From Anaeromyxobacter oryzae (GTDB taxonomy: Bacteria > Myxococcota > Myxococcia > Myxococcales > Anaeromyxobacteraceae): DNA of 64,000 nucleotides. The position numbers were made by a program, and so were the translations under genes. The notes under the pieces are model-generated. The model was given only the letters and a program-made list of their open reading frames with translations, did not search any database and was not told the origin of the DNA. Position 1 is the stretch's first letter, and the number at the start of each line of letters is the position of its first letter. Below, in pieces: positions 1-64,000 of this stretch. The stretch is from positions 5,514,481 to 5,578,480 of the forward strand of contig NZ_AP025591.1 of assembly GCF_023169945.1 (NCBI RefSeq). Direction: 5' to 3'.

Positions 1-374
1 CTGCGGCCCGTCGCCCGGGCGACCCGGCCGTCGATGAAGTCGAGGCTCGCGCCGAAGAGGAACACCCAGCCGCCGACGGAGAGCCATCCGTAGCCCAGCA
101 GCACCGCCGCGCCGGCGGCGACCGCCGTGCTCAGGAGCGTGATGACGTCCGGAGAGAGATGGAGCCGCAGGCAGAACCGCTCGACGGGGCCCCACAGCCA
201 GATCCACCACTCCTGGAAGAACTTGGCGAGGATGGTGTGCTGGCGCTTCTCGATGTCCGGCGTGTGCGGCCGCCCGACGATCAAGGCGCGCGCGGCGAAC
301 AGCCCGAGCGTCCCGAGCAGGAACGCGACGAGACCGAGCAACGGGACGAGTGCCTCTGCCGCGCGCGGGTTCAC
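1..374 (-). CDS. CDP-alcohol phosphatidyltransferase family protein (partial, N-terminal part)
   Basis: The gene runs off the left edge of the window, so only about 124 N-terminal residues are visible. The start is a GTG at 374; the frame is closed upstream by a TAG at 384-386, so there is little choice of start. The protein opens with a hydrophobic membrane segment, then has a soluble stretch, then a second hydrophobic segment, and just before the edge it shows FIDGRVARATGR. This is the beginning of the family signature D-G-x2-A-R-x8-G-x3-D-x3-D, which binds the metal and the CDP moiety. Family members transfer a phospho-alcohol from CDP-linked donors to make phospholipids or polar head groups in the membrane. 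The acceptor cannot be told from this fragment. The rest of the motif lies outside the window. Confidence 0.75.
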   Translation of the reverse strand, partial: MNPRAAEALVPLLGLVAFLLGTLGLFAARALIVGRPHTPDIEKRQHTILAKFFQEWWIWLWGPVERFCLRLHLSPDVITLLSTAVAAGAAVLLGYGWLSVGGWVFLFGASLDFIDGRVARATGR

Positions 375-473
375 GCTCCGAATCTATCCACCGGAACGGG
401 TCCAAGACACGAGCGCCGGACGGGTCACGCCCGCTCGTAGGGGACCTGGGCGGGCGGCGGGCCGCCTGCGCGG

Positions 474-1331
474 CTACTCGGGATCCAGCGCGGTGGCGCG
501 GAGACGGCGGGCGGCGAGCTCCACGTAGGCCGGATCGCGCTCCAGCCCGAGGAAGTGGCAGCCCATCCGGAGCGCGGCGACCCCCGTGGTCCCCGACCCG
601 GAGAACGGGTCCAGGACCAGGTCGCCGGGCGCGGCGCTCGCGGCGAGCACGCGCTGGAGCAACGAGAGCGGCTTCTGGGTCGGGTGGCGGCCGTGGACCT
701 TCTCCCTGGGACCGGGCGTCGGCACCGACCACACCACCTGCTCGCCCTCGGGCTCCGGCCGCTCGCAGATCTGCCAGAGGTCCCGCATCTGCTTGCCGCC
801 GTTCGCCTCCTTCATGGCGCGGTAGTTGAACCGGTGCGCCAGCGGGCGCGACTTCATCGGGCTCGCCCAGAGCAGCAGCTCGGTCGAGTGCGTGAAGAAG
901 CGGCACGCGAGGTTCGGCGAGGCGTTCGGCTTGTACCAGGTGACGGTGTTGAGGAGGTGGTAGCCCATCTCCTGCATCGCGTACCCGATGGAGAAGATCA
1001 CGTGCTGGGTGCCCGACACCCACAGGGTGCCCGAGGGCTTCAGCACGCGGCGGACGCCCTCGAGCCAGCGCGCCTGGAACGCGGTGTCGGTCGAGAGCCC
1101 CTGCGAGGCGTCCCACGCGCCCTTGTTGACGCTCGTCCGGCGGCCGCTCTGGCAGGTGGTGCCGCCGTTCGACAGCATGTAGGGCGGGTCCGCGAACGCC
1201 ACGTCCACGGAGTGCGGAGGCAGCCGCTCGAGGGCCTCGAGGCAGTCCCCCTGGACGATGGCCCAGCCCGGGCCCTGCTCGGTGGTGCCGGGGAGCTTGT
1301 CCCAGGCGTGGAGATCGAGGCGTCGAGCCAT
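474..1331 (-). CDS. Beta-class DNA (adenine-N6 or cytosine-N4) methyltransferase, solitary
   Basis: The 285-aa protein carries motif IV DPPY at residues 48-51 and the AdoMet-binding motif I, DPFSGSGTTG, near residue 241. Catalytic motif first and AdoMet motif last is the beta-class order. The block after DPPY (MLSNGGTTCQSGRR, then VNKGAWD) resembles the DpnA-type amino-methyltransferases. These transfer a methyl group from AdoMet to an exocyclic amino group in a short DNA recognition sequence. No restriction endonuclease, specificity subunit or repair gene lies beside it; the upstream neighbour is a membrane protein on the opposite strand. It is therefore probably an orphan methyltransferase with an epigenetic role. 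The recognition sequence cannot be read from the protein; GATC would be a guess from family resemblance. The length is usual for the class. Confidence 0.85.
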   Translation of the reverse strand: MARRLDLHAWDKLPGTTEQGPGWAIVQGDCLEALERLPPHSVDVAFADPPYMLSNGGTTCQSGRRTSVNKGAWDASQGLSTDTAFQARWLEGVRRVLKPSGTLWVSGTQHVIFSIGYAMQEMGYHLLNTVTWYKPNASPNLACRFFTHSTELLLWASPMKSRPLAHRFNYRAMKEANGGKQMRDLWQICERPEPEGEQVVWSVPTPGPREKVHGRHPTQKPLSLLQRVLAASAAPGDLVLDPFSGSGTTGVAALRMGCHFLGLERDPAYVELAARRLRATALDPE

Positions 1332-1474
1332 ATCGGCTCAGCGTATGGGCGATATCGATCGCGTCCAGTTTTTCGCCGGGTTCGCCGCACCGAGGGTGAG
1401 ATCCGGGGGCCGTGACGGGCCCCGGGCGACTGCGCTAAGACGTCTCCCCGTCCGCGACCGGAGCCCGACCCGAC

Positions 1475-2431
1475 ATGCCCGATCCCCGTCCCCCCTCGCC
1501 GTTCACCCTCTGGCTGGAGGAGGCGCTCACCGGCTGGATCCTGCCGGTGGCCGGCCTCGTCGCCCTGGGCATCGCCGCCGGGCTCTACCTGCTCGGCTAT
1601 CTCCCGGAGGGCGCGACCGCGGCGGTGGTCGCGGTGCTCGCCGGGCTCCTCGCGGCGGTGCACGTCGTGAAGCCCGCGCTCGCGCCCCGCGCGGACGGCG
1701 TCGCGCGGATCCTCGCGGGGATCGCCGCGGCGGGGGCGCTGGTGCTCGCCGTCGTGCCGCCCGTCGAGTCCGTCACGCCGGGAACGCCGCTCATCGAGGG
1801 CTCGCTGCCGGAGCGGGGCGCCACCATCGCGCTGCCCGCGTCCACGCCGTCCCACGTGCGCCTGCTCGTGCACGTGCCGCTCCCGCAGACCGGCACGCCC
1901 GAGGTCCGCTTCCGGATCACCGGCACGGAGCCGCCCGCGGAGGGGAAGCTCGAGCGGACCTACTCGTCGGCGCGCGTCGGCCGGAGCGGCCGCACCCAGG
2001 TCGCGCACGACCGGTCCTCGACGTACGTCGCCACGCGACTCGCCGGCGGCGCGCCGGCGCTCGTGCTCGATCGACTCTCCGGCGAGCGTGCCGGGGACCT
2101 CCAGGTCGCGGTGTTCCCGGACCGGATCCCGCCGGCGCTCCACTGGACGCTCGCGATCGCCGTCGTGCTCCTCGCGGCCGCCGCGGAGGCGCGGCTCCGC
2201 AAGGGCTCGAGCGCCGCGGTGGCCGGCATGGCGGTCGCGTTCGGCCTGCTGGTCGCCGACAACGCGACGCCGACGTCCGCCATCGGCACGACGCTCGGAT
2301 CCGTCCTCCTCGGCGGCATCGCCGGCGCCGCCGCGGGCGGGCTCGCGGCGTTCCTCGCGAAGCGGGTCGTCCCCGCGGCGCCCCCGCCGCCGCGCGCGGC
2401 GGCGGCGGCGGCGGCGCAGCGGAGCCGCTAG
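1475..2431 (+). CDS. Hypothetical membrane protein
   Basis: The 318-aa product is not recognised. It starts with a proline-rich cytoplasmic tail, then has about three hydrophobic segments between residues 18 and 92. A polar region of about 120 residues, mostly beta-prone, follows (roughly 95-220) and is probably outside the membrane. Two or three further hydrophobic segments lie between about 225 and 300. The C-terminus is Ala/Pro rich and low in complexity, encoded by a GCG repeat tract. No catalytic motif is visible. It ends nine bases before the GTG of the queG gene and may be co-transcribed with it, but the two have no obvious functional link. Topology is inferred from hydrophobicity only. 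Confidence 0.6.
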   Translation: MPDPRPPSPFTLWLEEALTGWILPVAGLVALGIAAGLYLLGYLPEGATAAVVAVLAGLLAAVHVVKPALAPRADGVARILAGIAAAGALVLAVVPPVESVTPGTPLIEGSLPERGATIALPASTPSHVRLLVHVPLPQTGTPEVRFRITGTEPPAEGKLERTYSSARVGRSGRTQVAHDRSSTYVATRLAGGAPALVLDRLSGERAGDLQVAVFPDRIPPALHWTLAIAVVLLAAAAEARLRKGSSAAVAGMAVAFGLLVADNATPTSAIGTTLGSVLLGGIAGAAAGGLAAFLAKRVVPAAPPPPRAAAAAAAQRSR

Positions 2432-2440
2432 AACCCGGGC

Positions 2441-3466
2441 GTGGCCGGGCCCCTCGACAGCGCCGCGGTGAAGGCGGCCGCCCGCCGCGCCGGCTTCTCG
2501 AAGTGCGGGATCGCGTGCGCGGAGCCGCTCGACCCGGCGCCGCTCGATCGCGTCCTCGCCCGCGGCGGCGAGGCCGACATGGTTTGGCTCCGCACGCAGC
2601 GCGCGGAGCGGCTCGATCCCGCCCGGCTCCTGCCCGGCGCGCGGAGCGTCGTCGCGCTCGCGCTCGCGTACGGCGCGGCGGCCGGCGACCCGGCGCCGCC
2701 GCCCGGCGCGGGGGAGGTGGCGCGGTACGCGCGGGGGCGCGACTACCACGCCGTCGTGAAGAAGAAGCTGAAGGCGCTCGCCGCGGGGATCGCGGAGGTG
2801 GACCCGGATGCCCGCGTGCTCGCGACGGCGGACGTCGCGCCCGTGATGGAGAAGGCCTGGGCGCAGCGGGCGGGGATCGGCTGGGTCGGGAAGAACGGCT
2901 GCCTCATCACGCCCGAGCACGGCAGCTGGGTGGTGCTCGCGACGGCGCTCCTCGACCGGGAGCTCGAGCCGGACCCGCCGCACCCGGAGCGCTGCGGGAG
3001 CTGCGACGCGTGCCTGCCGGCGTGCCCGACGGGCGCGATCCCCGAGCCCGGCCTCGTCGACGCGCGCCGCTGCATCTCGTTCTGGACGATCGAGCGGCGC
3101 GGGCCCATCCCCGGCGACGTCGCGGGCGGCCTCGGGCGGTGGATGTTCGGCTGCGACGACTGCCAGACGGCCTGCCCGTGGAACCGGGCCGGCGCCGTGG
3201 CCGGCGACCCCGGGCTCGCGCCCCGCCCCGAGCAGGCGGCCCTCGGGATCGACGACCTGCTCGCGCTGACCGAGGACGAGTACCGGCGGCGTTTCTGGGG
3301 CACGGCGCTGGCGCGGGCGCGTTACGACGGGCTCGTGCGCAACGCGGTCCTCGCGGCGGGGCGGTCCGGCGACCGCCGGTACCGCGCCGCGGTCGCGGCG
3401 CTCGCCGGGAGCCCGCACGAGGCCGTGCGGGAGGCGGCGCGGTGGGCGGTGGCGCGGCTCGGGTGA
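2441..3466 (+). CDS. queG: Epoxyqueuosine reductase QueG
   Basis: QueG performs the last step of queuosine synthesis on tRNA: cobalamin-dependent reduction of epoxyqueuosine to queuosine in the cytoplasm. The 341-aa protein shows the expected architecture. The conserved ADVAPVMEKAWAQ block contains the catalytic aspartate region. It is followed by GIGWVGKNGCLI, then two 4Fe-4S sites: CGSCDACLPACPTGAI (C-x2-C-x2-C-x3-CP) and CDDCQTACPWN with an additional cysteine in RRCISFW. The C-terminus resembles a HEAT repeat (SPHEAVREAARWAV), as in family members. The start codon is GTG and lies nine bases after the preceding stop. Other queuosine genes are not in the window. Length and motif order match the family, so the call is firm. 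Confidence 0.95.
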   Translation: MAGPLDSAAVKAAARRAGFSKCGIACAEPLDPAPLDRVLARGGEADMVWLRTQRAERLDPARLLPGARSVVALALAYGAAAGDPAPPPGAGEVARYARGRDYHAVVKKKLKALAAGIAEVDPDARVLATADVAPVMEKAWAQRAGIGWVGKNGCLITPEHGSWVVLATALLDRELEPDPPHPERCGSCDACLPACPTGAIPEPGLVDARRCISFWTIERRGPIPGDVAGGLGRWMFGCDDCQTACPWNRAGAVAGDPGLAPRPEQAALGIDDLLALTEDEYRRRFWGTALARARYDGLVRNAVLAAGRSGDRRYRAAVAALAGSPHEAVREAARWAVARLG

Positions 3467-3541
3467 CGGCGGCGCGCGGCGGCCATGCGGGCGGAGGCCG
3501 GCTCGCGCGCCGGGCGCCGGTCGGCTAGATTCCGGCCGCCG

Positions 3542-4402
3542 ATGGTTCACCTCGTGATGCTCCTGCACTCGGTCATCTCGGCCGGGACCTACCTCGCCGC
3601 GAAGCGGGCGCTCGGGGAGCTCTCGCCCTTCGAGGTGGCGCTCGCGCGGTTCACGCTCGCCGGGCTCGTGTTCGGCCTGCTCCTCTGGAGCCGGCACGTG
3701 CGCATCGAGCGGCGCGACCTGCTCGGGCTCGGGCTCCTCGGGTTCGTGGCCGTCCCGCTGAACCAGGGCTTCTTCCTCGCCGGGCTCGCCTGGTCGACGC
3801 CGGGGCACGCGGCGCTGCTGTACGCGCTCACGCCGATCTTCGTGTTCCTCTTCGCGCGCGTGCGGCTCGGGGAGCGGGCGACGGCGCTCAAGGTGCTCGG
3901 GATCGGGGTCGCGTTCGCGGGCGTGCTCGTCGTGCTCGGCGCGCGCGGCTCGGTCGCGCTCGGCGGGTCGTCGCGGATGCTCGCCGGCGACCTGCTCATG
4001 CTGCTCGCGGTCGTGGCGTGGGCGATCTTCGCCGTCGGCGGCAAGGTGTACGCGGAGCGGTACGGGCCCGTCGTGTCGACGAGCGCCGCGATCGTGGCGG
4101 GGACGGTGCTGTACCTGCCGGTCGGCTTCGTGGCGTCCGACCTGCACCGGTTCGCGAGGCTCTCGCCGGCGGGCTGGGCGGCCCTCCTGTACCTCGTGGT
4201 GTTCACGAGCGTCGTCGCGTACCTGCTCTACTACTGGTCGCTCGCGCGGGCCGAGGCGAGCCGCGTGGCGATCTGGTCGAACCTGCAGCCCGTGCTCACG
4301 GCGCTGCTCGCGTGGGGGCTGTACGGCGACCGGCTCACCGGGCCGTTCCTCGCGGGCGGGGCGATGGTGCTGGCGGGAGTGGTGCTGACGGAGCGGGGGT
4401 AG
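3542..4402 (+). CDS. EamA/DMT-family transporter
   Basis: The 286-aa protein is composed almost wholly of hydrophobic helices, about ten in total, in two tandem halves, as in the drug/metabolite transporter (EamA) superfamily. Typical features are the first helix with an AAKRALGELSPFEVALARF segment and the second-half segment SRVAIWSNLQPVLTALLAW, which matches the conserved end of the second EamA repeat. Such proteins export or import small metabolites across the inner membrane; the substrate cannot be predicted. The ATG at 3542 is preferred to an in-frame ATG at 3485 because the upstream extension is Arg/Ala rich and unlike a transporter N-terminus. The stop codon lies inside a perfect tandem duplication (4390-4423). 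Confidence 0.85.
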   Translation: MVHLVMLLHSVISAGTYLAAKRALGELSPFEVALARFTLAGLVFGLLLWSRHVRIERRDLLGLGLLGFVAVPLNQGFFLAGLAWSTPGHAALLYALTPIFVFLFARVRLGERATALKVLGIGVAFAGVLVVLGARGSVALGGSSRMLAGDLLMLLAVVAWAIFAVGGKVYAERYGPVVSTSAAIVAGTVLYLPVGFVASDLHRFARLSPAGWAALLYLVVFTSVVAYLLYYWSLARAEASRVAIWSNLQPVLTALLAWGLYGDRLTGPFLAGGAMVLAGVVLTERG

Positions 4403-4423
4403 GGTCGGAGCGGGGGTAGGGTC
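4390..4423 (+). repeat. Perfect 17-bp tandem duplication at the transporter stop codon
   Basis: The 17-bp unit GGAGCGGGGGTAGGGTC occurs twice back to back at 4390-4406 and 4407-4423. The first copy contains the TAG stop of the transporter gene. It looks like a recent slippage or duplication event with no effect on the reading frame. Confidence 0.85.
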
Positions 4424-4484
4424 CGTGGATCGGGCAAGGTCCAGGGTCCACGGGCCACGGGACGCGGGTCACGGGAACGGGTCG

Positions 4485-4517
4485 TCGGGCACGTGTACGG
4501 GCACGGTGACGGGCACG
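4485..4517 (+). repeat. Left arm of long inverted repeat flanking ygfZ
   Basis: This arm is built of GGGCAC/CACGGG-type hexamers. It matches the reverse complement of 5511-5543 in 30 of 32 aligned positions, including 22 bp without a mismatch (4485-4506 with 5522-5543). The two arms bracket the ygfZ gene about 1 kb apart. A weaker relative of the same hexamer pattern fills 4441-4484. Confidence 0.85.
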
Positions 4518-4569
4518 AGCTCGTGGGCCTCGCGGCGCCCTCCACCTCCGCGTGTTATCCAAGCGTCCG

Positions 4570-5499
4570 ATGACGACGCCCGACCCGCTCACCGCCGCCC
4601 GCACCTCCCTCGCCGTGGGCCCCGTCCTCGCGCGGACGTTCCTGCGCGCCACCGGCAAGGACGCGCGGGACTACCTGCACCGGATGTCCACGCAGGACGT
4701 CCTGAAGCTCGCGCCCGGGCAGGCCGCCTACGCCGCCTTCCTGAACGCGAAGGGGCACCTCCTCGGCGAGGGGCACGTGCTGGGCGAGGCGGACGGCCTG
4801 CTGCTCGAGCTGGATCCAGCCGCCGGCGCCGAGACCCGCGCCCACCTCGAGAAGTTCGTCATCATGGACGACGTCGTGTTCGAGGACGTCTCGGAGTCGC
4901 TGCGGGTCCTGCCCGTGCTCGGCCCCGACGCTCCGGCCCGGCTCGGCGACCGCGGCGGCGCGCGCCGTGTCCCGACCGCGCGCCGCGGGGCGCCGGCGAT
5001 CGATCTCTGGCTCGCGCCGGCCGACGCCGAGACCCTCCGCGCCGCGCTCGTGGCGGACGGCGCCGCGCCGCTGACCGCGGAGGACCTCGAGGTGCTGCGG
5101 ATCCTCGGGGGGGTCGCCCGGTTCGGCGCGGACCTGGACGCGACGCGGCTGCCGATGGAGGCGGGGCTCACGCGCGCGGCGATCTCCTTCTGCAAGGGCT
5201 GCTACATCGGGCAGGAGGTGGTGCTCCGGGCCACCGCGCGGGGCCACCTGCAGCGCGGGCTGGTGCAGCTCGCGCTGCCGCCCGGCGCCGGGCCCGGCAC
5301 GCCGCTCGCGGCAGGCGGCGCCGAGGTCGGCGTGGTGACGAGCGCCGTCGACACGCCGGAGGGGCGTGTCGGCCTCGGCTACCTCCGCCGGGCGTACTGG
5401 AAGGAGGGCGAGCGCGTCGCGGCGGGCAGCGCCGGCGACGCCGTCGTCCGGAAGGTGATCGTAGAGGACGGTCTGGCCGGGGCGGGACCGGGCGTGTAG
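4570..5499 (+). CDS. ygfZ: YgfZ/GcvT-like folate-binding protein
   Basis: The 309-aa protein belongs to the YgfZ family, relatives of the glycine cleavage T protein that bind tetrahydrofolate and support assembly or repair of Fe-S clusters in the cytoplasm. The hallmark KGCYIGQE motif is present, with its lysine at about residue 209 and the essential cysteine two residues later. The N-terminal block ATGKDARDYLHRMSTQDV and the middle AAYAAFLNAKGHLLGEG are also typical. The C-terminal beta-barrel region (GLGYLRRAYWKEGE) is present. The ATG at 4570 fits the family N-terminus better than a GTG at 4552. The gene stands alone on the plus strand, bracketed by the inverted repeats at 4485 and 5511, and converges with the peroxiredoxin operon. 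Confidence 0.93.
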   Translation: MTTPDPLTAARTSLAVGPVLARTFLRATGKDARDYLHRMSTQDVLKLAPGQAAYAAFLNAKGHLLGEGHVLGEADGLLLELDPAAGAETRAHLEKFVIMDDVVFEDVSESLRVLPVLGPDAPARLGDRGGARRVPTARRGAPAIDLWLAPADAETLRAALVADGAAPLTAEDLEVLRILGGVARFGADLDATRLPMEAGLTRAAISFCKGCYIGQEVVLRATARGHLQRGLVQLALPPGAGPGTPLAAGGAEVGVVTSAVDTPEGRVGLGYLRRAYWKEGERVAAGSAGDAVVRKVIVEDGLAGAGPGV

Positions 5500-5510
5500 C
5501 CAACCGCCGT

Positions 5511-5543
5511 CGTGCCCGTGGCCGTGCCCGTACACGTGCCCGA
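5511..5543 (-). repeat. Right arm of long inverted repeat flanking ygfZ
   Basis: This is the reverse-complement partner of 4485-4517. It lies in the 90-bp gap between the convergent stops of ygfZ and the 72-aa coiled-coil gene. Because its partner is 1 kb away it is not a simple terminator hairpin. Confidence 0.85.
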
Positions 5544-5589
5544 AAGCCCGGGAGGACTTCTCTCCGAGTTGCCGAGCACGACCGGGCTG

Positions 5590-5808
5590 CTACGCCTCCG
5601 CGACCGGGATCTCGGGGCCCTTCGCCCGGTCCTGGCGCTCGGGCAGCGAGTCCAGCTCGCGCCGTACGATCGCGAGCTCGTCCTTCAGCTCTGCCCGGAG
5701 CGCGCGGATCTCGCCGCGCACGTCCTCGAACGTGTACCGGATCTCCTCCGCGGAGATCCCGAGCAGCCGCCGGCGGACCTCCGACACGAACGCATCGATG
5801 AGCCGCAT
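5590..5808 (-). CDS. Small coiled-coil protein encoded behind the peroxiredoxin
   Basis: The 72-aa product is not recognised. It is rich in Glu, Arg and Leu with a heptad-like spacing (EEIRYTFEDVRGEIRALRAE), so a single long helix or coiled coil is likely. No signal peptide, cysteine or membrane segment is present. Its ATG starts two bases after the TAG stop of the selenocysteine-type peroxiredoxin gene, which suggests translational coupling and a shared transcript. The reading frame extends far upstream as an open frame, but only the segment after the peroxiredoxin stop looks like real protein. The function is unknown; an accessory role to the peroxiredoxin is only inferred from position. 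Confidence 0.6.
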   Translation of the reverse strand: MRLIDAFVSEVRRRLLGISAEEIRYTFEDVRGEIRALRAELKDELAIVRRELDSLPERQDRAKGPEIPVAEA

Positions 5809-5810
5809 GG

Positions 5811-6305
5811 CTACGTCCCCTTGTTCTTGTGCACCGGGCACGACGCGATCGCTCCCGCCGGATCGATGGCGTCGCTCCCGGTTACGATCTGCTTCACCGT
5901 GCCGTCCTTGTCGAGGACGAACGTGGCGCGGTTCGCGAGGCCGAAGATCATCAGCCCTCCGTACTGCCTCGCCACCTTGCCGCCCGCGTCCGAGAGCAGC
6001 GGGTAGGGCGCCTTCGTCTCCTCCTTGAACCTCTTCTGAGTCGCCACGTCGTCCACCGACACGCCCACGATCTGGGCTCCCTTCCCGACCACGTCCGCGT
6101 ACCGATCCCGGTACGCCGAGATCTCGCGCGTTCAACCAGCGGTGAACGCCTTCGGGTAGAAGGCGAGGATGACCGGACCCTGCTCGAGGAGCTTCGACAG
6201 CATCACCGGCTTCCCGTCGGTATCGGGGAGGGTGAAGTCGGGCGCCTTGTCGCCGACCTTGAGCGGCGTCGCGCCGAGGAGCATCGCGACCAGCGGCAGC
6301 ATCAT
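5811..6305 (-). CDS. Selenocysteine-containing thiol peroxidase (peroxiredoxin, TGA read as Sec)
   Basis: Read through an in-frame TGA at 6132-6134, this is a complete 164-aa peroxiredoxin. Before the TGA it reads [18 protein letters not shown], then [13 protein letters not shown]. After it comes [15 protein letters not shown], then [26 protein letters not shown] and [15 protein letters not shown]. In AhpC/TSA and BCP-like enzymes the residue after FYPKAFTPG is the peroxidatic cysteine, so the TGA (codon 58) sits exactly there and probably encodes selenocysteine. A hairpin fitting a bacterial SECIS follows it. The only cysteine, Cys156, is near the C-terminus. The start is the first ATG of an ATG-ATG pair with GGAGG eight bases upstream. 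The N-terminus is short and hydrophobic and may be an export signal. The family reduces peroxides. A pseudogene is the alternative. Confidence 0.85.
6097..6134 (-). promoter_or_regulatory. Candidate bacterial SECIS element
   Basis: On the minus strand the TGA at 6134-6132 is followed after 22 nt by an apical loop, GGGATC (6109-6104). The loop is closed by a perfect 7-bp stem, GCGTACC (6116-6110) with GGTACGC (6103-6097). A short stem-loop, a G at the start of the loop and a UGA-to-loop distance of about 16-37 nt are the published features of bacterial SECIS elements bound by SelB. The fold was read by eye, not computed. Confidence 0.75.
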
Positions 6306-6393
6306 CGGGAGAGCCTCCGCGCGGTTCCTTAGCTGCGCCGCTCGGGCGGGGCAACGAGTCCCGGGCGGGCCGCCTCCCCTGCGGGCGCGGCCA

Positions 6394-6807
6394 TCACGCG
6401 CGGAGCCGCTCGTACCGCGAGACGAGCACCTCGACGACGTCGCGGTGGTAGAAGCCGACCTGATCCGGCAGCTCCGCGAGGGTCCGCGCCGACCAGCCGG
6501 ACACGGGAGCGCCCGGCGCGGGGTCGCCGCCGGCGACGGCGCCGGCGAACACGAGCGCGAGGTGGTCGGCGTCGCCGACCCGCTCCGCCCGCGTCCCCAC
6601 GACCACCAGGTCCTCGAGATCGAGCCCGAGCTGCGCCTTCACGATCGCGGCGGCCTTCTCCCCGGGCTGCTCACCGGCGTCGAGGACGCCGGACGGGAGC
6701 CAGAAGCGGCCGAGCTGCGCCTGGCCGTGGAAGCCGCCGATCACCTCGGCGACGACGATCCGCCGCGCCTCGAGCACGATGGGGACGACGTCGATCCGGA
6801 CGATCAT
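6394..6807 (-). CDS. Nudix-like protein with degenerate Nudix box
   Basis: The 137-aa protein has the length and layout of a Nudix hydrolase domain. The region around [22 protein letters not shown] is the usual lead-in to the Nudix box. The box itself (consensus G-x5-E-x7-R-E-U-x-E-E-x-G-U) begins correctly as GVLDAGE, but the metal-binding REUxEE segment reads AIVKAQ, with none of the three key glutamates and no arginine. The C-terminal half ([16 protein letters not shown], then [11 protein letters not shown]) is otherwise typical. Active Nudix enzymes cleave nucleoside diphosphates linked to another group; this one may bind a nucleotide without hydrolysis. It lies 88 bp upstream of the peroxiredoxin on the same strand. 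Confidence 0.75.
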
Positions 6808-6924
6808 GGGCGCGCTCCACGGGCGGGACGGCGATACCAGCGCCGCCCCTCCAAGACCCCCGGAGGTCTAGCCGCCCCCACGGGCCCCTGGCAAGGATTG
6901 GCGCGCGGGGGTACTTGCAGGGTC

Positions 6925-7353
6925 ATGGACCGGATCTCCCGCAGCTCGGCCCTGGCGCCGCTGCTCCTCGTCGCCACGCTCGCGTGCGGCGAGAGCCGGC
7001 AGGCGAAGCTGTTCCACCAGATCCGCTCCGACTGCGCCTCGGCCGCGGCGAACGGGTGGACGCTCCTCCAGGCCGAGGAGTCGTTCAGCGGGGCCGACGT
7101 CGGGAGCCAGGTCCTCCTCAGCGAGACGGACATCGGCACGCTCGATCCGGACACGTGCGGCACCGCCTCGGCGACGAACCCCGTGGGCCAGGTGTTCTGG
7201 GAGTGGGTGGCGACGGACACGTCGCTCTGCAACGCCGCCGGCGGTTGCTGCCTCATCTGCGAGGTGCGGGTGAAGAAGTCGGACCTCGACGCGAAGGGCA
7301 CGAGCGCGCCGATCTGCGCGAGCCGCGCGGCGGAGGGACAGGTCTGCCAGTAG
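6925..7353 (+). CDS. Hypothetical lipoprotein, cysteine-rich
   Basis: The 142-aa product is not recognised beyond being a probable lipoprotein. It has a short positively charged start, a hydrophobic stretch and a lipobox-like VATLAC followed by Gly, so the first cysteine would be lipidated and the protein anchored in a membrane. The mature part has about nine further cysteines, including a CC pair in AAGGCCLICEVRV, which suggests disulfides in an extracytoplasmic location. The open frame continues far upstream, but the ATG at 6925 gives the signal peptide and is preferred. It diverges from the Nudix-like gene and is followed 17 bp later by an alcohol dehydrogenase. Confidence 0.6.
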   Translation: MDRISRSSALAPLLLVATLACGESRQAKLFHQIRSDCASAAANGWTLLQAEESFSGADVGSQVLLSETDIGTLDPDTCGTASATNPVGQVFWEWVATDTSLCNAAGGCCLICEVRVKKSDLDAKGTSAPICASRAAEGQVCQ

Positions 7354-7370
7354 CCGTCTAGGATGTCCGC

Positions 7371-8399
7371 ATGCGCGCGGCGACGATCCGGGCCCACGGC
7401 GGCCCCGAGGTGGTCGAGGTCGGCGAGGTCCCCGAGCCGAGGCCCGGGCCGGGCCAGGTCGCGGTGGACGTCCGCGCGGCCGCGCTGAACCACCTCGACC
7501 TGTGGGTGCGCCGCGGGTGGCCGGGCCTCCACGTGTCGTTCCCGCACGTGCTCGGCTCGGACGTCGCGGGCGTGGTCGCGGAGGTCGGCCCCGGCGTCGA
7601 CGCGCCGAGACCGGGCGACGCGGTCGTGCTCTCGCCGGGCATCGGGTGCGGCCGCTGCCCGCGGTGCCTCGCCGGCGAGGAGAACCTCTGCCGCCGGTAC
7701 ACCATCATCGGCGAGCACGTCGCCGGCGGCCAGGCGGAGCGGATCGTGGTCCCGGCCCGGAACGCCCTCCCGAAGCCGCCGGCGCTCTCGTTCGAGGAGG
7801 CCGCCGCGGTGCCGCTCACGTTCCTCACGGCGTGGCACGCCCTCGCCGGCCGAGCGCGGGTGCGGACGGGCGAGACCGTGCTCGTGCACGCCGCGGGCTC
7901 CGGCGTCGGCGTCGCGGCGGTGCAGATCGCGAAGCTCCTCGGGGCGCGCGTCATCGCCACCGCCGGCTCGGACGCGAAGCTCGAGAAGGCGCGTGCCCTC
8001 GGGGCGGACGAGCTCGTGAATTACGAGACGACGGACTTCGTCCACGAGGTCAGGCGGCTCACCGACCGCCGCGGGGTCGAGGTCGTGCTGGAGCACGTCG
8101 GGAAGAAGACCTGGGAGGGCTCGATCCTCGCCGCCGCGCTCGGCGGCCGGATCGTGACGGTCGGCGCGACGACCGGGTGGGACCCGGTGACGGACCTGCG
8201 CCACGTCTTCTACCGGCAGCTCTCGATCCTCGGCTCGACGATGGGGAGCGCGGCGGAGCTCGCCCTGGTGCTGCGGTTCGTCGTCGAGGGCAAGCTCCGG
8301 CCGGTGGTGGACCGGGTGCTCCCGCTCGCGGCGGTCCGCGACGCGCAGGCGCTGCTTGCCGATCGCGCGCAGTTCGGGAAGATCGTGCTCACGCCCTAG
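7371..8399 (+). CDS. Zinc-containing medium-chain alcohol dehydrogenase
   Basis: The 342-aa protein is an MDR-superfamily NAD(P)-dependent dehydrogenase or reductase. It has the N-terminal GroES-like domain with a catalytic-zinc region (HVLGSDVAGVVAEVGPGV). The structural-zinc lobe is complete, with four cysteines in GCGRCPRCLAGEENLC. The Rossmann dinucleotide motif appears as HAAGSGVGVAAVQIAK near residue 170. Family members oxidise alcohols or reduce aldehydes, ketones or enoyl compounds; the substrate is not predictable. The start is the first ATG, and the C-terminus FGKIVLTP is typical. A lipoprotein gene follows after 11 bp with a strong ribosome-binding site, so the two may be co-transcribed. 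Confidence 0.88.
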   Translation: MRAATIRAHGGPEVVEVGEVPEPRPGPGQVAVDVRAAALNHLDLWVRRGWPGLHVSFPHVLGSDVAGVVAEVGPGVDAPRPGDAVVLSPGIGCGRCPRCLAGEENLCRRYTIIGEHVAGGQAERIVVPARNALPKPPALSFEEAAAVPLTFLTAWHALAGRARVRTGETVLVHAAGSGVGVAAVQIAKLLGARVIATAGSDAKLEKARALGADELVNYETTDFVHEVRRLTDRRGVEVVLEHVGKKTWEGSILAAALGGRIVTVGATTGWDPVTDLRHVFYRQLSILGSTMGSAAELALVLRFVVEGKLRPVVDRVLPLAAVRDAQALLADRAQFGKIVLTP

Positions 8400-8410
8400 A
8401 GGAGGGGATC

Positions 8411-8866
8411 ATGAACGGAAGGAACCTGACGCGCCTCGGCGCCATCGCCACCGTCGCGCTCGCCGTGGCGGGCTGCGGCCAGAGCAACACGAGCTGTCCC
8501 ACCGAGACGCCCAGGGTCGATCAGGTGCAGAGCTGTACCGTCGCTCCCGGTGCCACCGTCGGCGTCCGGCTCAACATCTGCCCGACCTGCAACCAGACGG
8601 CGGCGAGCTGCACCGCGGACCTGTCGCAGCTCGGATCGTCGAACACCATCGCTCTCGACCCGATCACCGACTCGTGCGAGCCGGCCAACTCGTGCCCGAG
8701 CCCGAGCTGCGCCGTGAACGGCGTGACCTGCACGTTCAACGCGCCGACGACGCCGGGTGACTACACGATGATCGTCTTCGATCCGGCGTCGAACGGCACC
8801 AGGTCCGCGACGCTGACGGTCGCCAGCGGACCGACGAGCTGCGCGTTCACGACGGCCGGGCTGTAG
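8411..8866 (+). CDS. Hypothetical lipoprotein, cysteine-rich
   Basis: This 151-aa protein begins with a classical lipoprotein signal: basic start, hydrophobic ATVALAVAG, then the lipobox cysteine in VAGCGQ. The mature part contains many cysteines in pairs (CPTC, CPSPSC) and a beta-rich end (GDYTMIVFDPASNGTRSATLTV), suggesting a disulfide-stabilised beta-sandwich on the outer face of a membrane. The ATG at 8411 follows GAGGAGGGG at ideal spacing. The frame is open upstream because it overlaps the dehydrogenase gene in another phase. No family is recognised. It ends four bases from the convergent htpX stop. Confidence 0.6.
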   Translation: MNGRNLTRLGAIATVALAVAGCGQSNTSCPTETPRVDQVQSCTVAPGATVGVRLNICPTCNQTAASCTADLSQLGSSNTIALDPITDSCEPANSCPSPSCAVNGVTCTFNAPTTPGDYTMIVFDPASNGTRSATLTVASGPTSCAFTTAGL

Positions 8867-8869
8867 CCG

Positions 8870-9802
8870 CTACGCGAACCGCACCCCCGGCCGCATCTCG
8901 CGGAGCCGCCGCACGCGCTCCTCGATGGGCGGGTGCGTGGAGAACAGGCTCATCACCCGCTCCGCCGCGCCGTGGAACGGGTTCACGATGAACAGGTGCG
9001 CTGTCGCGGGGCCGCCGAACTGGTACGGGATGGCCTCGTTGCCGCGCTCCAGCGTGAGCAGCGCCTCCGCGAGCGGCTCCGGGTCCCCGACCAGCTCCGC
9101 GCCGGAGGCGTCCGCCCCGTACTCGCGCGAGCGGGAGACCGCGAGCTGGATGACGAGCGCGAGGATCGGCGCGAGCACCGCCCAGGCGAGCATCTCGAGC
9201 ACCGATCCGCCCCGGTCGTCCTCGCGGCGCATCCCGCCGAGCAGCGCGCCCCAGCGGACCATGTAGCCGATGGTCGAGATGAGGCCGGCGATGGCGGCGG
9301 CCATCGTGGAGATGAGGATGTCGCGGTTCCGGACGTGCGAGAGCTCGTGGGCGAGCACGCCCTCGAGCTGCCGCGCGTTCAGGATCCGGAGGATGCCCTC
9401 GGTCACCGCGACCGCCGCGTGCGACGGGTTCCGGCCCGTCGCGAAGGCGTTCGGGGTCTCCGAGGGGATGACGTAGAGGCGCGGCATCGGCATCCCCGCC
9501 TTGCGGGTGAGCCGCTCCACGATGGCGTACACCTCGGGGAGCTGCTCGCGCGTCACCGGCTGGGCCCGGTGCGCCATCAGGGCGAGCTTGTCCGAGAACC
9601 AGTAGGACAGGAAGTTGAAGAGCAGGCCGATGCTCCCGAAGAGGAGCATCCCCTGGGCGCCGCCGACCACGTTGCCGCCGATGGCGAGCAGGGCGATCAG
9701 GAAGGCCATCAGCATGGCCGTCTTCGCGTAGTTCCGGCCCACGCCCGGCATCCTCGTGGAGGTGGGCATCCCGCGCGGCTGGGCAGCGTCGTTCCAGGGC
9801 AT
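8870..9802 (-). CDS. htpX: HtpX-type membrane zinc metalloprotease
   Basis: HtpX is an inner-membrane M48-family protease that degrades misfolded membrane proteins. The 310-aa product has two N-terminal membrane segments (residues about 28-68). The zinc-binding HELSH lies at residues 152-156 within LEGVLAHELSHVRNRD. Two further hydrophobic segments follow, and then SREYGADASGAELVGD, which carries the third zinc ligand (Glu). The end STHPPIEERVRRLREM is diagnostic of HtpX. The first 20 residues are extra compared with the shortest homologues; the ATG at 9802 is used, though one of the next two methionines could be the true start. The gene stands alone between convergent and divergent neighbours. 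Confidence 0.93.
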   Translation of the reverse strand: MPWNDAAQPRGMPTSTRMPGVGRNYAKTAMLMAFLIALLAIGGNVVGGAQGMLLFGSIGLLFNFLSYWFSDKLALMAHRAQPVTREQLPEVYAIVERLTRKAGMPMPRLYVIPSETPNAFATGRNPSHAAVAVTEGILRILNARQLEGVLAHELSHVRNRDILISTMAAAIAGLISTIGYMVRWGALLGGMRREDDRGGSVLEMLAWAVLAPILALVIQLAVSRSREYGADASGAELVGDPEPLAEALLTLERGNEAIPYQFGGPATAHLFIVNPFHGAAERVMSLFSTHPPIEERVRRLREMRPGVRFA

Positions 9803-9938
9803 GGCCCTCCTGTAACCACCGGTCGGGCTTCGTCAATCCGGCCGGCCGCCCGAGCGCCCGGCGGGTGCCGCTTTCTCGCGAACGGGGCCGGGGCGTGCTA
9901 AAGGGCGATGGGCAGGCGATATCGCGAGGTTACGCGTG

Positions 9939-12017
9939 ATGGCGGGTCGGAAGGTCGTGGCGGCGAAGGCGTCGAAGACGGCGAAGACCAAACCGGCCGG
10001 CCGGGGTGCCGGCCAGCTCGAGCTCGTCCCGGTGGAGCCCGCGGCCCGGAAGGGCGCGCGCCCACCGCCACCCCCGCCGCGGCGCGCCCGCGCGGCCGCC
10101 GCCGTGGCCCCCGCGCCGGACGCGCCCGTCGCGGCGGTCGCGACCGAGGACGCCGCGGCGCCCGACGCTCTCGCCGCGAAGGCGCCGCGCCGCCGCGCGA
10201 CCGCCGAGCAGATGGCGGCGAAGCAGCGCGAGATCTCCATCTCCGAGTTCTTCACCAAGAACCGGCACCTCCTCGGCTTCGACAACGCGTCGAAGGCGCT
10301 CCTCACGACCATCAAGGAGGCCGTGGACAACTCGCTCGACGCCTGCGAGGAGGCCGGCATCCTCCCGGAGATCACCATCGAGGTCCGGGACCTCGCCCTG
10401 AACGCGAAGGGCGAGGGCGAGCTGACCAAGGGCGAGGGGCGCTTCGTCGTCGTCGTCGAGGACAACGGTCCCGGCATCGTGAAGGCGCAGGCGCCGAAGA
10501 TCTTCGGGAAGCTCCTCTACGGCTCCAAGTTCCACCGCCTGAAGCAGTCCCGCGGGCAGCAGGGCATCGGCATCAGCGCCGCCGCGATGTACGGCCAGCT
10601 CACGACCGGCCAGCCCATCCGCGTGACCTCGCGCATCGGCAAGGGAAAGCCGGCCCACTTCTTCGAGATCCAGATCGACACCCGGAAGAACAACCCGGTC
10701 GTCACCGAGGACCGCGAGCTCGCCGACTGGCACCAGGAGCACGGCACCCGGGTCGAGCTGGAGATCGTCGCGAACTGGCAGCAGGGGCAGCGGTTCGTGA
10801 ACCGGTACGTCGAGCACACCGCGCTCTCGAACCCGCACGCGACCTTCCACTACGTCCGCCCGCGGCAGGAGCCGCTCACGTTCCCGCGCGCCGTCGAGGA
10901 GCTGCCGAAGGAGGCCCTCGAGATCAAGCCGCACCCGCACGGCGTCGAGCTCGGCGCGCTGATGCTCATGGCGCAGGACTCGAAGAGCCACGACGTGCGC
11001 GGGTTCCTGCAGACCGCGTTCTCCCGGGTGTCGGCCACCGTCGCGAACGAGATCGTGAAGCGCGCCGGGTTCAAGGCGAAGGTCCGCCCACGCGACCTCG
11101 CGGAGGACCGGACGCTCGCGGCGAAGCTGCACGAGGCGATCCGCGACACGAAGATCATGGCGCCGCCGACGCAGGTGCTCTCGCCCATCGGCGACACGCT
11201 GATGAAGAAGGGGCTCGTCTCGTTCCTCACCGTCATCGAGACCGAGGGCCCGGAGGACGACGAGCAGCTCGACCTCGACCAGGCGAAGAAGAAGAAGGCC
11301 TCGAAGAAGGAGAAGGAGGCGAAGGCCGAGGCGCCCGAGGTGCCCGACGCGCCGCCCGAGGAGGGCGTCGAGAAGATCAAGGGGCACAACTACTTCATCG
11401 CGACGGTGACGCGGCCGCCGAAGGTGTACCGCGGGAACCCGTTCCAGGTGGAGGTCGGCCTCGCGTACGGCGGCTCGTGGCCCGCCGACAAGCCCATCGA
11501 GCTCTTCCGCTTCGCGAACCGCGTCCCGCTCCTGTTCCAGAAGAGCGCGTGCGGCATGACCGAGGCGATCGTCAAGACCGACTGGCGGAACTACCTCCTC
11601 TCGCAGCCGAAGGGCTCGCTCCCGGTCGGCCCGATGGCGCTCCTCGTCCACATCGCGAGCGTCTGGGTGCCGTTCACGAGCGAGGCGAAGGAGGCCGTCG
11701 CGCACTACCCGGAGATCACCCGCGAGATCCAGCTCGCCGCGCAGGAGTGCGGCCGCAAGCTCGCCGCGCACATCCGGAAGAAGCAGCACGCCGACTACCA
11801 GGCGCAGCGACGCAGCATCTTCGAGCTCTACATCCAGGAGGTCGCGCAGGCGATCGGGAAGATCACGAAGAAGAGCCCGGAGCCGATCAAGCGCGACTTC
11901 CTCCGGCTCGCCGACAAGGTGACGGAGCAGGAGCTCGCGGAGCAGGACGCGGCGCTCGAGGAGCAGTCGAAGAAGATCACGAAGCGCCCGCGGCGCTCGG
12001 AAGAAGAGGACGAGTAA
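9939..12017 (+). CDS. top6B: DNA topoisomerase VI subunit B (Top6B)
   Basis: Top6B is the ATPase half of topoisomerase VI, a type IIB enzyme that passes one DNA duplex through another. The 692-aa protein begins with a basic, Ala/Pro-rich tail of about 90 residues not seen in archaeal homologues. The GHKL ATPase follows: TTIKEAVDNSLDACEEAG (metal-binding Asn near 132), VEDNGPGI (near 175) and SRGQQGIGISAAAMYGQ (near 205). Then come a helix-two-turn-helix region and the transducer domain. A Lys/Glu-rich insertion, roughly residues 440-465 (KKKKASKKEKE), interrupts the C-terminal half. The start is ATG 9939; GTG 9936 directly before it is also possible. Subunit A follows after a REP-like palindrome. 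The enzyme is typical of archaea and plants and rare in bacteria, so ancient transfer is likely. Confidence 0.95.
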   Translation: MAGRKVVAAKASKTAKTKPAGRGAGQLELVPVEPAARKGARPPPPPPRRARAAAAVAPAPDAPVAAVATEDAAAPDALAAKAPRRRATAEQMAAKQREISISEFFTKNRHLLGFDNASKALLTTIKEAVDNSLDACEEAGILPEITIEVRDLALNAKGEGELTKGEGRFVVVVEDNGPGIVKAQAPKIFGKLLYGSKFHRLKQSRGQQGIGISAAAMYGQLTTGQPIRVTSRIGKGKPAHFFEIQIDTRKNNPVVTEDRELADWHQEHGTRVELEIVANWQQGQRFVNRYVEHTALSNPHATFHYVRPRQEPLTFPRAVEELPKEALEIKPHPHGVELGALMLMAQDSKSHDVRGFLQTAFSRVSATVANEIVKRAGFKAKVRPRDLAEDRTLAAKLHEAIRDTKIMAPPTQVLSPIGDTLMKKGLVSFLTVIETEGPEDDEQLDLDQAKKKKASKKEKEAKAEAPEVPDAPPEEGVEKIKGHNYFIATVTRPPKVYRGNPFQVEVGLAYGGSWPADKPIELFRFANRVPLLFQKSACGMTEAIVKTDWRNYLLSQPKGSLPVGPMALLVHIASVWVPFTSEAKEAVAHYPEITREIQLAAQECGRKLAAHIRKKQHADYQAQRRSIFELYIQEVAQAIGKITKKSPEPIKRDFLRLADKVTEQELAEQDAALEEQSKKITKRPRRSEEEDE

Positions 12018-12027
12018 ACCGGTGCAG

Positions 12028-12104
12028 CCCTTCGACCCCCCGCTCATCCCGAGCGTAGCCCCGCGCAGCGGGGCGGAGTCGAGGGACGCTCAGGGTGAAC
12101 GGGG
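12028..12104. repeat. REP-like palindromic intergenic repeat
   Basis: The outer arms 12038-12056 and 12086-12104 pair at 16 of 19 positions. Inside lies a perfect 7-bp hairpin, GCCCCGC with GCGGGGC. The element fills nearly all of the 94-bp gap between the top6B stop and the top6A start. It shares the core GAGCGTAGC...GTCGA with copies at 20.65-20.76 kb. Confidence 0.8.
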
Positions 12105-12111
12105 ATAAGGT

Positions 12112-13215
12112 ATGGCGCGCCTCGACCAGGTCGACAAGAAGACGGTCCAGAAGATCGAGAAGCTCGCGGACTCGGTGCTGCGGAGCGTGAAGGGCGGGAA
12201 GAACCCGTTCGTCGAGATCCCGATCCGCTCCCTCGCGAACGTGCAGTTCAACGCGAAGCGGCGGCTCATCGAGCTGAAGGATCAGAAGCAGAAGCGCTAC
12301 TTCTTCAACGTCTCCATGGCGAAGAAGTTCATGCAGACGTTCCTCGTCTCCGAGGCGTGCAAGGAGCTCATCGACGCCGGGAAGACGACCAGCATCCGCG
12401 ACCTGTACTACATGACGAAGCACGGCCTCGGGGACACGAAGCAGAACACCTTCGAGGAGCAGGAGGAGTCGGACCCGATCATCGAGGACCTCGAGGTCGC
12501 CATCGACTCGCTCCGCGAGGAGCTGCACCTCTTCGCGTCCGGCCGTGGCTCGATGGTCGGGCCGATGACCATCCGCGACACCGGCGACACCATCGACCTC
12601 CGGCGCATGGGCTCCGGCGGCTGGTCGGTACCCTCGATCGTCGAGGAGCACGTCGTCCAGTTCGGGAAGACCGAGGCGAAGTACGTCCTCCTCATCGAGA
12701 AGGACGCGGTCTGGAAGCGCTTCAACGAGGACAAGTTCTGGCAGCGCGAGAAGTGCATGATCGTGACCGGCCTCGGCCAGCCGCCGCGCGGGGTGCGTCG
12801 CATCGTGCAGCGGATGGCGAGCGAGCTGAAGCTGCCGGTGTACGTCCTGGTCGACAACGATCCCTGGGGCTTCTACATCTACTCGGTGCTGAAGCAGGGC
12901 TCGATCAACCTCGCCTACGAGTCGATGCGGATGGCCGTCCCGGGCGCCCGCTTCATCGGGCTCTCCTCGTTCGACAAGGCCAAGTACAAGCTCCCGTCGA
13001 ACGTCTCGATCCCGATGAACGATCAGGACAACTCGCGGGCGAAGCAGATGCTCGCCTACCCGTGGTTCAAGGCGAGCCAGTGGCAGCGCGAGATCGAGGA
13101 GATGGTCCGCTCCGGGGAGAAGTACGAGCTCGAGGCCCTGTCCCGGCGCGGCATCAGCTTCATCACCGAGGAGTACCTGCCGCGGAAGCTGCGCGACCGC
13201 GACTGGCTCGAGTAG
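12112..13215 (+). CDS. top6A: DNA topoisomerase VI subunit A (Top6A, Spo11-like)
   Basis: Top6A is the DNA-cleaving subunit of topoisomerase VI and the homologue of meiotic Spo11. In this 367-aa protein the winged-helix CAP region carries SIRDLYYMTKHGL; one of Tyr99/Tyr100 is the nucleophile that makes the covalent 5'-phosphotyrosyl link. The Toprim fold is complete: YVLLIEKDAVWKRF supplies the acidic residue Glu196, and YVLVDNDPWGFYIY supplies Asp248/Asp250 for Mg2+. Length is normal for the family. It pairs with the upstream subunit B, which binds ATP and drives strand passage. The start ATG is close behind the REP-like element, so the two genes may be one transcript with a hairpin between them. 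A basic 43-aa peptide gene follows 52 bp downstream. Confidence 0.95.
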   Translation: MARLDQVDKKTVQKIEKLADSVLRSVKGGKNPFVEIPIRSLANVQFNAKRRLIELKDQKQKRYFFNVSMAKKFMQTFLVSEACKELIDAGKTTSIRDLYYMTKHGLGDTKQNTFEEQEESDPIIEDLEVAIDSLREELHLFASGRGSMVGPMTIRDTGDTIDLRRMGSGGWSVPSIVEEHVVQFGKTEAKYVLLIEKDAVWKRFNEDKFWQREKCMIVTGLGQPPRGVRRIVQRMASELKLPVYVLVDNDPWGFYIYSVLKQGSINLAYESMRMAVPGARFIGLSSFDKAKYKLPSNVSIPMNDQDNSRAKQMLAYPWFKASQWQREIEEMVRSGEKYELEALSRRGISFITEEYLPRKLRDRDWLE

Positions 13216-13267
13216 CGGTCCCGGTGTAGAACCGCCCATTCAACGAAGGACTTCGAAGGAGGATCAC

Positions 13268-13399
13268 ATGCCCGCCAAGCGTGGGAACCGCACCAAGCGG
13301 AAGGTGTCGAACCGGTCGGCGACGAAGCGCGCCACGGCGAAGGGGAAGCGGAAGCTGTCCATCAAGCGGAAGCGCCGCGCGAAGCGCGGGGCGAAGTAG
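13268..13399 (+). CDS. Very basic 43-aa peptide downstream of topoisomerase VI
   Basis: This short gene has a strong Shine-Dalgarno, AAGGAGG, seven bases before its ATG and encodes 43 residues ending at a TAG. Eleven lysines and ten arginines make up 49 percent of the chain, and there is no acidic residue. The composition (KRKLSIKRKRRAKRG) is like the tails of histone H1-like or nucleoid-associated proteins, so nucleic-acid binding is likely. A terminator-like hairpin follows at 13424. Its position right after top6B-top6A suggests co-expression, perhaps as a DNA-compacting or topoisomerase-stimulating partner, but that is inference. A short ribosomal-protein-like peptide is the other possibility; no known ribosomal protein was recognised. 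Confidence 0.7.
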   Translation: MPAKRGNRTKRKVSNRSATKRATAKGKRKLSIKRKRRAKRGAK

Positions 13400-13423
13400 C
13401 CGCCCGCGTCACTCGCCGCGTCC

Positions 13424-13458
13424 AGGCCGGCGCACCGGGATCGTCCCGGCGCCGGCCT
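13424..13458 (+). terminator. Probable terminator hairpin after the topoisomerase VI group
   Basis: A 9-bp perfect outer stem (AGGCCGGCG with CGCCGGCCT) encloses a 5-bp inner stem (CCGGG with CCCGG). The 3' side leads into a weak T-containing stretch (TCGCGTTTG). It lies 25 bp after the stop of the basic peptide gene. The rest of 13459-13602 holds no recognised feature. Confidence 0.6.
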
Positions 13459-13602
13459 CGTCGCGTTTGCGCCGGACGCGTGCCGCGGACGCCGGCGAGG
13501 GCCGTCTCCCGGCCCGAGGACGGCGGCCCCGCGCTCCGCCCCGGCCGAAGCTCCCGCAACGCGCCGTAGGTCACGGCGCAGGCCATGCCGTAGGATGCGC
13601 GG

Positions 13603-14292
13603 ATGTCGACCTCGAGACCGAGGGCCCTCGTCGCCTGGTCCAGCGGGAAGGACTCCGCCTGGGCGCTCCACCTCGCGCGCGCCGCCGGCGAGCACGAGAT
13701 CGTGGGGCTCCTCACCACCGTCACCGAGACGTTCGACCGGGTGGCGATGCACGCCGTCCGCCGCACCCTCCTCGCGCGCCAGGCCGACGCCGCGGGGTTG
13801 CCGCTCCGCGAGGTGCGCATCCCGTGGCCGTGCTCGAACGAGCGCTACGAGGCCGAGATGGCGGCGGCCGTCGCCGCGGCGCGCGCCGAGGGCGTCACGC
13901 GGGTGATCTTCGGCGACCTGTTCCTCGAGGACATCCGCGCCTACCGGGAGCGGCAGCTCGCCGGCACGGGCCTCGCCCCGGTCTTCCCGCTGTGGGGCCG
14001 GGACACCGCGCTGCTCGCGCGAGAGATGATCGCGGGAGGCCTCGAGGCGATCCTGACCTGCGTCGATCCGCGGCGCGTGGACCGCGGGCTCGCGGGGCGC
14101 CGCTTCGACGCGGCGCTGCTCGCGGCGCTCCCGCCGGGCGTCGATCCGTGCGGGGAGAACGGCGAGTTCCACACGTTCGCCTGCGCGGGGCCGATGTTCC
14201 GCGCGCCCGTCCCGGCGGCGGTCGGCGAGGTGGTCGAGCGCGACGGCTTCGTCTTCGCCGACGTGGACGCGCCGGCCGCGGCGGCCCGCTAG
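13603..14292 (+). CDS. Dph6-like PP-loop ATPase (diphthine-ammonia ligase family, DUF71)
   Basis: The 229-aa protein is an adenine-nucleotide alpha-hydrolase of the DUF71/Dph6 type. The PP-loop SSGKDSAWAL near residues 13-22 binds ATP pyrophosphate. The conserved family end GENGEFHTFACAGPMF is present, as is the middle motif VIFGDLFLEDIRAYRE. Eukaryotic and archaeal Dph6 amidates diphthine on elongation factor 2. Bacteria lack diphthamide, so the bacterial members use an unknown acid substrate in an ATP-dependent amidation. Length is usual for bacterial homologues. It converges with the exonuclease gene with a four-base overlap of their stop codons. Confidence 0.88.
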   Translation: MSTSRPRALVAWSSGKDSAWALHLARAAGEHEIVGLLTTVTETFDRVAMHAVRRTLLARQADAAGLPLREVRIPWPCSNERYEAEMAAAVAAARAEGVTRVIFGDLFLEDIRAYRERQLAGTGLAPVFPLWGRDTALLAREMIAGGLEAILTCVDPRRVDRGLAGRRFDAALLAALPPGVDPCGENGEFHTFACAGPMFRAPVPAAVGEVVERDGFVFADVDAPAAAAR

Positions 14293-15137
14293 CCGGCGCG
14301 CGCCGGCGCAGGCTCGGCCGCCGTCGCGAAGAACGGGGCGCAGCGATCCAGGAAGCCGTCGAGCGCCGTGCGCTCGGCGGGGCGGAGCCGGCGCGCGAGG
14401 AGCCGGGGCAGCGTCTGTCGCGCCGCCTCCGCGCTCTCAGCGTACCCGTCGGGTGTGAGCGACCCGTCCACGAGCCGGAGCCGCAGGAACAGGAGGAACG
14501 TCTGCACGACGTCGCTCATGCAGTACGCGGCGATGCGGTCGAGCGCGCCGGCGGCGTAGAGCGCCTGGACGTCGGCGCCGGCCACGTCCTCCTTGCCCGG
14601 GAGGCCGACGAGCTTCGCGTAGAGATCGAGGGGCGCGGCGGTCGCGGCGCCGGCGAGGAGCTCCTTCAGATCGTGGTGATCCGCGCCGCCGCTCCGGCGG
14701 GCGGCGGCGAACCAGGCCGGCGTGGGGATGCCGTGCTTCAGCGACCGCAGCTCGAGGACGGGAAGGTCGAAGCCCTTCCCGTGGAAGGTCACGAGCGAGG
14801 CGCCCTCGAGCCGCCGCCAGACGCCCTCGAGCAGCTCGGCCTCCGGCTCGCGCGCATCGGTCCAGGCGACCGCGTCCGTCACCTGCACGACGCCGCCGTC
14901 CTCGACCGCCTCGAGCAGGCACGCCGCGATCGGGCGGTGATACGGCAGGGGGAGGAAGTCGCTCCGGCCGCCGGTGCGCGCGCGGCGCGCGTCGAGCACC
15001 CGGCGGAGCTGCTCCGTGTACGGCCGGGTGGGCTCGCCATCGACGGCGGAGACGAGGGCCTCGTCGGGAACCGTCTCCAGGTCGAGGGTCACGAACCTGC
15101 GCACGGGCAACACTGTCGCAGCCCGGTCTGACAGCAC
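14289..15137 (-). CDS. Predicted 3'-5' exonuclease (PolB-like RNase H fold)
   Basis: The 282-aa product has the three exonuclease motifs of the DnaQ/PolB-like RNase H superfamily: Exo I as FVTLDLETVPDE near residue 16 (DxE), Exo II as LVTFHGKGFDLPVLELR near 115, and Exo III as IAAYCMSDVVQTFLLFLRL near 205 (YCxxD). This is the pattern of predicted 3'-5' exonucleases related to the DNA polymerase B proofreading domain. Two metal ions held by the acidic residues would cut nucleotides from 3' ends. No polymerase domain is attached, so a repair or RNA-processing role is possible. The start at 15137 is the longest reasonable one; an internal valine start before the Exo I strand would shorten it by about ten residues. 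Confidence 0.85.
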   Translation of the reverse strand: MLSDRAATVLPVRRFVTLDLETVPDEALVSAVDGEPTRPYTEQLRRVLDARRARTGGRSDFLPLPYHRPIAACLLEAVEDGGVVQVTDAVAWTDAREPEAELLEGVWRRLEGASLVTFHGKGFDLPVLELRSLKHGIPTPAWFAAARRSGGADHHDLKELLAGAATAAPLDLYAKLVGLPGKEDVAGADVQALYAAGALDRIAAYCMSDVVQTFLLFLRLRLVDGSLTPDGYAESAEAARQTLPRLLARRLRPAERTALDGFLDRCAPFFATAAEPAPARAG

Positions 15138-15314
15138 GCGCCCCGCGCGAGACGCGGTCGCCGGCGCTCGCCGAGCACCCCTTTGGACGCGCCGCGTCGA
15201 GGCCGGGACCCTCTACGATATCGCCTGAGTTCACGCCCATTCACGAGGATGCGATTCCACCCTCGGTCCGGGGACCGAAGGCCCGGACCCGTCGGATTTC
15301 ACGGAGAGGACACC

Positions 15315-15716
15315 ATGGCCGAGACGCAGAGCACCGCCGCAGTGACACCGGAGAGGCCGACGCACCGGGGACCGCTGGAGGAGCTCCAGGCCCGCTTCGA
15401 GACGCTCGAGTCGGAGGGACGGGGGCGGCTCCGGAAGGCGCTCGGCGCCGGCAGCGGCGCGCTCCTCGGGCTCGACGAGGCGCTCGCGCGGGTCTCGAGC
15501 GAGGACTGGTCGGTCGAGGGGTTGCGCAAGCGCCTCGGCGTGCTGCGCGCCCGGGCCGAGAACCTCCGCGCCGCCGCCCTGAAGCGCGTGGCGGAGATGC
15601 CCGGCTCCGCGGTCTCCGCGATCGCCACGACCTCGCGCACCCCCGTGCAGAACCTCGCGCGGGAGCTCGACCGGCTCGCGAAGCGGCTCGATCCCGCGGA
15701 CGTGGACAAGCACTGA
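15315..15716 (+). CDS. Coiled-coil protein, phasin-like
   Basis: The 133-aa protein has no signal peptide or membrane segment. Two long amphipathic helices (roughly 20-50 and 60-90) are rich in Leu, Ala, Arg and Glu. A C-terminal part follows with TSRTPVQNLARELDRLAKRLDP. Composition and length recall phasin-like or MXAN-type helical proteins that coat storage granules, but no signature is present and the function is unknown. The ATG at 15315 is chosen because GGAGAGGA stands just upstream; the reading frame itself is open further 5'. The gene is followed at once by a REP-like palindrome, which may end the transcript. Confidence 0.55.
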   Translation: MAETQSTAAVTPERPTHRGPLEELQARFETLESEGRGRLRKALGAGSGALLGLDEALARVSSEDWSVEGLRKRLGVLRARAENLRAAALKRVAEMPGSAVSAIATTSRTPVQNLARELDRLAKRLDPADVDKH

Positions 15717-15725
15717 CGGCAACGC

Positions 15726-15756
15726 CGTTCGTGGTGAGCGTGTCGAACCACGAGCG
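15726..15756. repeat. REP-like palindrome (GTTCGTGGTGAGC type)
   Basis: Arms CGTTCGTGGT and ACCACGAGCG pair at 9 of 10 positions around an 11-nt loop. The adjacent CTTCGACGGGCCGAGGGCGAACGGGG (split here as CTTCGACGG and GAGGGCGAACGG) resembles the other palindromic repeats of the window. It separates convergent genes and could stop transcription from both sides. Confidence 0.7.
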
Positions 15757-15789
15757 GGCGCCTTCGACGGGCCGAGGGCGAACGGGGCC

Positions 15790-16929
15790 TCAGCGCCCGC
15801 CCGCCTCCGCGCCGCGCCGCGGCGGCTCCGCCGAGAGCCGCGCGCGCAGCCAGCGGCGGACGGGCCGCTCGAACGAGACCGACACCGCGACCGCGATCCC
15901 GGTCGCGGCGGCGCAGAACGCGATCACGAAGGCAGGCGACGCCGGCGCCCGCTCGGCGCCGGCGAGGAGCCGCGCCCAGCGCCAGAGCGGCTCCTGGAGC
16001 GCGTACAGCGCGAAGGCGGCGTCTCCGAGCGTCCGCGCCGGCGTCGAGGAGAGCACGCCGGCGAGGAGGCCGTCGCCGCGCGCGAGCCCGAGGAGCGCGA
16101 TCGCGTAGAGCGGCACGAGCAGGCCGTTGTGGAGGAGGACGTACGGCGCCCGCCCGGAGGCGATGATCGCCGCGGCCGCCGCGAGGGCGACCCCCGCGAT
16201 CGCGCCGCCGCCGCGCGGCAGCGCGAGGCCGCGGCGGTGCAGGAGGCCGAGCGAGACGCCGGCGAGGAACTCGCCCGCGCGCGGGACCGGGTGGAACTTG
16301 AGGGCGAGGAGCCAGGGAGGCTCGTGCGGCCGCGCCACGGCGCCGGGGCCGTCCGGGGCGAGCGCGAGGTAGAGGAGGGGGAACGCGAGGGAGAGGCCCC
16401 ACGCGGCGCCGAGCGCGACGAGCAGGCCGCGCCGCCGGAGCCGGCCGAGGCGCGCGGCGACGAACGGGAACGCCGCGTAGAACGACGCGACGACCGAAGT
16501 GGACCACCCCGGCGCGTTCCACAGCCGGGCGATGGGCGGCAGCCAGGCGTGGACCAGCAGCAGCGTCGCCACGGCGACGACGCCCATCTTCGCCGCGGCG
16601 ACGGGCCCGCCGTCCCACCAGCGCTCGGCCGCGAACGGCGCCGAGAGGAGGAAGGCGATCGCGTACGCCGGGTACAGCCGCGCGAGCCGCGCGGCCAGGA
16701 AGGCCCGCCGCTCCGGCGGCCCCATCGGCTCGGGATGGGCGTGGGCGAGCACGAAGCCCGACAGCACGTAGAAGAGGCCGACCCATGCGTAGCCGCCCAC
16801 CTGCAGCCGCCCGGCCCAGGCGGGCGCGCCCGCGATGAGGGGGGCGCCGTAGTGGAACAGCAGGATCGCGAGCGCGGCCGCGAAGCGGAGTCCCGTCAGG
16901 GCGCCGAGTCGCGGTGGTGCGGACGGCAC
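15790..16929 (-). CDS. Acyltransferase 3 family membrane protein (OafA/YrhL-like)
   Basis: The 379-aa protein is built of about ten membrane helices and shows the N-terminal signature of acyltransferase family 3: LTGLRFAAALAILLFH with the catalytic-type Arg/His pair, then WVGLFYVLSGFVLAHAH and RRAFLAARLARLYPAY. The end (GDAAFALYALQEPLWRW, then FERPVRRWLR) is also characteristic. These enzymes transfer acetyl or other acyl groups from the cytoplasm to sugars of LPS O-antigen, peptidoglycan or exopolysaccharide on the outer face of the inner membrane. The target here is unknown; a polysaccharide cluster lies 20 kb away. It is transcribed divergently from the outer-membrane-like protein gene. 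Confidence 0.88.
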   Translation of the reverse strand: MPSAPPRLGALTGLRFAAALAILLFHYGAPLIAGAPAWAGRLQVGGYAWVGLFYVLSGFVLAHAHPEPMGPPERRAFLAARLARLYPAYAIAFLLSAPFAAERWWDGGPVAAAKMGVVAVATLLLVHAWLPPIARLWNAPGWSTSVVASFYAAFPFVAARLGRLRRRGLLVALGAAWGLSLAFPLLYLALAPDGPGAVARPHEPPWLLALKFHPVPRAGEFLAGVSLGLLHRRGLALPRGGGAIAGVALAAAAAIIASGRAPYVLLHNGLLVPLYAIALLGLARGDGLLAGVLSSTPARTLGDAAFALYALQEPLWRWARLLAGAERAPASPAFVIAFCAAATGIAVAVSVSFERPVRRWLRARLSAEPPRRGAEAGGR

Positions 16930-17024
16930 GGATGGAAGGTGTGCGCGCTGCCGCCACGGTGGTACGGCCCGGGCGCGCCGTCCCCGGCGCCAGCCTTGAC
17001 ATGTCCCGCGCGGAGGCCTCGTCT

Positions 17025-17942
17025 GTGGCCATGGAGCGCCCGCGCAGGAGGGAGCCAGCCCGGGCGGCGCTGGCCGCCGTCGTCCTCGGTGCGACGCTCG
17101 CAGCCGCCGACGCGGCGCGGGCCGTCGAGCCGCGCACGACGCTGTCGCTCGATCAGTACGCGCGCGGAAACCCCGAGGGGGTCACCGTGTCCGCCACCCT
17201 GGCGCGGCAGTGGGATCAGCCGGACGGCGCGGGGCCGCTGGCGCAGGGGCGGTACGCCCTCGCCAGCGCCGGGCTCGGCCTCTGCCCGGCGTGGGCGCAG
17301 CTCTCGCTCGGCGGCGAGTGGGTCCCCGTGGCGCCGCTCCAGCTCCGCGCGCAGTACGATCTGTTCGGGTTCTTCGGCGCGAACGGCGCGCTCCTCGCGG
17401 TGGCGGGGCCCGACGCGCGCTTCGGGCGGGACGAGCTCACGGCGCTCGCGGGGCGGGAGCGCGCGGGCCTCGGGCACCGCCTCCTCCTCGCCCCGACGCT
17501 GCGCGCGCGGGCCGGCCTGGTGATCCTTCGGAGCCAGACCGACGTCGCGCTGTACCGGCTCACCGCCGAGGCGGGCTTTCGCTACGAGTCCGAGTACGAC
17601 ACGCTCGTCGGGCGCGATGACGTCGTTCTCCAGAACCGGACGGCGCTCCTCGTCCCGTGGCCCGGCGCCGGCGCCGCGGTCCTGGTCGGGCCGGTCCACG
17701 AGATCACGTGGGCGGCCCGCGCCGACCTGGCGCGGGAGCGGATCGGGGGGCTCGCGTACTGGACGCCCGCCGGGCCGGTGCTCGGGCTCGACCGCCCGCG
17801 GATCCTCGTGTACGCAGGAGTGAACCTGCGCGACCGGAACCGCGCCGGCGAGCCCTTCGCGATCGTGGGCGTGGGCGGAGACGTGGACGTCGCCCCCCGC
17901 CGCGCCGCACCGGAGCCGACGTCAGCGGCGAGCCGCCCGTGA
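17025..17942 (+). CDS. Secreted protein, probable outer-membrane beta-barrel
   Basis: The 305-aa product is not recognised as a named family. After a basic start (MERPRRREP) it has a signal peptide with a hydrophobic core (LAAVVLGATLAAADAARA), then a chain of alternating polar and hydrophobic segments ending in antiparallel-strand-like pieces (YALASAGLGLCPAWAQLSLGGEW, given here as YALASAGLG and AQLSLGGEW). This suggests a beta-barrel or beta-sandwich in the cell envelope. A GTG at 17025 is preferred because GGAGG lies eight bases upstream; an ATG two codons later (17031) or at 17001 is possible. The C-terminus is a Pro/Ala tail instead of the aromatic residue typical of barrels. Confidence 0.5.
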   Translation: MAMERPRRREPARAALAAVVLGATLAAADAARAVEPRTTLSLDQYARGNPEGVTVSATLARQWDQPDGAGPLAQGRYALASAGLGLCPAWAQLSLGGEWVPVAPLQLRAQYDLFGFFGANGALLAVAGPDARFGRDELTALAGRERAGLGHRLLLAPTLRARAGLVILRSQTDVALYRLTAEAGFRYESEYDTLVGRDDVVLQNRTALLVPWPGAGAAVLVGPVHEITWAARADLARERIGGLAYWTPAGPVLGLDRPRILVYAGVNLRDRNRAGEPFAIVGVGGDVDVAPRRAAPEPTSAASRP

Positions 17943-18005
17943 CGCCGGCGAGCCCGCCGCTCTCCCGCGGACCGACGCCAGGGGATCCGACGCCTGGTGC
18001 CGCCC

Positions 18006-18779
18006 CTAGGCCGGCAGCACGTACCACTGCCCCTTCGCGCCCTGCTCGCGGCGGAGGAGCCCGTCCGCCTCCATCGCCTCGAGGAGACGCGTGAAGGACG
18101 AGAACCCGTGCTCGCGCTCGTCGAAGTCCGGCTCCTTGCGGACGATCGCGGCCTTGATCGCGGAGGGGTTCACGGGGCCGGCGGCGCGCGAGAGGATCGA
18201 CGCCACCGCGTCCCGGGCGATCTCGGGGATCACCTTCTCCTTCGGGCGCTCCTTCTCCTTTTCCTTCTCCCTCTCCTTCGCGGTCGGCGGCGAGCCGTCG
18301 CGGCGCTTCGACGAGCCGGGGCGCAGGTAGATGAACTCGTCGCAGGCCTTCACGAAGAGCGGGCTCGTCGCGTCCTTCACCGCCATCCCGATGACGGTGC
18401 GGTCGTTCTCGCGGAGCTTGTAGGCGAGCGGGCAGAAGTCGGAGTCGCCGGAGGCGATGACGAAGCTGTCGATGTGCTCGCGGAGATAGCAGAGCTCGAG
18501 GGCGTCGATCACCAGCCGGACGTCCGCGCCGTTCTTCCCGGCCTGGGTCGAAGGGGGGACGTCCACCAGCTCGACGCCCTTGTCGTGCAGCCGCTTGGTG
18601 GCGGGCGCGAACCGCGTCCAGTCGGCGTAGGCCCGGCGGAAGACGACCTTGCCCTTCTCCAGGAGCGTGTCGAGGGCGGGCTGCAGGTCGAACGTCTCCG
18701 CGGCGATGCCGGTGCGGGTGACGAGGTTCTCGAAGTCGATGAAGAGGGCGATGCGTTGATCGCCGGATTCGCGCTTCAT
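18006..18779 (-). CDS. NYN-domain (LabA/PIN-like) protein with C-terminal OST-HTH/LOTUS-like domain
   Basis: The 257-aa protein begins with a NYN domain, a PIN-like nuclease fold. Its acidic metal-binding residues are in ALFIDFENLV (near residue 12), KNGADVRLVIDALEL (near 85) and FVIASGDSDFCPLAYKLRE (near 110). A Lys/Glu linker (KEREKEKEKERPKEK) joins it to a C-terminal winged-helix segment with FDEREHGFSSFTRLLEAM, the pattern of OST-HTH/LOTUS domains that bind RNA. The arrangement suggests an RNA-processing or RNA-silencing nuclease. The start is the ATG at 18779; the frame continues upstream across nifA only as a shadow. It is divergent from nifA with 204 bp between the starts; no link to nitrogen fixation is known. 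Confidence 0.85.
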   Translation of the reverse strand: MKRESGDQRIALFIDFENLVTRTGIAAETFDLQPALDTLLEKGKVVFRRAYADWTRFAPATKRLHDKGVELVDVPPSTQAGKNGADVRLVIDALELCYLREHIDSFVIASGDSDFCPLAYKLRENDRTVIGMAVKDATSPLFVKACDEFIYLRPGSSKRRDGSPPTAKEREKEKEKERPKEKVIPEIARDAVASILSRAAGPVNPSAIKAAIVRKEPDFDEREHGFSSFTRLLEAMEADGLLRREQGAKGQWYVLPA

Positions 18780-18954
18780 GGGGCGCAACGTGGCAGGGTG
18801 GGCGGCCAGGCGCAAGGAAAACGTCCCGCTGCGGGGGCCTTCGAGCCCGTCCGGCGGGCACGCCGCTGCCCCGAACCGCGGCCCGGCGGCGTCGGCCGGG
18901 GCGCAGGGGGCGCGCGATCTCCCGTACGGCGCGGGGGCGCGCCCGCACCCTCGG

Positions 18955-18970
18955 TGGCACCCGCCTTGCT
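18955..18970 (+). promoter_or_regulatory. Sigma-54 (-24/-12) promoter at nifA
   Basis: TGGCACCCGCCTTGCT is a near-perfect match to TGGCAC-N5-TTGCW, with GG and GC ten bases apart. Transcription would begin about 18981. That is almost at the first plausible NifA start codon (GTG 18984), so the transcript would be leaderless or the true start lies elsewhere. Nitrogen-dependent or autoregulated expression of nifA is inferred. Confidence 0.7.
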
Positions 18971-18983
18971 TTGGCCACCCGGG

Positions 18984-20624
18984 GTGGAGCCCCGGCGCGC
19001 CGATCTCGAGACCGAGGCCCTCCACGAGATCACCCGCGTCCTCGCCTACTCGGCCGACCTCAACAAGGCGCTCACCTCCGTGCTGCACGTGCTCCGGCTC
19101 GTGCTCGGGATGGAGAACGGCACCGTCTCGCTGTTCGACCCGGTCACCGGCGAGGTCTTCATCGAGGCGGCGCCGGAGATGGCCGACGCGGAGCGGATCC
19201 TCGGCAGGCTGCGTCCGGGGGAGGGGATCGTCGGCCGGATCTTCCAGGCGGGGATGCCGATGGTCGTGCCCGACGTCGGCGCCGAGCCGCTGTTCCTGAA
19301 CCGCACCGGGAGCTGGCGCAACCTCGAGGAGGAGCCGCGCGCGTTCCTCGGCGTCCCCGTCCGCGATGCCCGCGCGACGCTCGGCGTGCTCACGGTCGAC
19401 CGGCGCCACCGCGAGGGTCCCATCTCCTTCGATCGGGACCTCCGGCTGCTCGCGATCGTGGCCGGGATGATCGGGAGCCGCGTGCGGCTCCAGCAGCTCC
19501 AGGATCCCATGCACCGCGCCGGCGCGGAGGAGCGGACGGCGCCCCCCACCGCGAGCGAGCCCCAGCCCGGGATCGTGACCGCCAGCGCGCGCATGCTCGG
19601 CATCCTCGAGACGCTCGCGCGCGTCGCGCAGAGCCGCGCGACGGTCCTCCTCCGCGGCGAGAGCGGGACCGGCAAGGAGCTGTTCGCCCGCGCGGTCCAC
19701 GACGCGAGCCCCCGCGCCGCGCGGCCGTTCGTGGCCGTGAACTGCGCCGCGATCCCGGAGCAGCTCGCGGAGAGCGAGCTGTTCGGCCACGAGAAGGGCG
19801 CGTTCACCGGCGCCACCGCCGCGCAGAAGGGTCGGTTCGAGCTCGCCGACGGCGGGACGCTCTTCCTGGACGAGATCGGCGAGCTGCCCCTCGCGGCGCA
19901 GGCGAAGCTCCTGCGCGTGCTGCAGGAGCGCCAGTTCGAGCGGCTCGGCGGGCGCAGGCCGGTCACGGTGGACGTGCGCCTCGTGGCGGCGACGAACCGG
20001 GACCTCGAGGACGCGGTCCGGCAGGGCGCGTTCCGCCTCGACCTGTACCACCGCATCTCGGTGGTGACGGTGATGCTCCCGGCGCTCCGCGAGCGGCCGG
20101 AGGACGTCGTGCCGCTCGTCGACCACTTCCTGCGCCAGCTGAACGAGGAGAACGGGCGCCACGTGCGGCTCGCCTCCGACGCCGTCGAGGAGATGCGCCG
20201 TTGCCGGTGGTCTGGGAACGTCCGGCAGCTCCGGAACTGCGTCGAGCGGATCGTCGTCTCGACGGCGCGCGAGGTCGTCGGCGTCGAGGACCTCGCCTGC
20301 GCGGGGTGCCTCCTCGAGACGCTCGACGCGCCGCGGGAGGTCGCGCGCCCGGCGCCGCCGACGCTCGCCCCGGTTGCCTCCTCGCCCGCGCCCGCCCCCT
20401 CCTCGGAGGCGCCGCCCGCGTCGCCGCCGCCGCCGGGGTCTGGCGAGGACCCGGACGCGAGCGGAGACGACGGCCCGGCGCCCGCGGGGGAGCGCGAGCG
20501 CATCGCCGAGGCGCTCGCGCGGACCGGGTTCGTGCAGGCGAAGGCAGCGCGCCTGCTTGGGATGACCGTCCGCCAGCTCGGCTGGCGGATCCGCAAGTAC
20601 GGCATCACCATGCAGCGCTACTGA
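18984..20624 (+). CDS. nifA: Nif-specific transcriptional activator NifA
   Basis: NifA binds upstream of nif promoters and drives open-complex formation by sigma-54 RNA polymerase. The 546-aa protein has a GAF domain (about 10-170), an AAA+ domain with Walker A GESGTGKE (225-232) and the sigma-54 contact loop GAFTGA (272-277), a long Pro/Ala linker, and a Fis-like helix-turn-helix at the end (ARLLGMTVRQLGWRIRKYGI). At the end of the AAA+ domain four cysteines (407, 419, 439, 442) form C-X11-C-X19-C-X2-C. In oxygen-responsive rhizobial NifA the pattern is C-X11-C-X19-C-X4-C, so this protein probably senses oxygen or redox itself; no nifL is nearby. The start is uncertain: GTG 18984 begins the GAF domain but lacks a ribosome-binding site. 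Confidence 0.93.
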   Translation: MEPRRADLETEALHEITRVLAYSADLNKALTSVLHVLRLVLGMENGTVSLFDPVTGEVFIEAAPEMADAERILGRLRPGEGIVGRIFQAGMPMVVPDVGAEPLFLNRTGSWRNLEEEPRAFLGVPVRDARATLGVLTVDRRHREGPISFDRDLRLLAIVAGMIGSRVRLQQLQDPMHRAGAEERTAPPTASEPQPGIVTASARMLGILETLARVAQSRATVLLRGESGTGKELFARAVHDASPRAARPFVAVNCAAIPEQLAESELFGHEKGAFTGATAAQKGRFELADGGTLFLDEIGELPLAAQAKLLRVLQERQFERLGGRRPVTVDVRLVAATNRDLEDAVRQGAFRLDLYHRISVVTVMLPALRERPEDVVPLVDHFLRQLNEENGRHVRLASDAVEEMRRCRWSGNVRQLRNCVERIVVSTAREVVGVEDLACAGCLLETLDAPREVARPAPPTLAPVASSPAPAPSSEAPPASPPPPGSGEDPDASGDDGPAPAGERERIAEALARTGFVQAKAARLLGMTVRQLGWRIRKYGITMQRY

Positions 20625-20651
20625 AAGACCGAGCACGATTCGGAAGCACCC

Positions 20652-21868
<1,217 letters not shown>

Positions 21869-21896
21869 CCAGAGCGCACCACTCCAGGAGCGAGAC

Positions 21897-23342
21897 ATGT
21901 CCAGCCCGGTGAAGACGGTCGACGGCATCACGAAGGAGTCGACCCAGAAGATGATCGACGAGGCCCTCGAGGCCTACCCGGAGAAGGGGAAGAAGAAGCG
22001 CGCGCCGCACCTCGCGCCGAACGACCCCGGCTCCGGCAGCGCCTGCGTGAAGTCGAACCGGAAGACGGTTCCCGGCGTGATGAGCGCGCGCGGCTGCGCG
22101 TACGCCGGCGCGAAGGGCGTGGTGTGGGGGCCGATCCGCGACATGGTGCACGTCTCGCACGGCCCGGTCGGCTGCGGGTGGTACTCGTGGGGCACGCGCC
22201 GCAACCTGATGACGGGCGTGAACGGCGTCACGCAGTTCGCGATGCAGTTCACGTCCGACTTCCAGGAGAAGGACATCGTCTACGGCGGCGACAAGAAGCT
22301 GGCGGTCCTCCTCAAGGAGGCGAAGGAGCTGTTCCCGCTCGCGAAGGGCATCTCGGTCCTGTCCGAGTGCCCGGTCGGCCTCATCGGCGACGACATCAAC
22401 GCCGTCGCGAAGACGATGTCGAAGGAGCTCGACCTCCCGGTGATCCCGTGCAACTGCGAGGGCTTTCGCGGCGTCTCGCAGTCGCTCGGGCACCACATCT
22501 CGAACGACACGATCCGCGACTACATCATCGAGACGCGGGAGTTCGCGGAGCCGGAGACGCCGTACGACATCGCCCTCATCGGCGACTACAACATCGGCGG
22601 CGACGTCTGGTCGGTGAAGGCGCTGCTCGAGGAGTGCGGCCTGAACGTGAAGGCCACCTGGACCGGCGACGGCGAGATGGAGCGCATCGCCGCGACGCAC
22701 AAGGTGAAGCTCAACGTGATCCACTGCTACCGGTCCATGAACTACATGTGCAAGGTCATGGAGGAGAAGTACGGGATCCCGTGGATCGAGCTGAACTTCT
22801 TCGGCCCGACCAAGATCCGGGAGAGCCTCCGCAAGCTCGCCGAGCGCTTCGACGAGGCGATCAAGGCCAAGGTCGAGAAGGTCATCGCGAGGTACGACGC
22901 GATGATGCAGAAGGTGATCGACACGTACCGCCCGCGCCTCGAGGGCAAGAAGGTGATGCTGTACGTCGGCGGCCTCCGCCCGCGCCACACCGTGGGCGCG
23001 TACGAGGACCTCGGGATGGTGGTGGTCGGCTCCGGGTACGAGTTCGCCCACAACGACGACTACGAGCGCACCAGCCCCGAGATGCCCGACGCGACCGTCA
23101 TCTACGACGATGCGTCCGAGCACGAGCTCGAGCACTTCGTCCACGCGCTGAAGCCCGACCTGGTCGCGAGCGGCATCAAGGAGAAGTACGTCTTCCAGAA
23201 GATGGGCCTTCCGTTCCGGCAGATGCACAGCTGGGACTACTCCGGCCCGTACCACGGCTACCAGGGCTTCCCGGTGTTCGCCCGGGACATCGACATGGCC
23301 GTGAACAGCCCGACCTGGAAGCTCGTGAAGAGCCCGTTCTAG
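21897..23342 (+). CDS. nifD: Nitrogenase molybdenum-iron protein alpha chain NifD
   Basis: NifD forms the alpha2beta2 MoFe protein with NifK and carries FeMo-co. In the 481-aa chain the P-cluster ligands are Cys67 (SARGCAYAG), Cys93 ([10 protein letters not shown]) and Cys158 ([11 protein letters not shown]). The FeMo-co ligands are Cys277 ([10 protein letters not shown]) and His444 ([10 protein letters not shown]). The catalytically important histidine is in SLGHH near 199. Lengths and residues match the Mo enzyme and exclude VnfD and AnfD. The ATG follows a GAGCGAGAC-type ribosome-binding site. nifK starts 67 bp downstream in the same operon. Confidence 0.98.
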
Positions 23343-23409
23343 CCGTCACCGGAACATCCGACGTCTCACCCCACCGTGGCACGGATTGGTGCCCGGACAG
23401 GAGCGCTGC

Positions 23410-24879
23410 ATGTCGAACAATCTCGGACTCACCGTGAAGCCGGTGACGACGACCCCGCGCGAGGAGGAGGCGCGGGTCGCGAAGTGGATCGACTCCCCCG
23501 AGTACCGCGAGAAGAACTTCGCCCGGCAGGCGCTGGTCATCAACCCGGCCCACACCTGCCAGCCCCTCGGCGCCGAGCTGGCCGCGCACGGCTTCGAGGG
23601 GACGCTGCCGTTCGTCCACGGCTCGCAGGGCTGCGCGTCGTACTACCGCTCCACGCTGAACCGGCACTTCCGCGAGCCGGCGCCGGCGGTCTCCGACTCG
23701 ATGACCGAGGACGGCGCCGTCTTCGGCGGGCAGAACAACCTGCACGAGGGGCTCGAAAACGCGCTCGCGCTCTACAAGCCGAAGATGATGGCGATCTTCA
23801 CCTCGTGCATGCCGGAGATCATCGGCGACGACCTCACCGCGTTCCTCAAGAACGCGCGGGCGAAGGGGCACGTCCCGAAGGACTTCCCGCTCCCCTTCGC
23901 GAACACGCCGAGCTTCAACGGATCGCACGTCACCGGCTACGACGCGATGGTCCTCGCGATCCTCCAGACCCTCACCGAGGGGAAGAAGGTGGAGGGGCGC
24001 TGCACCGGGAAGCTGAACCTCCTCCCGGGCTTCGACGCCAACACCGGCGACTACCGCGAGTACAAGCGGATCCTCGAGGCGTTCGACATCCCGTACACGA
24101 TCCTCGCGGACATCTCCGAGTCGTTCGACTCGCCCAACGACGGCACGTACCGGCTCTACCCGGGCGGCACGCCGCTCGCCGAGGCCGCCGACTCCATCAA
24201 CGGGAAGGCGACGATCTCCGTCGGGCCGTACGCCACGAGCAAGACCTTTGCGTTCGTGAAGGAGTCCTACGCCGGGAAGCACGTCTCGCTCCCGCTCCCG
24301 ATGGGCGTCGCGAAGACCGACGCGTTCCTCCTGAAGCTCGCGGAGCTGTTCGAGAAGCCGGTGCCGGACGTGCTGAAGGCCGAGCGCGGCCGCGCCATCG
24401 ACGCGATGACCGACGCGCAGCAGTACATGCACGGCAAGAAGTTCGCCGTGTACGGCGACCCGGACCAGCTGCTCGGCTACGTGTCGTTCCTCCTCGAGAT
24501 GGGCGCCACGCCCTGGCACGTCGTCTGCTCGAAGGGCTCGAAGAAGCTCGACAAGGAGCTGCAGGCGCTCCTCGAGTCGTCCCCGTACGGCAAGGGCGCC
24601 CAGGTCTGGATGAACCGCGACCTGTGGCACCTCCGGTCGCTGCTCATGACCGATCCGGTCGACGCGCTCATCGGCGACACGCACGGCAAGTTCGCCGCGC
24701 GCGACGCGAAGATCCCGCTCTTCCGGTTCGGGTTCCCGATCTTCGACCGGGTGAACAAGCACCGGTACCCGCTGGTCGGCTACCAGGGCGTCATCAACAT
24801 GGTCACGGAGATCTGCAACAAGCTCATCGATCTCCGCGACGAGACCTGCGAGGACCGCTTCTTCGAGATGATGCGGTAG
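23410..24879 (+). CDS. nifK: Nitrogenase molybdenum-iron protein beta chain NifK
   Basis: NifK is the beta chain of the MoFe protein and shares the P-cluster with NifD. The 489-aa sequence carries the three P-cluster cysteines: Cys50 (PAHTCQPLGA), Cys75 (GSQGCASYYR) and Cys133 (FTSCMPEIIGDD). The rest, including NTPSFNGSHVTGYD and the end FDRVNKHRYPLVGYQGVIN, is typical. An ATG at 23410 with GGAGCG upstream is taken as the start, in preference to an in-frame GTG at 23386. The next gene, the nifEN fusion, begins 69 bp downstream on the same strand. Confidence 0.97.
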   Translation: MSNNLGLTVKPVTTTPREEEARVAKWIDSPEYREKNFARQALVINPAHTCQPLGAELAAHGFEGTLPFVHGSQGCASYYRSTLNRHFREPAPAVSDSMTEDGAVFGGQNNLHEGLENALALYKPKMMAIFTSCMPEIIGDDLTAFLKNARAKGHVPKDFPLPFANTPSFNGSHVTGYDAMVLAILQTLTEGKKVEGRCTGKLNLLPGFDANTGDYREYKRILEAFDIPYTILADISESFDSPNDGTYRLYPGGTPLAEAADSINGKATISVGPYATSKTFAFVKESYAGKHVSLPLPMGVAKTDAFLLKLAELFEKPVPDVLKAERGRAIDAMTDAQQYMHGKKFAVYGDPDQLLGYVSFLLEMGATPWHVVCSKGSKKLDKELQALLESSPYGKGAQVWMNRDLWHLRSLLMTDPVDALIGDTHGKFAARDAKIPLFRFGFPIFDRVNKHRYPLVGYQGVINMVTEICNKLIDLRDETCEDRFFEMMR

Positions 24880-24948
24880 TCACCCGACGTGAAAAGGCCC
24901 GGCCCGCGCCGCGAGCGCGGCGCGCGGCCGGGGCCCCGAGGATCCGTC

Positions 24949-27705
24949 ATGGCGCGGCCGGACTGGTACGACGCTCCCGAGTGCGAGACCCAGGAGAAGG
25001 GCGCCCCCAAGTTCTGCAAGAAGTCGGAGCCCGGGGAGGGCACCGAGCGGAGCTGCGCCTACGACGGCGCCCGCGTCGTGCTCATGCCGATCACCGACGC
25101 GATCCACCTGGTCCACGGACCCATCGCGTGCGCCGGCAACTCCTGGGACAACCGCGGCGCGCGGTCCTCGGGCTCGCAGCTCTACCGGCGCGGCTTCACG
25201 ACCGAGATGCTGGAGAACGACGTCGTCTTCGGCGGCGAGAAGAAGCTCCGCCGGGCGATCCTCGACCTCGCGGCGCGCTATGCCGGCCAGGCGAAGGCCA
25301 TGTTCGTCTACGCGACCTGCGTCACGGCGATGACCGGCGACGACCTCGAGGCGGTGTGCCGCTCGGTCGCGGACGAGGTGCCGATCCCGGTCATCCCGGT
25401 GAACACGCCGGGCTTCATCGGCGACAAGAACATCGGAAACCGGCTCGCCGGCGAGGTCCTGCTCGATCACGTGATCGGGACGGCCGAGCCCGCCACCGTC
25501 ACCGACTACGACGTGAACCTCATCGGCGAGTACAACATCGCCGGCGACCTCTGGGGGATGCTGCCGCTGTTCGAGCGGCTCGGGATCCGCGTCCTCTCCT
25601 GCGTGAGCGGCGACGCGCGCTTCGAGGACCTCCGGTACGCGCACCGCGCGCGGCTGAGCGTCATCATCTGCTCGAAGAGCCTCACCAACCTCGCGAAGAA
25701 GATGCGGAAGCGGTGGGGCATCCCGTACCTCGAGGAGTCGTTCTACGGGATGACGGATACCGCCAAGGCGCTCCGGGACATGGCCGCGGCGCTGGACGAG
25801 GCGAAGGGCGACGGCTCCACGGTGATGCGCGACCGGGTGGAGGCCCTCGTCGCCGACGAGGAGCGGCGCTGCCGCGCCGCGATCGCGCCGTACCGGGCGC
25901 GCCTCGAGGGGAAGCGCGCGGTCCTCTTCACCGGCGGCGTGAAGACCTGGTCGATGGTGAACGCCCTGCGGGAGCTGGGCGTCGAGATCCTGGCGGCGGG
26001 CACGCAGAACTCCACGCTCGAGGACTTCCACCGGATGAAGTCCCTCATGCACAGGGACGCCGGGATCATCGAGGACACCTCGACGGCCGGACTCCTCGCG
26101 GTCATGCGCGAGAAGGTCCCGGACCTCATCGTCGCCGGCGGAAAGACGAAGTTCCTCGCCCTGAAGACCCGCACGCCCTTCCTCGACATCAACCACGGTC
26201 GCGCGCACCCGTACGCTGGCTACGACGGGATGATCACGTTCGCGAGGCAGCTCGATCTCACGGTGAACAACCCGATCTGGCGCGCGCTCGAGGCTCCGGC
26301 GCCGTGGGAGCTCGCCCCGGAGGCGCTGGAGGCCGAGCGGGCGCGCGCCGCCGGCCACCGCGCCGCGCTCGAGGCGGAGGACCTCTCCGCCTCCCGCGTC
26401 CCGGTCCCGACCAAGGCCGCGACCGTGAACCCGCAGAAGAACTCGCCCGCGCTCGGCGCCACGCTTGCTTACCTGGGGGTGGATCGGATGCTCGGGCTGC
26501 TGCACGGCGCCCAGGGCTGCTCCACGTTCATCCGGCTCCAGCTCTCCCGGCACTTCAAGGAGTCCATCGCCCTCAACTCCACCGCGATGAGCGAGGACAC
26601 GGCCATCTTCGGCGGCTGGGAGAATCTGAAGAGAGGCCTCCGGCGCGTCGTCGAGAAGTTCGAGCCCGGCGTCGTCGGGGTGATGACCTCGGGCCTCACC
26701 GAGACCATGGGCGACGACGTGCGGAGCGCGATCGTGCAGTTCCGGAAGGAGAACCCGGAGCTCGCCGCGACGCCGGTGGTCTGGGCGTCGACCCCCGACT
26801 ACTCGGGGTCGATGCAGGAGGGCTACGCCGCCGCGGTCGAGGCCATCGTCTCGACGTTGGCGGAGGGCGGCGAACGGATCCCCGACCAGGTGAACCTGCT
26901 CCCCGGCGCCCACCTGACGCCGGCGGACGTCGAGGAGGTGAAGACGCTCGTCGAGTCCTTCGGGCTGCGCGTCGTCACCATCCCGGACGTCTCGAGCGCG
27001 CTCGACGGCCACGTCGACGACGTGGTCTCGCCCCTCTCGACCGGCGGGATCCCCGTCGAGGAGCTCCGGAGGGCGGGCCGGAGCGCCGCGACGATCTACG
27101 TCGGCGACTCCCTCGCCCGCGCCGCGCGGCGGCTGGAGGAGGCGTTCGGGATCCCCGCGCACGGCTTCACCTCGCTGACGGGCCTCGCCGAGGTCGACCA
27201 CCTCGTCGCCGTCCTCCAGGCCATCTCGGGCCAGCGCGCGCCGGAGGCGCTGCGGCGGTGGCGGAGCCGCCTGCTCGACGCGATGGTCGACAGCCACTAC
27301 CAGCTCGGCCGGAAGAAGGTCGTCATCGCGCTCGAGGCGGACCACCTGAAGGGCCTGGCGCGGTTCCTCGCGGGCCTGGGCTGCGAGCTCACCACGCTCC
27401 TCTCCGCGACGCGCACCCGCGGCCTCGACGCGCTCCCCTGCGCGGACGTGCGGGTGGGCGATCTCGAGGACCTCGAGGACGCCGCGCGCGGCGCGGACCT
27501 CCTCGTCGCGAACTCGAACGGGCGGCAGGCGGCGGCGAAGGCCGGGGTGAAGGCTCACCTTCGCACGGGGCTGCCGGTGTTCGACCGGCTCGGCGCGCAC
27601 CAGAAGGTGTGGGTCGGGTACCGCGGCACGATGAACCTGGTGTTCGAGGTGGCGAACCTGTTCCAGGCCAACGCGACGGAGGCGCAGAAGCTCGCGCACA
27701 ACTGA
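24949..27705 (+). CDS. nifEN: Fused FeMo-cofactor scaffold NifE-NifN
   Basis: One continuous frame of 918 aa encodes both subunits of the NifEN scaffold on which the NifB-derived precursor is converted to FeMo-co. Residues 1 to about 450 are NifE-like, with the cluster cysteine blocks RSCAYDGARV (Cys36), GPIACAGNSWDN and VYATCVTAMTGDD, and LIGEYNIAGDLWGM. An Ala/Glu-rich linker (about 455-485) leads to the NifN half, with ATVNPQKNSPALGATLAYLG, HGAQGCSTF and VMTSGLTETMGDD. The N-terminus is about 25 residues shorter than usual for NifE. The ATG at 24949 follows GAGGA and is preferred to a GTG at 24889. The fusion enforces a 1:1 ratio. nifX begins one base after its stop. Confidence 0.96.
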   Translation: MARPDWYDAPECETQEKGAPKFCKKSEPGEGTERSCAYDGARVVLMPITDAIHLVHGPIACAGNSWDNRGARSSGSQLYRRGFTTEMLENDVVFGGEKKLRRAILDLAARYAGQAKAMFVYATCVTAMTGDDLEAVCRSVADEVPIPVIPVNTPGFIGDKNIGNRLAGEVLLDHVIGTAEPATVTDYDVNLIGEYNIAGDLWGMLPLFERLGIRVLSCVSGDARFEDLRYAHRARLSVIICSKSLTNLAKKMRKRWGIPYLEESFYGMTDTAKALRDMAAALDEAKGDGSTVMRDRVEALVADEERRCRAAIAPYRARLEGKRAVLFTGGVKTWSMVNALRELGVEILAAGTQNSTLEDFHRMKSLMHRDAGIIEDTSTAGLLAVMREKVPDLIVAGGKTKFLALKTRTPFLDINHGRAHPYAGYDGMITFARQLDLTVNNPIWRALEAPAPWELAPEALEAERARAAGHRAALEAEDLSASRVPVPTKAATVNPQKNSPALGATLAYLGVDRMLGLLHGAQGCSTFIRLQLSRHFKESIALNSTAMSEDTAIFGGWENLKRGLRRVVEKFEPGVVGVMTSGLTETMGDDVRSAIVQFRKENPELAATPVVWASTPDYSGSMQEGYAAAVEAIVSTLAEGGERIPDQVNLLPGAHLTPADVEEVKTLVESFGLRVVTIPDVSSALDGHVDDVVSPLSTGGIPVEELRRAGRSAATIYVGDSLARAARRLEEAFGIPAHGFTSLTGLAEVDHLVAVLQAISGQRAPEALRRWRSRLLDAMVDSHYQLGRKKVVIALEADHLKGLARFLAGLGCELTTLLSATRTRGLDALPCADVRVGDLEDLEDAARGADLLVANSNGRQAAAKAGVKAHLRTGLPVFDRLGAHQKVWVGYRGTMNLVFEVANLFQANATEAQKLAHN

Positions 27706-27706
27706 C

Positions 27707-28090
27707 ATGAAGATCGCATTCACGAGCAGCACCGGCGAGGCGGTGGACCAGCACTTCGGGATGGCGAGCGCGTTCTACGTCTGGGAGGTGGGGCCGGACC
27801 GCGCCGAGCTCGTCGGGAAGGTGAGCGCCATCACGAGCGCCGCCGACGAGGAGGACCGGATCGCCGCCCGCGCGGCGGCCGTCGCGGACTGCGCCATCGT
27901 CTACACGGTGCAGATCGGCGGCCCCGCCGCGGCGAAGCTCGTCTCGCGGCGGATCCACCCGATGAAGACGCAGGCGGAGGTCCCGATCGGAGACCTCGTG
28001 GCGCGGCTCCAGGAGGTCCTGAAGGGGAACCCGCCCCCGTGGCTGCGTCGGGCGATGAACGGCGGCGTCGCGGCCGCCGCGGAAGAGTGA
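27707..28090 (+). CDS. nifX: FeMo-cofactor carrier protein NifX
   Basis: NifX is a small protein of the dinitrogenase iron-molybdenum cofactor family that holds NifB-co or a FeMo-co precursor and passes it to NifEN. The 127-aa chain shows the family start KIAFTSSTGEAVDQHFGMASAFYVWEV, here split as KIAFTSSTGEAVDQHFG and MASAFYVWEV, and the end HPMKTQAEVPIGDLVARLQEVL. It begins one base after the nifEN stop, so the two are translationally coupled, as suits their joint work. The C-terminus after the domain is a short Ala-rich tail. The ferredoxin gene follows 38 bp downstream. Confidence 0.92.
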   Translation: MKIAFTSSTGEAVDQHFGMASAFYVWEVGPDRAELVGKVSAITSAADEEDRIAARAAAVADCAIVYTVQIGGPAAAKLVSRRIHPMKTQAEVPIGDLVARLQEVLKGNPPPWLRRAMNGGVAAAAEE

Positions 28091-28128
28091 CGCGCGCGGC
28101 GCGCGCGAGCAACGTGCAAGGAGGCACT

Positions 28129-28392
28129 GTGGCGTACATCCAGGGTTTGACCCGCGGTAAGAAGGAATGGACCCCGAAGTTCGTCCGGTCGGTGGACGAC
28201 GAGCGCTGCATCGGCTGTGGCCGGTGCGTGAAGATCTGCGCCCACGGAGTCCTGGAGCCGAAGGAGGTCGACGAGGAGGAGTCCGCGAAGATGTTCGTGA
28301 CGGTCGCGAACCCCGACGACTGCATCGGGTGCGAGGCCTGTGGCCGCACGTGCAAGAAGGAGGCGTTCTCCTTCGAGCCCGTCGCCGCGTAG
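28129..28392 (+). CDS. fdxB: Nif-specific ferredoxin III (2[4Fe-4S])
   Basis: The 87-aa protein is a FdxB-type ferredoxin found in nif clusters. It begins AYIQGLTRGKKEWTPKFV, the characteristic lead of ferredoxin III. It carries two cluster motifs, CIGCGRCVKIC and CIGCEACGRTC, each followed by a distant ligand as in 8Fe ferredoxins. It is a cytoplasmic electron carrier, possibly to NifH or to cofactor assembly. The start is a GTG at 28129 directly after AAGGAGGCACT; an in-frame ATG further upstream would add an Arg-rich segment overlapping nifX and is rejected. A gap of over 500 bp follows. Confidence 0.9.
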   Translation: MAYIQGLTRGKKEWTPKFVRSVDDERCIGCGRCVKICAHGVLEPKEVDEEESAKMFVTVANPDDCIGCEACGRTCKKEAFSFEPVAA

Positions 28393-28869
28393 GCGCGTCC
28401 CGGCGTCGTCCTCTTCGAACGCCTCGCCCGCGGGTGAACCCCGCGCGGCGGGGCGTCTTCGCTCGTGCGCGGCGACGGCGCCTCCCGGCGCGCGCCCGCT
28501 CGCCCGCCGCCTCGTCCTCGAAATCCGCTCGCCCGTCGCCTCGCCCTGGAACCCGCTCGCGCCGAGCGGGGCGTCCTTCCATTCGCCCTGGGCGTCGCGG
28601 CGTGCAGCGCCGCGGAGTCGAAGGGCGCCTGCGCTGCCCGCGCCGCGCTCACGGCTCGCGCGGTTTCCGGGCGCTGCGGCCGTCCGCCGTGCTCGCGGCC
28701 CGCCGCTCGCCCGAGCGGCGGCGCGCGCCGCGGCCGCGCCGGGCACCGCATCCGCGCCGGCTATCGCGCGTTTCCCATGGTTCGCGCGGGCGACGCGGAA
28801 CGAACGCCCCGCGCGGGCTCCGCTCCCGCTCGCTGGCGCGCGCCCTGCAACACCGTCCGGGGACCGCCG
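28393..28869. other. Intergenic region within the nif cluster, no gene recognised
   Basis: This gap holds very GC-rich, low-complexity sequence with long spurious open frames on both strands, none of which resembles a protein. Around 28560-28632 is a degenerate copy of the REP-like element (GGCGTCGCGGCGTGCAGCGCC, here GGCGTCGCGG and GCAGCGCC, then GAGTCGAAGGGCG). A weak sigma-54 promoter candidate lies at 28834-28849. Confidence 0.5.
28834..28849 (+). promoter_or_regulatory. Candidate sigma-54 promoter before the DUF269-nifB-nifW group
   Basis: TGGCGCGCGCCCTGCA keeps the essential GG-N10-GC spacing and matches TGGCACG-N4-TTGCA apart from two key positions. It would start transcription near 28860, before the short ORF at 28870. 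No clear NifA site was found upstream. Confidence 0.4.
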
Positions 28870-28938
28870 ATGAGCGCCACGTCCTCGAGCACGTACCCGG
28901 CCGCCATCGGCCAGCACCTCCCGGAGGGCGGTCGATGA
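28870..28938 (+). CDS. Possible 22-aa leader ORF coupled to the DUF269 gene
   Basis: An ATG at 28870 opens 22 codons whose TGA overlaps the ATG of the next gene (ATGA at 28935-28938). The peptide (MSATSSSTYPAAIGQHLPEG...) is not recognised, and its ribosome-binding site is poor. It could be a remnant of a longer gene, a coupling leader or chance. Confidence 0.3.
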   Translation: MSATSSSTYPAAIGQHLPEGGR

Positions 28939-29387
28939 TTGGCGTGACCGGCGGCGACGCGTACGCGGGCGGATTCCTCGGCGAGCTGGTGCGCCGCTTC
29001 CGCGAGGCCGATGGCGGGGAGGGCGAGAGCGACTTCCAGCTCCTCGCGCCGCTCGTCGTCCCGCGGTCGCGTCGGGCGGCGCCCCTCTCCGGCGCGCCCG
29101 ACCCCGAGGTGTTCTGGCGCATCGACGTGTTCCACGCCGCGGTCGGCGCCGCCATCGAGCGGCGCACCGGCGTGCACTGCGAGCCGATGCTCCGCATGCA
29201 CCACGACGGCTTCGGCCGCGTCGTCCTGATCGCGGGCCGGCTCGTCGTGCTCAGCCGGACGCTCCGCGACGTGATCGCCTTCGGCTTCGACTCGGTCGAG
29301 GCGCTCGCCGAGGCGGGCGAGCGGCTCGTCGCCGAGGGCGTCGAGCTCATCGAGCGGTTCCCCGACGTCGCGAGAGGTGCGCCGTGA
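28935..29387 (+). CDS. NifX-associated nitrogen fixation protein (DUF269)
   Basis: The 150-aa product matches the DUF269 family, almost always found beside nifX, nifE or nifN. Diagnostic segments are GESDFQLLAPLVVPRSRR, DPEVFWRIDVFHAAVGAAIE, MHHDGFGRVVLIAGRLVV, TLRDVIAFGFDSVE and LVAEGVELIERFP. Its exact role is unknown; it is assumed to aid FeMo-co assembly. The start ATG at 28935 has CCGGAGGG upstream. Its TGA overlaps the GTG of nifB by four bases, so the two are translationally coupled. Confidence 0.9.
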   Translation: MIGVTGGDAYAGGFLGELVRRFREADGGEGESDFQLLAPLVVPRSRRAAPLSGAPDPEVFWRIDVFHAAVGAAIERRTGVHCEPMLRMHHDGFGRVVLIAGRLVVLSRTLRDVIAFGFDSVEALAEAGERLVAEGVELIERFPDVARGAP

Positions 29388-30895
29388 AGCTCCCCGTCGT
29401 CTCCCCCGAGGTCCCGGCCGCCGCGAACTGCCGCTTCTCCGGAGGGTGCGGGCTCGGCGAGGCACCCGCCGTCCTGCCCGAGGCGATCGCGGAGAAGCTC
29501 CGGAACCACCCCTGCTACAGCGAGGAGGCCCACCACCACTTCGCGCGGATGCACGTCGCGGTCGCGCCCGCGTGCAACGTCCAGTGCCACTACTGCAACC
29601 GCAAGTTCGACTGCGCCAACGAGAGCCGTCCCGGCGTCGTCTCCGAGCGGCTCTCGCCCGAGGAGGCGCTGCGGAAGGTGCTCGCGGTCGCGGCCGAGCT
29701 CCCGCAGCTCGCCGTCGTGGGCGTGGCGGGGCCGGGCGACCCGCTCGCGAACCCGGAGCGCACCTTCCGCACCCTCGCCCTCGTGCGCGCCGCCGCGCCG
29801 GACCTCCGGCTCTGCGTCTCGACGAACGGCCTCGCGCTGCCGGACCACGTGGACGAGCTCCGGGCGGCCGGGGTGGACCACGTGACGGTCACGATCAACA
29901 TGGTCGACCCCGAGGTCGGCGCGCGGATCCACCCGTGGATCGTCCACGGCGGGCGGCGGCTGGAGGGGCGCGCCGCGGCCGAGGTGCTGTCGGGGCGCCA
30001 GCTCGAGGGTGTCCGCCGGGCCGTCGCGGCGGGGATGCTCGTGAAGGTGAACTCGGTGCTGGTCCCCGGCGTGAACGACCGCCACCTCGTCGAGGTGAAC
30101 CGCGCCGTCCGCGGCCTCGGCGCGTTCGTGCACAACGTGATGCCGCTCATCAGCGACCCCGCGCACGGCACGCACTACGGCCTCACCGGCCAGCGCGGTC
30201 CGACGGCGGAGGAGCTCGAGGCGGTGCAGCGCGCGTGCGAGGGCGACGCGCGCGTGATGCGCCACTGCCGGCAGTGCCGGGCGGACGCGGTGGGCCTCCT
30301 CGGCCAGGATCGCAGCCAGGAGTTCACGCTCGCGCGCCTCCCGCCCGGACCGGCCCAGGACGCGGCCGAGGTGCGCGCCGCCCACCGCGCCGCCGTCGAG
30401 CGCCTCCGCGATCGCGCAGCCGGGGCCCGCGCCGAGCGGCTCCGCGCGGTCGCGAGCGTCCCGGCCGATCTCCGGGCGCGCGTCGCGGTCGCCACGCGCG
30501 GGGAAGGGCGCGTGAACGAGCACTTCGGGCACGCGCCTTCGTTCCAGGTCTACGACGTGTCACGCGCCGGCGCCCGCCTCGTCGGCCTCCGGCGCGTGGA
30601 CGCGTACTGCGTCGGGGGGGAGGGCGAGGACGACGCGCTCGAGGGTGCGCTGGCGGCGCTCTCGGACTGCACCGCGGTGCTGGTCGCGAAGGTGGGCCGG
30701 TGCCCGCGCGAGAAGCTCGCCGCCGCGGGGATCGAGGCGGTGAGCGAGCACGCCCACGCGTTCATCGAGGAGGCGGCGCTCGCGTGGTTCGCGAGGTTCG
30801 CGGCCGAGGTCGCGCGCGGCGAGCGCACGCCGCGGCCGACGTCGGCGGAGACTGCCGGGGAGGCGTCATGCGGCTCGACGATCTGCACGGGCTGA
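29384..30895 (+). CDS. nifB: FeMo-cofactor biosynthesis radical SAM protein NifB with C-terminal NifX-like domain
   Basis: NifB makes NifB-co, the 8Fe-9S-C core of FeMo-co, by radical SAM carbide insertion. The 503-aa protein shows the radical SAM motif CNVQCHYC (Cys64, 68, 71) followed by NRKFDCANESRPGVV. The conserved AVVGVAGPGDPLANPE, the VTVTINMVDPEVGARIHPW segment and the cysteine pair in RHCRQCRADAVG are present. From about residue 365 a NifX-like domain begins (RVAVATRGEGRVNEHFGHAPSF, here RVAVATRGEGRVNEHFG). This domain is present in many but not all NifB proteins. The GTG start overlaps the DUF269 stop, and the last 28 bases overlap nifW. The end is a short Cys-containing tail. Confidence 0.96.
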   Translation: MKLPVVSPEVPAAANCRFSGGCGLGEAPAVLPEAIAEKLRNHPCYSEEAHHHFARMHVAVAPACNVQCHYCNRKFDCANESRPGVVSERLSPEEALRKVLAVAAELPQLAVVGVAGPGDPLANPERTFRTLALVRAAAPDLRLCVSTNGLALPDHVDELRAAGVDHVTVTINMVDPEVGARIHPWIVHGGRRLEGRAAAEVLSGRQLEGVRRAVAAGMLVKVNSVLVPGVNDRHLVEVNRAVRGLGAFVHNVMPLISDPAHGTHYGLTGQRGPTAEELEAVQRACEGDARVMRHCRQCRADAVGLLGQDRSQEFTLARLPPGPAQDAAEVRAAHRAAVERLRDRAAGARAERLRAVASVPADLRARVAVATRGEGRVNEHFGHAPSFQVYDVSRAGARLVGLRRVDAYCVGGEGEDDALEGALAALSDCTAVLVAKVGRCPREKLAAAGIEAVSEHAHAFIEEAALAWFARFAAEVARGERTPRPTSAETAGEASCGSTICTG

Positions 30896-31164
30896 CCGAG
30901 GCCGAGGACTACTTCGCGGCGCTCGACGTGCCGTTCGACGCGGCGGCCCTCGCCCCGATCCGGCTCGCCGTGCTCCGACGGTTCGGCCTCGAGCTGGAGG
31001 CCATCACCGGCTGGATCGGAGCCTCCGACGAGGCGCGGGTCGCGGCGGCGCGCGACGCGCTCGCGGCGGCGTACCGGGCGCTCCGCGAGCGCGGCGCCCG
31101 GGAGCCGCGGCTCCGGCGGGACGTGGGGCCGCTCGTGCAGCTCGGCTCCCCGCGGGCCCGCTGA
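30868..31164 (+). CDS. nifW: Nitrogenase-stabilizing protein NifW
   Basis: The 98-aa product fits NifW, a small helical protein that binds the MoFe protein and helps protect it from oxygen. Key segments are LTEAEDYFAALDVPFDAAAL near the start, IRLAVLRRFGLELEA in the middle, and ARVAAARDALAAAYRALRE later, parallel to the SAEDFFxFFxVPYD ... LHILKRF ... LLxxAYxxF pattern of the family. The ATG at 30868 follows GGGGAGG and lies inside the 3' end of nifB in another frame, so expression is coupled. It is the last gene of the cluster in this window. Confidence 0.85.
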   Translation: MRLDDLHGLTEAEDYFAALDVPFDAAALAPIRLAVLRRFGLELEAITGWIGASDEARVAAARDALAAAYRALRERGAREPRLRRDVGPLVQLGSPRAR

Positions 31165-31186
31165 CGCCGCCGCGCGCGGATCCCCG

Positions 31187-31223
31187 AAAAAGAGAAGAGG
31201 CCGGGGGGCGGACCCCCGGCCTC
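31187..31223 (-). terminator. Rho-independent terminator of the 13-haem cytochrome gene
   Basis: On the minus strand an 11-bp perfect stem (GAGGCCGGGGG with CCCCCGGCCTC) with a 5-nt loop is followed by TTCTCTTTTT. It lies about 27 bp past the stop of the minus-strand cytochrome. From the plus-strand side there is no T tract, though the hairpin also follows nifW. Confidence 0.85.
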
Positions 31224-31249
31224 CTCACGTCTTCAGGCGGTGCGGGTCG

Positions 31250-32692
31250 CTAGAACCAGGTGTGCGCCGCGTCGGCGGCGTGGCACCCCTGCGAGCAGGT
31301 GTGCGCCGTCGTGCTGTACCCGAAGTTCGACTGCGCGGTCTCGGTGTTCACGGTGCCGTTCACGTGCAGTGTCGGGTTCACGAGGGTCGGCTGCGCGGGC
31401 GTGTTGTCCTGCAGGGGCGTGCCGTACCCCGTCCCGTGGCACGAGCTGCACCCGAGGTTCAGGTGCGCCGTCACCACGTGACCGTCGGTCGGGTTCGTCG
31501 TCTGCGCCGAGTGGCAGGTGTCGCACGCGTTCTGGCCCGACGTCGCCGTCCAGACCGGCACGTTGGGCGTCGTCGTGGACGCCTGCGCCTTCCCGTTCCG
31601 GAAGTTGCCATGGCAGTACACGTTCGAGCAGTTCCCGGTGTTCGGGTCGAACGCGCCGATGGCGTTCGCGGTCCCCGGCTGCTTCAGGGCGAGCTGCACC
31701 TGGCCGTTCACGTGGGAGATGTCCGTCGGGACCGTGTGGCAGTCCGTGCAGAGCACGCCGTCGGAGATCGGGTTCTCCGTCCGGCCGAAGAGGTGCGTCT
31801 GGTGGGCGCCCACGCCGAGGCTCGCCGGCGTGGTGTTCCCCTGCGTGTCCACGGGCGGCGCTGCGGGGTTCTGGCTGCGCGTCGACGTGCCGTGGCAGAA
31901 CGTGCAGTCCGTCCGCCAGGCGGCGGTCGCGTTCGTGTGGCACTTGTCGCAGGAGACGTTCGCGATGCCGCCGTCGAGGTTCGTGCCGTGGCACGTCCGG
32001 CAGTCGTTCAGGCCGTTCGGGTACGCCGGGTCGTGATAGTCCGCGGCGAGGCCGTGGATCATCACGTTGTTCGCGTTCACCGTGACCCAGTTCGCGGGGT
32101 GGCCGTTCACGTCCACGGTGCCGTTCATGTGCTTGCCGCCCGGGATCGGCGTCTCGTTCGCGTCGACGGTGTCGGCGTGGCAGGAGTGGCAGACCAGCGT
32201 CGCCGACGAGTGCGGCGCCACGCTGACCGGCGGGTAGCCGTGGCAGGAGGTGCAGTCCACCTGCCCGATGTCGCTCCAGCCGACGGTCGTCTTCGCGCCG
32301 TCGTGGAGCGTCGCGCCGTGGCAGTACGTGCCGGAGCAGGCATGGGTGGCGTGGTCGTACTGCGGGCTCGCGCCGTTCAGCTTGGCCGCGGGGCCGAACG
32401 TCACCGTCGCCGGGCCGCCGGTGATGTGGCCGGGCGAGTTCACGTTCTCGGGCACGACGTGGCAGGAGTCGCAGGTCACGCCGTCGTCGAGGTGAGTCGT
32501 GTGCGCGCCGACGGCGGGGGTCTTGTCGAGGCCGTTCCGGTCGTAGGGCGGCGCGCCGGTCGAGTTGTCCTTGCCGCCGTGGCAGCCGGTGCAGTTGCTG
32601 GCGGTGCCTTCCGCGAGCGGACGCGCGGAGTTGCAGCCCGTCAGGGCGGCGGCCAGCATGACCGCGAGTGATGCGATTCGGTGGGTGCGCAT
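31250..32692 (-). CDS. Multihaem c-type cytochrome lipoprotein, 13 haem sites
   Basis: The 480-aa protein has a lipoprotein signal ending in AAALTGC, so it is probably anchored in the outer membrane or on the cell surface. It contains ten CxxCH sites, two CX4CH sites (CSGTYCH, CSNVYCH) and one CX3CH site (CSQGCH) at the C-terminus, 13 potential covalent haems. CX4CH followed by a W and a CxxCH is the Geobacter-type CxxxxCH/CXXCH repeat domain. Spacer regions rich in Asn, Thr and Gly with isolated His residues (THL, AHQTHL) can supply distal haem ligands. Such proteins conduct electrons between periplasm and external acceptors such as metals. The ATG at 32692 is chosen for its signal peptide. 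A second, related cytochrome lies just upstream. Confidence 0.92.
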   Translation of the reverse strand: MRTHRIASLAVMLAAALTGCNSARPLAEGTASNCTGCHGGKDNSTGAPPYDRNGLDKTPAVGAHTTHLDDGVTCDSCHVVPENVNSPGHITGGPATVTFGPAAKLNGASPQYDHATHACSGTYCHGATLHDGAKTTVGWSDIGQVDCTSCHGYPPVSVAPHSSATLVCHSCHADTVDANETPIPGGKHMNGTVDVNGHPANWVTVNANNVMIHGLAADYHDPAYPNGLNDCRTCHGTNLDGGIANVSCDKCHTNATAAWRTDCTFCHGTSTRSQNPAAPPVDTQGNTTPASLGVGAHQTHLFGRTENPISDGVLCTDCHTVPTDISHVNGQVQLALKQPGTANAIGAFDPNTGNCSNVYCHGNFRNGKAQASTTTPNVPVWTATSGQNACDTCHSAQTTNPTDGHVVTAHLNLGCSSCHGTGYGTPLQDNTPAQPTLVNPTLHVNGTVNTETAQSNFGYSTTAHTCSQGCHAADAAHTWF

Positions 32693-32863
32693 GGTCGAGA
32701 GTCCTCGGCTCCTCGGCAGGACGATGCAGGCGCCCGGAACGCCGGGCGATTCCGGGGCAGAATGCCCCCGTCCGCGCGCGCGGAGCTTGTCCGTGATCAA
32801 GCCGGGCGCGGCTCGCCGGGGCTGCCCCGCTCCCACCGACCCGCATGCCGAGGGATCGCGGCG

Positions 32864-32895
32864 CCGGCCCCGGGGGGGAGGACCCCCGGGGCCGG
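32864..32895 (-). terminator. Strong GC hairpin between the two cytochrome genes
   Basis: A 13-bp perfect stem (CCGGCCCCGGGGG with CCCCCGGGGCCGG) with a 6-nt loop lies nine bases beyond the stop of the upstream cytochrome gene. No T tract follows, so it may be a Rho-dependent or partial terminator, or an mRNA-stabilising structure between two co-transcribed genes. Confidence 0.5.
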
Positions 32896-32903
32896 GCGGC
32901 CGG

Positions 32904-34763
32904 TCACCGCCAGGTCTCGTTACCGTGGCAGCTATTGGTGCAGGTGTGCGTCGTGGTGCTGTAGCTCGTGATCCGGTTGCCCACGTCCGGCGTGCCGTTC
33001 ATGTGGAGCGACACGTTCACCGAGGTGCTCGTGTAGCTCACGTGGCAGTCGCTGCAGGCGCGGAACGAGTGGTGGCCCTGCGCGCCGACCGACGGCGGTG
33101 CGCCGTGGCAGGTCGTGCAGGTCGCCTGCGTGGTGGACGTCCAGCTCGGCACGGCGGTCGTCGCGCCGCCGAAGAAGTTGCCGTGGCAGTACGTCGACGA
33201 GCAGGTCGCGGACGTCGCGCTCGCCCGCGAGTAGACCGGGGTGACGCCGCCGGTCTTCGCGAGCGCGCCGAAGACCACCTCGGCGACGCCGTCGCCGTCG
33301 ATGTGGGCGGCGTCGGTGATCACGTTCGAGCCCGTGCGGTCGGGGTGGCACTGGACGCAGCCGATCGGGGCGGTGATCGTGGTCCCGACGTGGGCCGCGT
33401 GCACGCCGACCGAGACGTTCGTCGCCGCGGTGCCGCCCTGCGTGTCGACTGGCGGGTTCGCCGCGCTGGAGGTCCGGTTCCCGTGGCAGAACGTGCAGCT
33501 CGTCTGCCAGCTCGTGATGCCAGCGCTCTGGTGGCAAGACGCGCAGCTCGGGCCGGTGCCGCCGACGCCGTCGAGGTTCGTGCCGTGGCAGATCTTGCAG
33601 GTCGAGAGCCCCTGCCTGTTGACGGTGTAGCCGTGCTGCTCCTTCGCCGACCAGCCCGCCGGGTGCGCGCTCGATGCCTCGATGGTGCCGTTGATGTGCG
33701 TCGCGAGGTTCACCGTCGTCGCGGTGTAGCCCGCGTGGCAGCTGCCGCAGTCGATGCTCGTCGTGTGCGGGGGAGGGGGCGGCGCGTCGTGGCAGGTGCC
33801 ACAGGCGGCCTGCGCCGATCCGCCGGTCCAGCTCGGCGTGGTGTTCGTGCCGCCGGCGTTCAGGTTCGAGCCGTGGCAGTAGTTCGCGCAGGTCGTGCCG
33901 GTCCAGGTCGGGACGGCGCCGTCGGTCTTCGACAGCGTGCCCCAGGTCATGTCGACGACGCCGTTCGAGTGGCTCGTGGACGTGGGGACCGTGTGGCACT
34001 CGGTGCAGGCGACCGCGTTTCCGAGGGCGTTCCCGTTCAGGTGGACCTGGTGCGCGCCGACGGCGCGGGTGGTGGTCGCGGTCTCGCCCTTCGTGCCGAG
34101 GGGCGGGGCGGCCGAGTTCGAGGCGCGGGTCGCGTCGCCGTGGCAGCTCGTGCAGGCCGCCCCCGCGACTTCGATGGTCCCGTTGATGTGGGTCGCGAGG
34201 TTGACGGAGGTCGCGGTGTAGCCGGTGTGGCAGCTCTCGCACGCGGTGCTGGTCGTGTGCGGCGCGGGAGGCGGCGCGCCGTGGCACGTGCCGCACGCCG
34301 CCTGCGACGCGCCCGCCGTCCACACGGGCGCGATGTTGCTGCCCCCGGCGCTCAGCGTCGCGCCGTGGCAGTAGACGCTCGCGCAGGAGCCGCCGGCGAA
34401 GACGGGCTGGGCGCCGCCGCTCCGCGCGAGGGGGCCGAAGGAGAGATCGATCTTGCCGTCGAAGTGGCGCGTGCTCGTCGGCACGACGTGGCACTCGGCG
34501 CAGTCGACGGGGCCGCGCAGCGCACCGCCGCGGAGGTGCGCCAGGTGGGCGCCGCCGTCGCTGCCGTCCACCGAGACGGGCGGCGCCGCGCGGACGAGCG
34601 CGCTCGCGTCGGCGCGGTTCGGGTCGCCGTGGCAGTGGGTGCAGTCCGTGCCGGACGCGGTGGTGGGATCGGTCGAGCCGGCGACGGGGCGGGCCGCGTC
34701 GCAGGACACGACGGCACCGAGGAGCGCGGCGGCGAGAACGAACGTCGGGAGCTTCCTGGGCAT
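32904..34763 (-). CDS. Multihaem c-type cytochrome lipoprotein, 18 haem sites
   Basis: The 619-aa protein begins with a lipoprotein signal (VLAAALLGAVVSC). It has fourteen CxxCH, two CX4CH (CASVYCH, CSSTYCH) and two CX3CH (CANYCH, CTNSCH) sites, 18 potential haems. Modules are clearly duplicated: an unit with CGTCH, then PPHTTS, then a CxSCH followed by GYTAT and VNLATHINGTIE, occurs twice (near residues 150-200 and 305-360). The paralogous smaller cytochrome downstream shares these modules and the closing THTC...CH pattern. The likely role is extracellular or trans-outer-membrane electron transfer. The start ATG gives a typical signal peptide. An AT-rich promoter-like area and a perfect palindrome lie upstream (34864-34964). 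Confidence 0.93.
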   Translation of the reverse strand: MPRKLPTFVLAAALLGAVVSCDAARPVAGSTDPTTASGTDCTHCHGDPNRADASALVRAAPPVSVDGSDGGAHLAHLRGGALRGPVDCAECHVVPTSTRHFDGKIDLSFGPLARSGGAQPVFAGGSCASVYCHGATLSAGGSNIAPVWTAGASQAACGTCHGAPPPAPHTTSTACESCHTGYTATSVNLATHINGTIEVAGAACTSCHGDATRASNSAAPPLGTKGETATTTRAVGAHQVHLNGNALGNAVACTECHTVPTSTSHSNGVVDMTWGTLSKTDGAVPTWTGTTCANYCHGSNLNAGGTNTTPSWTGGSAQAACGTCHDAPPPPPHTTSIDCGSCHAGYTATTVNLATHINGTIEASSAHPAGWSAKEQHGYTVNRQGLSTCKICHGTNLDGVGGTGPSCASCHQSAGITSWQTSCTFCHGNRTSSAANPPVDTQGGTAATNVSVGVHAAHVGTTITAPIGCVQCHPDRTGSNVITDAAHIDGDGVAEVVFGALAKTGGVTPVYSRASATSATCSSTYCHGNFFGGATTAVPSWTSTTQATCTTCHGAPPSVGAQGHHSFRACSDCHVSYTSTSVNVSLHMNGTPDVGNRITSYSTTTHTCTNSCHGNETWR

Positions 34764-34940
34764 CGGGTCTCCGGGTTCTCCGGCGAACGGCCGGCCGCAG
34801 CAGGACGCGGTCGGTCGTTCGGCCGGGCGGCGGACGAAGCGAGAGGGCGTGCGTCAGAGCAATGCACGTGCCCAGAGTGTAAAAAATCGGCTAAGGTCCC
34901 AATATTCCGCGGGGAACAGCCGCTCGCTCGGGTGGGCGGA

Positions 34941-34964
34941 CGTGTGACATCTTCGTGTCACACG
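34941..34964. promoter_or_regulatory. Perfect 9-bp-arm palindrome upstream of the cytochrome genes
   Basis: CGTGTGACA and TGTCACACG surround TCTTCG. It lies about 180 bp upstream of the 18-haem cytochrome start and next to an unusually AT-rich stretch (34878-34912) that could hold its promoter. The TGTGACA half-sites recall regulators that bind TGTGA/TCACA, but the spacing is wider than for CRP/FNR. No other feature is seen in 34764-35035. Confidence 0.6.
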
Positions 34965-35035
34965 CGCAAGGTACGCGGCGAAAATCCCCGCTGCTGCAAA
35001 CCTTGCGCGGCCCGGCGCGCGGGGGGAGGGCGGAC

Positions 35036-35854
35036 CTACTTGATGAAGCGGATGTACTGCTGGATCTGCTCCGACTCGCACGCCGGCTCGTTCTTCTTGC
35101 CCTCGAAGCGGATGCCGAGGCAGTGGGCGAGGACCGCGGTCTGCGGCTCGGAGCAGCGCGCGAGCCCGTCGGGGAGCGTGCGCGCAGCCTCGCGGCTCCG
35201 CGCGAGCACCTCCTCGGACTGCTTCAGGTCGGCGCGGAGCGCGTAGAGCCGGGTCCTGTCACCCGTCCCGACCTTCACGAGGCTCTCCTCGTGGCTCAGC
35301 GCCGCGCGGAGATCCTCGCGCCGATCGCCGTGGTAGCACGCGAGGGCGGAGTGGACCTGGCGCATGAAGAACGGGTCGCGCGCGTGGACGGTGTCGAGGG
35401 TCTGGTGCGTCGCGGCGAGCTCCTCCTGCACGCCGGCCTGGAGCTCGGCCTTCTCCTCGGGGGTGAGCGACGCGGGGCTCTTCCCGGCCAGCCGCTCGCG
35501 CCGGAGCTGCCTCCAGACGCGCTCCCGCTCCACCTCGGTCGCGGTCGGGCCGGCGCGGCGGTCGACCTCGGCGAGATCCTCCTGCTCCTCCGCGATCCGG
35601 CGCTGATCGGACTGGAACCGGCGGCGGCAGTCGGCGAGGTTCTGGCGAGGGCCCTCGTTCCGGCGGTCGATCTCCGCCGCCCCGAGCCCCTGCGCCTGGA
35701 AGACCCGCGTCCGCTTCTCGACGACCTCGAGCTCGCTCGCGCAGAACGCCTTCTCCTCGGGCGTCATCGCGTCCGCGCGCGCCGCGGCCGGCTTCGCGGG
35801 CGCGGCGGCGGGCAGACCGAGGGCGAGGGCGACGGCCAGGGCGGCCTTTCTCAT
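35036..35854 (-). CDS. Hypothetical exported helical protein
   Basis: The 272-aa product is not recognised. An N-terminal signal peptide (ALAVALALGLPAAAPA) is followed by an almost wholly helical chain rich in Glu, Arg, Gln and Leu. It contains coiled-coil-like parts (IAEEQEDLAEVDRRAGPTAT) and five or six scattered cysteines (FCASELEV, LADCRRRF, LACYHG, ARCSEP, AHCLG, PACESE), which may form disulfides in the periplasm. No catalytic motif is visible. The start at 35854 is the only sensible one. It lies upstream of the cytochromes on the same strand, separated by 272 bp with its own signals, so operon membership is doubtful. Confidence 0.6.
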   Translation of the reverse strand: MRKAALAVALALGLPAAAPAKPAAARADAMTPEEKAFCASELEVVEKRTRVFQAQGLGAAEIDRRNEGPRQNLADCRRRFQSDQRRIAEEQEDLAEVDRRAGPTATEVERERVWRQLRRERLAGKSPASLTPEEKAELQAGVQEELAATHQTLDTVHARDPFFMRQVHSALACYHGDRREDLRAALSHEESLVKVGTGDRTRLYALRADLKQSEEVLARSREAARTLPDGLARCSEPQTAVLAHCLGIRFEGKKNEPACESEQIQQYIRFIK

Positions 35855-35973
35855 GGGTTCTCCGGGGGCGGTCGGCGGTCGTTCTTACCACGGCCGTCCG
35901 GGCCGGGGTCGAGACAGAGGCGCCGGATCAAGTACACTGACCGGCGGGAGGGGCGAACCTCCGGAGGTGCGCC

Positions 35974-36195
35974 GTGACGCAGGCCGAGATCCTCGCTCGC
36001 CGGGACGAGCTGCGGGCCGACATCGAGAAGCACGAGGCCGCGCTCGCGGCGCTGCGCGCGGAGGAGGCGCGGCTGCTCGATGGTTGCCAGCACACGTACG
36101 CCGACGGACGCCGCGCCGCTGCCGGAGGCCGCATCGCGGTCTGCTGCGTCTGCGGCCGCGTCCTGAAGCACCGCGAAGAGAAGCTGTGGGGCTGA
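35974..36195 (+). CDS. Small cysteine-containing protein
   Basis: The 73-aa protein begins with GTG, six bases behind GGAGG. The N-terminal half is a Glu/Ala/Leu-rich helix (LRADIEKHEAALAALRAEEA). The C-terminal half contains CQH followed later by CCVCGR, which with a neighbouring histidine could bind zinc. No family is recognised. It is followed 59 bp later by the DUF1015 gene on the same strand and may be co-transcribed. Confidence 0.6.
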   Translation: MTQAEILARRDELRADIEKHEAALAALRAEEARLLDGCQHTYADGRRAAAGGRIAVCCVCGRVLKHREEKLWG

Positions 36196-36254
36196 TCGCG
36201 TTCTGCTAGAAGAAGCGCCCCGGCGAGCGCGCCGGAGCTTCGGAGGCACACGCG

Positions 36255-37469
36255 ATGGCCACGGTCGTCCCTTTCCGCGCCCTTCGTCCGCCCGCCGGCC
36301 TGGCCGGCAAGGTGGCGTCGCCCCCCTACGACGTGGTCTCCACGAAGGAGGCGCGGGCGCTCGCGAAGGGGAACGCGGACAGCTTCCTGCGGGTCTCGCG
36401 GCCGGAGATCGACCTCGCCGAGGGGACCGACGAGCACTCGGATCCCGTGTACGCGAAGGGCGCCGAGAACCTCGCCGAGCTCGTCCGCCGCGGCGTGCTG
36501 CGCCAGGAGGCGGAGCCGCGCCTGTACGTCTACGCACAGCGGATGGGAGAGCACCGGCAGACCGGCCTGGTCGCGTGCGCGTCCGTCGACGAGTACGACC
36601 GGGACGTCATCAAGAAGCACGAGAAGACGCGCGCCGACAAGGAGGACGATCGCGTCCGGCACATCGACACGCTGTCCGCGCACGACGAGCCCGTGTTCCT
36701 CACCTACCGCGCCGTCGCGGAGATCGATCGCGCGGTCGAGGACGTGAAGCGGGCCGCGCCGGAGTACGACCTCGTGACGCCGGACGGCGTGGGCCACCAG
36801 CTCTGGGTCGTCCCGCCGGCCATCGGCGCGCGCATCGAGGCGCTCTTCCGCGCCGTGCCGGCGCTCTACGTGGCGGACGGGCACCACCGCTCGGCGGCGG
36901 CGTCCCGCGTCCACGCGAAGCGGCGCGGCCAGCCCGGGGAGCACGGCGTCTTCCTCGCGGTCGTGTTCCCCCACGACCAGATGCAGATCCTCGCGTACAA
37001 CCGCCTCGTCCGCGATCCGCGCGGCCGCTCGCCGGACGAGCTGCTCGCGGCGCTGCGCGCCGTCATGGACGTCGAGCCGGCGAGCGAGCCGCGCCCGGAC
37101 GCGCCGCTCTCGTTCGGCGTCTACCTCGGCGGCCGCTGGTGGCGCGCCCGCGTGCGCCCCGGCAGCTTCGAGGCGAAGGATCCCGTCGCCGCGCTCGACT
37201 GCTCCATCGCGCAGGACCAGCTCCTCGCGCCGCTCTTCGGCATCCAGGACCCGCGCACGTCGAAGGACGTGGACTTCGTGGGCGGCATCCGCGGCGCGGC
37301 CGAGCTCGAGCGCCGGGTGAAGGAGGAGGGCTGGTCGCTCGCGCTCCACCTGTTCCCGACCCGCATCGAGCAGCTCATCGCGGTCTCCGACGCGGGCAAG
37401 CTCATGCCGCCGAAGAGCACGTGGTTCGAGCCGAAGCTGCGGAGCGGGCTGTTCGTGCACGCGTTCTAG
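36255..37469 (+). CDS. DUF1015 family protein
   Basis: The 404-aa product belongs to the DUF1015 (YdhH-like) family of conserved cytoplasmic proteins of unknown activity, recently often annotated as kinase-like. Signature elements are VASPPYDVVSTKEARALA near the start, EPRLYVYAQRM, VIKKHEKTRADKEDDRVRH, YVADGHHRSAAASRV with the DGHHR motif, and MQILAYNRLVRD. The C-terminal part with MPPKSTWFEPKLRSGLFVH is also typical. Length is normal for the family. Genomes often carry it near serine metabolism genes; none is adjacent here. Confidence 0.88.
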   Translation: MATVVPFRALRPPAGLAGKVASPPYDVVSTKEARALAKGNADSFLRVSRPEIDLAEGTDEHSDPVYAKGAENLAELVRRGVLRQEAEPRLYVYAQRMGEHRQTGLVACASVDEYDRDVIKKHEKTRADKEDDRVRHIDTLSAHDEPVFLTYRAVAEIDRAVEDVKRAAPEYDLVTPDGVGHQLWVVPPAIGARIEALFRAVPALYVADGHHRSAAASRVHAKRRGQPGEHGVFLAVVFPHDQMQILAYNRLVRDPRGRSPDELLAALRAVMDVEPASEPRPDAPLSFGVYLGGRWWRARVRPGSFEAKDPVAALDCSIAQDQLLAPLFGIQDPRTSKDVDFVGGIRGAAELERRVKEEGWSLALHLFPTRIEQLIAVSDAGKLMPPKSTWFEPKLRSGLFVHAF

Positions 37470-37479
37470 GGCGAGTCGC

Positions 37480-38301
37480 TCACCGCTCCGCCCGCATCCT
37501 CATCCGCCCGAACGTCCGCGCGAACCCCTCGACGCGCCCGACGTACTCCGCGAGGTCGTGATCGCCGCAGCGCTCGCCGGGAACCGCGCGGAAGCCGCGC
37601 CGGGCGTATGCGGCGCCGCGCTCCGGGCCGCACAGGTGGATCACCGCCGCGAGCCGGTCGACCTGGTCCGGGCTCGCGCGCGCGACCCGCTGCTCCGCGA
37701 GGATCCGCTCGATCGCGAGGTGGAGCATTGCCGCGGTCATCTCGATCGCGTCGCCCGGCAGCGTCCGGAAGTAGAGCCCGTTGAACCAGCACGTCCGCGG
37801 GTCGGACCACGGCCCGTCGCGCGCTACCTCGTGGCCGTGGATGCAGAGCCGGCGCGCTTGCTCGAACGTCCCGTCGGTGATCTGCAGGAGACCGACGGCG
37901 CTCGACGCCGGCGCGTAGAAGTCGAGCGGGTTCCAGCTCCACTGCCAGCGCCAGTACGTCCGCGCCAGCGGATCGCCGGCGCTCTCGGCCTGCGCGAGGG
38001 CGGCGAGCAGCTCCGGCCGGACGAGGGCCGTCGAGTGGGCGTCGAAGAGGGCGCCGTACTCCGCCCACGTCGCGTCCGGCGCCTTCGGCCGGGGCGCCGC
38101 GACGAGGCCCAGGAGCTCCGTGGGCTTTCGCGCGAGCTGGTACGCGACGTCCGCGGCGAGGAGCACGGCGAGGGCGAGCGCGATCCATGCGGCGCGCGGC
38201 AGCGCGGGCCAACGGAGGCGGCGCGGCCACCGGAGCCAGCGCGGCCGGGTCGGCCAGCGCGGCCGACGAGGCGACCGCGGCCGGCGCCGGCCTCGCGTCA
38301 C
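37480..38301 (-). CDS. Lytic transglycosylase-like protein with membrane anchor
   Basis: The 273-aa protein starts with an unusual Arg/Trp/Pro repeat region (about 30 residues, RPRWPTRPRWLRWPRRLRWP), then a membrane segment (AAWIALALAVLLAADVAYQL) and a periplasmic SLT-like domain. The latter shows LLAALAQAESAGDPLA with the catalytic-type glutamate in AESAG, then SSAVGLLQITDGTFEQA, the second conserved block of soluble lytic transglycosylases. These cleave the glycan strands of peptidoglycan with formation of 1,6-anhydro-MurNAc. A cluster of conserved Cys (LCIHGHE, RTCWFNG, HLCGPE, ERCGDH) is present. The GTG start overlaps the stop of the upstream glycosyltransferase by four bases (GTGA). Confidence 0.8.
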   Translation of the reverse strand: MTRGRRRPRSPRRPRWPTRPRWLRWPRRLRWPALPRAAWIALALAVLLAADVAYQLARKPTELLGLVAAPRPKAPDATWAEYGALFDAHSTALVRPELLAALAQAESAGDPLARTYWRWQWSWNPLDFYAPASSAVGLLQITDGTFEQARRLCIHGHEVARDGPWSDPRTCWFNGLYFRTLPGDAIEMTAAMLHLAIERILAEQRVARASPDQVDRLAAVIHLCGPERGAAYARRGFRAVPGERCGDHDLAEYVGRVEGFARTFGRMRMRAER

Positions 38302-39224
38302 TTCCCCTCGAACGCTCCCGCGCTGGCCTCGTACCGCGGCTCGAGCGCCTCGTCCGCCTCGGGGGCGGCCGGCTCGTACCGCGGCTCGAGCGCCTCGCGC
38401 CCGACGGAGGGCGCGCCGGGCAGCGCCTCGAACAGCTCGACGAGCCGGCCCGTCTCGAGCAGCTTGAGGAGGCGGTCGTGGCGTCCATCCGCGACCTCGC
38501 GGAGGAGCTGGTACTTCCGGGCGTGATACCCGGAGATCGTCACCGCGAGGCGCCATGCCTCCGGGCGCGCGCACATCAGCGCGCCCTTGAGCACGAGCTC
38601 GCGGAACAGATGGGCCACCCACTGCGCCGGCGGCCACTTCGCGCGGCGGCCCTCGCGGTAGTGCCGCAGCGCCCAGAGGAGCGCGTACCGGTCCACCTTG
38701 CTCCGCATCCCGTCGATCGACGTCGCGAAGAGGTGCTCGACGGACGCGCCGATCGAGACCGTGCGCGCCGGAGGCAGCGCCTCGTGGACGATCATGGACC
38801 GGTCCCAGCGGGCGTGGTCGCGGCGCACGAGCCGGACGTGGTGCTCGCTCCGGTAGAGGAACCGCCGGCCGTCGAGCTCCGCCCAGTCGTGCCGGGTGAC
38901 CTCGACGCACGGTGCGTCCGGGGGATTCGACTTGAAGCGGCGGATCGCTTCGAGCGCCTCTGGCTCCAGCCACTCGTCCGAGTCGAGGAAGAGGATCCAG
39001 TCGCAGTCGCCGAGCGCGGCCACGGCCTCGGCGCGGGCGGCGCCATATCCTTCCCATTTCCGGTGCAGGACGCGGAACCCGCGGCCCGCCGCCAGCCGGG
39101 CAGACCCGTCCGTCGACCCGGTGTCCACCGCGACCAGATCGTCGCAGACGGCCGCGAGGGAATCGAGACAGCGACGCAGCGTAAAGGCGTTGCTGCTGTG
39201 TATGACGAAGCCGCCGAGACGCAT
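38298..39224 (-). CDS. Family 2 glycosyltransferase (WaaE/KdtX-like)
   Basis: The 308-aa protein resembles the lipopolysaccharide core glucosyltransferases of the WaaE/LgtF group. The GT-A fold shows DLVAVDTGSTDGSARLA, the central WILFLDSDEWLEPEALEAI with the DxD metal-sugar site, and HVRLVRRDHARW. The C-terminal half is helical with AKWPPAQWVAHLFRELVLKG, typical of the group. The last 35 residues carry a duplicated EALEPRYE element encoded by a 25-bp DNA repeat (38328-38352 and 38373-38397). It probably adds a sugar to the LPS core on the cytoplasmic face. It diverges from the next glycosyltransferase and is coupled to the transglycosylase downstream. Confidence 0.85.
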   Translation of the reverse strand: MRLGGFVIHSSNAFTLRRCLDSLAAVCDDLVAVDTGSTDGSARLAAGRGFRVLHRKWEGYGAARAEAVAALGDCDWILFLDSDEWLEPEALEAIRRFKSNPPDAPCVEVTRHDWAELDGRRFLYRSEHHVRLVRRDHARWDRSMIVHEALPPARTVSIGASVEHLFATSIDGMRSKVDRYALLWALRHYREGRRAKWPPAQWVAHLFRELVLKGALMCARPEAWRLAVTISGYHARKYQLLREVADGRHDRLLKLLETGRLVELFEALPGAPSVGREALEPRYEPAAPEADEALEPRYEASAGAFEGK

Positions 39225-39343
39225 GTCCTTCCCCCCGAGCCCGTCGAGGCTTATCCCGAGAGGGCGCGTTCTTGCAAGCGCCTGTCGCCTCGGCGCCCCT
39301 GCGTGGCTGCGGGTACACTGAGAGACCCAGGGGAACCCGCAAT

Positions 39344-40282
39344 ATGTACATCGTCGTGATCCCGGCCTTCCTGTCGCGTCCGCACGAGCCCGACCAGCTC
39401 GCCAGGTGCGCCAGTGCCGTTCTGTCGCAGCCCGGTGTGAGCCGCCTCGTCGTGATCGACGACGGCAGTCCGCTCGCGTTTCCGACCCTCCCCGAGCGCG
39501 CCGAGATCCTGAGACAACGGAACGCCGGGCCGGCCGCCGCGCGCAACCGCGGGGTCGCCCGCGCCCTCGAGCTCGGGGCGACGGTCGTGCTCTTCACGGA
39601 CGTCGACTGCGTACCCGATCCGGGTTGGTGCCAAGCGATGGCGGCCTTCCTGGACTCGAGCGGGCACGTCGCCGCCGGCGGGGTGACGTGCGCGCTCGGT
39701 CGGACGTTGCTCGACCGCTACCACGACTTCGCGGGGTCCCTGAATGGGCGGTGGATCGTCCCGGGGCACGCGACGCTCCTGTACGCGAACACCTGCAACA
39801 TGGCCGTCCGTGCCGGGGCCCTCGCCCGGGTCCGGTTCGACGAGCGGTTCCCGAGCGCGGCGGGCGAGGACTTCGACTTCAGCCACCGGCTCCGCGCCCT
39901 GGGCACGATCGGGCTCGCCACGGCGGCGGTCGTCCGCCACGACTTCGCGTACCCGAGCACGCTCCGCGGCCTGCCGGCCTTCGCGCGGCAGTTCCGGCGC
40001 TACGGGGAGGCCGATCCGCTCCTGTGGGAGAAGCACCCCGAGCTGCGCGACGTGCCCTCGGAGGCGTGCGCGGCGCCGGACGTGCTCGCTCCGGCCCCGC
40101 CGGTCGATCCGGCCGCGTACCGTCGCGCCGCCACCCGGCGGCTCCGGCCGCGCCGGCTCGTGCCCGGGGTCGTCGTCTTGAAGAAGATCGCGCGATGGGC
40201 CTACAAGCGTGGCCAGGCCGCGCCGCGCCCCTGGCGCGCCCCGGCGCCGGCGGATCTCGCGCCGCCGCCGCCGTCGCGGTAA
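39344..40282 (+). CDS. Family 2 glycosyltransferase
   Basis: The 312-aa enzyme has a GT-A fold. It opens YIVVIPAFLSRPHEPDQLA, followed by LVVIDDGS, NAGPAAARNRGVARA and VLFTDVDCVPDPGW with a D-x-D site. The segment VRFDERFPSAAGEDFDFSHRL carries the ED acceptor-site motif. The last 80 residues are an Arg/Pro-rich tail. The donor and acceptor are unknown; the setting suggests surface polysaccharide or LPS. The ATG at 39344 (in AATATGTACA) fits the fold start and is preferred to an upstream in-frame start. The ABC exporter begins 14 bp downstream. Confidence 0.87.
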   Translation: MYIVVIPAFLSRPHEPDQLARCASAVLSQPGVSRLVVIDDGSPLAFPTLPERAEILRQRNAGPAAARNRGVARALELGATVVLFTDVDCVPDPGWCQAMAAFLDSSGHVAAGGVTCALGRTLLDRYHDFAGSLNGRWIVPGHATLLYANTCNMAVRAGALARVRFDERFPSAAGEDFDFSHRLRALGTIGLATAAVVRHDFAYPSTLRGLPAFARQFRRYGEADPLLWEKHPELRDVPSEACAAPDVLAPAPPVDPAAYRRAATRRLRPRRLVPGVVVLKKIARWAYKRGQAAPRPWRAPAPADLAPPPPSR

Positions 40283-40295
40283 ATGGGACCCCCGC

Positions 40296-42125
40296 GTGAA
40301 AACCTACCTCCGCCTCTTCCGCTTCGGCTGGCCGTACCGCTGGCACTTCGTCGTCGCGCTGCTCTGCATGATCGTGCTCGCGAGCGCGACGTCCGCGTAC
40401 GTGAACCTGCTCGGCCCGGCGCTCGACTTCCTCTTCACCGGCCGCACCTCGTCGATGCAGACCGTCGCGCGGATGCTGCCGCAGCGGTTCGACCTCGCGG
40501 GGAAGCTCGCGACGGTGGACCGGCACCAGCTCCTCGCGATCCTGCCGTTCGTCATCTTCGGCGTCGCGCTCGTGAAGGGGCTCGCCTACTTCGGCCAGTT
40601 CTTCCTCATGGGCGTCATCTCGCAGCGGATGGTCGCCGACCTCCGCCGCGCGCTCTTCAACCGCCTCGTGGGGCTCCCGCCGGCGTTCCACTCCCGGCAC
40701 CACTCCGGCGACCTGCTCTCGCGGTTCTCCACCGACGTCCAGATGGTGCAGCTCGCGGTGACGGACGCGGTGTCCACGTACCTGCGCGACGGCATCACCG
40801 TCATCGTGATGCTCGCGAACTGCTTCCTCCTCGACTGGAAGCTCTCGATCATGGTGTTCGGCGCGGTGCCGCTCACGCTCTTCCCGGTGGTCCGGATCGC
40901 GAAGCGGATGCGCACCTCGACCGGCGACTCCATGGCGAGTCTCGGCCTCATCTCGGAGATCGCGCTCGAGGCGCTGGCCGGGATCCGGGTGGTGCAGGCC
41001 TTCGGGATGGAGCGCTGGGAGCAGCAGCGGTTCGCGAAGGCCAACAGCAACCTGATGCGCTTCGAGCGGCGGATCACCGCGCTCCGCGCGTTCTCGTCGC
41101 CGCTCATGGAGGTGATGGCCGCCGCGGGCATGGCCTTCACGATCTGGTGGGTGGGCGGCAAGATCCTCGGCGGGCAGCTCGACGCCGGGAAGTTCTTCTC
41201 GTTCGTCGCCGCGGTGCTCCTGCTGTACCAGCCGGTCAAGCAGCTCGGGCGCGTCGGGCAGCTCGCGATGATCGGCGCCGCGTCCGGCGCCCGCGTCTTC
41301 GAGATCCTCGACGCGGAGTCCTCGGTCCGCGACGACGGCAAGGCGGAGCTCCCGCCGTTCCGCGAGGCGATCCGGTTCGAGGGCGTCGGCTTCTCGTACG
41401 GCGACCGCCCGGTGCTGCAGGACCTCGACCTCACCATCGCGAAGGGCGAGGTGGTCGCGCTCGTCGGCCCGTCGGGCGGCGGCAAGACCACCATCTCCAA
41501 CCTGCTCCCGCGCTTCTGGGACCCGACCTCCGGCCGGATCACCATCGACGGCATGAACGTCCGCGACGCGACCCTGGCGAGCCTGAGGTCGCAGCTCGCC
41601 ATCGTGACGCAGGAGACGGTGCTCTTCAACGACACGGTCCGCGCGAACATCGCCTACGGCCGCCCCGAGCTCTCGCAGGAGGAGGTGGAGCGGGCCGCGC
41701 GCATGGCGCAGGCGCACGAGTTCATCTCGCAGCTGCCCCAGGGCTACGACACCCGGGTCGGCGAGCGCGCGGTGCTCCTCTCCGGCGGGCAGCGCCAGCG
41801 CATCGCCATCGCTCGCGCGTTCCTCAAGGATGCCCCCATCCTCGTCCTCGACGAGGCGACGAGCGCCCTCGACGCCGAGAGCGAGCGCGAGGTGCAGCGC
41901 GCGCTCGAGGCGCTCATGGAGCTCGAGGGCGGCCGGCACCGCACCACGCTCGTCATCGCCCACCGGCTCTCGACGATCCGGCACGCCGACAAGATCGTCG
42001 TGCTCGTGGACGGCCGCATCGCCGAGATCGGCCGCCACGACGAGCTGCTCGATCGCGGCGGCGAGTACGCGCGCCTGTGGCGGATCTTCGAGGGGGAGGC
42101 GCGTCAGCGCGGCGAGGCGGCCTGA
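40296..42125 (+). CDS. msbA: MsbA-like ABC exporter (lipid A / polysaccharide flippase type)
   Basis: The 609-aa protein is a half-size ABC exporter. Six membrane helices fill residues 1 to about 330 (for example WHFVVALLCMIVLASATS), with the coupling segment PPAFHSRHHSGDLLSRFSTD. The nucleotide-binding domain carries Walker A GPSGGGKTT, the signature LSGGQRQRIAIARA, Walker B ILVLDEATSALD and the H-loop IAHRLST. The N-terminal helices and overall length are like MsbA, which flips lipid A-core across the inner membrane as a dimer. Its place between glycosyltransferase genes supports an LPS or polysaccharide-lipid substrate. The start is GTG 40296. Its 3' end overlaps the convergent glycosyltransferase gene by 22 bases. 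Confidence 0.88.
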   Translation: MKTYLRLFRFGWPYRWHFVVALLCMIVLASATSAYVNLLGPALDFLFTGRTSSMQTVARMLPQRFDLAGKLATVDRHQLLAILPFVIFGVALVKGLAYFGQFFLMGVISQRMVADLRRALFNRLVGLPPAFHSRHHSGDLLSRFSTDVQMVQLAVTDAVSTYLRDGITVIVMLANCFLLDWKLSIMVFGAVPLTLFPVVRIAKRMRTSTGDSMASLGLISEIALEALAGIRVVQAFGMERWEQQRFAKANSNLMRFERRITALRAFSSPLMEVMAAAGMAFTIWWVGGKILGGQLDAGKFFSFVAAVLLLYQPVKQLGRVGQLAMIGAASGARVFEILDAESSVRDDGKAELPPFREAIRFEGVGFSYGDRPVLQDLDLTIAKGEVVALVGPSGGGKTTISNLLPRFWDPTSGRITIDGMNVRDATLASLRSQLAIVTQETVLFNDTVRANIAYGRPELSQEEVERAARMAQAHEFISQLPQGYDTRVGERAVLLSGGQRQRIAIARAFLKDAPILVLDEATSALDAESEREVQRALEALMELEGGRHRTTLVIAHRLSTIRHADKIVVLVDGRIAEIGRHDELLDRGGEYARLWRIFEGEARQRGEAA

Positions 42126-42955
42126 TCGGCCTCCTCGCGGAGGTCCGGCAGCGGCCCGGCGAGCTCGGCGAGGTGGGCGTCGAGCCCGCGTGTGCAGCGG
42201 ACGCGGCGCGACGCGATCGTGGCGTCGTAGATCAGCCAGTTCGGGTTGTCGTCCCGGAGGACGCCCGGCGGCCCGTGCCAGAGGTGGAGCACCCCGCCGC
42301 CGAGGCGCAGGTCGCGGCGCCAGAGGCCGAGGTGGTACCCGCGCTGGGCGAGCTCGCCGTCCTCGAGCCCCCAGCCGGTCATCTCCTCGTCGAAGCCGTT
42401 CAGCCGGACGAGGTCGTCGCGCCAGAAGGCGAAGTTGCAGCTCTTGAGGCCGCGCCGGCTGCGGTGGCGACGCGCGAAGAGCCACCAGAGCGCCGGCGCC
42501 CGCAGTGCGTGGCGCCGCCGGCCCAGCCCCGGCTCGAGGGGGGACACGTCGAGGTCGCCGCCGGCGAGGAGCCGCGCGGTGGTCTCCGCGGACGCGAGCG
42601 CGCGCGAGCCCTGGACGAAGGTGCCGGGGCGCGCGAAGGCGCGGTGGTCGGCGACGAAGTGGCGGGACGGCACCTGGTCGCCGTCCAGGAAGATCACGTA
42701 GTCGCCCCGCGCCGCGGCGATCCCGCGGTTCCGGGCGCGGGACATCCGGGGGCCGCCGCGGTCGTGCGTGAGGAACACGACGGGGCAGGGGAACCCGCGC
42801 GCCTCGCGCACGACGCAGGCGCGGGTCGCCGGGGACGAGCCGTCGTCCGTGATGATCACCTCGTCCGGCGCCACGCTCTGCCGGGCGAGGCCGCGGAGCG
42901 CGAGGGCGAGCGCGTCGGGACGCTCATAGGTGAGGACGACGATGGAGGTGCGCAT
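42104..42955 (-). CDS. Family 2 glycosyltransferase
   Basis: The 283-aa protein has the GT-A start SIVVLTYERPDALALALRGL, then EVIITDDGSSPATRAC and SRARNRGIAAARGDYVIFLDGDQVP with a D-x-D. A galactosyltransferase-like C-terminal block contains LNGFDEEMTGWGLEDGELAQR. The GWGxEDxxL motif is typical of acceptor binding in N-terminal galactosyltransferase relatives. The ATG at 42955 is preferred to one seven codons upstream because it begins the first strand of the fold. The substrate is unknown. It lies 22 bp downstream of the two-domain glycosyltransferase on the same strand. Confidence 0.87.
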   Translation of the reverse strand: MRTSIVVLTYERPDALALALRGLARQSVAPDEVIITDDGSSPATRACVVREARGFPCPVVFLTHDRGGPRMSRARNRGIAAARGDYVIFLDGDQVPSRHFVADHRAFARPGTFVQGSRALASAETTARLLAGGDLDVSPLEPGLGRRRHALRAPALWWLFARRHRSRRGLKSCNFAFWRDDLVRLNGFDEEMTGWGLEDGELAQRGYHLGLWRRDLRLGGGVLHLWHGPPGVLRDDNPNWLIYDATIASRRVRCTRGLDAHLAELAGPLPDLREEADQAASPR

Positions 42956-42977
42956 GACGGGAGGGCGGGAGCGCATC

Positions 42978-44933
42978 TTACACGCGGCGACGCCCGGCCC
43001 GGAACCGCCTCAGCCGCGCGCTGAGCTCCTTCCGCGCGCCCGGGACGCGGCCGAGGCGGAGCAGCACCGCCGCCGTCCCGAGCCGCGGGAGCTCCTCGCG
43101 CGCCAGCTCGGCGCGGATCCCGGCGAACCCCGCGGCGACCGCGTCCGGCCGCGCGGAGCCCGCCAGCGCGACGCGGCGCCGGTCCGCGAGGCTCCGCGCG
43201 CGATCCCGGCGCGACGCCGCGTCGGCTCGGACCGCCACCAGGGAGAGCGCATGGTGCACCCGCGCGCCCGAGGCCGCGAGCCGGTCGAGGACCTCGTCGT
43301 GCGCCGCGGACCCGAGGTCCGAACGGTACGGGTTCGCGCGGAGCCACTCCGTGCGGAGGAGCGTCGCCTGGCGCGCGGGGACGCCGAGGAGCCAGCGGAG
43401 GTCGGTACGGCCCGCGCCGAGCAGCGACCAGCACTCCGCGAGATCGCGGGCGAGGCGCAGCTCCTCGCCGCCGCAGGCGTGGCGCTCGACGTGGTGGCCG
43501 ATGATCGCGTCCGCGTCGGCGGGCGCGTCCTCGACCGCGCGGGAGAGGGCGTCGCTCGCCGCGAGCCCGTCGCCCGCGTCGAGGAAGAGCACCCACCGGC
43601 CGCGGGCCGCCGCCGCGGCGGCGTTCCGCGCAGCCCAGGCGCCGTCGTCCGGGAGGCTGCGCCAGAGATCGATCGCGTCGCCGCGGGCGCGGAGCAGCTC
43701 CAGCGTGCCGTCCCGGGAGCCGCGGTCGAGCACGACGAGCTCGCGGCGCGCGAGGTCCTGGTGCAGGACGCTGTCGAGGGTCGCTGGCAGGATCGCCGCA
43801 TCGTCGCGCGTCACCACGGCGACGGTGACGAGCGGCTCGGGCTCGCCCCCCGCGCCGGGCACGAGGCGGCGCCCGCCCTCGACGGAGGCCGGGGCCGGGC
43901 CGGCCAGGGGGGCGCGGCGCGTCCGTGTCGCGCCGGGCGCGCTCGCGCGCGGCGCCCGCGGGAGCGCGAGCGGGTCGAACGCGTCGAGCGGCGCCACGAG
44001 CGGTACGTCCTCGGTCGGCGTCTCGATGAAGTCGAGCAGCGCGGGCGTGCACCGCGCCCACCTCCTCCAGGCGTGCTCCGCGGAGCGGCGAGCCCGCTCG
44101 CCGAGCTCCATGTGGCGGGACAGGTCGAGCGGCGCCGGGGCCGCGGGATCGTACAGCAGCCCGTTCACGCCCGAGACGATGTACTCGTTCATCGTCGGGT
44201 GATCCGGCGCCACCACGAGGAACCCCATCGCGAGGGCCTCGAGGAACGACAACCCGATGCCTTCCCGGAGCCGCGGCGCGAAGTAGACGTTGTGCCGGCG
44301 GAGGTCGGCGAGCGCCTCCTCCCGCGTGGCGAACCAGTCCGTCGCGCGGAGCGCGTAGCGGGAGGCGTCCGCGGCGGACGGCGCGACCAGCTCGCCGTGG
44401 GACGGATCCAGCGCCCGGTGGAGCGTGAATCGACTGAACCGCGTCTCGCCGAGGAGCGGGCGGATCGTCGCCCAGGTCACGTCCTGCTGGCGCTGCCAGA
44501 ACCAGCCGGCCAGCTCCGGGCCGGGGCTCGCGCGGCCCAGCCGGGAGGGGTCCGGGGCGTAGCGCGCGAGCCGGCTGCGGGCGCCGAGCCGCTGCACCCG
44601 GGCGTGCAGGGTGCTGCTGAAGCACACGACCTTGATGCCGTCGAGGGAGCGCCAGAACGAGTCGGGCTTCGCGTGGCAGCCGTCGTACATCGGGAAGAAG
44701 GTGACGTTCCGGGCCCCCGCCGCCGCGAGGTCGCGGGCGACCGGCTCCACCTGCCAGACGACCACCGCGTCGAAGTCGCCTGACGCGAGCGGCGCCGCGT
44801 CGAACGGCCGGCCCGTCAACCACCCCTCGAACCAGAAGTCGACGAGGTCGGCCCGCGCGCGAAGCAGGTCGCGGAGGAACTCCGACGAGCCGGTCGTCCG
44901 GTGGTGGGAGTGGCCGCAGAAGGCGATTCTCAT
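42978..44933 (-). CDS. Two-domain glycosyltransferase (GT-B half fused to GT-A half)
   Basis: This 651-aa protein joins two glycosyltransferase folds. Residues 1 to about 340 resemble a GT-B enzyme of the GT4/spore-coat type, with FCGHSHHRTTGSSEFLRD, an NVYFAPRLREGIGLSFLEALAMGF block with the E-x7-E-like catalytic region, and PTMNEYIVSGVNGLLYDP. After an Arg/Pro-rich linker a GT2-like domain begins near residue 370 (VTVAVVTRDDAAILPATLDSVL, then ELVVLDRGSRDGTLELL and WVLFLDAGDGL). In the second domain the usual DDGSxD and DxD read DRGSRD and DAGD, so its activity may be altered. The ATG at 44933 is used; one five codons upstream is possible. Confidence 0.8.
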   Translation of the reverse strand: MRIAFCGHSHHRTTGSSEFLRDLLRARADLVDFWFEGWLTGRPFDAAPLASGDFDAVVVWQVEPVARDLAAAGARNVTFFPMYDGCHAKPDSFWRSLDGIKVVCFSSTLHARVQRLGARSRLARYAPDPSRLGRASPGPELAGWFWQRQQDVTWATIRPLLGETRFSRFTLHRALDPSHGELVAPSAADASRYALRATDWFATREEALADLRRHNVYFAPRLREGIGLSFLEALAMGFLVVAPDHPTMNEYIVSGVNGLLYDPAAPAPLDLSRHMELGERARRSAEHAWRRWARCTPALLDFIETPTEDVPLVAPLDAFDPLALPRAPRASAPGATRTRRAPLAGPAPASVEGGRRLVPGAGGEPEPLVTVAVVTRDDAAILPATLDSVLHQDLARRELVVLDRGSRDGTLELLRARGDAIDLWRSLPDDGAWAARNAAAAAARGRWVLFLDAGDGLAASDALSRAVEDAPADADAIIGHHVERHACGGEELRLARDLAECWSLLGAGRTDLRWLLGVPARQATLLRTEWLRANPYRSDLGSAAHDEVLDRLAASGARVHHALSLVAVRADAASRRDRARSLADRRRVALAGSARPDAVAAGFAGIRAELAREELPRLGTAAVLLRLGRVPGARKELSARLRRFRAGRRRV

Positions 44934-45034
44934 CGGAGGCGTGCGCACGTGCTTAGCAAACGCGCACTCATCGAGTAACCTTCGCTCGTCGCCGCGCGGA
45001 GATCAACGCCGGCGAGAGCGGGGGGCTCGAACGC

Positions 45035-45973
45035 ATGAAGCCGAGTGTGACGGTCATCATCCCGACGTACCGCCGCGCGGACGTCCTGCCTTCCTGCCTC
45101 GACGGGCTGGAGCGGCAGACCTACGCGCCGCTCGAGGTGATCACGGTCGACCAGAGCCCGGACGAACGGACGCGAGAGATCGTCGCGGCGCGGACGCCGC
45201 GCGGCTTCGCCTATCGCTACCTGCACAGTGCCGTCGCGGGCGTCAGCCTCGCGCGGAACCTCGGCCTCCGGGCGTCGAAGGGATCGCTCGTCGCCTTCAC
45301 CGAGGACGACGCGGTCCCGGAGCCGACCTGGATCGAGGCGATGGTGAGGGCGTTCGAGACGACCGACGCCGACCTCGTCGGCGGCAAGATCCTGCCGCTT
45401 TGGGAGGGGCCGCGCCCGCCGTGGTTCCCCGAATCCCGCGCCTACCTCGTCGGCGTCTTCGACCCCGGCAAGCCGCTCTCGCCCTTCCCGGAGGGCAGCC
45501 TGCCGATGACCGGCAACCTCGTCGTTCGCCGCGCGGTCGTCGAGCGGCTCGGCGGGTTCGACGAGCAGGCCGGCCCGCGGCCCGGGCGGCCGATCTCCGG
45601 GGAGGACTCGCTCTTCGCGTGGAACGCGCTCGGCGCCGGGTTCCGGATCTTCTACCAGCCGGACGCGGTGGTGCACCATCGCGTGCCGCGCGCGCGGATG
45701 AAGCGCCGCTTCTACCTGACGCGCTGCTACCGCGAGGGCATCAGCCTCGTGGACGTGGAGAGCAAGCGCGGCGCCCTCACGGCGGACCGCCTCGACGGCA
45801 TGCTCGCGTGGCACCGGCGCAACCGCTGGCGCCGCGCCTTCAAGGCCCTCGGGCGCCTGTCGCTCGCGCCCTGGAACGACCCGAAGCTCCTCGAGCAGCT
45901 CGGGGAAGCCGCGCTGTCGGCGGGCATCGTGGCGACGTGCCGCGACGTGCTCCGCGGAGGCGCGCCGCGGTGA
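45035..45973 (+). CDS. Family 2 glycosyltransferase
   Basis: The 312-aa enzyme has a standard GT2 layout: VTVIIPTYRRADVLPSCLDGL, EVITVDQSPDERTREIV, VSLARNLGLRASKGSLVAFTEDDAVPEP with the acidic metal site, and RPISGEDSLFAWNAL with the ED motif. The sequence from MTGNLVVRRAVVERLGGFDE to RIFYQPDAVVHHRV is typical of enzymes making O-antigen or exopolysaccharide. It starts with ATG about 100 bp from the divergent two-domain gene, and its stop overlaps the GTG of the next gene by four bases. Confidence 0.87.
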   Translation: MKPSVTVIIPTYRRADVLPSCLDGLERQTYAPLEVITVDQSPDERTREIVAARTPRGFAYRYLHSAVAGVSLARNLGLRASKGSLVAFTEDDAVPEPTWIEAMVRAFETTDADLVGGKILPLWEGPRPPWFPESRAYLVGVFDPGKPLSPFPEGSLPMTGNLVVRRAVVERLGGFDEQAGPRPGRPISGEDSLFAWNALGAGFRIFYQPDAVVHHRVPRARMKRRFYLTRCYREGISLVDVESKRGALTADRLDGMLAWHRRNRWRRAFKALGRLSLAPWNDPKLLEQLGEAALSAGIVATCRDVLRGGAPR

Positions 45974-47151
45974 GGGTCGGGATCAACCTCACGCAGTTCG
46001 TCCCGGGAAAGAGCGGCGGCGTCCAGACCTACGTCGAGACGCTCGTCCGCGGCCTCTGCCGGCTCGACAACGGGCAGCGGTACGTCCTCTTCGTGAACTA
46101 CCTCACCGCGCCGCTCTTCGAGGACCTCCGCTCGGAGCGGTGCGAGCTCGTCTTCGTCGGCGTGCACATCCCGCGGCTCGTGAAGGCGGCGGATCGTCTC
46201 GTCCCGGGCATGATCTTCTGGGCCTACGCCCGCGGCCTGAACGCCCTCATGAAGGGCGCGCGCCTCGACGTGCTCCACTTCCCGCAGAACTTCATCGTGC
46301 CGATCGGTTACCCGGGCCGTACCGTCGTGACGTTCCACGACCTCCAGCAGGAGTATCACCCGGAGTTCTTCACGGCGGCCGAGCTCGAGTGGCGCGCGGA
46401 GAACTACCGGCCGGCGGCGCGCAAGGCGGCGCACCTCATCGCCATCTCCGGGTACACCGCGAGGAGCCTGGTCGAGAGGTACGGCGTCCCGCCGGAGAAG
46501 ATCACGACGGTGCACACCGCCGTCGGGGACGACGTCTCTGCGCCCGTCGACCCCGGGACGGACGGAGGGGAAGGGCTCCCCCCGCGGTTCTTCTACTACC
46601 CGGCGGCATTCTGGCCGCACAAGAACCACGCCCGCCTGCTCCAGGCGATGGCGCGCCTGAGGGCGTCGGACGGCTTCGATCTGCCGCTCGTCCTCACCGG
46701 CATGGACGCGGCGGACGCCGCGCCGATCCGCGGCGAGATCGAGCGCCTCCGGCTGCAGGACCAGGTCATCAGCCTGGGATACGTGCCGCGCGAGCGGATC
46801 CGGCTGCTGCTGGGCCGCGCCGAGTTCATGATGTTCCCGTCGCTGTTCGAGGGCTTCGGCATCCCGGTCGTGGAGGCGATGGCGGCGGGCTGCCCGGTCG
46901 CGTGCGCGCGCGCGACGAGCCTGCCCGAGGTCATCGGGGACGAGGGCCTCATGTTCGATCCCGAGAGCGTCGAGGACATCGCGGCCGCGCTGCGGCGGAT
47001 GTGGAAGGACGCGGGGCTGCGCGCCCGGCTCCGGGCGACGCTCCGGCCGCGGGCCGCGCTGTTCACCGTCGAGCGGATGGCGCAGGGCACGGCGGCCGTG
47101 TACGAGCGCGTCGCCCGTGGCGGGGAGCGCGCCCGGCGCGGAGGCCCCTAG
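45970..47151 (+). CDS. Family 4 glycosyltransferase
   Basis: The 393-aa protein is a GT-B, retaining GT4-type enzyme (glycosyltransferase group 1). It shows GINLTQFVPGKSGGVQTYVE with the glycine-rich N-terminal loop, VVTFHDLQQEYHPEFF, AAHLIAISGYTARSLVERYG, and FYYPAAFWPHKNHARLLQAM. The C-terminal donor site is MMFPSLFEGFGIPVVEAMA with the conserved E-x7-E. It probably transfers mannose, rhamnose or a similar sugar from a nucleotide donor in the cytoplasm. The GTG start overlaps the preceding stop (GTGA), so the two glycosyltransferases are translated together. It converges with the methyltransferase-glycosyltransferase gene with a four-base overlap. Confidence 0.9.
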   Translation: MRVGINLTQFVPGKSGGVQTYVETLVRGLCRLDNGQRYVLFVNYLTAPLFEDLRSERCELVFVGVHIPRLVKAADRLVPGMIFWAYARGLNALMKGARLDVLHFPQNFIVPIGYPGRTVVTFHDLQQEYHPEFFTAAELEWRAENYRPAARKAAHLIAISGYTARSLVERYGVPPEKITTVHTAVGDDVSAPVDPGTDGGEGLPPRFFYYPAAFWPHKNHARLLQAMARLRASDGFDLPLVLTGMDAADAAPIRGEIERLRLQDQVISLGYVPRERIRLLLGRAEFMMFPSLFEGFGIPVVEAMAAGCPVACARATSLPEVIGDEGLMFDPESVEDIAAALRRMWKDAGLRARLRATLRPRAALFTVERMAQGTAAVYERVARGGERARRGGP

Positions 47152-49409
47152 GCCTCGAGCGCCTCGCGGCGCGCGGCCTCCCGGTAGCGGTACTGGTACC
47201 TGCGATCGCGGTAGCGCTCGATCCCCCGCGACCAGAGCCGCCGCACGCGGGGCGCGAGCGGGCCGGAGAGGAGCTTCGCGAGGAGCACCAGCGCGCGCGG
47301 GTGGAGGAGCGCGGACCGGGATCGCGCCAGCGCTTCCCGGAACACCGCGCGGGCGCGCCGTGCATCGCCCGTGTTCCACGCGTCGTCGGCGAGCCGCACG
47401 AGCGCGCCCGGGACCGCGGCGGTCCCGAGCTCGAGGAGCGCGGCGCCCTCCGGGATCCCGCTCCACCGCTTCGCGGCGATGCGCTCGTACCGCGCGCGCG
47501 CCTCGTCGATCGTGCAGCCCGTCTTCGCCATCTCCTGGAACAGGTACTGCTCCACGTAGCGCCTCATGTGCGCGGCGCCGTGGTGACGACGGAACAGCTC
47601 GAGGTGATCGGCCCAGAACGCCGTCGGCGACGAGAGCGTCTTCGTCCCGTCGGCCATGCGGAACTTCGCGAGCCGCTGCGGGACGTGCTTCATCCGAGCG
47701 CCGGAGCTCCCCACGCGGATCCAGAACTCCACGTCCATCGCGAAGTGGAACCCCTCGTCGAAGAGCCCGACGCGCTCGCCGAGCGACCGCCGCCAGAACG
47801 ACGCGGGCTGCATGATCCAGTTCGTGAAGTCGTTCCAGAGGAAGAAGTACCCGGTGAGGAGCCGCCAGTCCTCCGGCCGCGACAGCCACTCCCAGAGCGG
47901 CTTCCCGCCCTCGTCGATCACGGTGCCGTCACCGTAGAGGAAGTCGACGTCTGGCTCCGCGAGGAACGCCTCGACCGCGATCGACACGGCGTCCGGGTAG
48001 AGCAGGTCGTCGGAGTTGACGTAGGCGACGATCTCGCCCTTCGCCATCCGGAGGCCCTTGTTGATGGCGTCCGCCTGGCCGCGGTCCTTCTCGCTGATCC
48101 ATCTCACCCCGGGCGCGCTCTCCAGGATCCGCAGCGTCTCGTCCGTGGAGGCGCCGTCCACCACGATGTGCTCGATGCGCGGGTACGTCTGGGCCGCCAC
48201 GGACTCGAGCGTCTCCCGGATGGTCCGGCCCTGGTTGAGCGTCGGGGTGACGATCGACACGAGCGGCAGGTCTCCGGGGGTCGCCGCCGGTCTCGCCGCG
48301 GTCAGGACGGCCGGGTGCGCCGCGATCCAGCGGAGCGCGAGGACCTCGGGCTCGAGCGGCGCGAGCGCCTCGGCGCGGGCCTTCCAGTGCTTCGCGTGCC
48401 CGACCCACGAGTTCCGGTCGGCGTCGATCTCGCCGGCGTACCGCTTCCAGAAATCCCGCTCCTGCTGCGCCGCCTCGAGCTTCCGCGCGAGCACGACGTG
48501 ATCGGGCGTCGAGGGGGCCTGCGTGTGGGCCGCGTCGAACGCGTCGACGAGCGCCTCCACGACGCGACCGGGGCGGGAGCGCCGCAGCGCCCCGCGCCAG
48601 GCGTCCTCCGGCACCTCCGGGATCGGCGCGCGCGACGCCACGAAGAACATGTCGTACTCGGAGAAGATCGCCGGCTCGAAGAGCACGTGCGCGAAGCCGG
48701 CCCTCGCCATGAGCTCGGTCGCCGACTCGCGGCTCAGCAGGAACAGGTGCTCGTCCGGCTTGAGCTGGTCGACGAACGCGGGCTGCCTCTCCCGCATCTG
48801 TTCGAACGACAGGTCCGGCTCGAACCGCGGCGTCTGCACGAGGAGCAGCCCGTCCGGCCTCAGCACCCGGGCCGCCTCCGCGAGCGTGCGCTCGGGGTCC
48901 GGGAGGTGCTCGAGGACGTCCATCAGGATCAGGACGTCCAGGCTGCCCGGCGCGAGCCGCTGCTCCTCCAGGGGCCCGGTGAGGATCGGGACGTCGAAGG
49001 TCGTCCGGGCGAGCTCCGTCACCGCCGGGCTGAGGTCGAGGCCGGTGGCGTCGTACCCCGCCGTCGCGAGCAGCGCGACGAACGCGCCGCTCGCCGCCCC
49101 GAGCTCGAGGGTGCGGGCCGGCGGGGGCCGGCGCCGGAGGAGCGCCTCGAGCCAGTAGACGCACCGCTCGGAGAGGTCGAGGCGGGTGCGCTGGAAGACG
49201 TCCGGATGCCCGAGCGCGCGGGCGTGGTCGACGAAGTAGTTGAGGCCGTAGAGATCCTTCTCCTCGTCGCTGACCCGCGTCTGCCCGGCCGAGATGCGCG
49301 TCGCGACCAGGGTCTTGCAGCCGCGGCACAGCCGGTAGGTCTCGGAGTACGGCGCCAGCTCGCCGCGCCCGCACCAGCATGAGCGGCCCTCGACGCGCGG
49401 GTCCGTCAC
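47148..49409 (-). CDS. Fused SAM-dependent methyltransferase and family 2 glycosyltransferase
   Basis: The 753-aa protein has three parts. A short zinc-ribbon-like start (CWCGRGE, LCRGCKTL) leads to a class I methyltransferase (about 80-230: TLELGAASGAFVALLATAGY for AdoMet, LDVLILMDVLEHLPDPERTL and RPDGLLLVQTPRFEP). After a helical linker a GT2 domain follows (about 360-590: VSIVTPTLNQGRTIRETLES, HIVVDGASTDETL, GEIVAYVNSDDLLYPDA with the DD metal site, FHFAMDVEFWIRVG). A helical C-terminal part may bind acceptor. Together they would methylate and glycosylate a surface glycan. The start is GTG 49409; the frame is open further upstream but unlike protein. Confidence 0.85.
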   Translation of the reverse strand: MTDPRVEGRSCWCGRGELAPYSETYRLCRGCKTLVATRISAGQTRVSDEEKDLYGLNYFVDHARALGHPDVFQRTRLDLSERCVYWLEALLRRRPPPARTLELGAASGAFVALLATAGYDATGLDLSPAVTELARTTFDVPILTGPLEEQRLAPGSLDVLILMDVLEHLPDPERTLAEAARVLRPDGLLLVQTPRFEPDLSFEQMRERQPAFVDQLKPDEHLFLLSRESATELMARAGFAHVLFEPAIFSEYDMFFVASRAPIPEVPEDAWRGALRRSRPGRVVEALVDAFDAAHTQAPSTPDHVVLARKLEAAQQERDFWKRYAGEIDADRNSWVGHAKHWKARAEALAPLEPEVLALRWIAAHPAVLTAARPAATPGDLPLVSIVTPTLNQGRTIRETLESVAAQTYPRIEHIVVDGASTDETLRILESAPGVRWISEKDRGQADAINKGLRMAKGEIVAYVNSDDLLYPDAVSIAVEAFLAEPDVDFLYGDGTVIDEGGKPLWEWLSRPEDWRLLTGYFFLWNDFTNWIMQPASFWRRSLGERVGLFDEGFHFAMDVEFWIRVGSSGARMKHVPQRLAKFRMADGTKTLSSPTAFWADHLELFRRHHGAAHMRRYVEQYLFQEMAKTGCTIDEARARYERIAAKRWSGIPEGAALLELGTAAVPGALVRLADDAWNTGDARRARAVFREALARSRSALLHPRALVLLAKLLSGPLAPRVRRLWSRGIERYRDRRYQYRYREAARREALEA

Positions 49410-49554
49410 GGCCGCTCCGCGGATGCCATGGTCGTGACGCTCGGTGCCGAGCTCGGGGGTCGTCCTCGCATGGCCGCGGAGTATAGCCCGGAGTTCCTCG
49501 CCCGGCGCTTGAGCCCGCACCCGTGCGCTGCTAGCGTCGCGCCCTCCCGAGCGC

Positions 49555-50778
49555 ATGAACGAACGTCCGCCCATCGACGCGATCCGTGCGCGCCTCGCGA
49601 GGCTCCTCGGCCTCTCGCGCGGCCCCCCCCGCCCGCTCGACGCCATCGTCACCCACGTCGAGGTGAACGAGCGCCACGGCGTCGGCGTGCTGCTCCGGAC
49701 GCTCTTCGGCGACGGCACCGGCGTCGTCACGATCCGGTCCCGCGACGACTACGACGGCCGCCAGGACTTCGGCGCCCTCGCGGTGCGGGTGAGCCACCGT
49801 CGCGGACGGTCCCGCGCCGCCGTCCGGCGCCGCGTCGCCCGCGCGCTCCGCGGCGTCGAGGTCCGCCGCGTCCTGTGCGTGCCGTACTACCCGGACGACG
49901 TCCTCACCGCGCTCGCGCTCCACGACGCGCACGCGGCGCCGCTCGTCACGTGGATCATGGACGATCAGAACCTCCTCGAGCCGTCCATCCCCGACGACCT
50001 CGTCGCGGAGCTGCTCGCGAAGAGCGCCGTCGCGTTCGCCATCTCGCCCGAGCTGCGGGACGCGTACGCGGAGAAGTACCGCCGCCCGGTCTGGTTCGCC
50101 CCTCCGCTCGTCGCCGCCGACCGCGTCCGCCCGCCGGGCGGCGAGGACGTCCCCGCCACGGGCCGCCCGATGGTGATCGGCAACATCTGGGGAGCGCGCT
50201 GGTACCAGGACCTGCGCCGCACCGTCCGCGGCACCGGGATCCGGCTCGACTGGTCGAGCCCGGCGGGCCTCTCGACCTTCTGGGCGGGGTTCGATCGCGA
50301 GGCGCTGGCCGCGGACGGCGTGGAGGCGGTCGGCGCGCTGCCCGAGCCGGTCTTCGTCGAGCGGCTGCGGGCGGCGCCCTACGTCGTCGTGCCCTCGGGC
50401 ACGCTCGACGAGGCCGACGACCGCCCCGGCATCTCGCGGTTCAGCCTCCCGAGCCGGATCGTCTTCGCCGTGGCCGCGGCGCACGCGCCGGTGGTCGTCC
50501 TCGGGAGTCCCCGGACCGCCGCGGCGCGCTTCGTCTCCGCGCACGGCCTGGGCGCCGTGGTCCCCTACGATCCGGCCGCGTTCCGGGCGGCCGTCGCCGA
50601 GCTCTCCACGCCGGAGGCGCAGCGCGGCGTCCGGCTCCGCGCCGCCGCGATCGCCGGGCGCTTCTCCGCCGAGGGCGTGCTCGAGTGGCTCTGGCGCTCG
50701 CTCGAGGCGGGCGCGCCCGCCGACGATCGCTTCGAGCGCCTCGCTCCCGCCGCGCCACCCGGGCCGGGGCGGACCTGA
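49555..50778 (+). CDS. Glycosyltransferase-like protein
   Basis: The 407-aa product is probably a GT-B type enzyme, though no catalytic motif is certain. A first half with VTHVEVNERHGVGVLLRTLF, RVLCVPYYPDDVLTALALHD and LVTWIMDDQNLLEPSIPDDL looks like an acceptor domain. The second half has PMVIGNIWGARWYQDLRR, then FVERLRAAPYVVVPSG and FSLPSRIVFAVAAAHAPVVV, which resembles the nucleotide-sugar side with a conserved-type S-R-I turn. The gene lies at the end of the glycosyltransferase cluster and diverges from the fused methyltransferase gene. The C-terminus is a short Pro/Ala tail. Confidence 0.6.
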   Translation: MNERPPIDAIRARLARLLGLSRGPPRPLDAIVTHVEVNERHGVGVLLRTLFGDGTGVVTIRSRDDYDGRQDFGALAVRVSHRRGRSRAAVRRRVARALRGVEVRRVLCVPYYPDDVLTALALHDAHAAPLVTWIMDDQNLLEPSIPDDLVAELLAKSAVAFAISPELRDAYAEKYRRPVWFAPPLVAADRVRPPGGEDVPATGRPMVIGNIWGARWYQDLRRTVRGTGIRLDWSSPAGLSTFWAGFDREALAADGVEAVGALPEPVFVERLRAAPYVVVPSGTLDEADDRPGISRFSLPSRIVFAVAAAHAPVVVLGSPRTAAARFVSAHGLGAVVPYDPAAFRAAVAELSTPEAQRGVRLRAAAIAGRFSAEGVLEWLWRSLEAGAPADDRFERLAPAAPPGPGRT

Positions 50779-50991
50779 GCCGCGGCGCCCGGCCGGCCCG
50801 CCGCGCACCGGCTCCTCCGGTGTCGGTGCGTGTCCGCTCCGCGTGAAAACGTTCGCGGTGCGCGCTCGGCTGCGCACCCCGTGCGCGGTAGGCACGCGCC
50901 GGCGCACGCCGTTTCGCGGAGTTGCGCGACGCCTGAATGCGGCACGTCCGAAGCAGGGGCTCCAGGTGTCGCCCGTGGGGGAGGAGTCGCG

Positions 50992-51216
50992 ATGTCCGAC
51001 GTCCCGTGCCCGATGTGCCGCGATGGCGTGCTCGTCCGTTCCGACGGGCAGCTCGATCAGTCCGGAGCGTCCCACCTGCCGACGCACGTCTGGCGCTGCG
51101 GCCGCTGCGAGTACACGCGCTTCGAGCCGGCGCTGCACGCGCGGTGGGAGGCGAATCAGCAGGTCGAGAGAGCGGCGGTCGCCGCGCCGGAAGCGCGTCC
51201 GCTCCGGGCGGCGTGA
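50992..51216 (+). CDS. Small zinc-ribbon protein
   Basis: The 74-aa protein has two CxxC knuckles (CPMCRDGVL and CGRCEYTRF) separated by about 28 residues, as in a zinc ribbon. The rest is a helix and an Ala/Arg tail. It starts with an ATG close behind GGGGAGGAG. Its function is unknown; zinc ribbons of this size often bind nucleic acid or a protein partner. The 213-bp gap upstream contains no gene. A sequence at about 50937-50953 has GG-N10-GC spacing (CGGCACGTCCGAAGCA) but a poor -12 half, so it is only a weak sigma-54 candidate. Confidence 0.65.
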   Translation: MSDVPCPMCRDGVLVRSDGQLDQSGASHLPTHVWRCGRCEYTRFEPALHARWEANQQVERAAVAAPEARPLRAA

Positions 51217-51289
51217 GCCTCGACCCCGGGTGCGGCCGGCCACGCTCGAGCGCGTGACCGCGCGCCGTGCCCGGGGCCCGGCGGAGCCC

Positions 51290-51658
51290 TCAGGCGACCA
51301 CCTGCGTGATCGCCGCGAGCAGCTCCTTCACCCCGAACGGCTTCGCGAGCACCGCGTCCGCAGCGATCCCGGCGCGCGCCTTGGCGTTCGGATGGCCGGT
51401 GGTGAGGACCAGCCGGACGCCGCCGAGCCGCGGGTTGCCGCGGATCGCCGCCGCGAGCGCCCGGCCGTCCATCCCGGGCATCATCAGGTCGAGCAGCACC
51501 ACGCTCGGCAGCGGCTCCTGCTCCAGCAGCGCCAGCGCGGTCGTGCCGTCGCTCGCGACGGAAACGGCGTACCCCTCGACCTCCAGGCACTCGGCCAGGT
51601 TCTCCCGCAGCGCGGCGTTGTCGTCGACCACCAGGACCTTGATGGGAGTCGTGCTCAT
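51290..51658 (-). CDS. Single-domain response regulator
   Basis: The 122-aa protein is a receiver domain alone. It has the acidic pair in VLVVDDNAALREN (Asp11-Asp12), the phosphorylated aspartate in VVLLDLMMPGMDG near residue 55, the Thr in LVLTTGHPN and the Lys in VLAKPFGVKE. No DNA-binding output domain is present, so it would act by protein-protein contact or as a phosphate relay, as with CheY-like proteins. The ATG of MSTTPIKV at 51658 is chosen; the upstream extension of the frame is Arg/Pro rich. It diverges from a small membrane protein gene, and no kinase is next to it. Confidence 0.9.
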   Translation of the reverse strand: MSTTPIKVLVVDDNAALRENLAECLEVEGYAVSVASDGTTALALLEQEPLPSVVLLDLMMPGMDGRALAAAIRGNPRLGGVRLVLTTGHPNAKARAGIAADAVLAKPFGVKELLAAITQVVA

Positions 51659-51758
51659 GCGGGCTCCGGGGTGTCTAACGACGCCCCCCGGCGGGGGCAA
51701 GCTCGACCGCACGGCTAGCCGCCGAAATTTATCCCGACCGCTCTCCGTAGGGGAGAGC

Positions 51759-51965
51759 ATGGTCGCCTTCATCCTGTGGGTGCTGCTCCTGGTCGTCTGC
51801 TGGCCGGTCGCAGTCCTGGTGCTGTTCGCCTACCCGCTGGTCTGGCTGCTCCTGCTCCCGTTCCGCGTGCTCGGCATCGCGGTGGACGGCGTCCTGGCGC
51901 TCCTGCGCGCGATCCTCCTCTTCCCGGTGCGCCTCCTGGCGGGACCACGGGCCGTGCGCGGGTGA
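51759..51965 (+). CDS. Small membrane protein
   Basis: The 68-aa protein is two hydrophobic helices (FILWVLLLVVCWPVAVLVLF and a second one around YPLVWLLLLPFRVLGIAV) followed by a basic tail. It starts at an ATG 4-10 bases behind GGGGAGAG. No family is recognised; it is likely an inner-membrane hairpin. Confidence 0.6.
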   Translation: MVAFILWVLLLVVCWPVAVLVLFAYPLVWLLLLPFRVLGIAVDGVLALLRAILLFPVRLLAGPRAVRG

Positions 51966-52127
51966 GGCGCGGCGCCGTTGCGGCTCGCGATGCGCCGCGA
52001 TAGAAGGGCGCTGCGCCGTCACCCCGGCGCTCCGATGCGCGCCTGATCCGAGCGATCCGAACCCGCCGCACCTCACGCCGGCCCCGCCGCGACCTCGCGC
52101 GGGGCCGCCGATCGCCCCGGAGCACGC

Positions 52128-53618
52128 ATGCCCTCGATCCGCCTCGAGCGGGTCACGTTCGCCCACGCGGACGCGGCCCCGATCCTCGCCGACGTCGACC
52201 TCCACTTCCCGCCGGGCTGGACCGCGCTCGTCGGGGAGAACGGCGCCGGGAAGTCCACGCTGCTCGCCCTCGTCGCGGGCCACCTCGCCCCGCAGCGCGG
52301 GCGCGTCCGCGTCGACCCGGGCGGCGCCCGCGTCGTCCTCTGCCCGCAGCGCGTCGACGCGCCGGGCGAGGGGCCCGCGGCGCTCGCCGCTCGCGACGAC
52401 GGGCTGGCGCGGCGCCTCCGCGGCGCGCTCGCGCTGGACGCCGGCGCGCTCCCGCGCTGGGAGACGCTCTCGCCCGGCGAGCGGAAGCGGTGGCAGGTCG
52501 GCGCCGCGCTCGCGGAGGAGCCCGACGTCCTCCTCGTGGACGAGCCGACGAACCACGTCGACGAGGAGGCGCGCGGCCTGCTCGCGGGAGCGCTCCGGAG
52601 GTTCCGGGGCATCGGCGTGATCGTCTCCCACGATCGCGCGCTCCTCGAGGCGCTCGCGCCGCGCACCGTCCGGCTCCGGCGCGGCGAGGCCCGCCTCTAC
52701 GAGGCGGCGTACGGCGCGGCCCGCGCGCAGTGGGAGGCCGAGGCGCGTGAGGCCTGGAGCCGCCGCGCGGAAGCGCAGGCCGAGGCGCGCGCCGCTGCGG
52801 CCCGGCTCGCCGACGCGCGGCGGGCCCGCGAGGCCGCGGAGCGCGCGATGAGCGGCCGCCGCCGCGATCCCAAGGATCGCGACGGCCGCACGCTCGGCGC
52901 GAAGACGCTCCGCGCGTGGGCCGAGGCGCGGCTCGGCGGCGACGTCGGCCGGCTGCGCGGCGCGGCCGAGCGCGCGCGGGACGCGATCGCGGACGCGCCC
53001 GCAGACCCCGAGGTCGGCCGCGCCGTGGCGCTCGGGTGGGAGCGGGCGCCGCGGCCGGTGCTCCTGTCCCTCGAGGCCGCCGAGGTCCGCGCCGGCTCCG
53101 TGACCGTCCTCCGCGACGTCCGGGTGCGGCTGGGCCGCGAGGACCGGATCCGGATCGCCGGCCCGAACGGTGCCGGGAAGACCACGCTCGTCGAGGCCCT
53201 GCTCGCGGCCTCGACGCTTCCGCCGGACCGCGTGCTGCACCTCCCGCAGGAGCTCCCGGCGGACGCCGGCGCGCGGCTCCTCGACGCGGTCCGCGCCCTC
53301 GCCCCGGACGTGAAGGGGCGGGTGCTCGCGCTCGTCGCCGCGCTCGGGAGCGATCCCGCCCGGCTCCTCGCCTCGGGCGCGCCGTCGCCCGGGGAGACGC
53401 GCAAGCTCCTCCTCGCGCTCGGGCTCGGCCGCCACGCCTGGGCGCTCGTCCTGGACGAGCCGACGAACCACCTCGATCTCCCGACCGTGGAGCGGCTCGA
53501 GGCGGCGCTCGCCGCGTATCCCGGCGCGCTCCTCGTCGTGACGCACGACGACGCCTTCGCGGAGCGCTGCACGACGGCCCGCTGGCGCGTCGCGTCGGGC
53601 CGCGTCGAGACCACCTGA
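52128..53618 (+). CDS. ABC-F family ATPase
   Basis: The 496-aa protein has two nucleotide-binding domains in one chain and no membrane segment, which defines the ABC-F group (translation factors and antibiotic-resistance proteins acting at the ribosomal E site). Domain 1 carries GENGAGKST, LSPGERKRW and LLVDEPTNHVD. Domain 2 carries GPNGAGKTT, a less regular signature SPGETRKLLLALGLG and LVLDEPTNHLD. The inter-domain linker is a long Arg/Ala/Glu helix (about 200-300), as in the family. The subgroup cannot be assigned. The ATG at 52128 begins the first strand; the phenylalanine hydroxylase-like gene follows after 102 bp. Confidence 0.88.
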   Translation: MPSIRLERVTFAHADAAPILADVDLHFPPGWTALVGENGAGKSTLLALVAGHLAPQRGRVRVDPGGARVVLCPQRVDAPGEGPAALAARDDGLARRLRGALALDAGALPRWETLSPGERKRWQVGAALAEEPDVLLVDEPTNHVDEEARGLLAGALRRFRGIGVIVSHDRALLEALAPRTVRLRRGEARLYEAAYGAARAQWEAEAREAWSRRAEAQAEARAAAARLADARRAREAAERAMSGRRRDPKDRDGRTLGAKTLRAWAEARLGGDVGRLRGAAERARDAIADAPADPEVGRAVALGWERAPRPVLLSLEAAEVRAGSVTVLRDVRVRLGREDRIRIAGPNGAGKTTLVEALLAASTLPPDRVLHLPQELPADAGARLLDAVRALAPDVKGRVLALVAALGSDPARLLASGAPSPGETRKLLLALGLGRHAWALVLDEPTNHLDLPTVERLEAALAAYPGALLVVTHDDAFAERCTTARWRVASGRVETT

Positions 53619-53720
53619 ACCGAGCCGGGCGGACGAGCGCGCGTTAGGAGCCGAGGTGGTCGCCGGCGCCTGCCCGCCCGCCGGACCGGCACCACATTTC
53701 CTCCGGAAAGGAGCGGTCCG

Positions 53721-55307
53721 ATGACCCCGACCGAGCGCGCGATCGCGGGGCTCCCGCCACACCTCCGGCGGTACGTCGTCGGGCAGGACTACGCCGCCTA
53801 CACGCCGCGCGATCACGCGGTCTGGAGGCACGTCCTCCGCCGCCTGACGGCGCACCTCCGCGACGTGGCGCACCCGCGCTACCTCGCCGGCCTCGAGGCG
53901 ACGGGCATCGACGTCGAGCGGATCCCGAGCCTCGACGAGATGAACCGGAAGCTCGAGCGGGTGGGGTGGTCGGCGGTGGCGGTCCGCGGGTTCATCCCGC
54001 CGGCCGTCTTCACCGAGCTCCAGAGCCGGCGCGTCCTCGCCATCGCCGCGGACATCCGGACCCACGAGCACATCGAGTACACGCCCGCGCCGGACATCGT
54101 GCACGAGAGCGCCGGGCACGCGCCCTTCATCGCGGATCCGACCTACGCCGGGTACCTCCGCCGCGCCGGCGAGGTGGGGTTCCGCGCCATCGCGTCGGCG
54201 GAGGACCAGGCCGTCTTCGAGGCGATCCGGAACCTCTCGGTGGTGAAGGAGGACCCGGCCGCGTCCGAGGCCGAGGGTCGCCTCGCGGAGGAGCGGCTCG
54301 CCGCCGCCGCGGCGAGCGTGCGCTACGCGTCGGAGTCCACGCGGGCGAGCCGGCTCTACTGGTGGACGGCGGAGTACGGCCTCGTCGGCACGCCGGAGGC
54401 GCCGAGGCTGTACGGCGCCGGGCTCCTCTCGTCCATCGGCGAGGCGGTCCACTGCCTCACGCCCGCGGTGCGGAAGCTGCCGCTCACCGCGGCCTGCGCC
54501 GACGTCGCCTACGACATCACCCGGATGCAGCCGCAGCTCTTCGTGGCGCGGGACTTCGATCAGCTCTTCGAGGTGCTCGACGCGTTCACGGCGACGCTGT
54601 CGTGGCGCCGCGGCGGCGACCATGGCCTGGACGAGGCGCGCCGCGCCCGGACGGTGAACCACCTCGTCCTCTCCGGCGGCCGGGAGCTGTCCGGCAAGGT
54701 CGTGGAGCGCTTCCCGGGGGAGCCCGTCGCGCCGGGGCTCGCGACCGCCCTCGTGCGGCTGGAGGGACCGGTGCTCGTCTCCCGCGGCGGGCGGGCCGAG
54801 GGGCGGCCCTGGCCGGGCGAGGTGGTGGTGGCCTTCGGGCGCGCGGCCATCCCGGAGCGCGGCGCGTTCGAGGTGGCGCTCCCCGGCGACGTCGTCCTCT
54901 CCGGCTTCGCGGTGGGCGGCGGCGAGGTCGTCCACCTGCGCGGCGTCCGCGGAGGCCGGCCGATGGAGCTGCCGTCGTGGGCCCTCCTCTTCGCGTCCGA
55001 GGACCTGCGCTCCGTGGCCGGCGGCCCGGCGGATCCCGGCGCGTGGGATCGCTGGTTCGGCGAGCTGTCCTCGTTCACCGCGGGCGAGGGCGAGGCCCGG
55101 GCCCGGGCCCGGAAGGCCGCCGCGCTGCCGCCCCGCCTCGCCGCGCTCTACGCCGAGCTGCGTCGGCTGCGCGAGGCGGGCGAGGCGACGCCGGAGCGGC
55201 TCCTCGCGATCCGCGACGCCGCCGCCGCGTTCCCGGACGACTGGCTCCTGCGCCGCGAGGTGGAGGAGCTGCTGCCGGCCGTGCCGGCGGCGCCGGCGCA
55301 CCTCTGA
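53721..55307 (+). CDS. Biopterin-dependent aromatic amino acid hydroxylase
   Basis: The 528-aa protein is a non-haem iron, tetrahydrobiopterin-dependent hydroxylase, probably phenylalanine 4-monooxygenase. The iron ligands are His128 and His133 (PDIVHESAGHAPFIADPTY) and Glu218 (LYWWTAEYGLVG). The substrate-binding surroundings (GEAVHCLTPAVRKLPL and PQLFVARDFDQLFEVLDAF) are also conserved. The catalytic domain ends near residue 300. The long C-terminal extension (about 225 residues, beta-rich then a helical tail) belongs to the large bacterial form, not the short 260-300-aa bacterial PhhA. Conversion of phenylalanine to tyrosine in the cytoplasm is the likely reaction. The ATG follows GGAAAGGAGCGG. 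Confidence 0.87.
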   Translation: MTPTERAIAGLPPHLRRYVVGQDYAAYTPRDHAVWRHVLRRLTAHLRDVAHPRYLAGLEATGIDVERIPSLDEMNRKLERVGWSAVAVRGFIPPAVFTELQSRRVLAIAADIRTHEHIEYTPAPDIVHESAGHAPFIADPTYAGYLRRAGEVGFRAIASAEDQAVFEAIRNLSVVKEDPAASEAEGRLAEERLAAAAASVRYASESTRASRLYWWTAEYGLVGTPEAPRLYGAGLLSSIGEAVHCLTPAVRKLPLTAACADVAYDITRMQPQLFVARDFDQLFEVLDAFTATLSWRRGGDHGLDEARRARTVNHLVLSGGRELSGKVVERFPGEPVAPGLATALVRLEGPVLVSRGGRAEGRPWPGEVVVAFGRAAIPERGAFEVALPGDVVLSGFAVGGGEVVHLRGVRGGRPMELPSWALLFASEDLRSVAGGPADPGAWDRWFGELSSFTAGEGEARARARKAAALPPRLAALYAELRRLREAGEATPERLLAIRDAAAAFPDDWLLRREVEELLPAVPAAPAHL

Positions 55308-55343
55308 CCGGCGACGACCGTGGGTGGTGAGCCCGTCCCGGGC

Positions 55344-55865
55344 TCAGCATGCCGCGTGCTGCCGCGCGAGCGCGGACGCGACCGCGTCGGCGACCGCCGG
55401 GGGGAGGAAGGTCCTGCACGCGGCCGCCACCTCGCGGGCGATCCCCGGCCAGGCGCCGGCGAACCAGCCCGACGACGGCCGGCCGCCCTCGGCGTGCACC
55501 CGCTCCATCACCGCGAAGAGCGCCACGCGCGCGACCTCCGCGACGCGCGCCTCGTCGTCCGCGCCGAGCCCCGCCGCGGCGGCCGCCGCGCTCCCGGCGC
55601 GGGCCGCGAGCACACGCGCCTCGACGTAGCAGAGCGCGAGCGTCTCGGCGGCGGAGAACCACGGATCGCCTCGCGGTCGCGCCGCGAGCTGCGCCCGCGC
55701 CGCGGCGTCGTCGAGCCGGGCCGCGCGGCCGCCGAGCGCCTCGATCGCGCGCCGCTCCACCTCGGCGTCCCCGGCGCCCGGCGCGACCACGACGAGGAAG
55801 TGGCGCCCGGTCGCGTCCACGCGCGCCTCGGCCACCCCGTCGATCGCCGCGAGCCGCGCCATCAC
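55344..55865 (-). CDS. Hypothetical Ala-rich protein
   Basis: The 173-aa product is not recognised. Residues 1-45 (AAIDGVAEARVDATGRHFLV, then EVERRAIEALGG) look like a small alpha-beta fold of the HMA or ferredoxin-like type, but the metal-binding CxxC is absent. The rest is helical and Ala/Arg rich, with a tryptophan-containing segment (RPSSGWFAGAWPG). No signal or membrane segment is present. It is convergent with the hydroxylase gene and lies downstream of the hemerythrin gene on the same strand. The short direct repeat GCCTCAGCCGA occurs twice between the two genes (55880-55915). Confidence 0.5.
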   Translation of the reverse strand: MMARLAAIDGVAEARVDATGRHFLVVVAPGAGDAEVERRAIEALGGRAARLDDAAARAQLAARPRGDPWFSAAETLALCYVEARVLAARAGSAAAAAAGLGADDEARVAEVARVALFAVMERVHAEGGRPSSGWFAGAWPGIAREVAAACRTFLPPAVADAVASALARQHAAC

Positions 55866-55948
55866 GGGCGCGAGGGCGGTGCCTCAGCCGAGGCCCGCCA
55901 CCGGGCCTCAGCCGAACCCCGGCGCGCGCAGGACGAGGACGTGCGCGG

Positions 55949-56419
55949 TCACGACAGGCGCCGGCCGTCTCCCTTGCGCTGGCGCGCGTCGCCCGGCTGC
56001 GGGCGCCGGCGGGCGAGGTACGCGGCGAACGGAGCGTCGTTCACGCGGACGTGGAACCGGAGCCACTCCGGGATGCGGATCCGCAGCCACTCGGTGACGG
56101 GCGGCGTCGGCCCCTTCTCGCGGAGCTCCTCGCGCATCTGGAGGAAGTCGGCCACGAACAGCTCGTGCGCAGACTTGTGGCGCGCGCGCTCCGGGTAGAG
56201 CGTCTCCTCCATCAGCGCCTCCTCGGAGGCGAGGTGGGCCATGAGGTCGTCGGCGAGCGCCGCGACGGCCCGCTCGAGCTCGGGTCGCGGTCCGCCGTCG
56301 AGCAGCTCGGACACCGCCGTGAGCCGGGCGAACAGGACCGCGTGCTGCCGGTCCATGTCCTGGTTGTCCAGCACCAGCTCCCGGGTCCAGTCCGTCGACG
56401 TGGGGCGTTCATCGACCAT
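55949..56419 (-). CDS. Bacteriohemerythrin
   Basis: The 156-aa protein has a complete set of di-iron ligands of the hemerythrin family: His26 (DMDRQHAVLF), His62 and Glu66 (MAHLASEEALM), His81 and His85 (RARHKSAHELF), His123 and Asp128 (WLRFHVRVNDAPF). The spacing H-x3-E, H-x3-H and H-x4-D is canonical. The protein binds O2 reversibly at the di-iron centre in the cytoplasm. In microaerophilic bacteria it can deliver or sense oxygen. The ATG at 56419 is preferred because the frame upstream is not protein-like. The C-terminus has a basic tail. Confidence 0.92.
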   Translation of the reverse strand: MVDERPTSTDWTRELVLDNQDMDRQHAVLFARLTAVSELLDGGPRPELERAVAALADDLMAHLASEEALMEETLYPERARHKSAHELFVADFLQMREELREKGPTPPVTEWLRIRIPEWLRFHVRVNDAPFAAYLARRRPQPGDARQRKGDGRRLS

Positions 56420-56543
56420 GCAGGCCCACGATCTCCCACAGGCGCGAGCGAGGCAAGTCCCGCGGCGGCGGGTCGGAACGGGAGCGTCCCGCGAACCCCG
56501 GAGGTGGTTGCGGGGCGTGGCCCGCCCCGCCCAGGAAGCGGGC

Positions 56544-56951
56544 ATGCGCCTCCTCGTGAACGTCGACGTCGACGACCTCGGCCGAGCCACCGCGTTCTAC
56601 GTCGCCGCCCTCGGGCTCCGCGTCGGGCGCCGCTTCGGGGCCGCAGGAGTCGAGCTGCTCGGCGCGGATGCCCCGATCTACCTCCTCGCGAAGCCCGCCG
56701 GGACGGTCCCGTTCCCCGGCGCCGGCTCCCGACGCGGGTACGATCGCCACTGGACGCCGATCCACCTCGACTTCGTCGCCGACGATCTCGACGCGGCGCT
56801 GGCGCGGGCGGTCGCGGCGGGTGCGCGCCTCGAGGAACCGCCCTCCGAGCATGCGTGGGGCCGGATGGCGGTCCTCGCGGACCCGTTCGGACACGGCTTC
56901 TGCCTCCTGCAGCTCGTCGGTCGAGGCTACGACGCCGTGGCCGACGGCTGA
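56544..56951 (+). CDS. VOC-family (glyoxalase/bleomycin-resistance-like) protein
   Basis: The 135-aa protein shows the beta-alpha-beta-beta-beta modules of the vicinal-oxygen-chelate family: MRLLVNVDVDDLGRATAFYV, LGLRVGRRFGAAGVELLG, WTPIHLDFVADDLDAALARA and WGRMAVLADPFGHGFCLLQL. Metal-ligand positions are at least the His in PIHLDF and the end of the last strand, but the usual His/Glu set is not complete, so it could be a non-enzymatic binding protein. The ATG at 56544 follows AGGAAGCGGG. It diverges from the hemerythrin gene by 124 bp. Confidence 0.8.
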   Translation: MRLLVNVDVDDLGRATAFYVAALGLRVGRRFGAAGVELLGADAPIYLLAKPAGTVPFPGAGSRRGYDRHWTPIHLDFVADDLDAALARAVAAGARLEEPPSEHAWGRMAVLADPFGHGFCLLQLVGRGYDAVADG

Positions 56952-57263
56952 CGCCGGCGTCGCCCGCGTGACGTTCCGTGAATCGCGCTGCGGACGCCCC
57001 GCGCGCGTCGCCCCCGGGCGACCAGAGGCGACGCGCGAGGGGGCGGGCGCTCGTCCAGCGTGTGGGTCCGCGGCGCACCTCGCCCTCGGCCACGGATGGG
57101 ACGAGATCTCCACATGGGCCGGGCGTCCCGCTGTGGACAGTGCGTGGAACCCCAGTGGATCCGCGCATTCGCTCCATCTGGGCACCCTCCACGCCTTGTG
57201 CGACGGCGCGCTGAGGCGGTATTCCCCGGCGCGCAATCTGGCTCGAGGTCCGGAGGCGAGGGA
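56952..57263. other. 312-bp intergenic region, no gene recognised
   Basis: This gap separates the VOC protein gene from the response regulator gene on the same strand. It contains somewhat lower GC than its surroundings (TCCACATGGG, CTGTGGACAG, GCGCAATCTG), which may hold the promoter of the regulator, and no protein-like frame. Confidence 0.5.
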
Positions 57264-57632
57264 ATGAGCGAGCTCCAGGGTCGGATCCTGGTCGTCGAGG
57301 ACGAGGCGGACATCCGCGAGCTGCTCGGGGAGACGCTCTCGGTCCTCGGCGAGGTGGAGCTCGCCGTGGACGGGCAGGACGCGCTCGAGCGCATCGCGCG
57401 CCGTGGCCCGCCTGCCGTGATCCTCCTCGATCTCTGCCTGCCGCGCCTCTCCGGGCCGGAGCTCCTCGAGCGGCTGCGGGGCACGCCGAGCGAGGGGGTG
57501 CCCGTGGTGAGCATGACGGCGTCGCACAACGCGCCGCCGCGCGGCGTCCGCGAGCACCTCCGCAAGCCGTTCCCGATCGAGCGCGCCCTGGACGCGCTGC
57601 TCCGGGCCGCGACGGTCGCCGCCGCCGCGTGA
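57264..57632 (+). CDS. Single-domain response regulator
   Basis: The 122-aa receiver domain has ILVVEDEADIRELL (acidic pair Glu-Asp-Glu), the phosphoacceptor in VILLDLCLPRLSG, SMT in VPVVSMTASHN for the switch Ser/Thr and the Lys in HLRKPFPIE. There is no output domain. It resembles the stand-alone receivers common in myxobacteria. The ATG at 57264 is preceded by CGGAGGCGAGGG. No kinase gene is adjacent; the next gene is convergent. Confidence 0.9.
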   Translation: MSELQGRILVVEDEADIRELLGETLSVLGEVELAVDGQDALERIARRGPPAVILLDLCLPRLSGPELLERLRGTPSEGVPVVSMTASHNAPPRGVREHLRKPFPIERALDALLRAATVAAAA

Positions 57633-57642
57633 TCGCCGGCGC

Positions 57643-58593
57643 TCAGCCGACCTGCAGGACGATCTTCCCGCGGCCGTGGCCGGAGTCGAGCCGCCGGTGG
57701 GCGTCCGAGACGCGATCGAGCGGCAGCACCTGATCCACGAGCGGCACGAGCTTCCCCTGGTCCACGAGCCGCGCGAGCTCGACGAGGCGCGCGCCCTCGC
57801 GCGTGAGGAACACGCCGTGGAGCGTCAGGTTCCGCGGGTACAGCGGCGAGAGCTCGCCCGAGACGCCGAGGATCGTCGCGAGCCGCCCGCCCGGGCGCGT
57901 CGCGGCCAGGCTCCGCGCGATGGTCTCGCCGCCGGCGGTCGAGAACACCGCGTCCACGCCGGCGCCGCCGGTCTCGCGGAGCGCGACCTCCGCCGGATCC
58001 TCGCGGCGGTAGTCGACGCAGACGTCCGCGCCGACGCTCCGGAGCGTTGCCTGGTTCTCGGGGCCGGCGGTCGCGATGACCCGCGCGCCGCTCGCGCGCG
58101 CGAGCTGCACCGCGAAGGACCCGACGCCGCCCGCGCCGCCGTGGACGAGCACGGTCTCGCCGGGGCGGACGGCGAGCCGGCGCACGATGGCGTCGTACGC
58201 GGTGCCCGCCGCGAGCGGCATCGCGGCGGCCTCGACGTGCGTCAGGCGCGCCGGCTTCCGCGCGACGATCGCCGCCGGGACGACGTTGTACTCGGCGTAC
58301 GTCCCGAGCGCGTTCCCGAAGATCTCCGGCGTGTAATACACCTCGTCGCCCGCGCCGAACGCCTTCACGCCCGGGCCGACCGCCTCGACGACCCCCGAGG
58401 CATCGTAGCCGAGCACCACGGGCGGCGTGAGCCGGGCCCAGGACCCGTCGTGCCGGAGCTTCGCGTCCACGGGGTTCGTGCCGGACGCGACCACGCGGAC
58501 GAGCAGCTCGCCCGGCCCGGGCACCGGTCGGGGGATGTCCCGGGGCTCGAACACGTCGGGGCCGCCGAAGCGGCCGATCACCATCGCGCGCAT
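57643..58593 (-). CDS. Zinc-independent quinone oxidoreductase (MDR family)
   Basis: The 316-aa protein is a medium-chain reductase of the quinone oxidoreductase/zeta-crystallin type. It has the GroES-like N-terminus (PVPGPGELLVRVVASGTNPVD, then GYDASGVVEAVGPGV) and the NADPH motif VHGGAGGVGSFAVQLA near residue 145. The catalytic-zinc cysteines and the structural four-cysteine lobe are missing, unlike the alcohol dehydrogenase at 7371. It would reduce quinones or alkenals with NADPH in the cytoplasm. The end (SGHGRGKIVLQV) is typical. The ATG at 58593 is the obvious start. Confidence 0.87.
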   Translation of the reverse strand: MRAMVIGRFGGPDVFEPRDIPRPVPGPGELLVRVVASGTNPVDAKLRHDGSWARLTPPVVLGYDASGVVEAVGPGVKAFGAGDEVYYTPEIFGNALGTYAEYNVVPAAIVARKPARLTHVEAAAMPLAAGTAYDAIVRRLAVRPGETVLVHGGAGGVGSFAVQLARASGARVIATAGPENQATLRSVGADVCVDYRREDPAEVALRETGGAGVDAVFSTAGGETIARSLAATRPGGRLATILGVSGELSPLYPRNLTLHGVFLTREGARLVELARLVDQGKLVPLVDQVLPLDRVSDAHRRLDSGHGRGKIVLQVG

Positions 58594-58720
58594 GGCGGAG
58601 TGCTAGCGCCGCGCCGAGGCGTCCGCCGCGCGGCTCGCTCGCCGCCACCCGCGCGGGGAGGTCGGCGAACCGTCGCTCACGCTGGCGGCCCCGCCGGGCG
58701 GTGGGGGAGCGCGCTCGAGC

Positions 58721-59800
58721 TCACGGCGCCACCGGCGCGAGCTCCCTCGCCGTGCTGCACGCCTTCGCGTTGCCTCGCTGGCAGGCGTCGTCGAGGAGCT
58801 TCCGGCCGCGGCCGGGATCGGCGGGCAAGCCTGCGCCCAGGACCAGCCGCGTCCCGAGGACGCGCTCGACCTCGGCCAGCAGGCGGCTCACCTCGGACCG
58901 GCCCTCGCCCTCCGTCGCCTTCTCGAGGGGCTCGAGCTTCGCGAGGGCGCCCTCGAGATCCCCCTCGAGCGCGCGGATCTGTGCTTCCTGGAAGTCCAGC
59001 CCGGGCGTGTCGAGCTTGTCGCCGCGCGCCGCGTCGAGGAGGGCTCGGGCTGACGGCACGTCTCGCCGCTGCAGCGCATTCGCGATCTCCTCCTGCGCGC
59101 GCACCGTGGCCCGCCACCGCGGGTACAGCGCGAGCGCCACCACGATCGCGACGGCGCCGGCGAGCGCGATCCACGGCCAGGTCCGCCGCGGCCAGGGCCG
59201 CGTTGCGATCCAGCCCCACGCGGCGCCGGTGAGGAAGCCGCCGAGGTGCGCGAACTGATCGATCGGCACGAACTTCCCGACGACCGCGAGCACGGCGAGG
59301 TTGAGCAGCACCTGCTGCGACCCGCGGTTCCGGAAGAACTCGCCCCAGCTCCCGAGGGCGCGCCGGTGCAGCGCGAGCGCCGCGCCGATGACGCCGAACA
59401 GCGCGCCCGACGCGCCGGCCGAGACGGTGGCGGGTCCGAGGAGCGAGGCCGCGGACCCCGCGATGGCGCTGCCGAAGTACAGCGTCGCGAACCGGGCGGG
59501 CCCGAAGACCCGCTCGATCTGCCGGCACCACGGGATGCCGAAGACCATGTTCGCGGTGAGGTGGAACACGCCGACGTGCAGGAAGGCGGCGGTGACGAGG
59601 CGCCACCACTGCCCCGACCAGACCGCGTTGCGCTCGAGCGCGCCGTACCGGATCAGCGTCGCCACGTCCGTCGTCGAGCCGTGCGACGAGACCCAGATGA
59701 AAACCGCGATGTTGGCGGCGAGCAGCGCCCAGCTCACCGGCGTGGGCCGCGGCGCGCGCGCGGGCGGGGACGGCGCGGCGGGTGCGGGCTCGGGCTGCAT
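58721..59800 (-). CDS. Rhomboid-family intramembrane serine protease with C-terminal helical domain
   Basis: The 359-aa protein has six or seven membrane helices with the rhomboid catalytic dyad: Ser131 in SAGASGALFGVIGA (GxSG) and His185 in FAHLGGFLTGAAWG. The conserved loop HVGVFHLTANMVF with the oxyanion-type residues is also present. It cleaves membrane proteins within the bilayer. From about residue 235 a soluble TPR-like or Sel1-like helical region follows (EIANALQRRDVPSARALLDA, and a Cys-containing end with ACQRGNAKACSTARELA). That end may bind substrates or partners. The start is ATG 59800 with a Pro/Ala-rich cytoplasmic tail of 20 residues. It is divergent from the PilZ gene. Confidence 0.88.
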   Translation of the reverse strand: MQPEPAPAAPSPPARAPRPTPVSWALLAANIAVFIWVSSHGSTTDVATLIRYGALERNAVWSGQWWRLVTAAFLHVGVFHLTANMVFGIPWCRQIERVFGPARFATLYFGSAIAGSAASLLGPATVSAGASGALFGVIGAALALHRRALGSWGEFFRNRGSQQVLLNLAVLAVVGKFVPIDQFAHLGGFLTGAAWGWIATRPWPRRTWPWIALAGAVAIVVALALYPRWRATVRAQEEIANALQRRDVPSARALLDAARGDKLDTPGLDFQEAQIRALEGDLEGALAKLEPLEKATEGEGRSEVSRLLAEVERVLGTRLVLGAGLPADPGRGRKLLDDACQRGNAKACSTARELAPVAP

Positions 59801-59868
59801 GTGCGCGTTTCAGTGTACCCGGGGCATGTGTCGGTGTCCCGGTTCACGAAGTACTACAATTGCCGCTC

Positions 59869-60963
59869 ATGACGGCCGTCGCCTACATCGAGAACCCGCG
59901 CCGGGGTCCGCGCGCGCCTGCGCGGTGCACGACCAAGGTCATCTGTCCGGCCGGGGTCTTCGAGGCGGAGACGGAGGACATCGGGTCGCACGGGTGCCAG
60001 CTCGTCTCGCCGCGCGCGGTGAAGAAGGGCGACCCGGTGAAGCTGACCATCTCGAACTCGCGCGTGCCGGACGCGCTGCGGATCTCCGGCCGGATCGCGT
60101 GGGCGAGCGCGCAGGCGCCATGGCGGCTGGGGGTCGCGTTCGACGACGAGGCGCTCGACGACAGCGGGCGCTGGTTCGACCGGCTCGTCGCCGCCTTTCC
60201 GGGGCTCGCGGCCGTGCGGCGCATCCCTCCGCGGATCTCCGTCGACGCGATGGTCTACCTCGGTCCGCCGCCGCGCTTCGTGGTGGACTTCGATCGCCAC
60301 GAGGCGGCGATCCTCCGCGCCATCGGGAGCGGGACGTCGGTCGGCGAGCTCATGGCTCGCCTGCGGGACGACTGGCCTCCGAAGCAGCGCGCCCTGTTCT
60401 CGCTCCTCGCCCACCAGCACCTGACGCTCGCGCGCGGCGGGTCGGTGCACCCCGAGTCCTGGAAGCGGATCCTCGCCGACCTGGAGGGGACCTTCGCCGT
60501 CGAGGCGCTGCGCGCGGCGCCGACGCCGCCGCCGCTGCGGGCCGTGGCGCCCACGGCGGCCCGTCCGGCGCCGCGGCCCGCCCCCACGCCGATCCCCGTC
60601 GCGGCCCCGCCCCGGGCCCCGACACCCGCGCCGGGCGACCTCCGCCGGACGTACACGCCGCTGCCGTTCGAGTCGCGTTCCGTCGCCCGCGGGATCGACG
60701 GGGGCGCGTCGTGGGCGGCGCCCGCCCACCCGCCCGCCCCGGACTACAGCGGCGCCGGCGTCGGCTGGCGCGCGCCGACGGGCCCGCGCCCGTCCGCGGC
60801 CCAGGAGTGCTTCGAGCTCGCCCACGCGGAGATCGCCGCGGGCCGCGTGAACGGCGCGCTCGCGCTGCTCCGGCGGGCGCTCGCCCTCGCGCCCGGAGAC
60901 CCGGAGATCGCCGGAGCGATCGGCAAGCTCGCGTTCAAGGACCGGCTGCCGGGGAGCCGCTGA
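59869..60963 (+). CDS. PilZ-domain protein with C-terminal TPR-like segment
   Basis: The 364-aa protein begins with a PilZ-like domain (residues about 10-115): RRGPRAPARCTTKVIC supplies the basic residues, and ETEDIGSHGCQLVSPRAV corresponds to the D/N-x-S-x-x-G c-di-GMP site, with the serine shifted to DIGSHG. The next stretch (SGRIAWASAQAPWRLGVAFDDE) completes the barrel. A DUF4388-like helical part follows (about 150-205). After a Pro/Ala linker the end is TPR-like (ECFELAHAEIAAGRVNGALA). It would respond to c-di-GMP if the altered site still binds. The ATG at 59869 is closely preceded by TACAAT, which could be a -10 box; the transcript may then be nearly leaderless. Confidence 0.75.
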   Translation: MTAVAYIENPRRGPRAPARCTTKVICPAGVFEAETEDIGSHGCQLVSPRAVKKGDPVKLTISNSRVPDALRISGRIAWASAQAPWRLGVAFDDEALDDSGRWFDRLVAAFPGLAAVRRIPPRISVDAMVYLGPPPRFVVDFDRHEAAILRAIGSGTSVGELMARLRDDWPPKQRALFSLLAHQHLTLARGGSVHPESWKRILADLEGTFAVEALRAAPTPPPLRAVAPTAARPAPRPAPTPIPVAAPPRAPTPAPGDLRRTYTPLPFESRSVARGIDGGASWAAPAHPPAPDYSGAGVGWRAPTGPRPSAAQECFELAHAEIAAGRVNGALALLRRALALAPGDPEIAGAIGKLAFKDRLPGSR

Positions 60964-61017
60964 GATCCCCCGCGAGGACGGCGCGACGCGCGCCGCCGGC
61001 CACGTCAAAGTGGACCG

Positions 61018-61053
61018 GAGCCATCCTGAATTTTCCCAAAAAATTCATGGCTC
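61018..61053. promoter_or_regulatory. AT-rich palindrome before the NfnAB-type gene
   Basis: GAGCCAT-CCT-GAATTTT and AAAATTC-ATGGCTC form a 14-bp inverted repeat with a 3-nt bulge and a short spacer. It is strikingly AT-rich in a GC-rich genome and ends five bases before a -35-like TTGACG. It is a good candidate for an operator; it could also act as a terminator for the PilZ gene. Confidence 0.6.
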
Positions 61054-61057
61054 TTGC

Positions 61058-61085
61058 TTGACGTGTCCCGGCCGAGACTGATACG
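61058..61085 (+). promoter_or_regulatory. Sigma-70-type promoter candidate for the NfnAB-type gene
   Basis: TTGACG (61058-61063) is followed after 16 bp by GATACG (61080-61085) with a TG just before it. Transcription would start near 61092, about 50 bp upstream of the ATG. The match at -10 is moderate. Confidence 0.5.
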
Positions 61086-61142
61086 ACGCGCGGGCCGTCG
61101 GCTCACCTCCTCCCACTCCCATTCCGGAGGGTTTGCTCCCCG

Positions 61143-64000
61143 ATGTATCCCATCGTTCGCCGCGAAGCCTTCTCCGATACGACCTTCCTCTGGGAGGTCG
61201 ACGCCCCCGACGTCGCCGCATCCGCTCAGCCCGGGCACTTCGTCATGCTCCGGCTGCACGAAGGTGCCGAGCGCATCCCGCTCACGGTCGCCGATTTCGA
61301 CCGCAAGAAGGGCACCATCACGATGGTCATCCAGGCGCTCGGAAAGACGACGCGCGAGATGATGACCGACTACAAGACCGGCGACACGTTCGCGGACTTC
61401 GTGGGTCCCCTCGGCCTCCCCCAGCACATCGGGAAGGTCGGGCACGTGGTGCTCGTCGGCGGTGGCCTCGGCGTCGCGCCGGTGTACCCGCAGCTCCGCG
61501 CCTTCAAGGAGGCGGGGAACCGCACCACCGGCATCATCGGCTTCCGGAGCAAGCAGCTCGTGTTCTGGGAGGACAAGTTCAAGAAGCACTGCGACGACCT
61601 CATCGTCTGCACCGACGACGGCTCCTACGGGAAGCCGGGCTTCGTGACGCAGGCGCTGAAGGAGATCTGCGAGAAGGACAAGCCGGATCTCGTCATCGCC
61701 ATCGGCCCGCTCCCGATGATGAACGCGTGCGTCGAGACCACCCGCCCGTTCGGCGTGAAGACCATGGTCTCGCTGAACGCGATCATGGTGGACGGCACCG
61801 GCATGTGCGGCTCCTGCCGCGTGACGGTGGACGGCAAGGTCAACTTCGCCTGCGTGGACGGCCCCGACTTCGACGGCCACAAGGTCGACTTCAAGGAGCT
61901 CATCGCCCGGCAGCGGCGGTTCAAGGCGCAGGAGACGCGCGCGAACGAGGACTACGCGCATGTCTGCAACCTCGAGAAGCAGCTCTTCGAGGAGGAGAAG
62001 CGCAACTACCGCAAGATCAAGGAGCTCTCCCCGCACCAGGCGAAGATGCCGGAGCGGGATCACGTCGAGCGCGCCCGCAACTTCAAGGAGGTGAACCTGG
62101 GCTACTCGCTCCAGGACGCCCTCGGCGAGGCGGAGCGCTGCATCCAGTGCGCGAAGCCGACCTGCATCTCCGGCTGCCCGGTGCAGATCGACATCCCGCG
62201 GTTCATCCGGCACGTGGTGGTGCGCGACCTCGAGGGCGCCCTCGAGGTGATCAACGAGGCCTCCATCTTCCCGTCGATCTGCGGCCGCGTCTGCCCGCAG
62301 GAGACGCAGTGCGAGGCGCAGTGCGTGATCGCGAAGAAGGTCGAGTCGGTCGGCATCGGCCGCCTCGAGCGCTTCGTCGGTGACAACGCGAAGCCGAAGC
62401 CGGTCGTCCCGCCCCGCTTCGAGAAGAAGCTCGGCAAGGTCGCCGTGTGCGGCTCCGGCCCCGCCGGTCTCGCCGCCGCCGCCGACCTCGTGAAGTTCGG
62501 CTGTGACGTCACGGTGTACGAGGCCCTCCACGTGGTGGGCGGCGTGCTCCAGTACGGCATCCCGTCCTTCCGCCTCCCGCGCGACATCATCAGCCGCGAG
62601 GTCCAGCGGCTCGTCGACGTCGGCGTGAAGATCGAGACCAACAAGGTCATCGGGAAGACCTTCACCGTCCCGGGGCTCATCAAGGACAAGGGCTACGACG
62701 CGGTGTTCCTCGCCGTCGGCGCCGGCGCCCCGGCGTTCCTCGGGATCCCCGGCGAGTTCGCGGGCCAGGTGTACTCCGCGAACGAGTTCCTCACCCGCGT
62801 GAACCTGATGGGCGGCGACAAGTTCCCGTACCTCGACACGCCCATCTCGCTCGGCAAGAGCGTGGTGGTCATCGGCGCCGGCAACACGGCGATGGACTGC
62901 CTCCGCGTCGCGAAGCGTCTCGGCGCGCCGACGGTCCGCTGCGTCTACCGCCGCAGCGAGGCGGAGGCGCCGGCCCGCATCGAGGAGCTCCGGCACGCCA
63001 AGGAGGAGGGGATCGACTTCTTCTTCCTCCACACGCCGGTGGAGATCCGCGTCGACGCCGACGGCAACGTGCAGGGCATGAAGGTCGAGGAGATGGAGCT
63101 CGGCGCGCCGGACGAGAAGGGCCGCCGCAAGCCCATGTCCACGGGCCGCTTCAAGGAGCTCGAGTGCGACACGGTGATCTACGCGCTCGGCACCAAGGCG
63201 AACCCGATCATCACGCAGTCGACGCCGGGCCTCGAGCTGAACAAGTGGGGCAACATCGCGGCCGACGACGGCAAGCTCGAGTCGACCCAGGCCACGAGCC
63301 TCCCGGGCGTGTTCGCGGGCGGTGACATCGTGACCGGCGGCGCGACCGTCATCCTCGCGATGGGCGCCGGCCGCCGCGCCGCCCGCTCCATCGCGACCTA
63401 CCTCAAGAACGGCAAGAAGTGGCCGATCACCAAGGAGGAGGTGGCGGCGTTCCAGCCGCCCGCGCAGCTCGCCGCGATCGCGCCCGCGAAGTTCTCCGGG
63501 GCGACGGCGGTGGGCTCGGAGGCGCCCGGCAAGGTCTGCCCGAAGTGCCACCGGCCCATCGAGGGCGACGAGGAGTACGTCTGCTGCGCGACCGCCCAGC
63601 TCAGCTGGCGGTGTGACGACTGCGCCAAGGTGAGCGAGGGCTTCGCCTTCCCGTACGGCATGTGCCCGTCGTGCGGCGGCAAGCTCCAGGTCCTCGACGG
63701 CCGCAGCGTCGAGGGCGCCGCGGCGCTCGACGCGATCCGCATCGCGTTCGAGATCGAGCTCGGCGGCCAGGCCTTCTACAACCGCGCCGCGAAGGAGTCG
63801 TCGGATCCGGCGCTGAAGGCGCTGTTCCTGAAGTTCTCCGAGATGGAGAAGGAGCACATGGCGACGCTCTCCCGGCGCTACCACGCCGAGATGCCGCCCG
63901 TCTCCGACACCTTCAAGGTGGACCGCGCCGCGGTGTACGCAGGCATCGCGAACAAGCCCGAGGATCCGGCGAACCTGTTCCGCATCGCGATCGCGTTCGA
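61143..64000 (+). CDS. NfnA-NfnB-type flavoprotein fused to a zinc-ribbon and rubrerythrin-like domain (partial, 3' end outside the window)
   Basis: The visible 952 codons join three modules. Residues 1-285 are NfnA-like (ferredoxin-NADP reductase fold, with GGGLGVAPVYPQLRAF). The 2Fe-2S site D217-x4-C222-x2-C225-x11-C237 has exactly the ligand spacing of Thermotoga NfnA, including the Asp ligand. Residues about 330-765 are NfnB/GltD-like, with CIQCAKPTCISGCPVQID and ICGRVCPQETQCEAQC for 4Fe-4S clusters, CGSGPAGLAAAADL for FAD and VVVIGAGNTAMDC for NADPH. From about 795 come zinc ribbons (CPKC, CDDC, CPSC) and then a ferritin-like helix pair, FEIELGGQAFYNRAA and FSEMEKEHMATLSRRYH, with rubrerythrin-type ExxH. 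NfnAB bifurcates electrons between NADH, NADPH and ferredoxin. The added domain suggests peroxide or oxygen handling. An ATG with GGAGGG upstream begins it. Confidence 0.85.
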   Translation, partial: MYPIVRREAFSDTTFLWEVDAPDVAASAQPGHFVMLRLHEGAERIPLTVADFDRKKGTITMVIQALGKTTREMMTDYKTGDTFADFVGPLGLPQHIGKVGHVVLVGGGLGVAPVYPQLRAFKEAGNRTTGIIGFRSKQLVFWEDKFKKHCDDLIVCTDDGSYGKPGFVTQALKEICEKDKPDLVIAIGPLPMMNACVETTRPFGVKTMVSLNAIMVDGTGMCGSCRVTVDGKVNFACVDGPDFDGHKVDFKELIARQRRFKAQETRANEDYAHVCNLEKQLFEEEKRNYRKIKELSPHQAKMPERDHVERARNFKEVNLGYSLQDALGEAERCIQCAKPTCISGCPVQIDIPRFIRHVVVRDLEGALEVINEASIFPSICGRVCPQETQCEAQCVIAKKVESVGIGRLERFVGDNAKPKPVVPPRFEKKLGKVAVCGSGPAGLAAAADLVKFGCDVTVYEALHVVGGVLQYGIPSFRLPRDIISREVQRLVDVGVKIETNKVIGKTFTVPGLIKDKGYDAVFLAVGAGAPAFLGIPGEFAGQVYSANEFLTRVNLMGGDKFPYLDTPISLGKSVVVIGAGNTAMDCLRVAKRLGAPTVRCVYRRSEAEAPARIEELRHAKEEGIDFFFLHTPVEIRVDADGNVQGMKVEEMELGAPDEKGRRKPMSTGRFKELECDTVIYALGTKANPIITQSTPGLELNKWGNIAADDGKLESTQATSLPGVFAGGDIVTGGATVILAMGAGRRAARSIATYLKNGKKWPITKEEVAAFQPPAQLAAIAPAKFSGATAVGSEAPGKVCPKCHRPIEGDEEYVCCATAQLSWRCDDCAKVSEGFAFPYGMCPSCGGKLQVLDGRSVEGAAALDAIRIAFEIELGGQAFYNRAAKESSDPALKALFLKFSEMEKEHMATLSRRYHAEMPPVSDTFKVDRAAVYAGIANKPEDPANLFRIAIAF

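Follow-up and report, generated by a model that had tools for sequence, protein, structure and literature searches.

The 64,000-nucleotide stretch of Anaeromyxobacter oryzae DNA analysed here (the window) contains, at 5811..6305 of the minus strand, a gene that almost certainly encodes a true peroxide-destroying enzyme whose active-site UGA is read as selenocysteine (Sec). Translation, Pfam and 90 close homologues (its own locus included) define it as a peroxiredoxin (Prx) of 164 residues with Sec at residue 58. The frame, which runs from 6305 to 5811, has a single internal stop, the TGA of codon 58 (6132..6134), and translation together with the codons of the homologues assigns this codon, as Sec, to the peroxidatic position of the motif P-K-A-F-T-A-G-U (TxxU). 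This confirms the original prediction, which had placed a TGA where peroxiredoxins have their catalytic cysteine (Cys) and gave no strand; the residues flanking the TGA also read as given there. The AhpC-TSA domain (PF00578) was recognized over residues 17-139 (6.5e-39, 133.1 bits against a cut-off of 26). The start, ribosome-binding site and downstream coupling described earlier are also in place: GGAGG ends 8 bases 5' of the first ATG, the stop codon is TAG (5813..5811), and the ATG of a 72-aa open reading frame (ORF) follows 2 bases on. A reading by the standard code truncates and mis-annotates the gene, as had been foreseen, and the ORF list contains only a 93-aa C-terminal ORF in the peroxiredoxin frame. 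On the plus strand the first frame of 5811-6305 is open, yet it consists of low-complexity, arginine-rich text.

The downstream 72-aa ORF (5590..5808, minus strand) is charged and probably translated together with the peroxiredoxin; it was found by tblastn at 11 of 30 loci, that is, at 10 of the 29 loci other than its own. The upstream neighbour (6394..6807, minus strand) is a 137-aa ORF, presumably Nudix-like, present at 13 of 30 loci (own included), which forms a conserved neighbourhood; the mechanism does not require it. When the window was scanned for frames with coding-like GC3 that are bridged by a TGA, four rows came out, including the peroxiredoxin gene and 8389-8739. The frame at 2441-4402 was rejected as one ordinary ORF running on into another next to it, and that at 31260-32036 because it is antisense to a multihaem cytochrome-like ORF of 528 aa with many CxxCH motifs (31250-32836, minus strand). 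Elsewhere in the genome, two paralogous loci carry TGA peroxiredoxins. The second such gene (L114, C1:3316093-3316404, plus strand) is BCP-like, reads NTSG-TGA-TQEASDF and is followed by a 7-bp hairpin, with the loop placed 21 nt past the TGA. The third (L116/L115, C1:1133268-1134610, minus strand) reads AFTPV-TGA-TVQM and adjoins a Cys peroxiredoxin; a hairpin scan past the L116 TGA found nothing within the energy limit for a SECIS element.

The homologue search with the window peroxiredoxin covered 146 genomes, its own included, and 141 of them gave a match at E up to 1e-10. Ninety loci from 87 genomes were read, 30 from the search and 60 fetched, the window's own among them. Codon 58 is TGA in 55, TGC in 33 and TGT in two, and no other codon occurs there. 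That the TGA is more than chance is borne out by a TGA or Cys codon in 90/90 loci (own included), and the alignment that had been proposed as a check puts the Sec/Cys exchange exactly at position 58. The 55 TGA loci belong to 54 genomes from several genera and families; among the 146 genomes searched (own included), correct annotation is at stake in at least 54. Among the matches listed, which are a lower bound, a further 25 rows with E ≤2.9e-40 lie outside the 90; since none has an internal stop, they contain no TGA and probably have Cys, so that 55:35 does not represent a population frequency. Weaker matches are mostly outside the 90-locus set. Three genomes (G069, G112 and G121) each supply two loci, and the rows are therefore not all strict orthologues. 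The paralogues L114-L116 were excluded from the codon counts, and a search for related loci among the genome contigs gave one distant locus only.

The original prediction had called for a genome search for selA, selB, selC and selD, and selA, selB, selD and tRNA-Sec were all found in the window genome, which is a single 6.72-Mb contig. SelA scored 525 bits and SelB, about 12 kb from SelA, 312 bits. The tRNA-Sec match reached 76.9 bits against a cut-off of 47 and was called tRNA-SeC (tca) by ARAGORN; a second match, also above the cut-off at 49.2 bits, is a tRNA-Ser according to ARAGORN. As 5 of 14 control genomes also exceeded the tRNA-Sec cut-off, passing it is no proof in itself, and the 76.9-bit match lies well above it. 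SelD scored 382 bits and has an in-frame TGA of its own near the N-terminus (HGAG-TGA-ACK), so that Sec synthesis appears to need Sec. At this locus (L019, C1:4449674-4450603, plus strand) the TGA stands in LTSLSHGAG-TGA-ACKIRPADL and is followed by a fitting hairpin.

Of the 54 genomes with a TGA copy (own included), 52 had SelA above its cut-off, although so had 129 of all 146 genomes; co-occurrence of TGA and SelA was therefore to be expected and is weak evidence. The two TGA-copy genomes lacking a SelA match are both incomplete drafts: G138 (80% complete) has SelB and tRNA-Sec above the cut-off, and G136 (87% complete) has neither SelB nor tRNA-Sec over it. Neither G043 nor G079, two genomes with a Cys copy, has SelA, SelB or tRNA-Sec above the cut-offs, the best tRNA match of G079 reaching 46.8 bits against 47. 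The G079 assembly has two contigs and a completeness of 100, and its Cys copy (L076) has an intact SECIS-shaped hairpin. Because the Cys copy keeps this hairpin while no SelA, SelB or tRNA-Sec was found above the cut-off, G079 appears to have lost Sec decoding.

Downstream of the TGA, a bacterial SECIS hairpin is predicted at 6097..6116 (minus strand) from a fold scan, silent-site bias and pair counts. It has the form GCGUACCG-GGAU-CGGUACGC, with an 8-bp stem and a 4-nt loop, begins 15 nt past the TGA, places the loop 23 nt from the UGA, and has a folding energy of -13.1 kcal/mol. The limits given for bacterial SECIS elements in the consulted portion of PMC13188914 are a loop of 3-9 nt with G in the first two positions, a stem of 4-16 bp, a distance of 16-37 nt from UGA to loop, and an energy of -7.5 or below; the window hairpin lies within all four limits set out there. 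In a bulge-free scan, a fitting hairpin was found in 41/55 Sec rows (synonymous shuffles 1062/5500) and in 7/35 Cys rows (392/3500), leaving 14/55 Sec rows with none; the difference between Sec and Cys has a Fisher p of 4e-7 when the rows, which are related, are treated as independent. The full 8-bp stem is present in 36/55 Sec and 6/35 Cys rows.

Silent positions directly past the TGA are biased. At Ala+6 the third base lies in the stem, and GCG is used in 52/52 Sec and 20/26 Cys rows, against 529/1016 elsewhere in the Sec genes. Arg+8 supplies the first loop base with its third position, and CGG occurs there in 45/55 Sec and 9/25 Cys rows and in 99/289 cases elsewhere in the Sec genes. CGG at Arg+10, again in the stem, is above this same background of 99/289 in Sec rows (37/47), and Sec rows do not differ there from Cys rows (19/31, p 0.12). 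Ala+12, with its third base outside the hairpin, shows no bias against background (GCG 18/41, p 0.34). Moreover, when pair cells were counted in distinct rows, 172/208 were formed in Sec rows, a value reached by 0/500 shuffles, and 152/232 in Cys rows, reached by 226/500. In one clade (L044, L045) the fifth stem pair has changed from A-U to U-A on both sides.

The protein forces part of the hairpin, since the codons for AYRDRYA come close to a palindrome. In Cys rows 65.5% of cells pair, compared with 20-35% when the partner is slid, and 19/100 synonymous shuffles of the window's own sequence form a hairpin as stable as the real one. Folding energy over the 48 bases past the TGA is unremarkable against synonymous shuffles for the window (z -0.51), and mean z over the same stretch is -0.76 for Sec and -0.43 for Cys rows (p 0.098). 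On independent tree pairs the link between hairpin and Sec was not significant, with five pairs on well-supported branches being too few. Searched against Rfam with E values up to 5 allowed, 5950-6200 matched no family at threshold, and the only matches, two snoRNAs, were far below their gathering scores.

These observations bear on how the UGA is read. It might be suppressed, with Cys, Trp or another residue inserted in place of Sec, and relatives do have Cys at the same site; no direct support for this was seen, with a tRNA search limited to tRNA-Sec. Such decoding is very improbable given that tRNA-Sec (tca), SelA, SelB and SelD are encoded and that a hairpin of SECIS geometry lies 3' of the TGA. 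Furthermore, several homologues use TGA as their terminal stop, which shows that UGA is not globally reassigned. Even less credence is due to termination at the UGA followed by reinitiation, which would give a 57-residue N-terminal and a 93-residue C-terminal piece, the latter from the GTG at 6092, with no Sec. The ORF at 5811-6092 is indeed open and has this GTG start, but the thioredoxin fold would be split at its catalytic residue, the site holds only TGA or Cys in 90 loci, and the biased silent sites lie directly past the TGA.

Selection was assessed from codon-aligned sequences by dN/dS (NG86), separately upstream and downstream of the TGA. The alignment held 88 of the 90 rows, without L105 (cut off by its contig) and L106 (divergent), and its values are rough because silent sites are hard to count in GC-rich genes. 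The eight Sec rows around the window gave medians of 0.24 upstream and 0.437 downstream, with 0/28 pairs at or above 1 on either side, and seven Cys rows of the window's family gave 0.276 and 0.368. The 28 Sec rows of a second family (f4) gave 0.337 and 0.469 with no pair at or above 1, and the 28 Cys rows set beside them (one of them, L097, from f7) gave 0.382 and 0.529, with 14/375 and 19/378 pairs at or above 1. These comparisons point to purifying selection on the frame on both sides of the TGA. Thus the peroxiredoxin sequence is preserved on either side, as had been claimed, and decay of the frame among homologues, named beforehand as a refuting observation, is not seen, dN/dS in the window's group being below 1 before as well as after the TGA. 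The notion of a broken gene, in which a nonsense mutation that inactivates the gene, or else a sequencing error, has put the TGA into a decaying frame, can draw on the lone 93-aa C-terminal ORF in the ORF list, but it is refuted by the same TGA in 55/90 loci from several genera and families, runs against dN/dS below 1 either side and a complete Sec machinery, and has a negligible chance of being right. The reading of the gene as encoding an AhpC/TSA-class (BCP-like) thiol/selenol peroxidase, with UGA58 decoded as Sec, has a probability of roughly 0.96.

Comparison with known families supports a different label from the PrxU type that was first suggested. The PrxU model NF040737, which we take to represent PrxU of Eubacterium acidaminophilum, matches the window protein at 64.9 bits (E 8.4e-18) and its cut-off of 270 is not reached. 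The likeness to PrxU consists in being a peroxiredoxin with Sec in TxxU, whereas the PrxU model spans 233 positions and the window protein 164 aa. It is instead a shorter, BCP-like TxxU peroxiredoxin. The best-scoring NCBIfam model is NF006960 (BCP/PrxQ) at 86.7 bits, and the protein stays below the cut-offs of both BCP/PrxQ models (140 for NF006960, 260 for NF053650). The closest solved chains are the peroxiredoxins 5epf, 2ywn and 3drn, the last of which is named a Bcp homologue. In PrxQ a second Cys stands at +5 from the peroxidatic Cys. No Cys was found at this position in the 88 aligned rows; the window protein differs from BCP/PrxQ in having an invariant Cys about 98 residues downstream instead.

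The protein has both features of the TxxU Prx family, namely the AhpC-TSA domain and the motif F-T-A-G-U. It shares with the bacterial TxxU Prx selenoproteins (PF00578/COG1225 Bcp) the same domain, Sec at the peroxidatic site and Cys homologues, and no difference in kind is shown. The available text of PMC9312934 equates Prx with COG1225 (Bcp) and TxxU, and that of PMC5029168 counts 91 Prx selenoproteins in 78 organisms. The family is therefore not new, as had been recognized from the start. A figure legend on Prx (TXXU) selenoproteins in PMC1914089 includes A. dehalogenans among its abbreviations. For Anaeromyxobacter dehalogenans, three peroxiredoxins among 11 selenoproteins were listed in 2006 in the portion of PMC1794560 at hand, and the window genome has the same number of TGA-containing Prx genes (L024, L114 and L116). 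The window gene is likely the same as one of these three. Both the enzyme family and the form with selenium have been described before, and the window gene is a sound but ordinary new example.

A second residue stands out in the alignment. Only two columns have Cys in more than three of the 88 rows, and both are invariant: position 58 (Sec/Cys) and C156 of ...CPVHK. The codon of Cys156 (5838..5840, minus strand), the only other invariant Cys in 88/88 rows, is proposed to encode the resolving residue, as in a peroxiredoxin mechanism of the 2-Cys type, where a conserved Cys bonds to the peroxidatic residue. As expected, a helix follows directly on residue 58 in the AlphaFold2 model of the single window sequence; the model has a pLDDT of 61 and is too weak to place C156 or to judge the 58-156 distance. 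In the proposed mechanism, SelB with Sec-tRNA(Sec) would bind the predicted hairpin 15 nt downstream and the ribosome would insert Sec at UGA58. Sec58, just before the helix that follows TxxU, would then attack the peroxide, as is typical of the family, to give a selenenic acid. Judging from its conservation, Cys156 near the C-terminus most likely resolves this oxidised Sec58 to a selenenylsulphide, which a thioredoxin-like partner would presumably reduce. Relatives that code for Cys would carry out the same chemistry via Cys58.

The most worthwhile part of the study of this locus is the dense record of Sec/Cys exchange. A first tree of 90 rows needed 10 Sec/Cys changes; a careful tree of 89 rows (L106 omitted) needed nine, with a bootstrap range of 9-12 and at least seven forced by well-supported branches. 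One case is clear: L050 (TGT) is a Sec-to-Cys change by one base (TGA to TGT), nested among Sec relatives in a clade that comprises six Sec rows (support 93/80). The row nearest to it, L058, carries TGA and matches it in all 47 bases after the codon, and the genome of L050 (G134) has kept SelA. The full hairpin is kept in the Cys rows L047, L072, L075 and L076. On the first tree, a history of Sec-to-Cys changes only was rejected with a log-likelihood of -39.2 against about -34.8 for two rates, as was one of Cys-to-Sec changes only (-58.2 with one root, -46.0 with another). Under two rates, five changes were reconstructed on this tree in each direction, at node probabilities of 0.71-1.0; no predominance of losses is therefore claimed.

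Whether the Prx family in the window's bacterial order combines frequent two-way Sec/Cys switching with an enzyme working through a Sec58-Cys156 pair is put at even odds. For Prx, Table 1 of PMC1794560, as far as the consulted portion goes, counts five events from Cys to Sec and none from Sec to Cys; according to a 2026 review, Sec-to-Cys changes are rare and mainly affect FdhA and SelD. If true, the exchange record would therefore amount to a natural experiment, and a dense one, in the loss of selenium. Recent exchanges among TGA, TGT and TGC, and Sec and Cys enzymes that can be matched between close relatives, make the homologue set a good system for studying the benefit of selenium to a peroxidase and, equally, the decay of the SECIS hairpin after selenium is lost.
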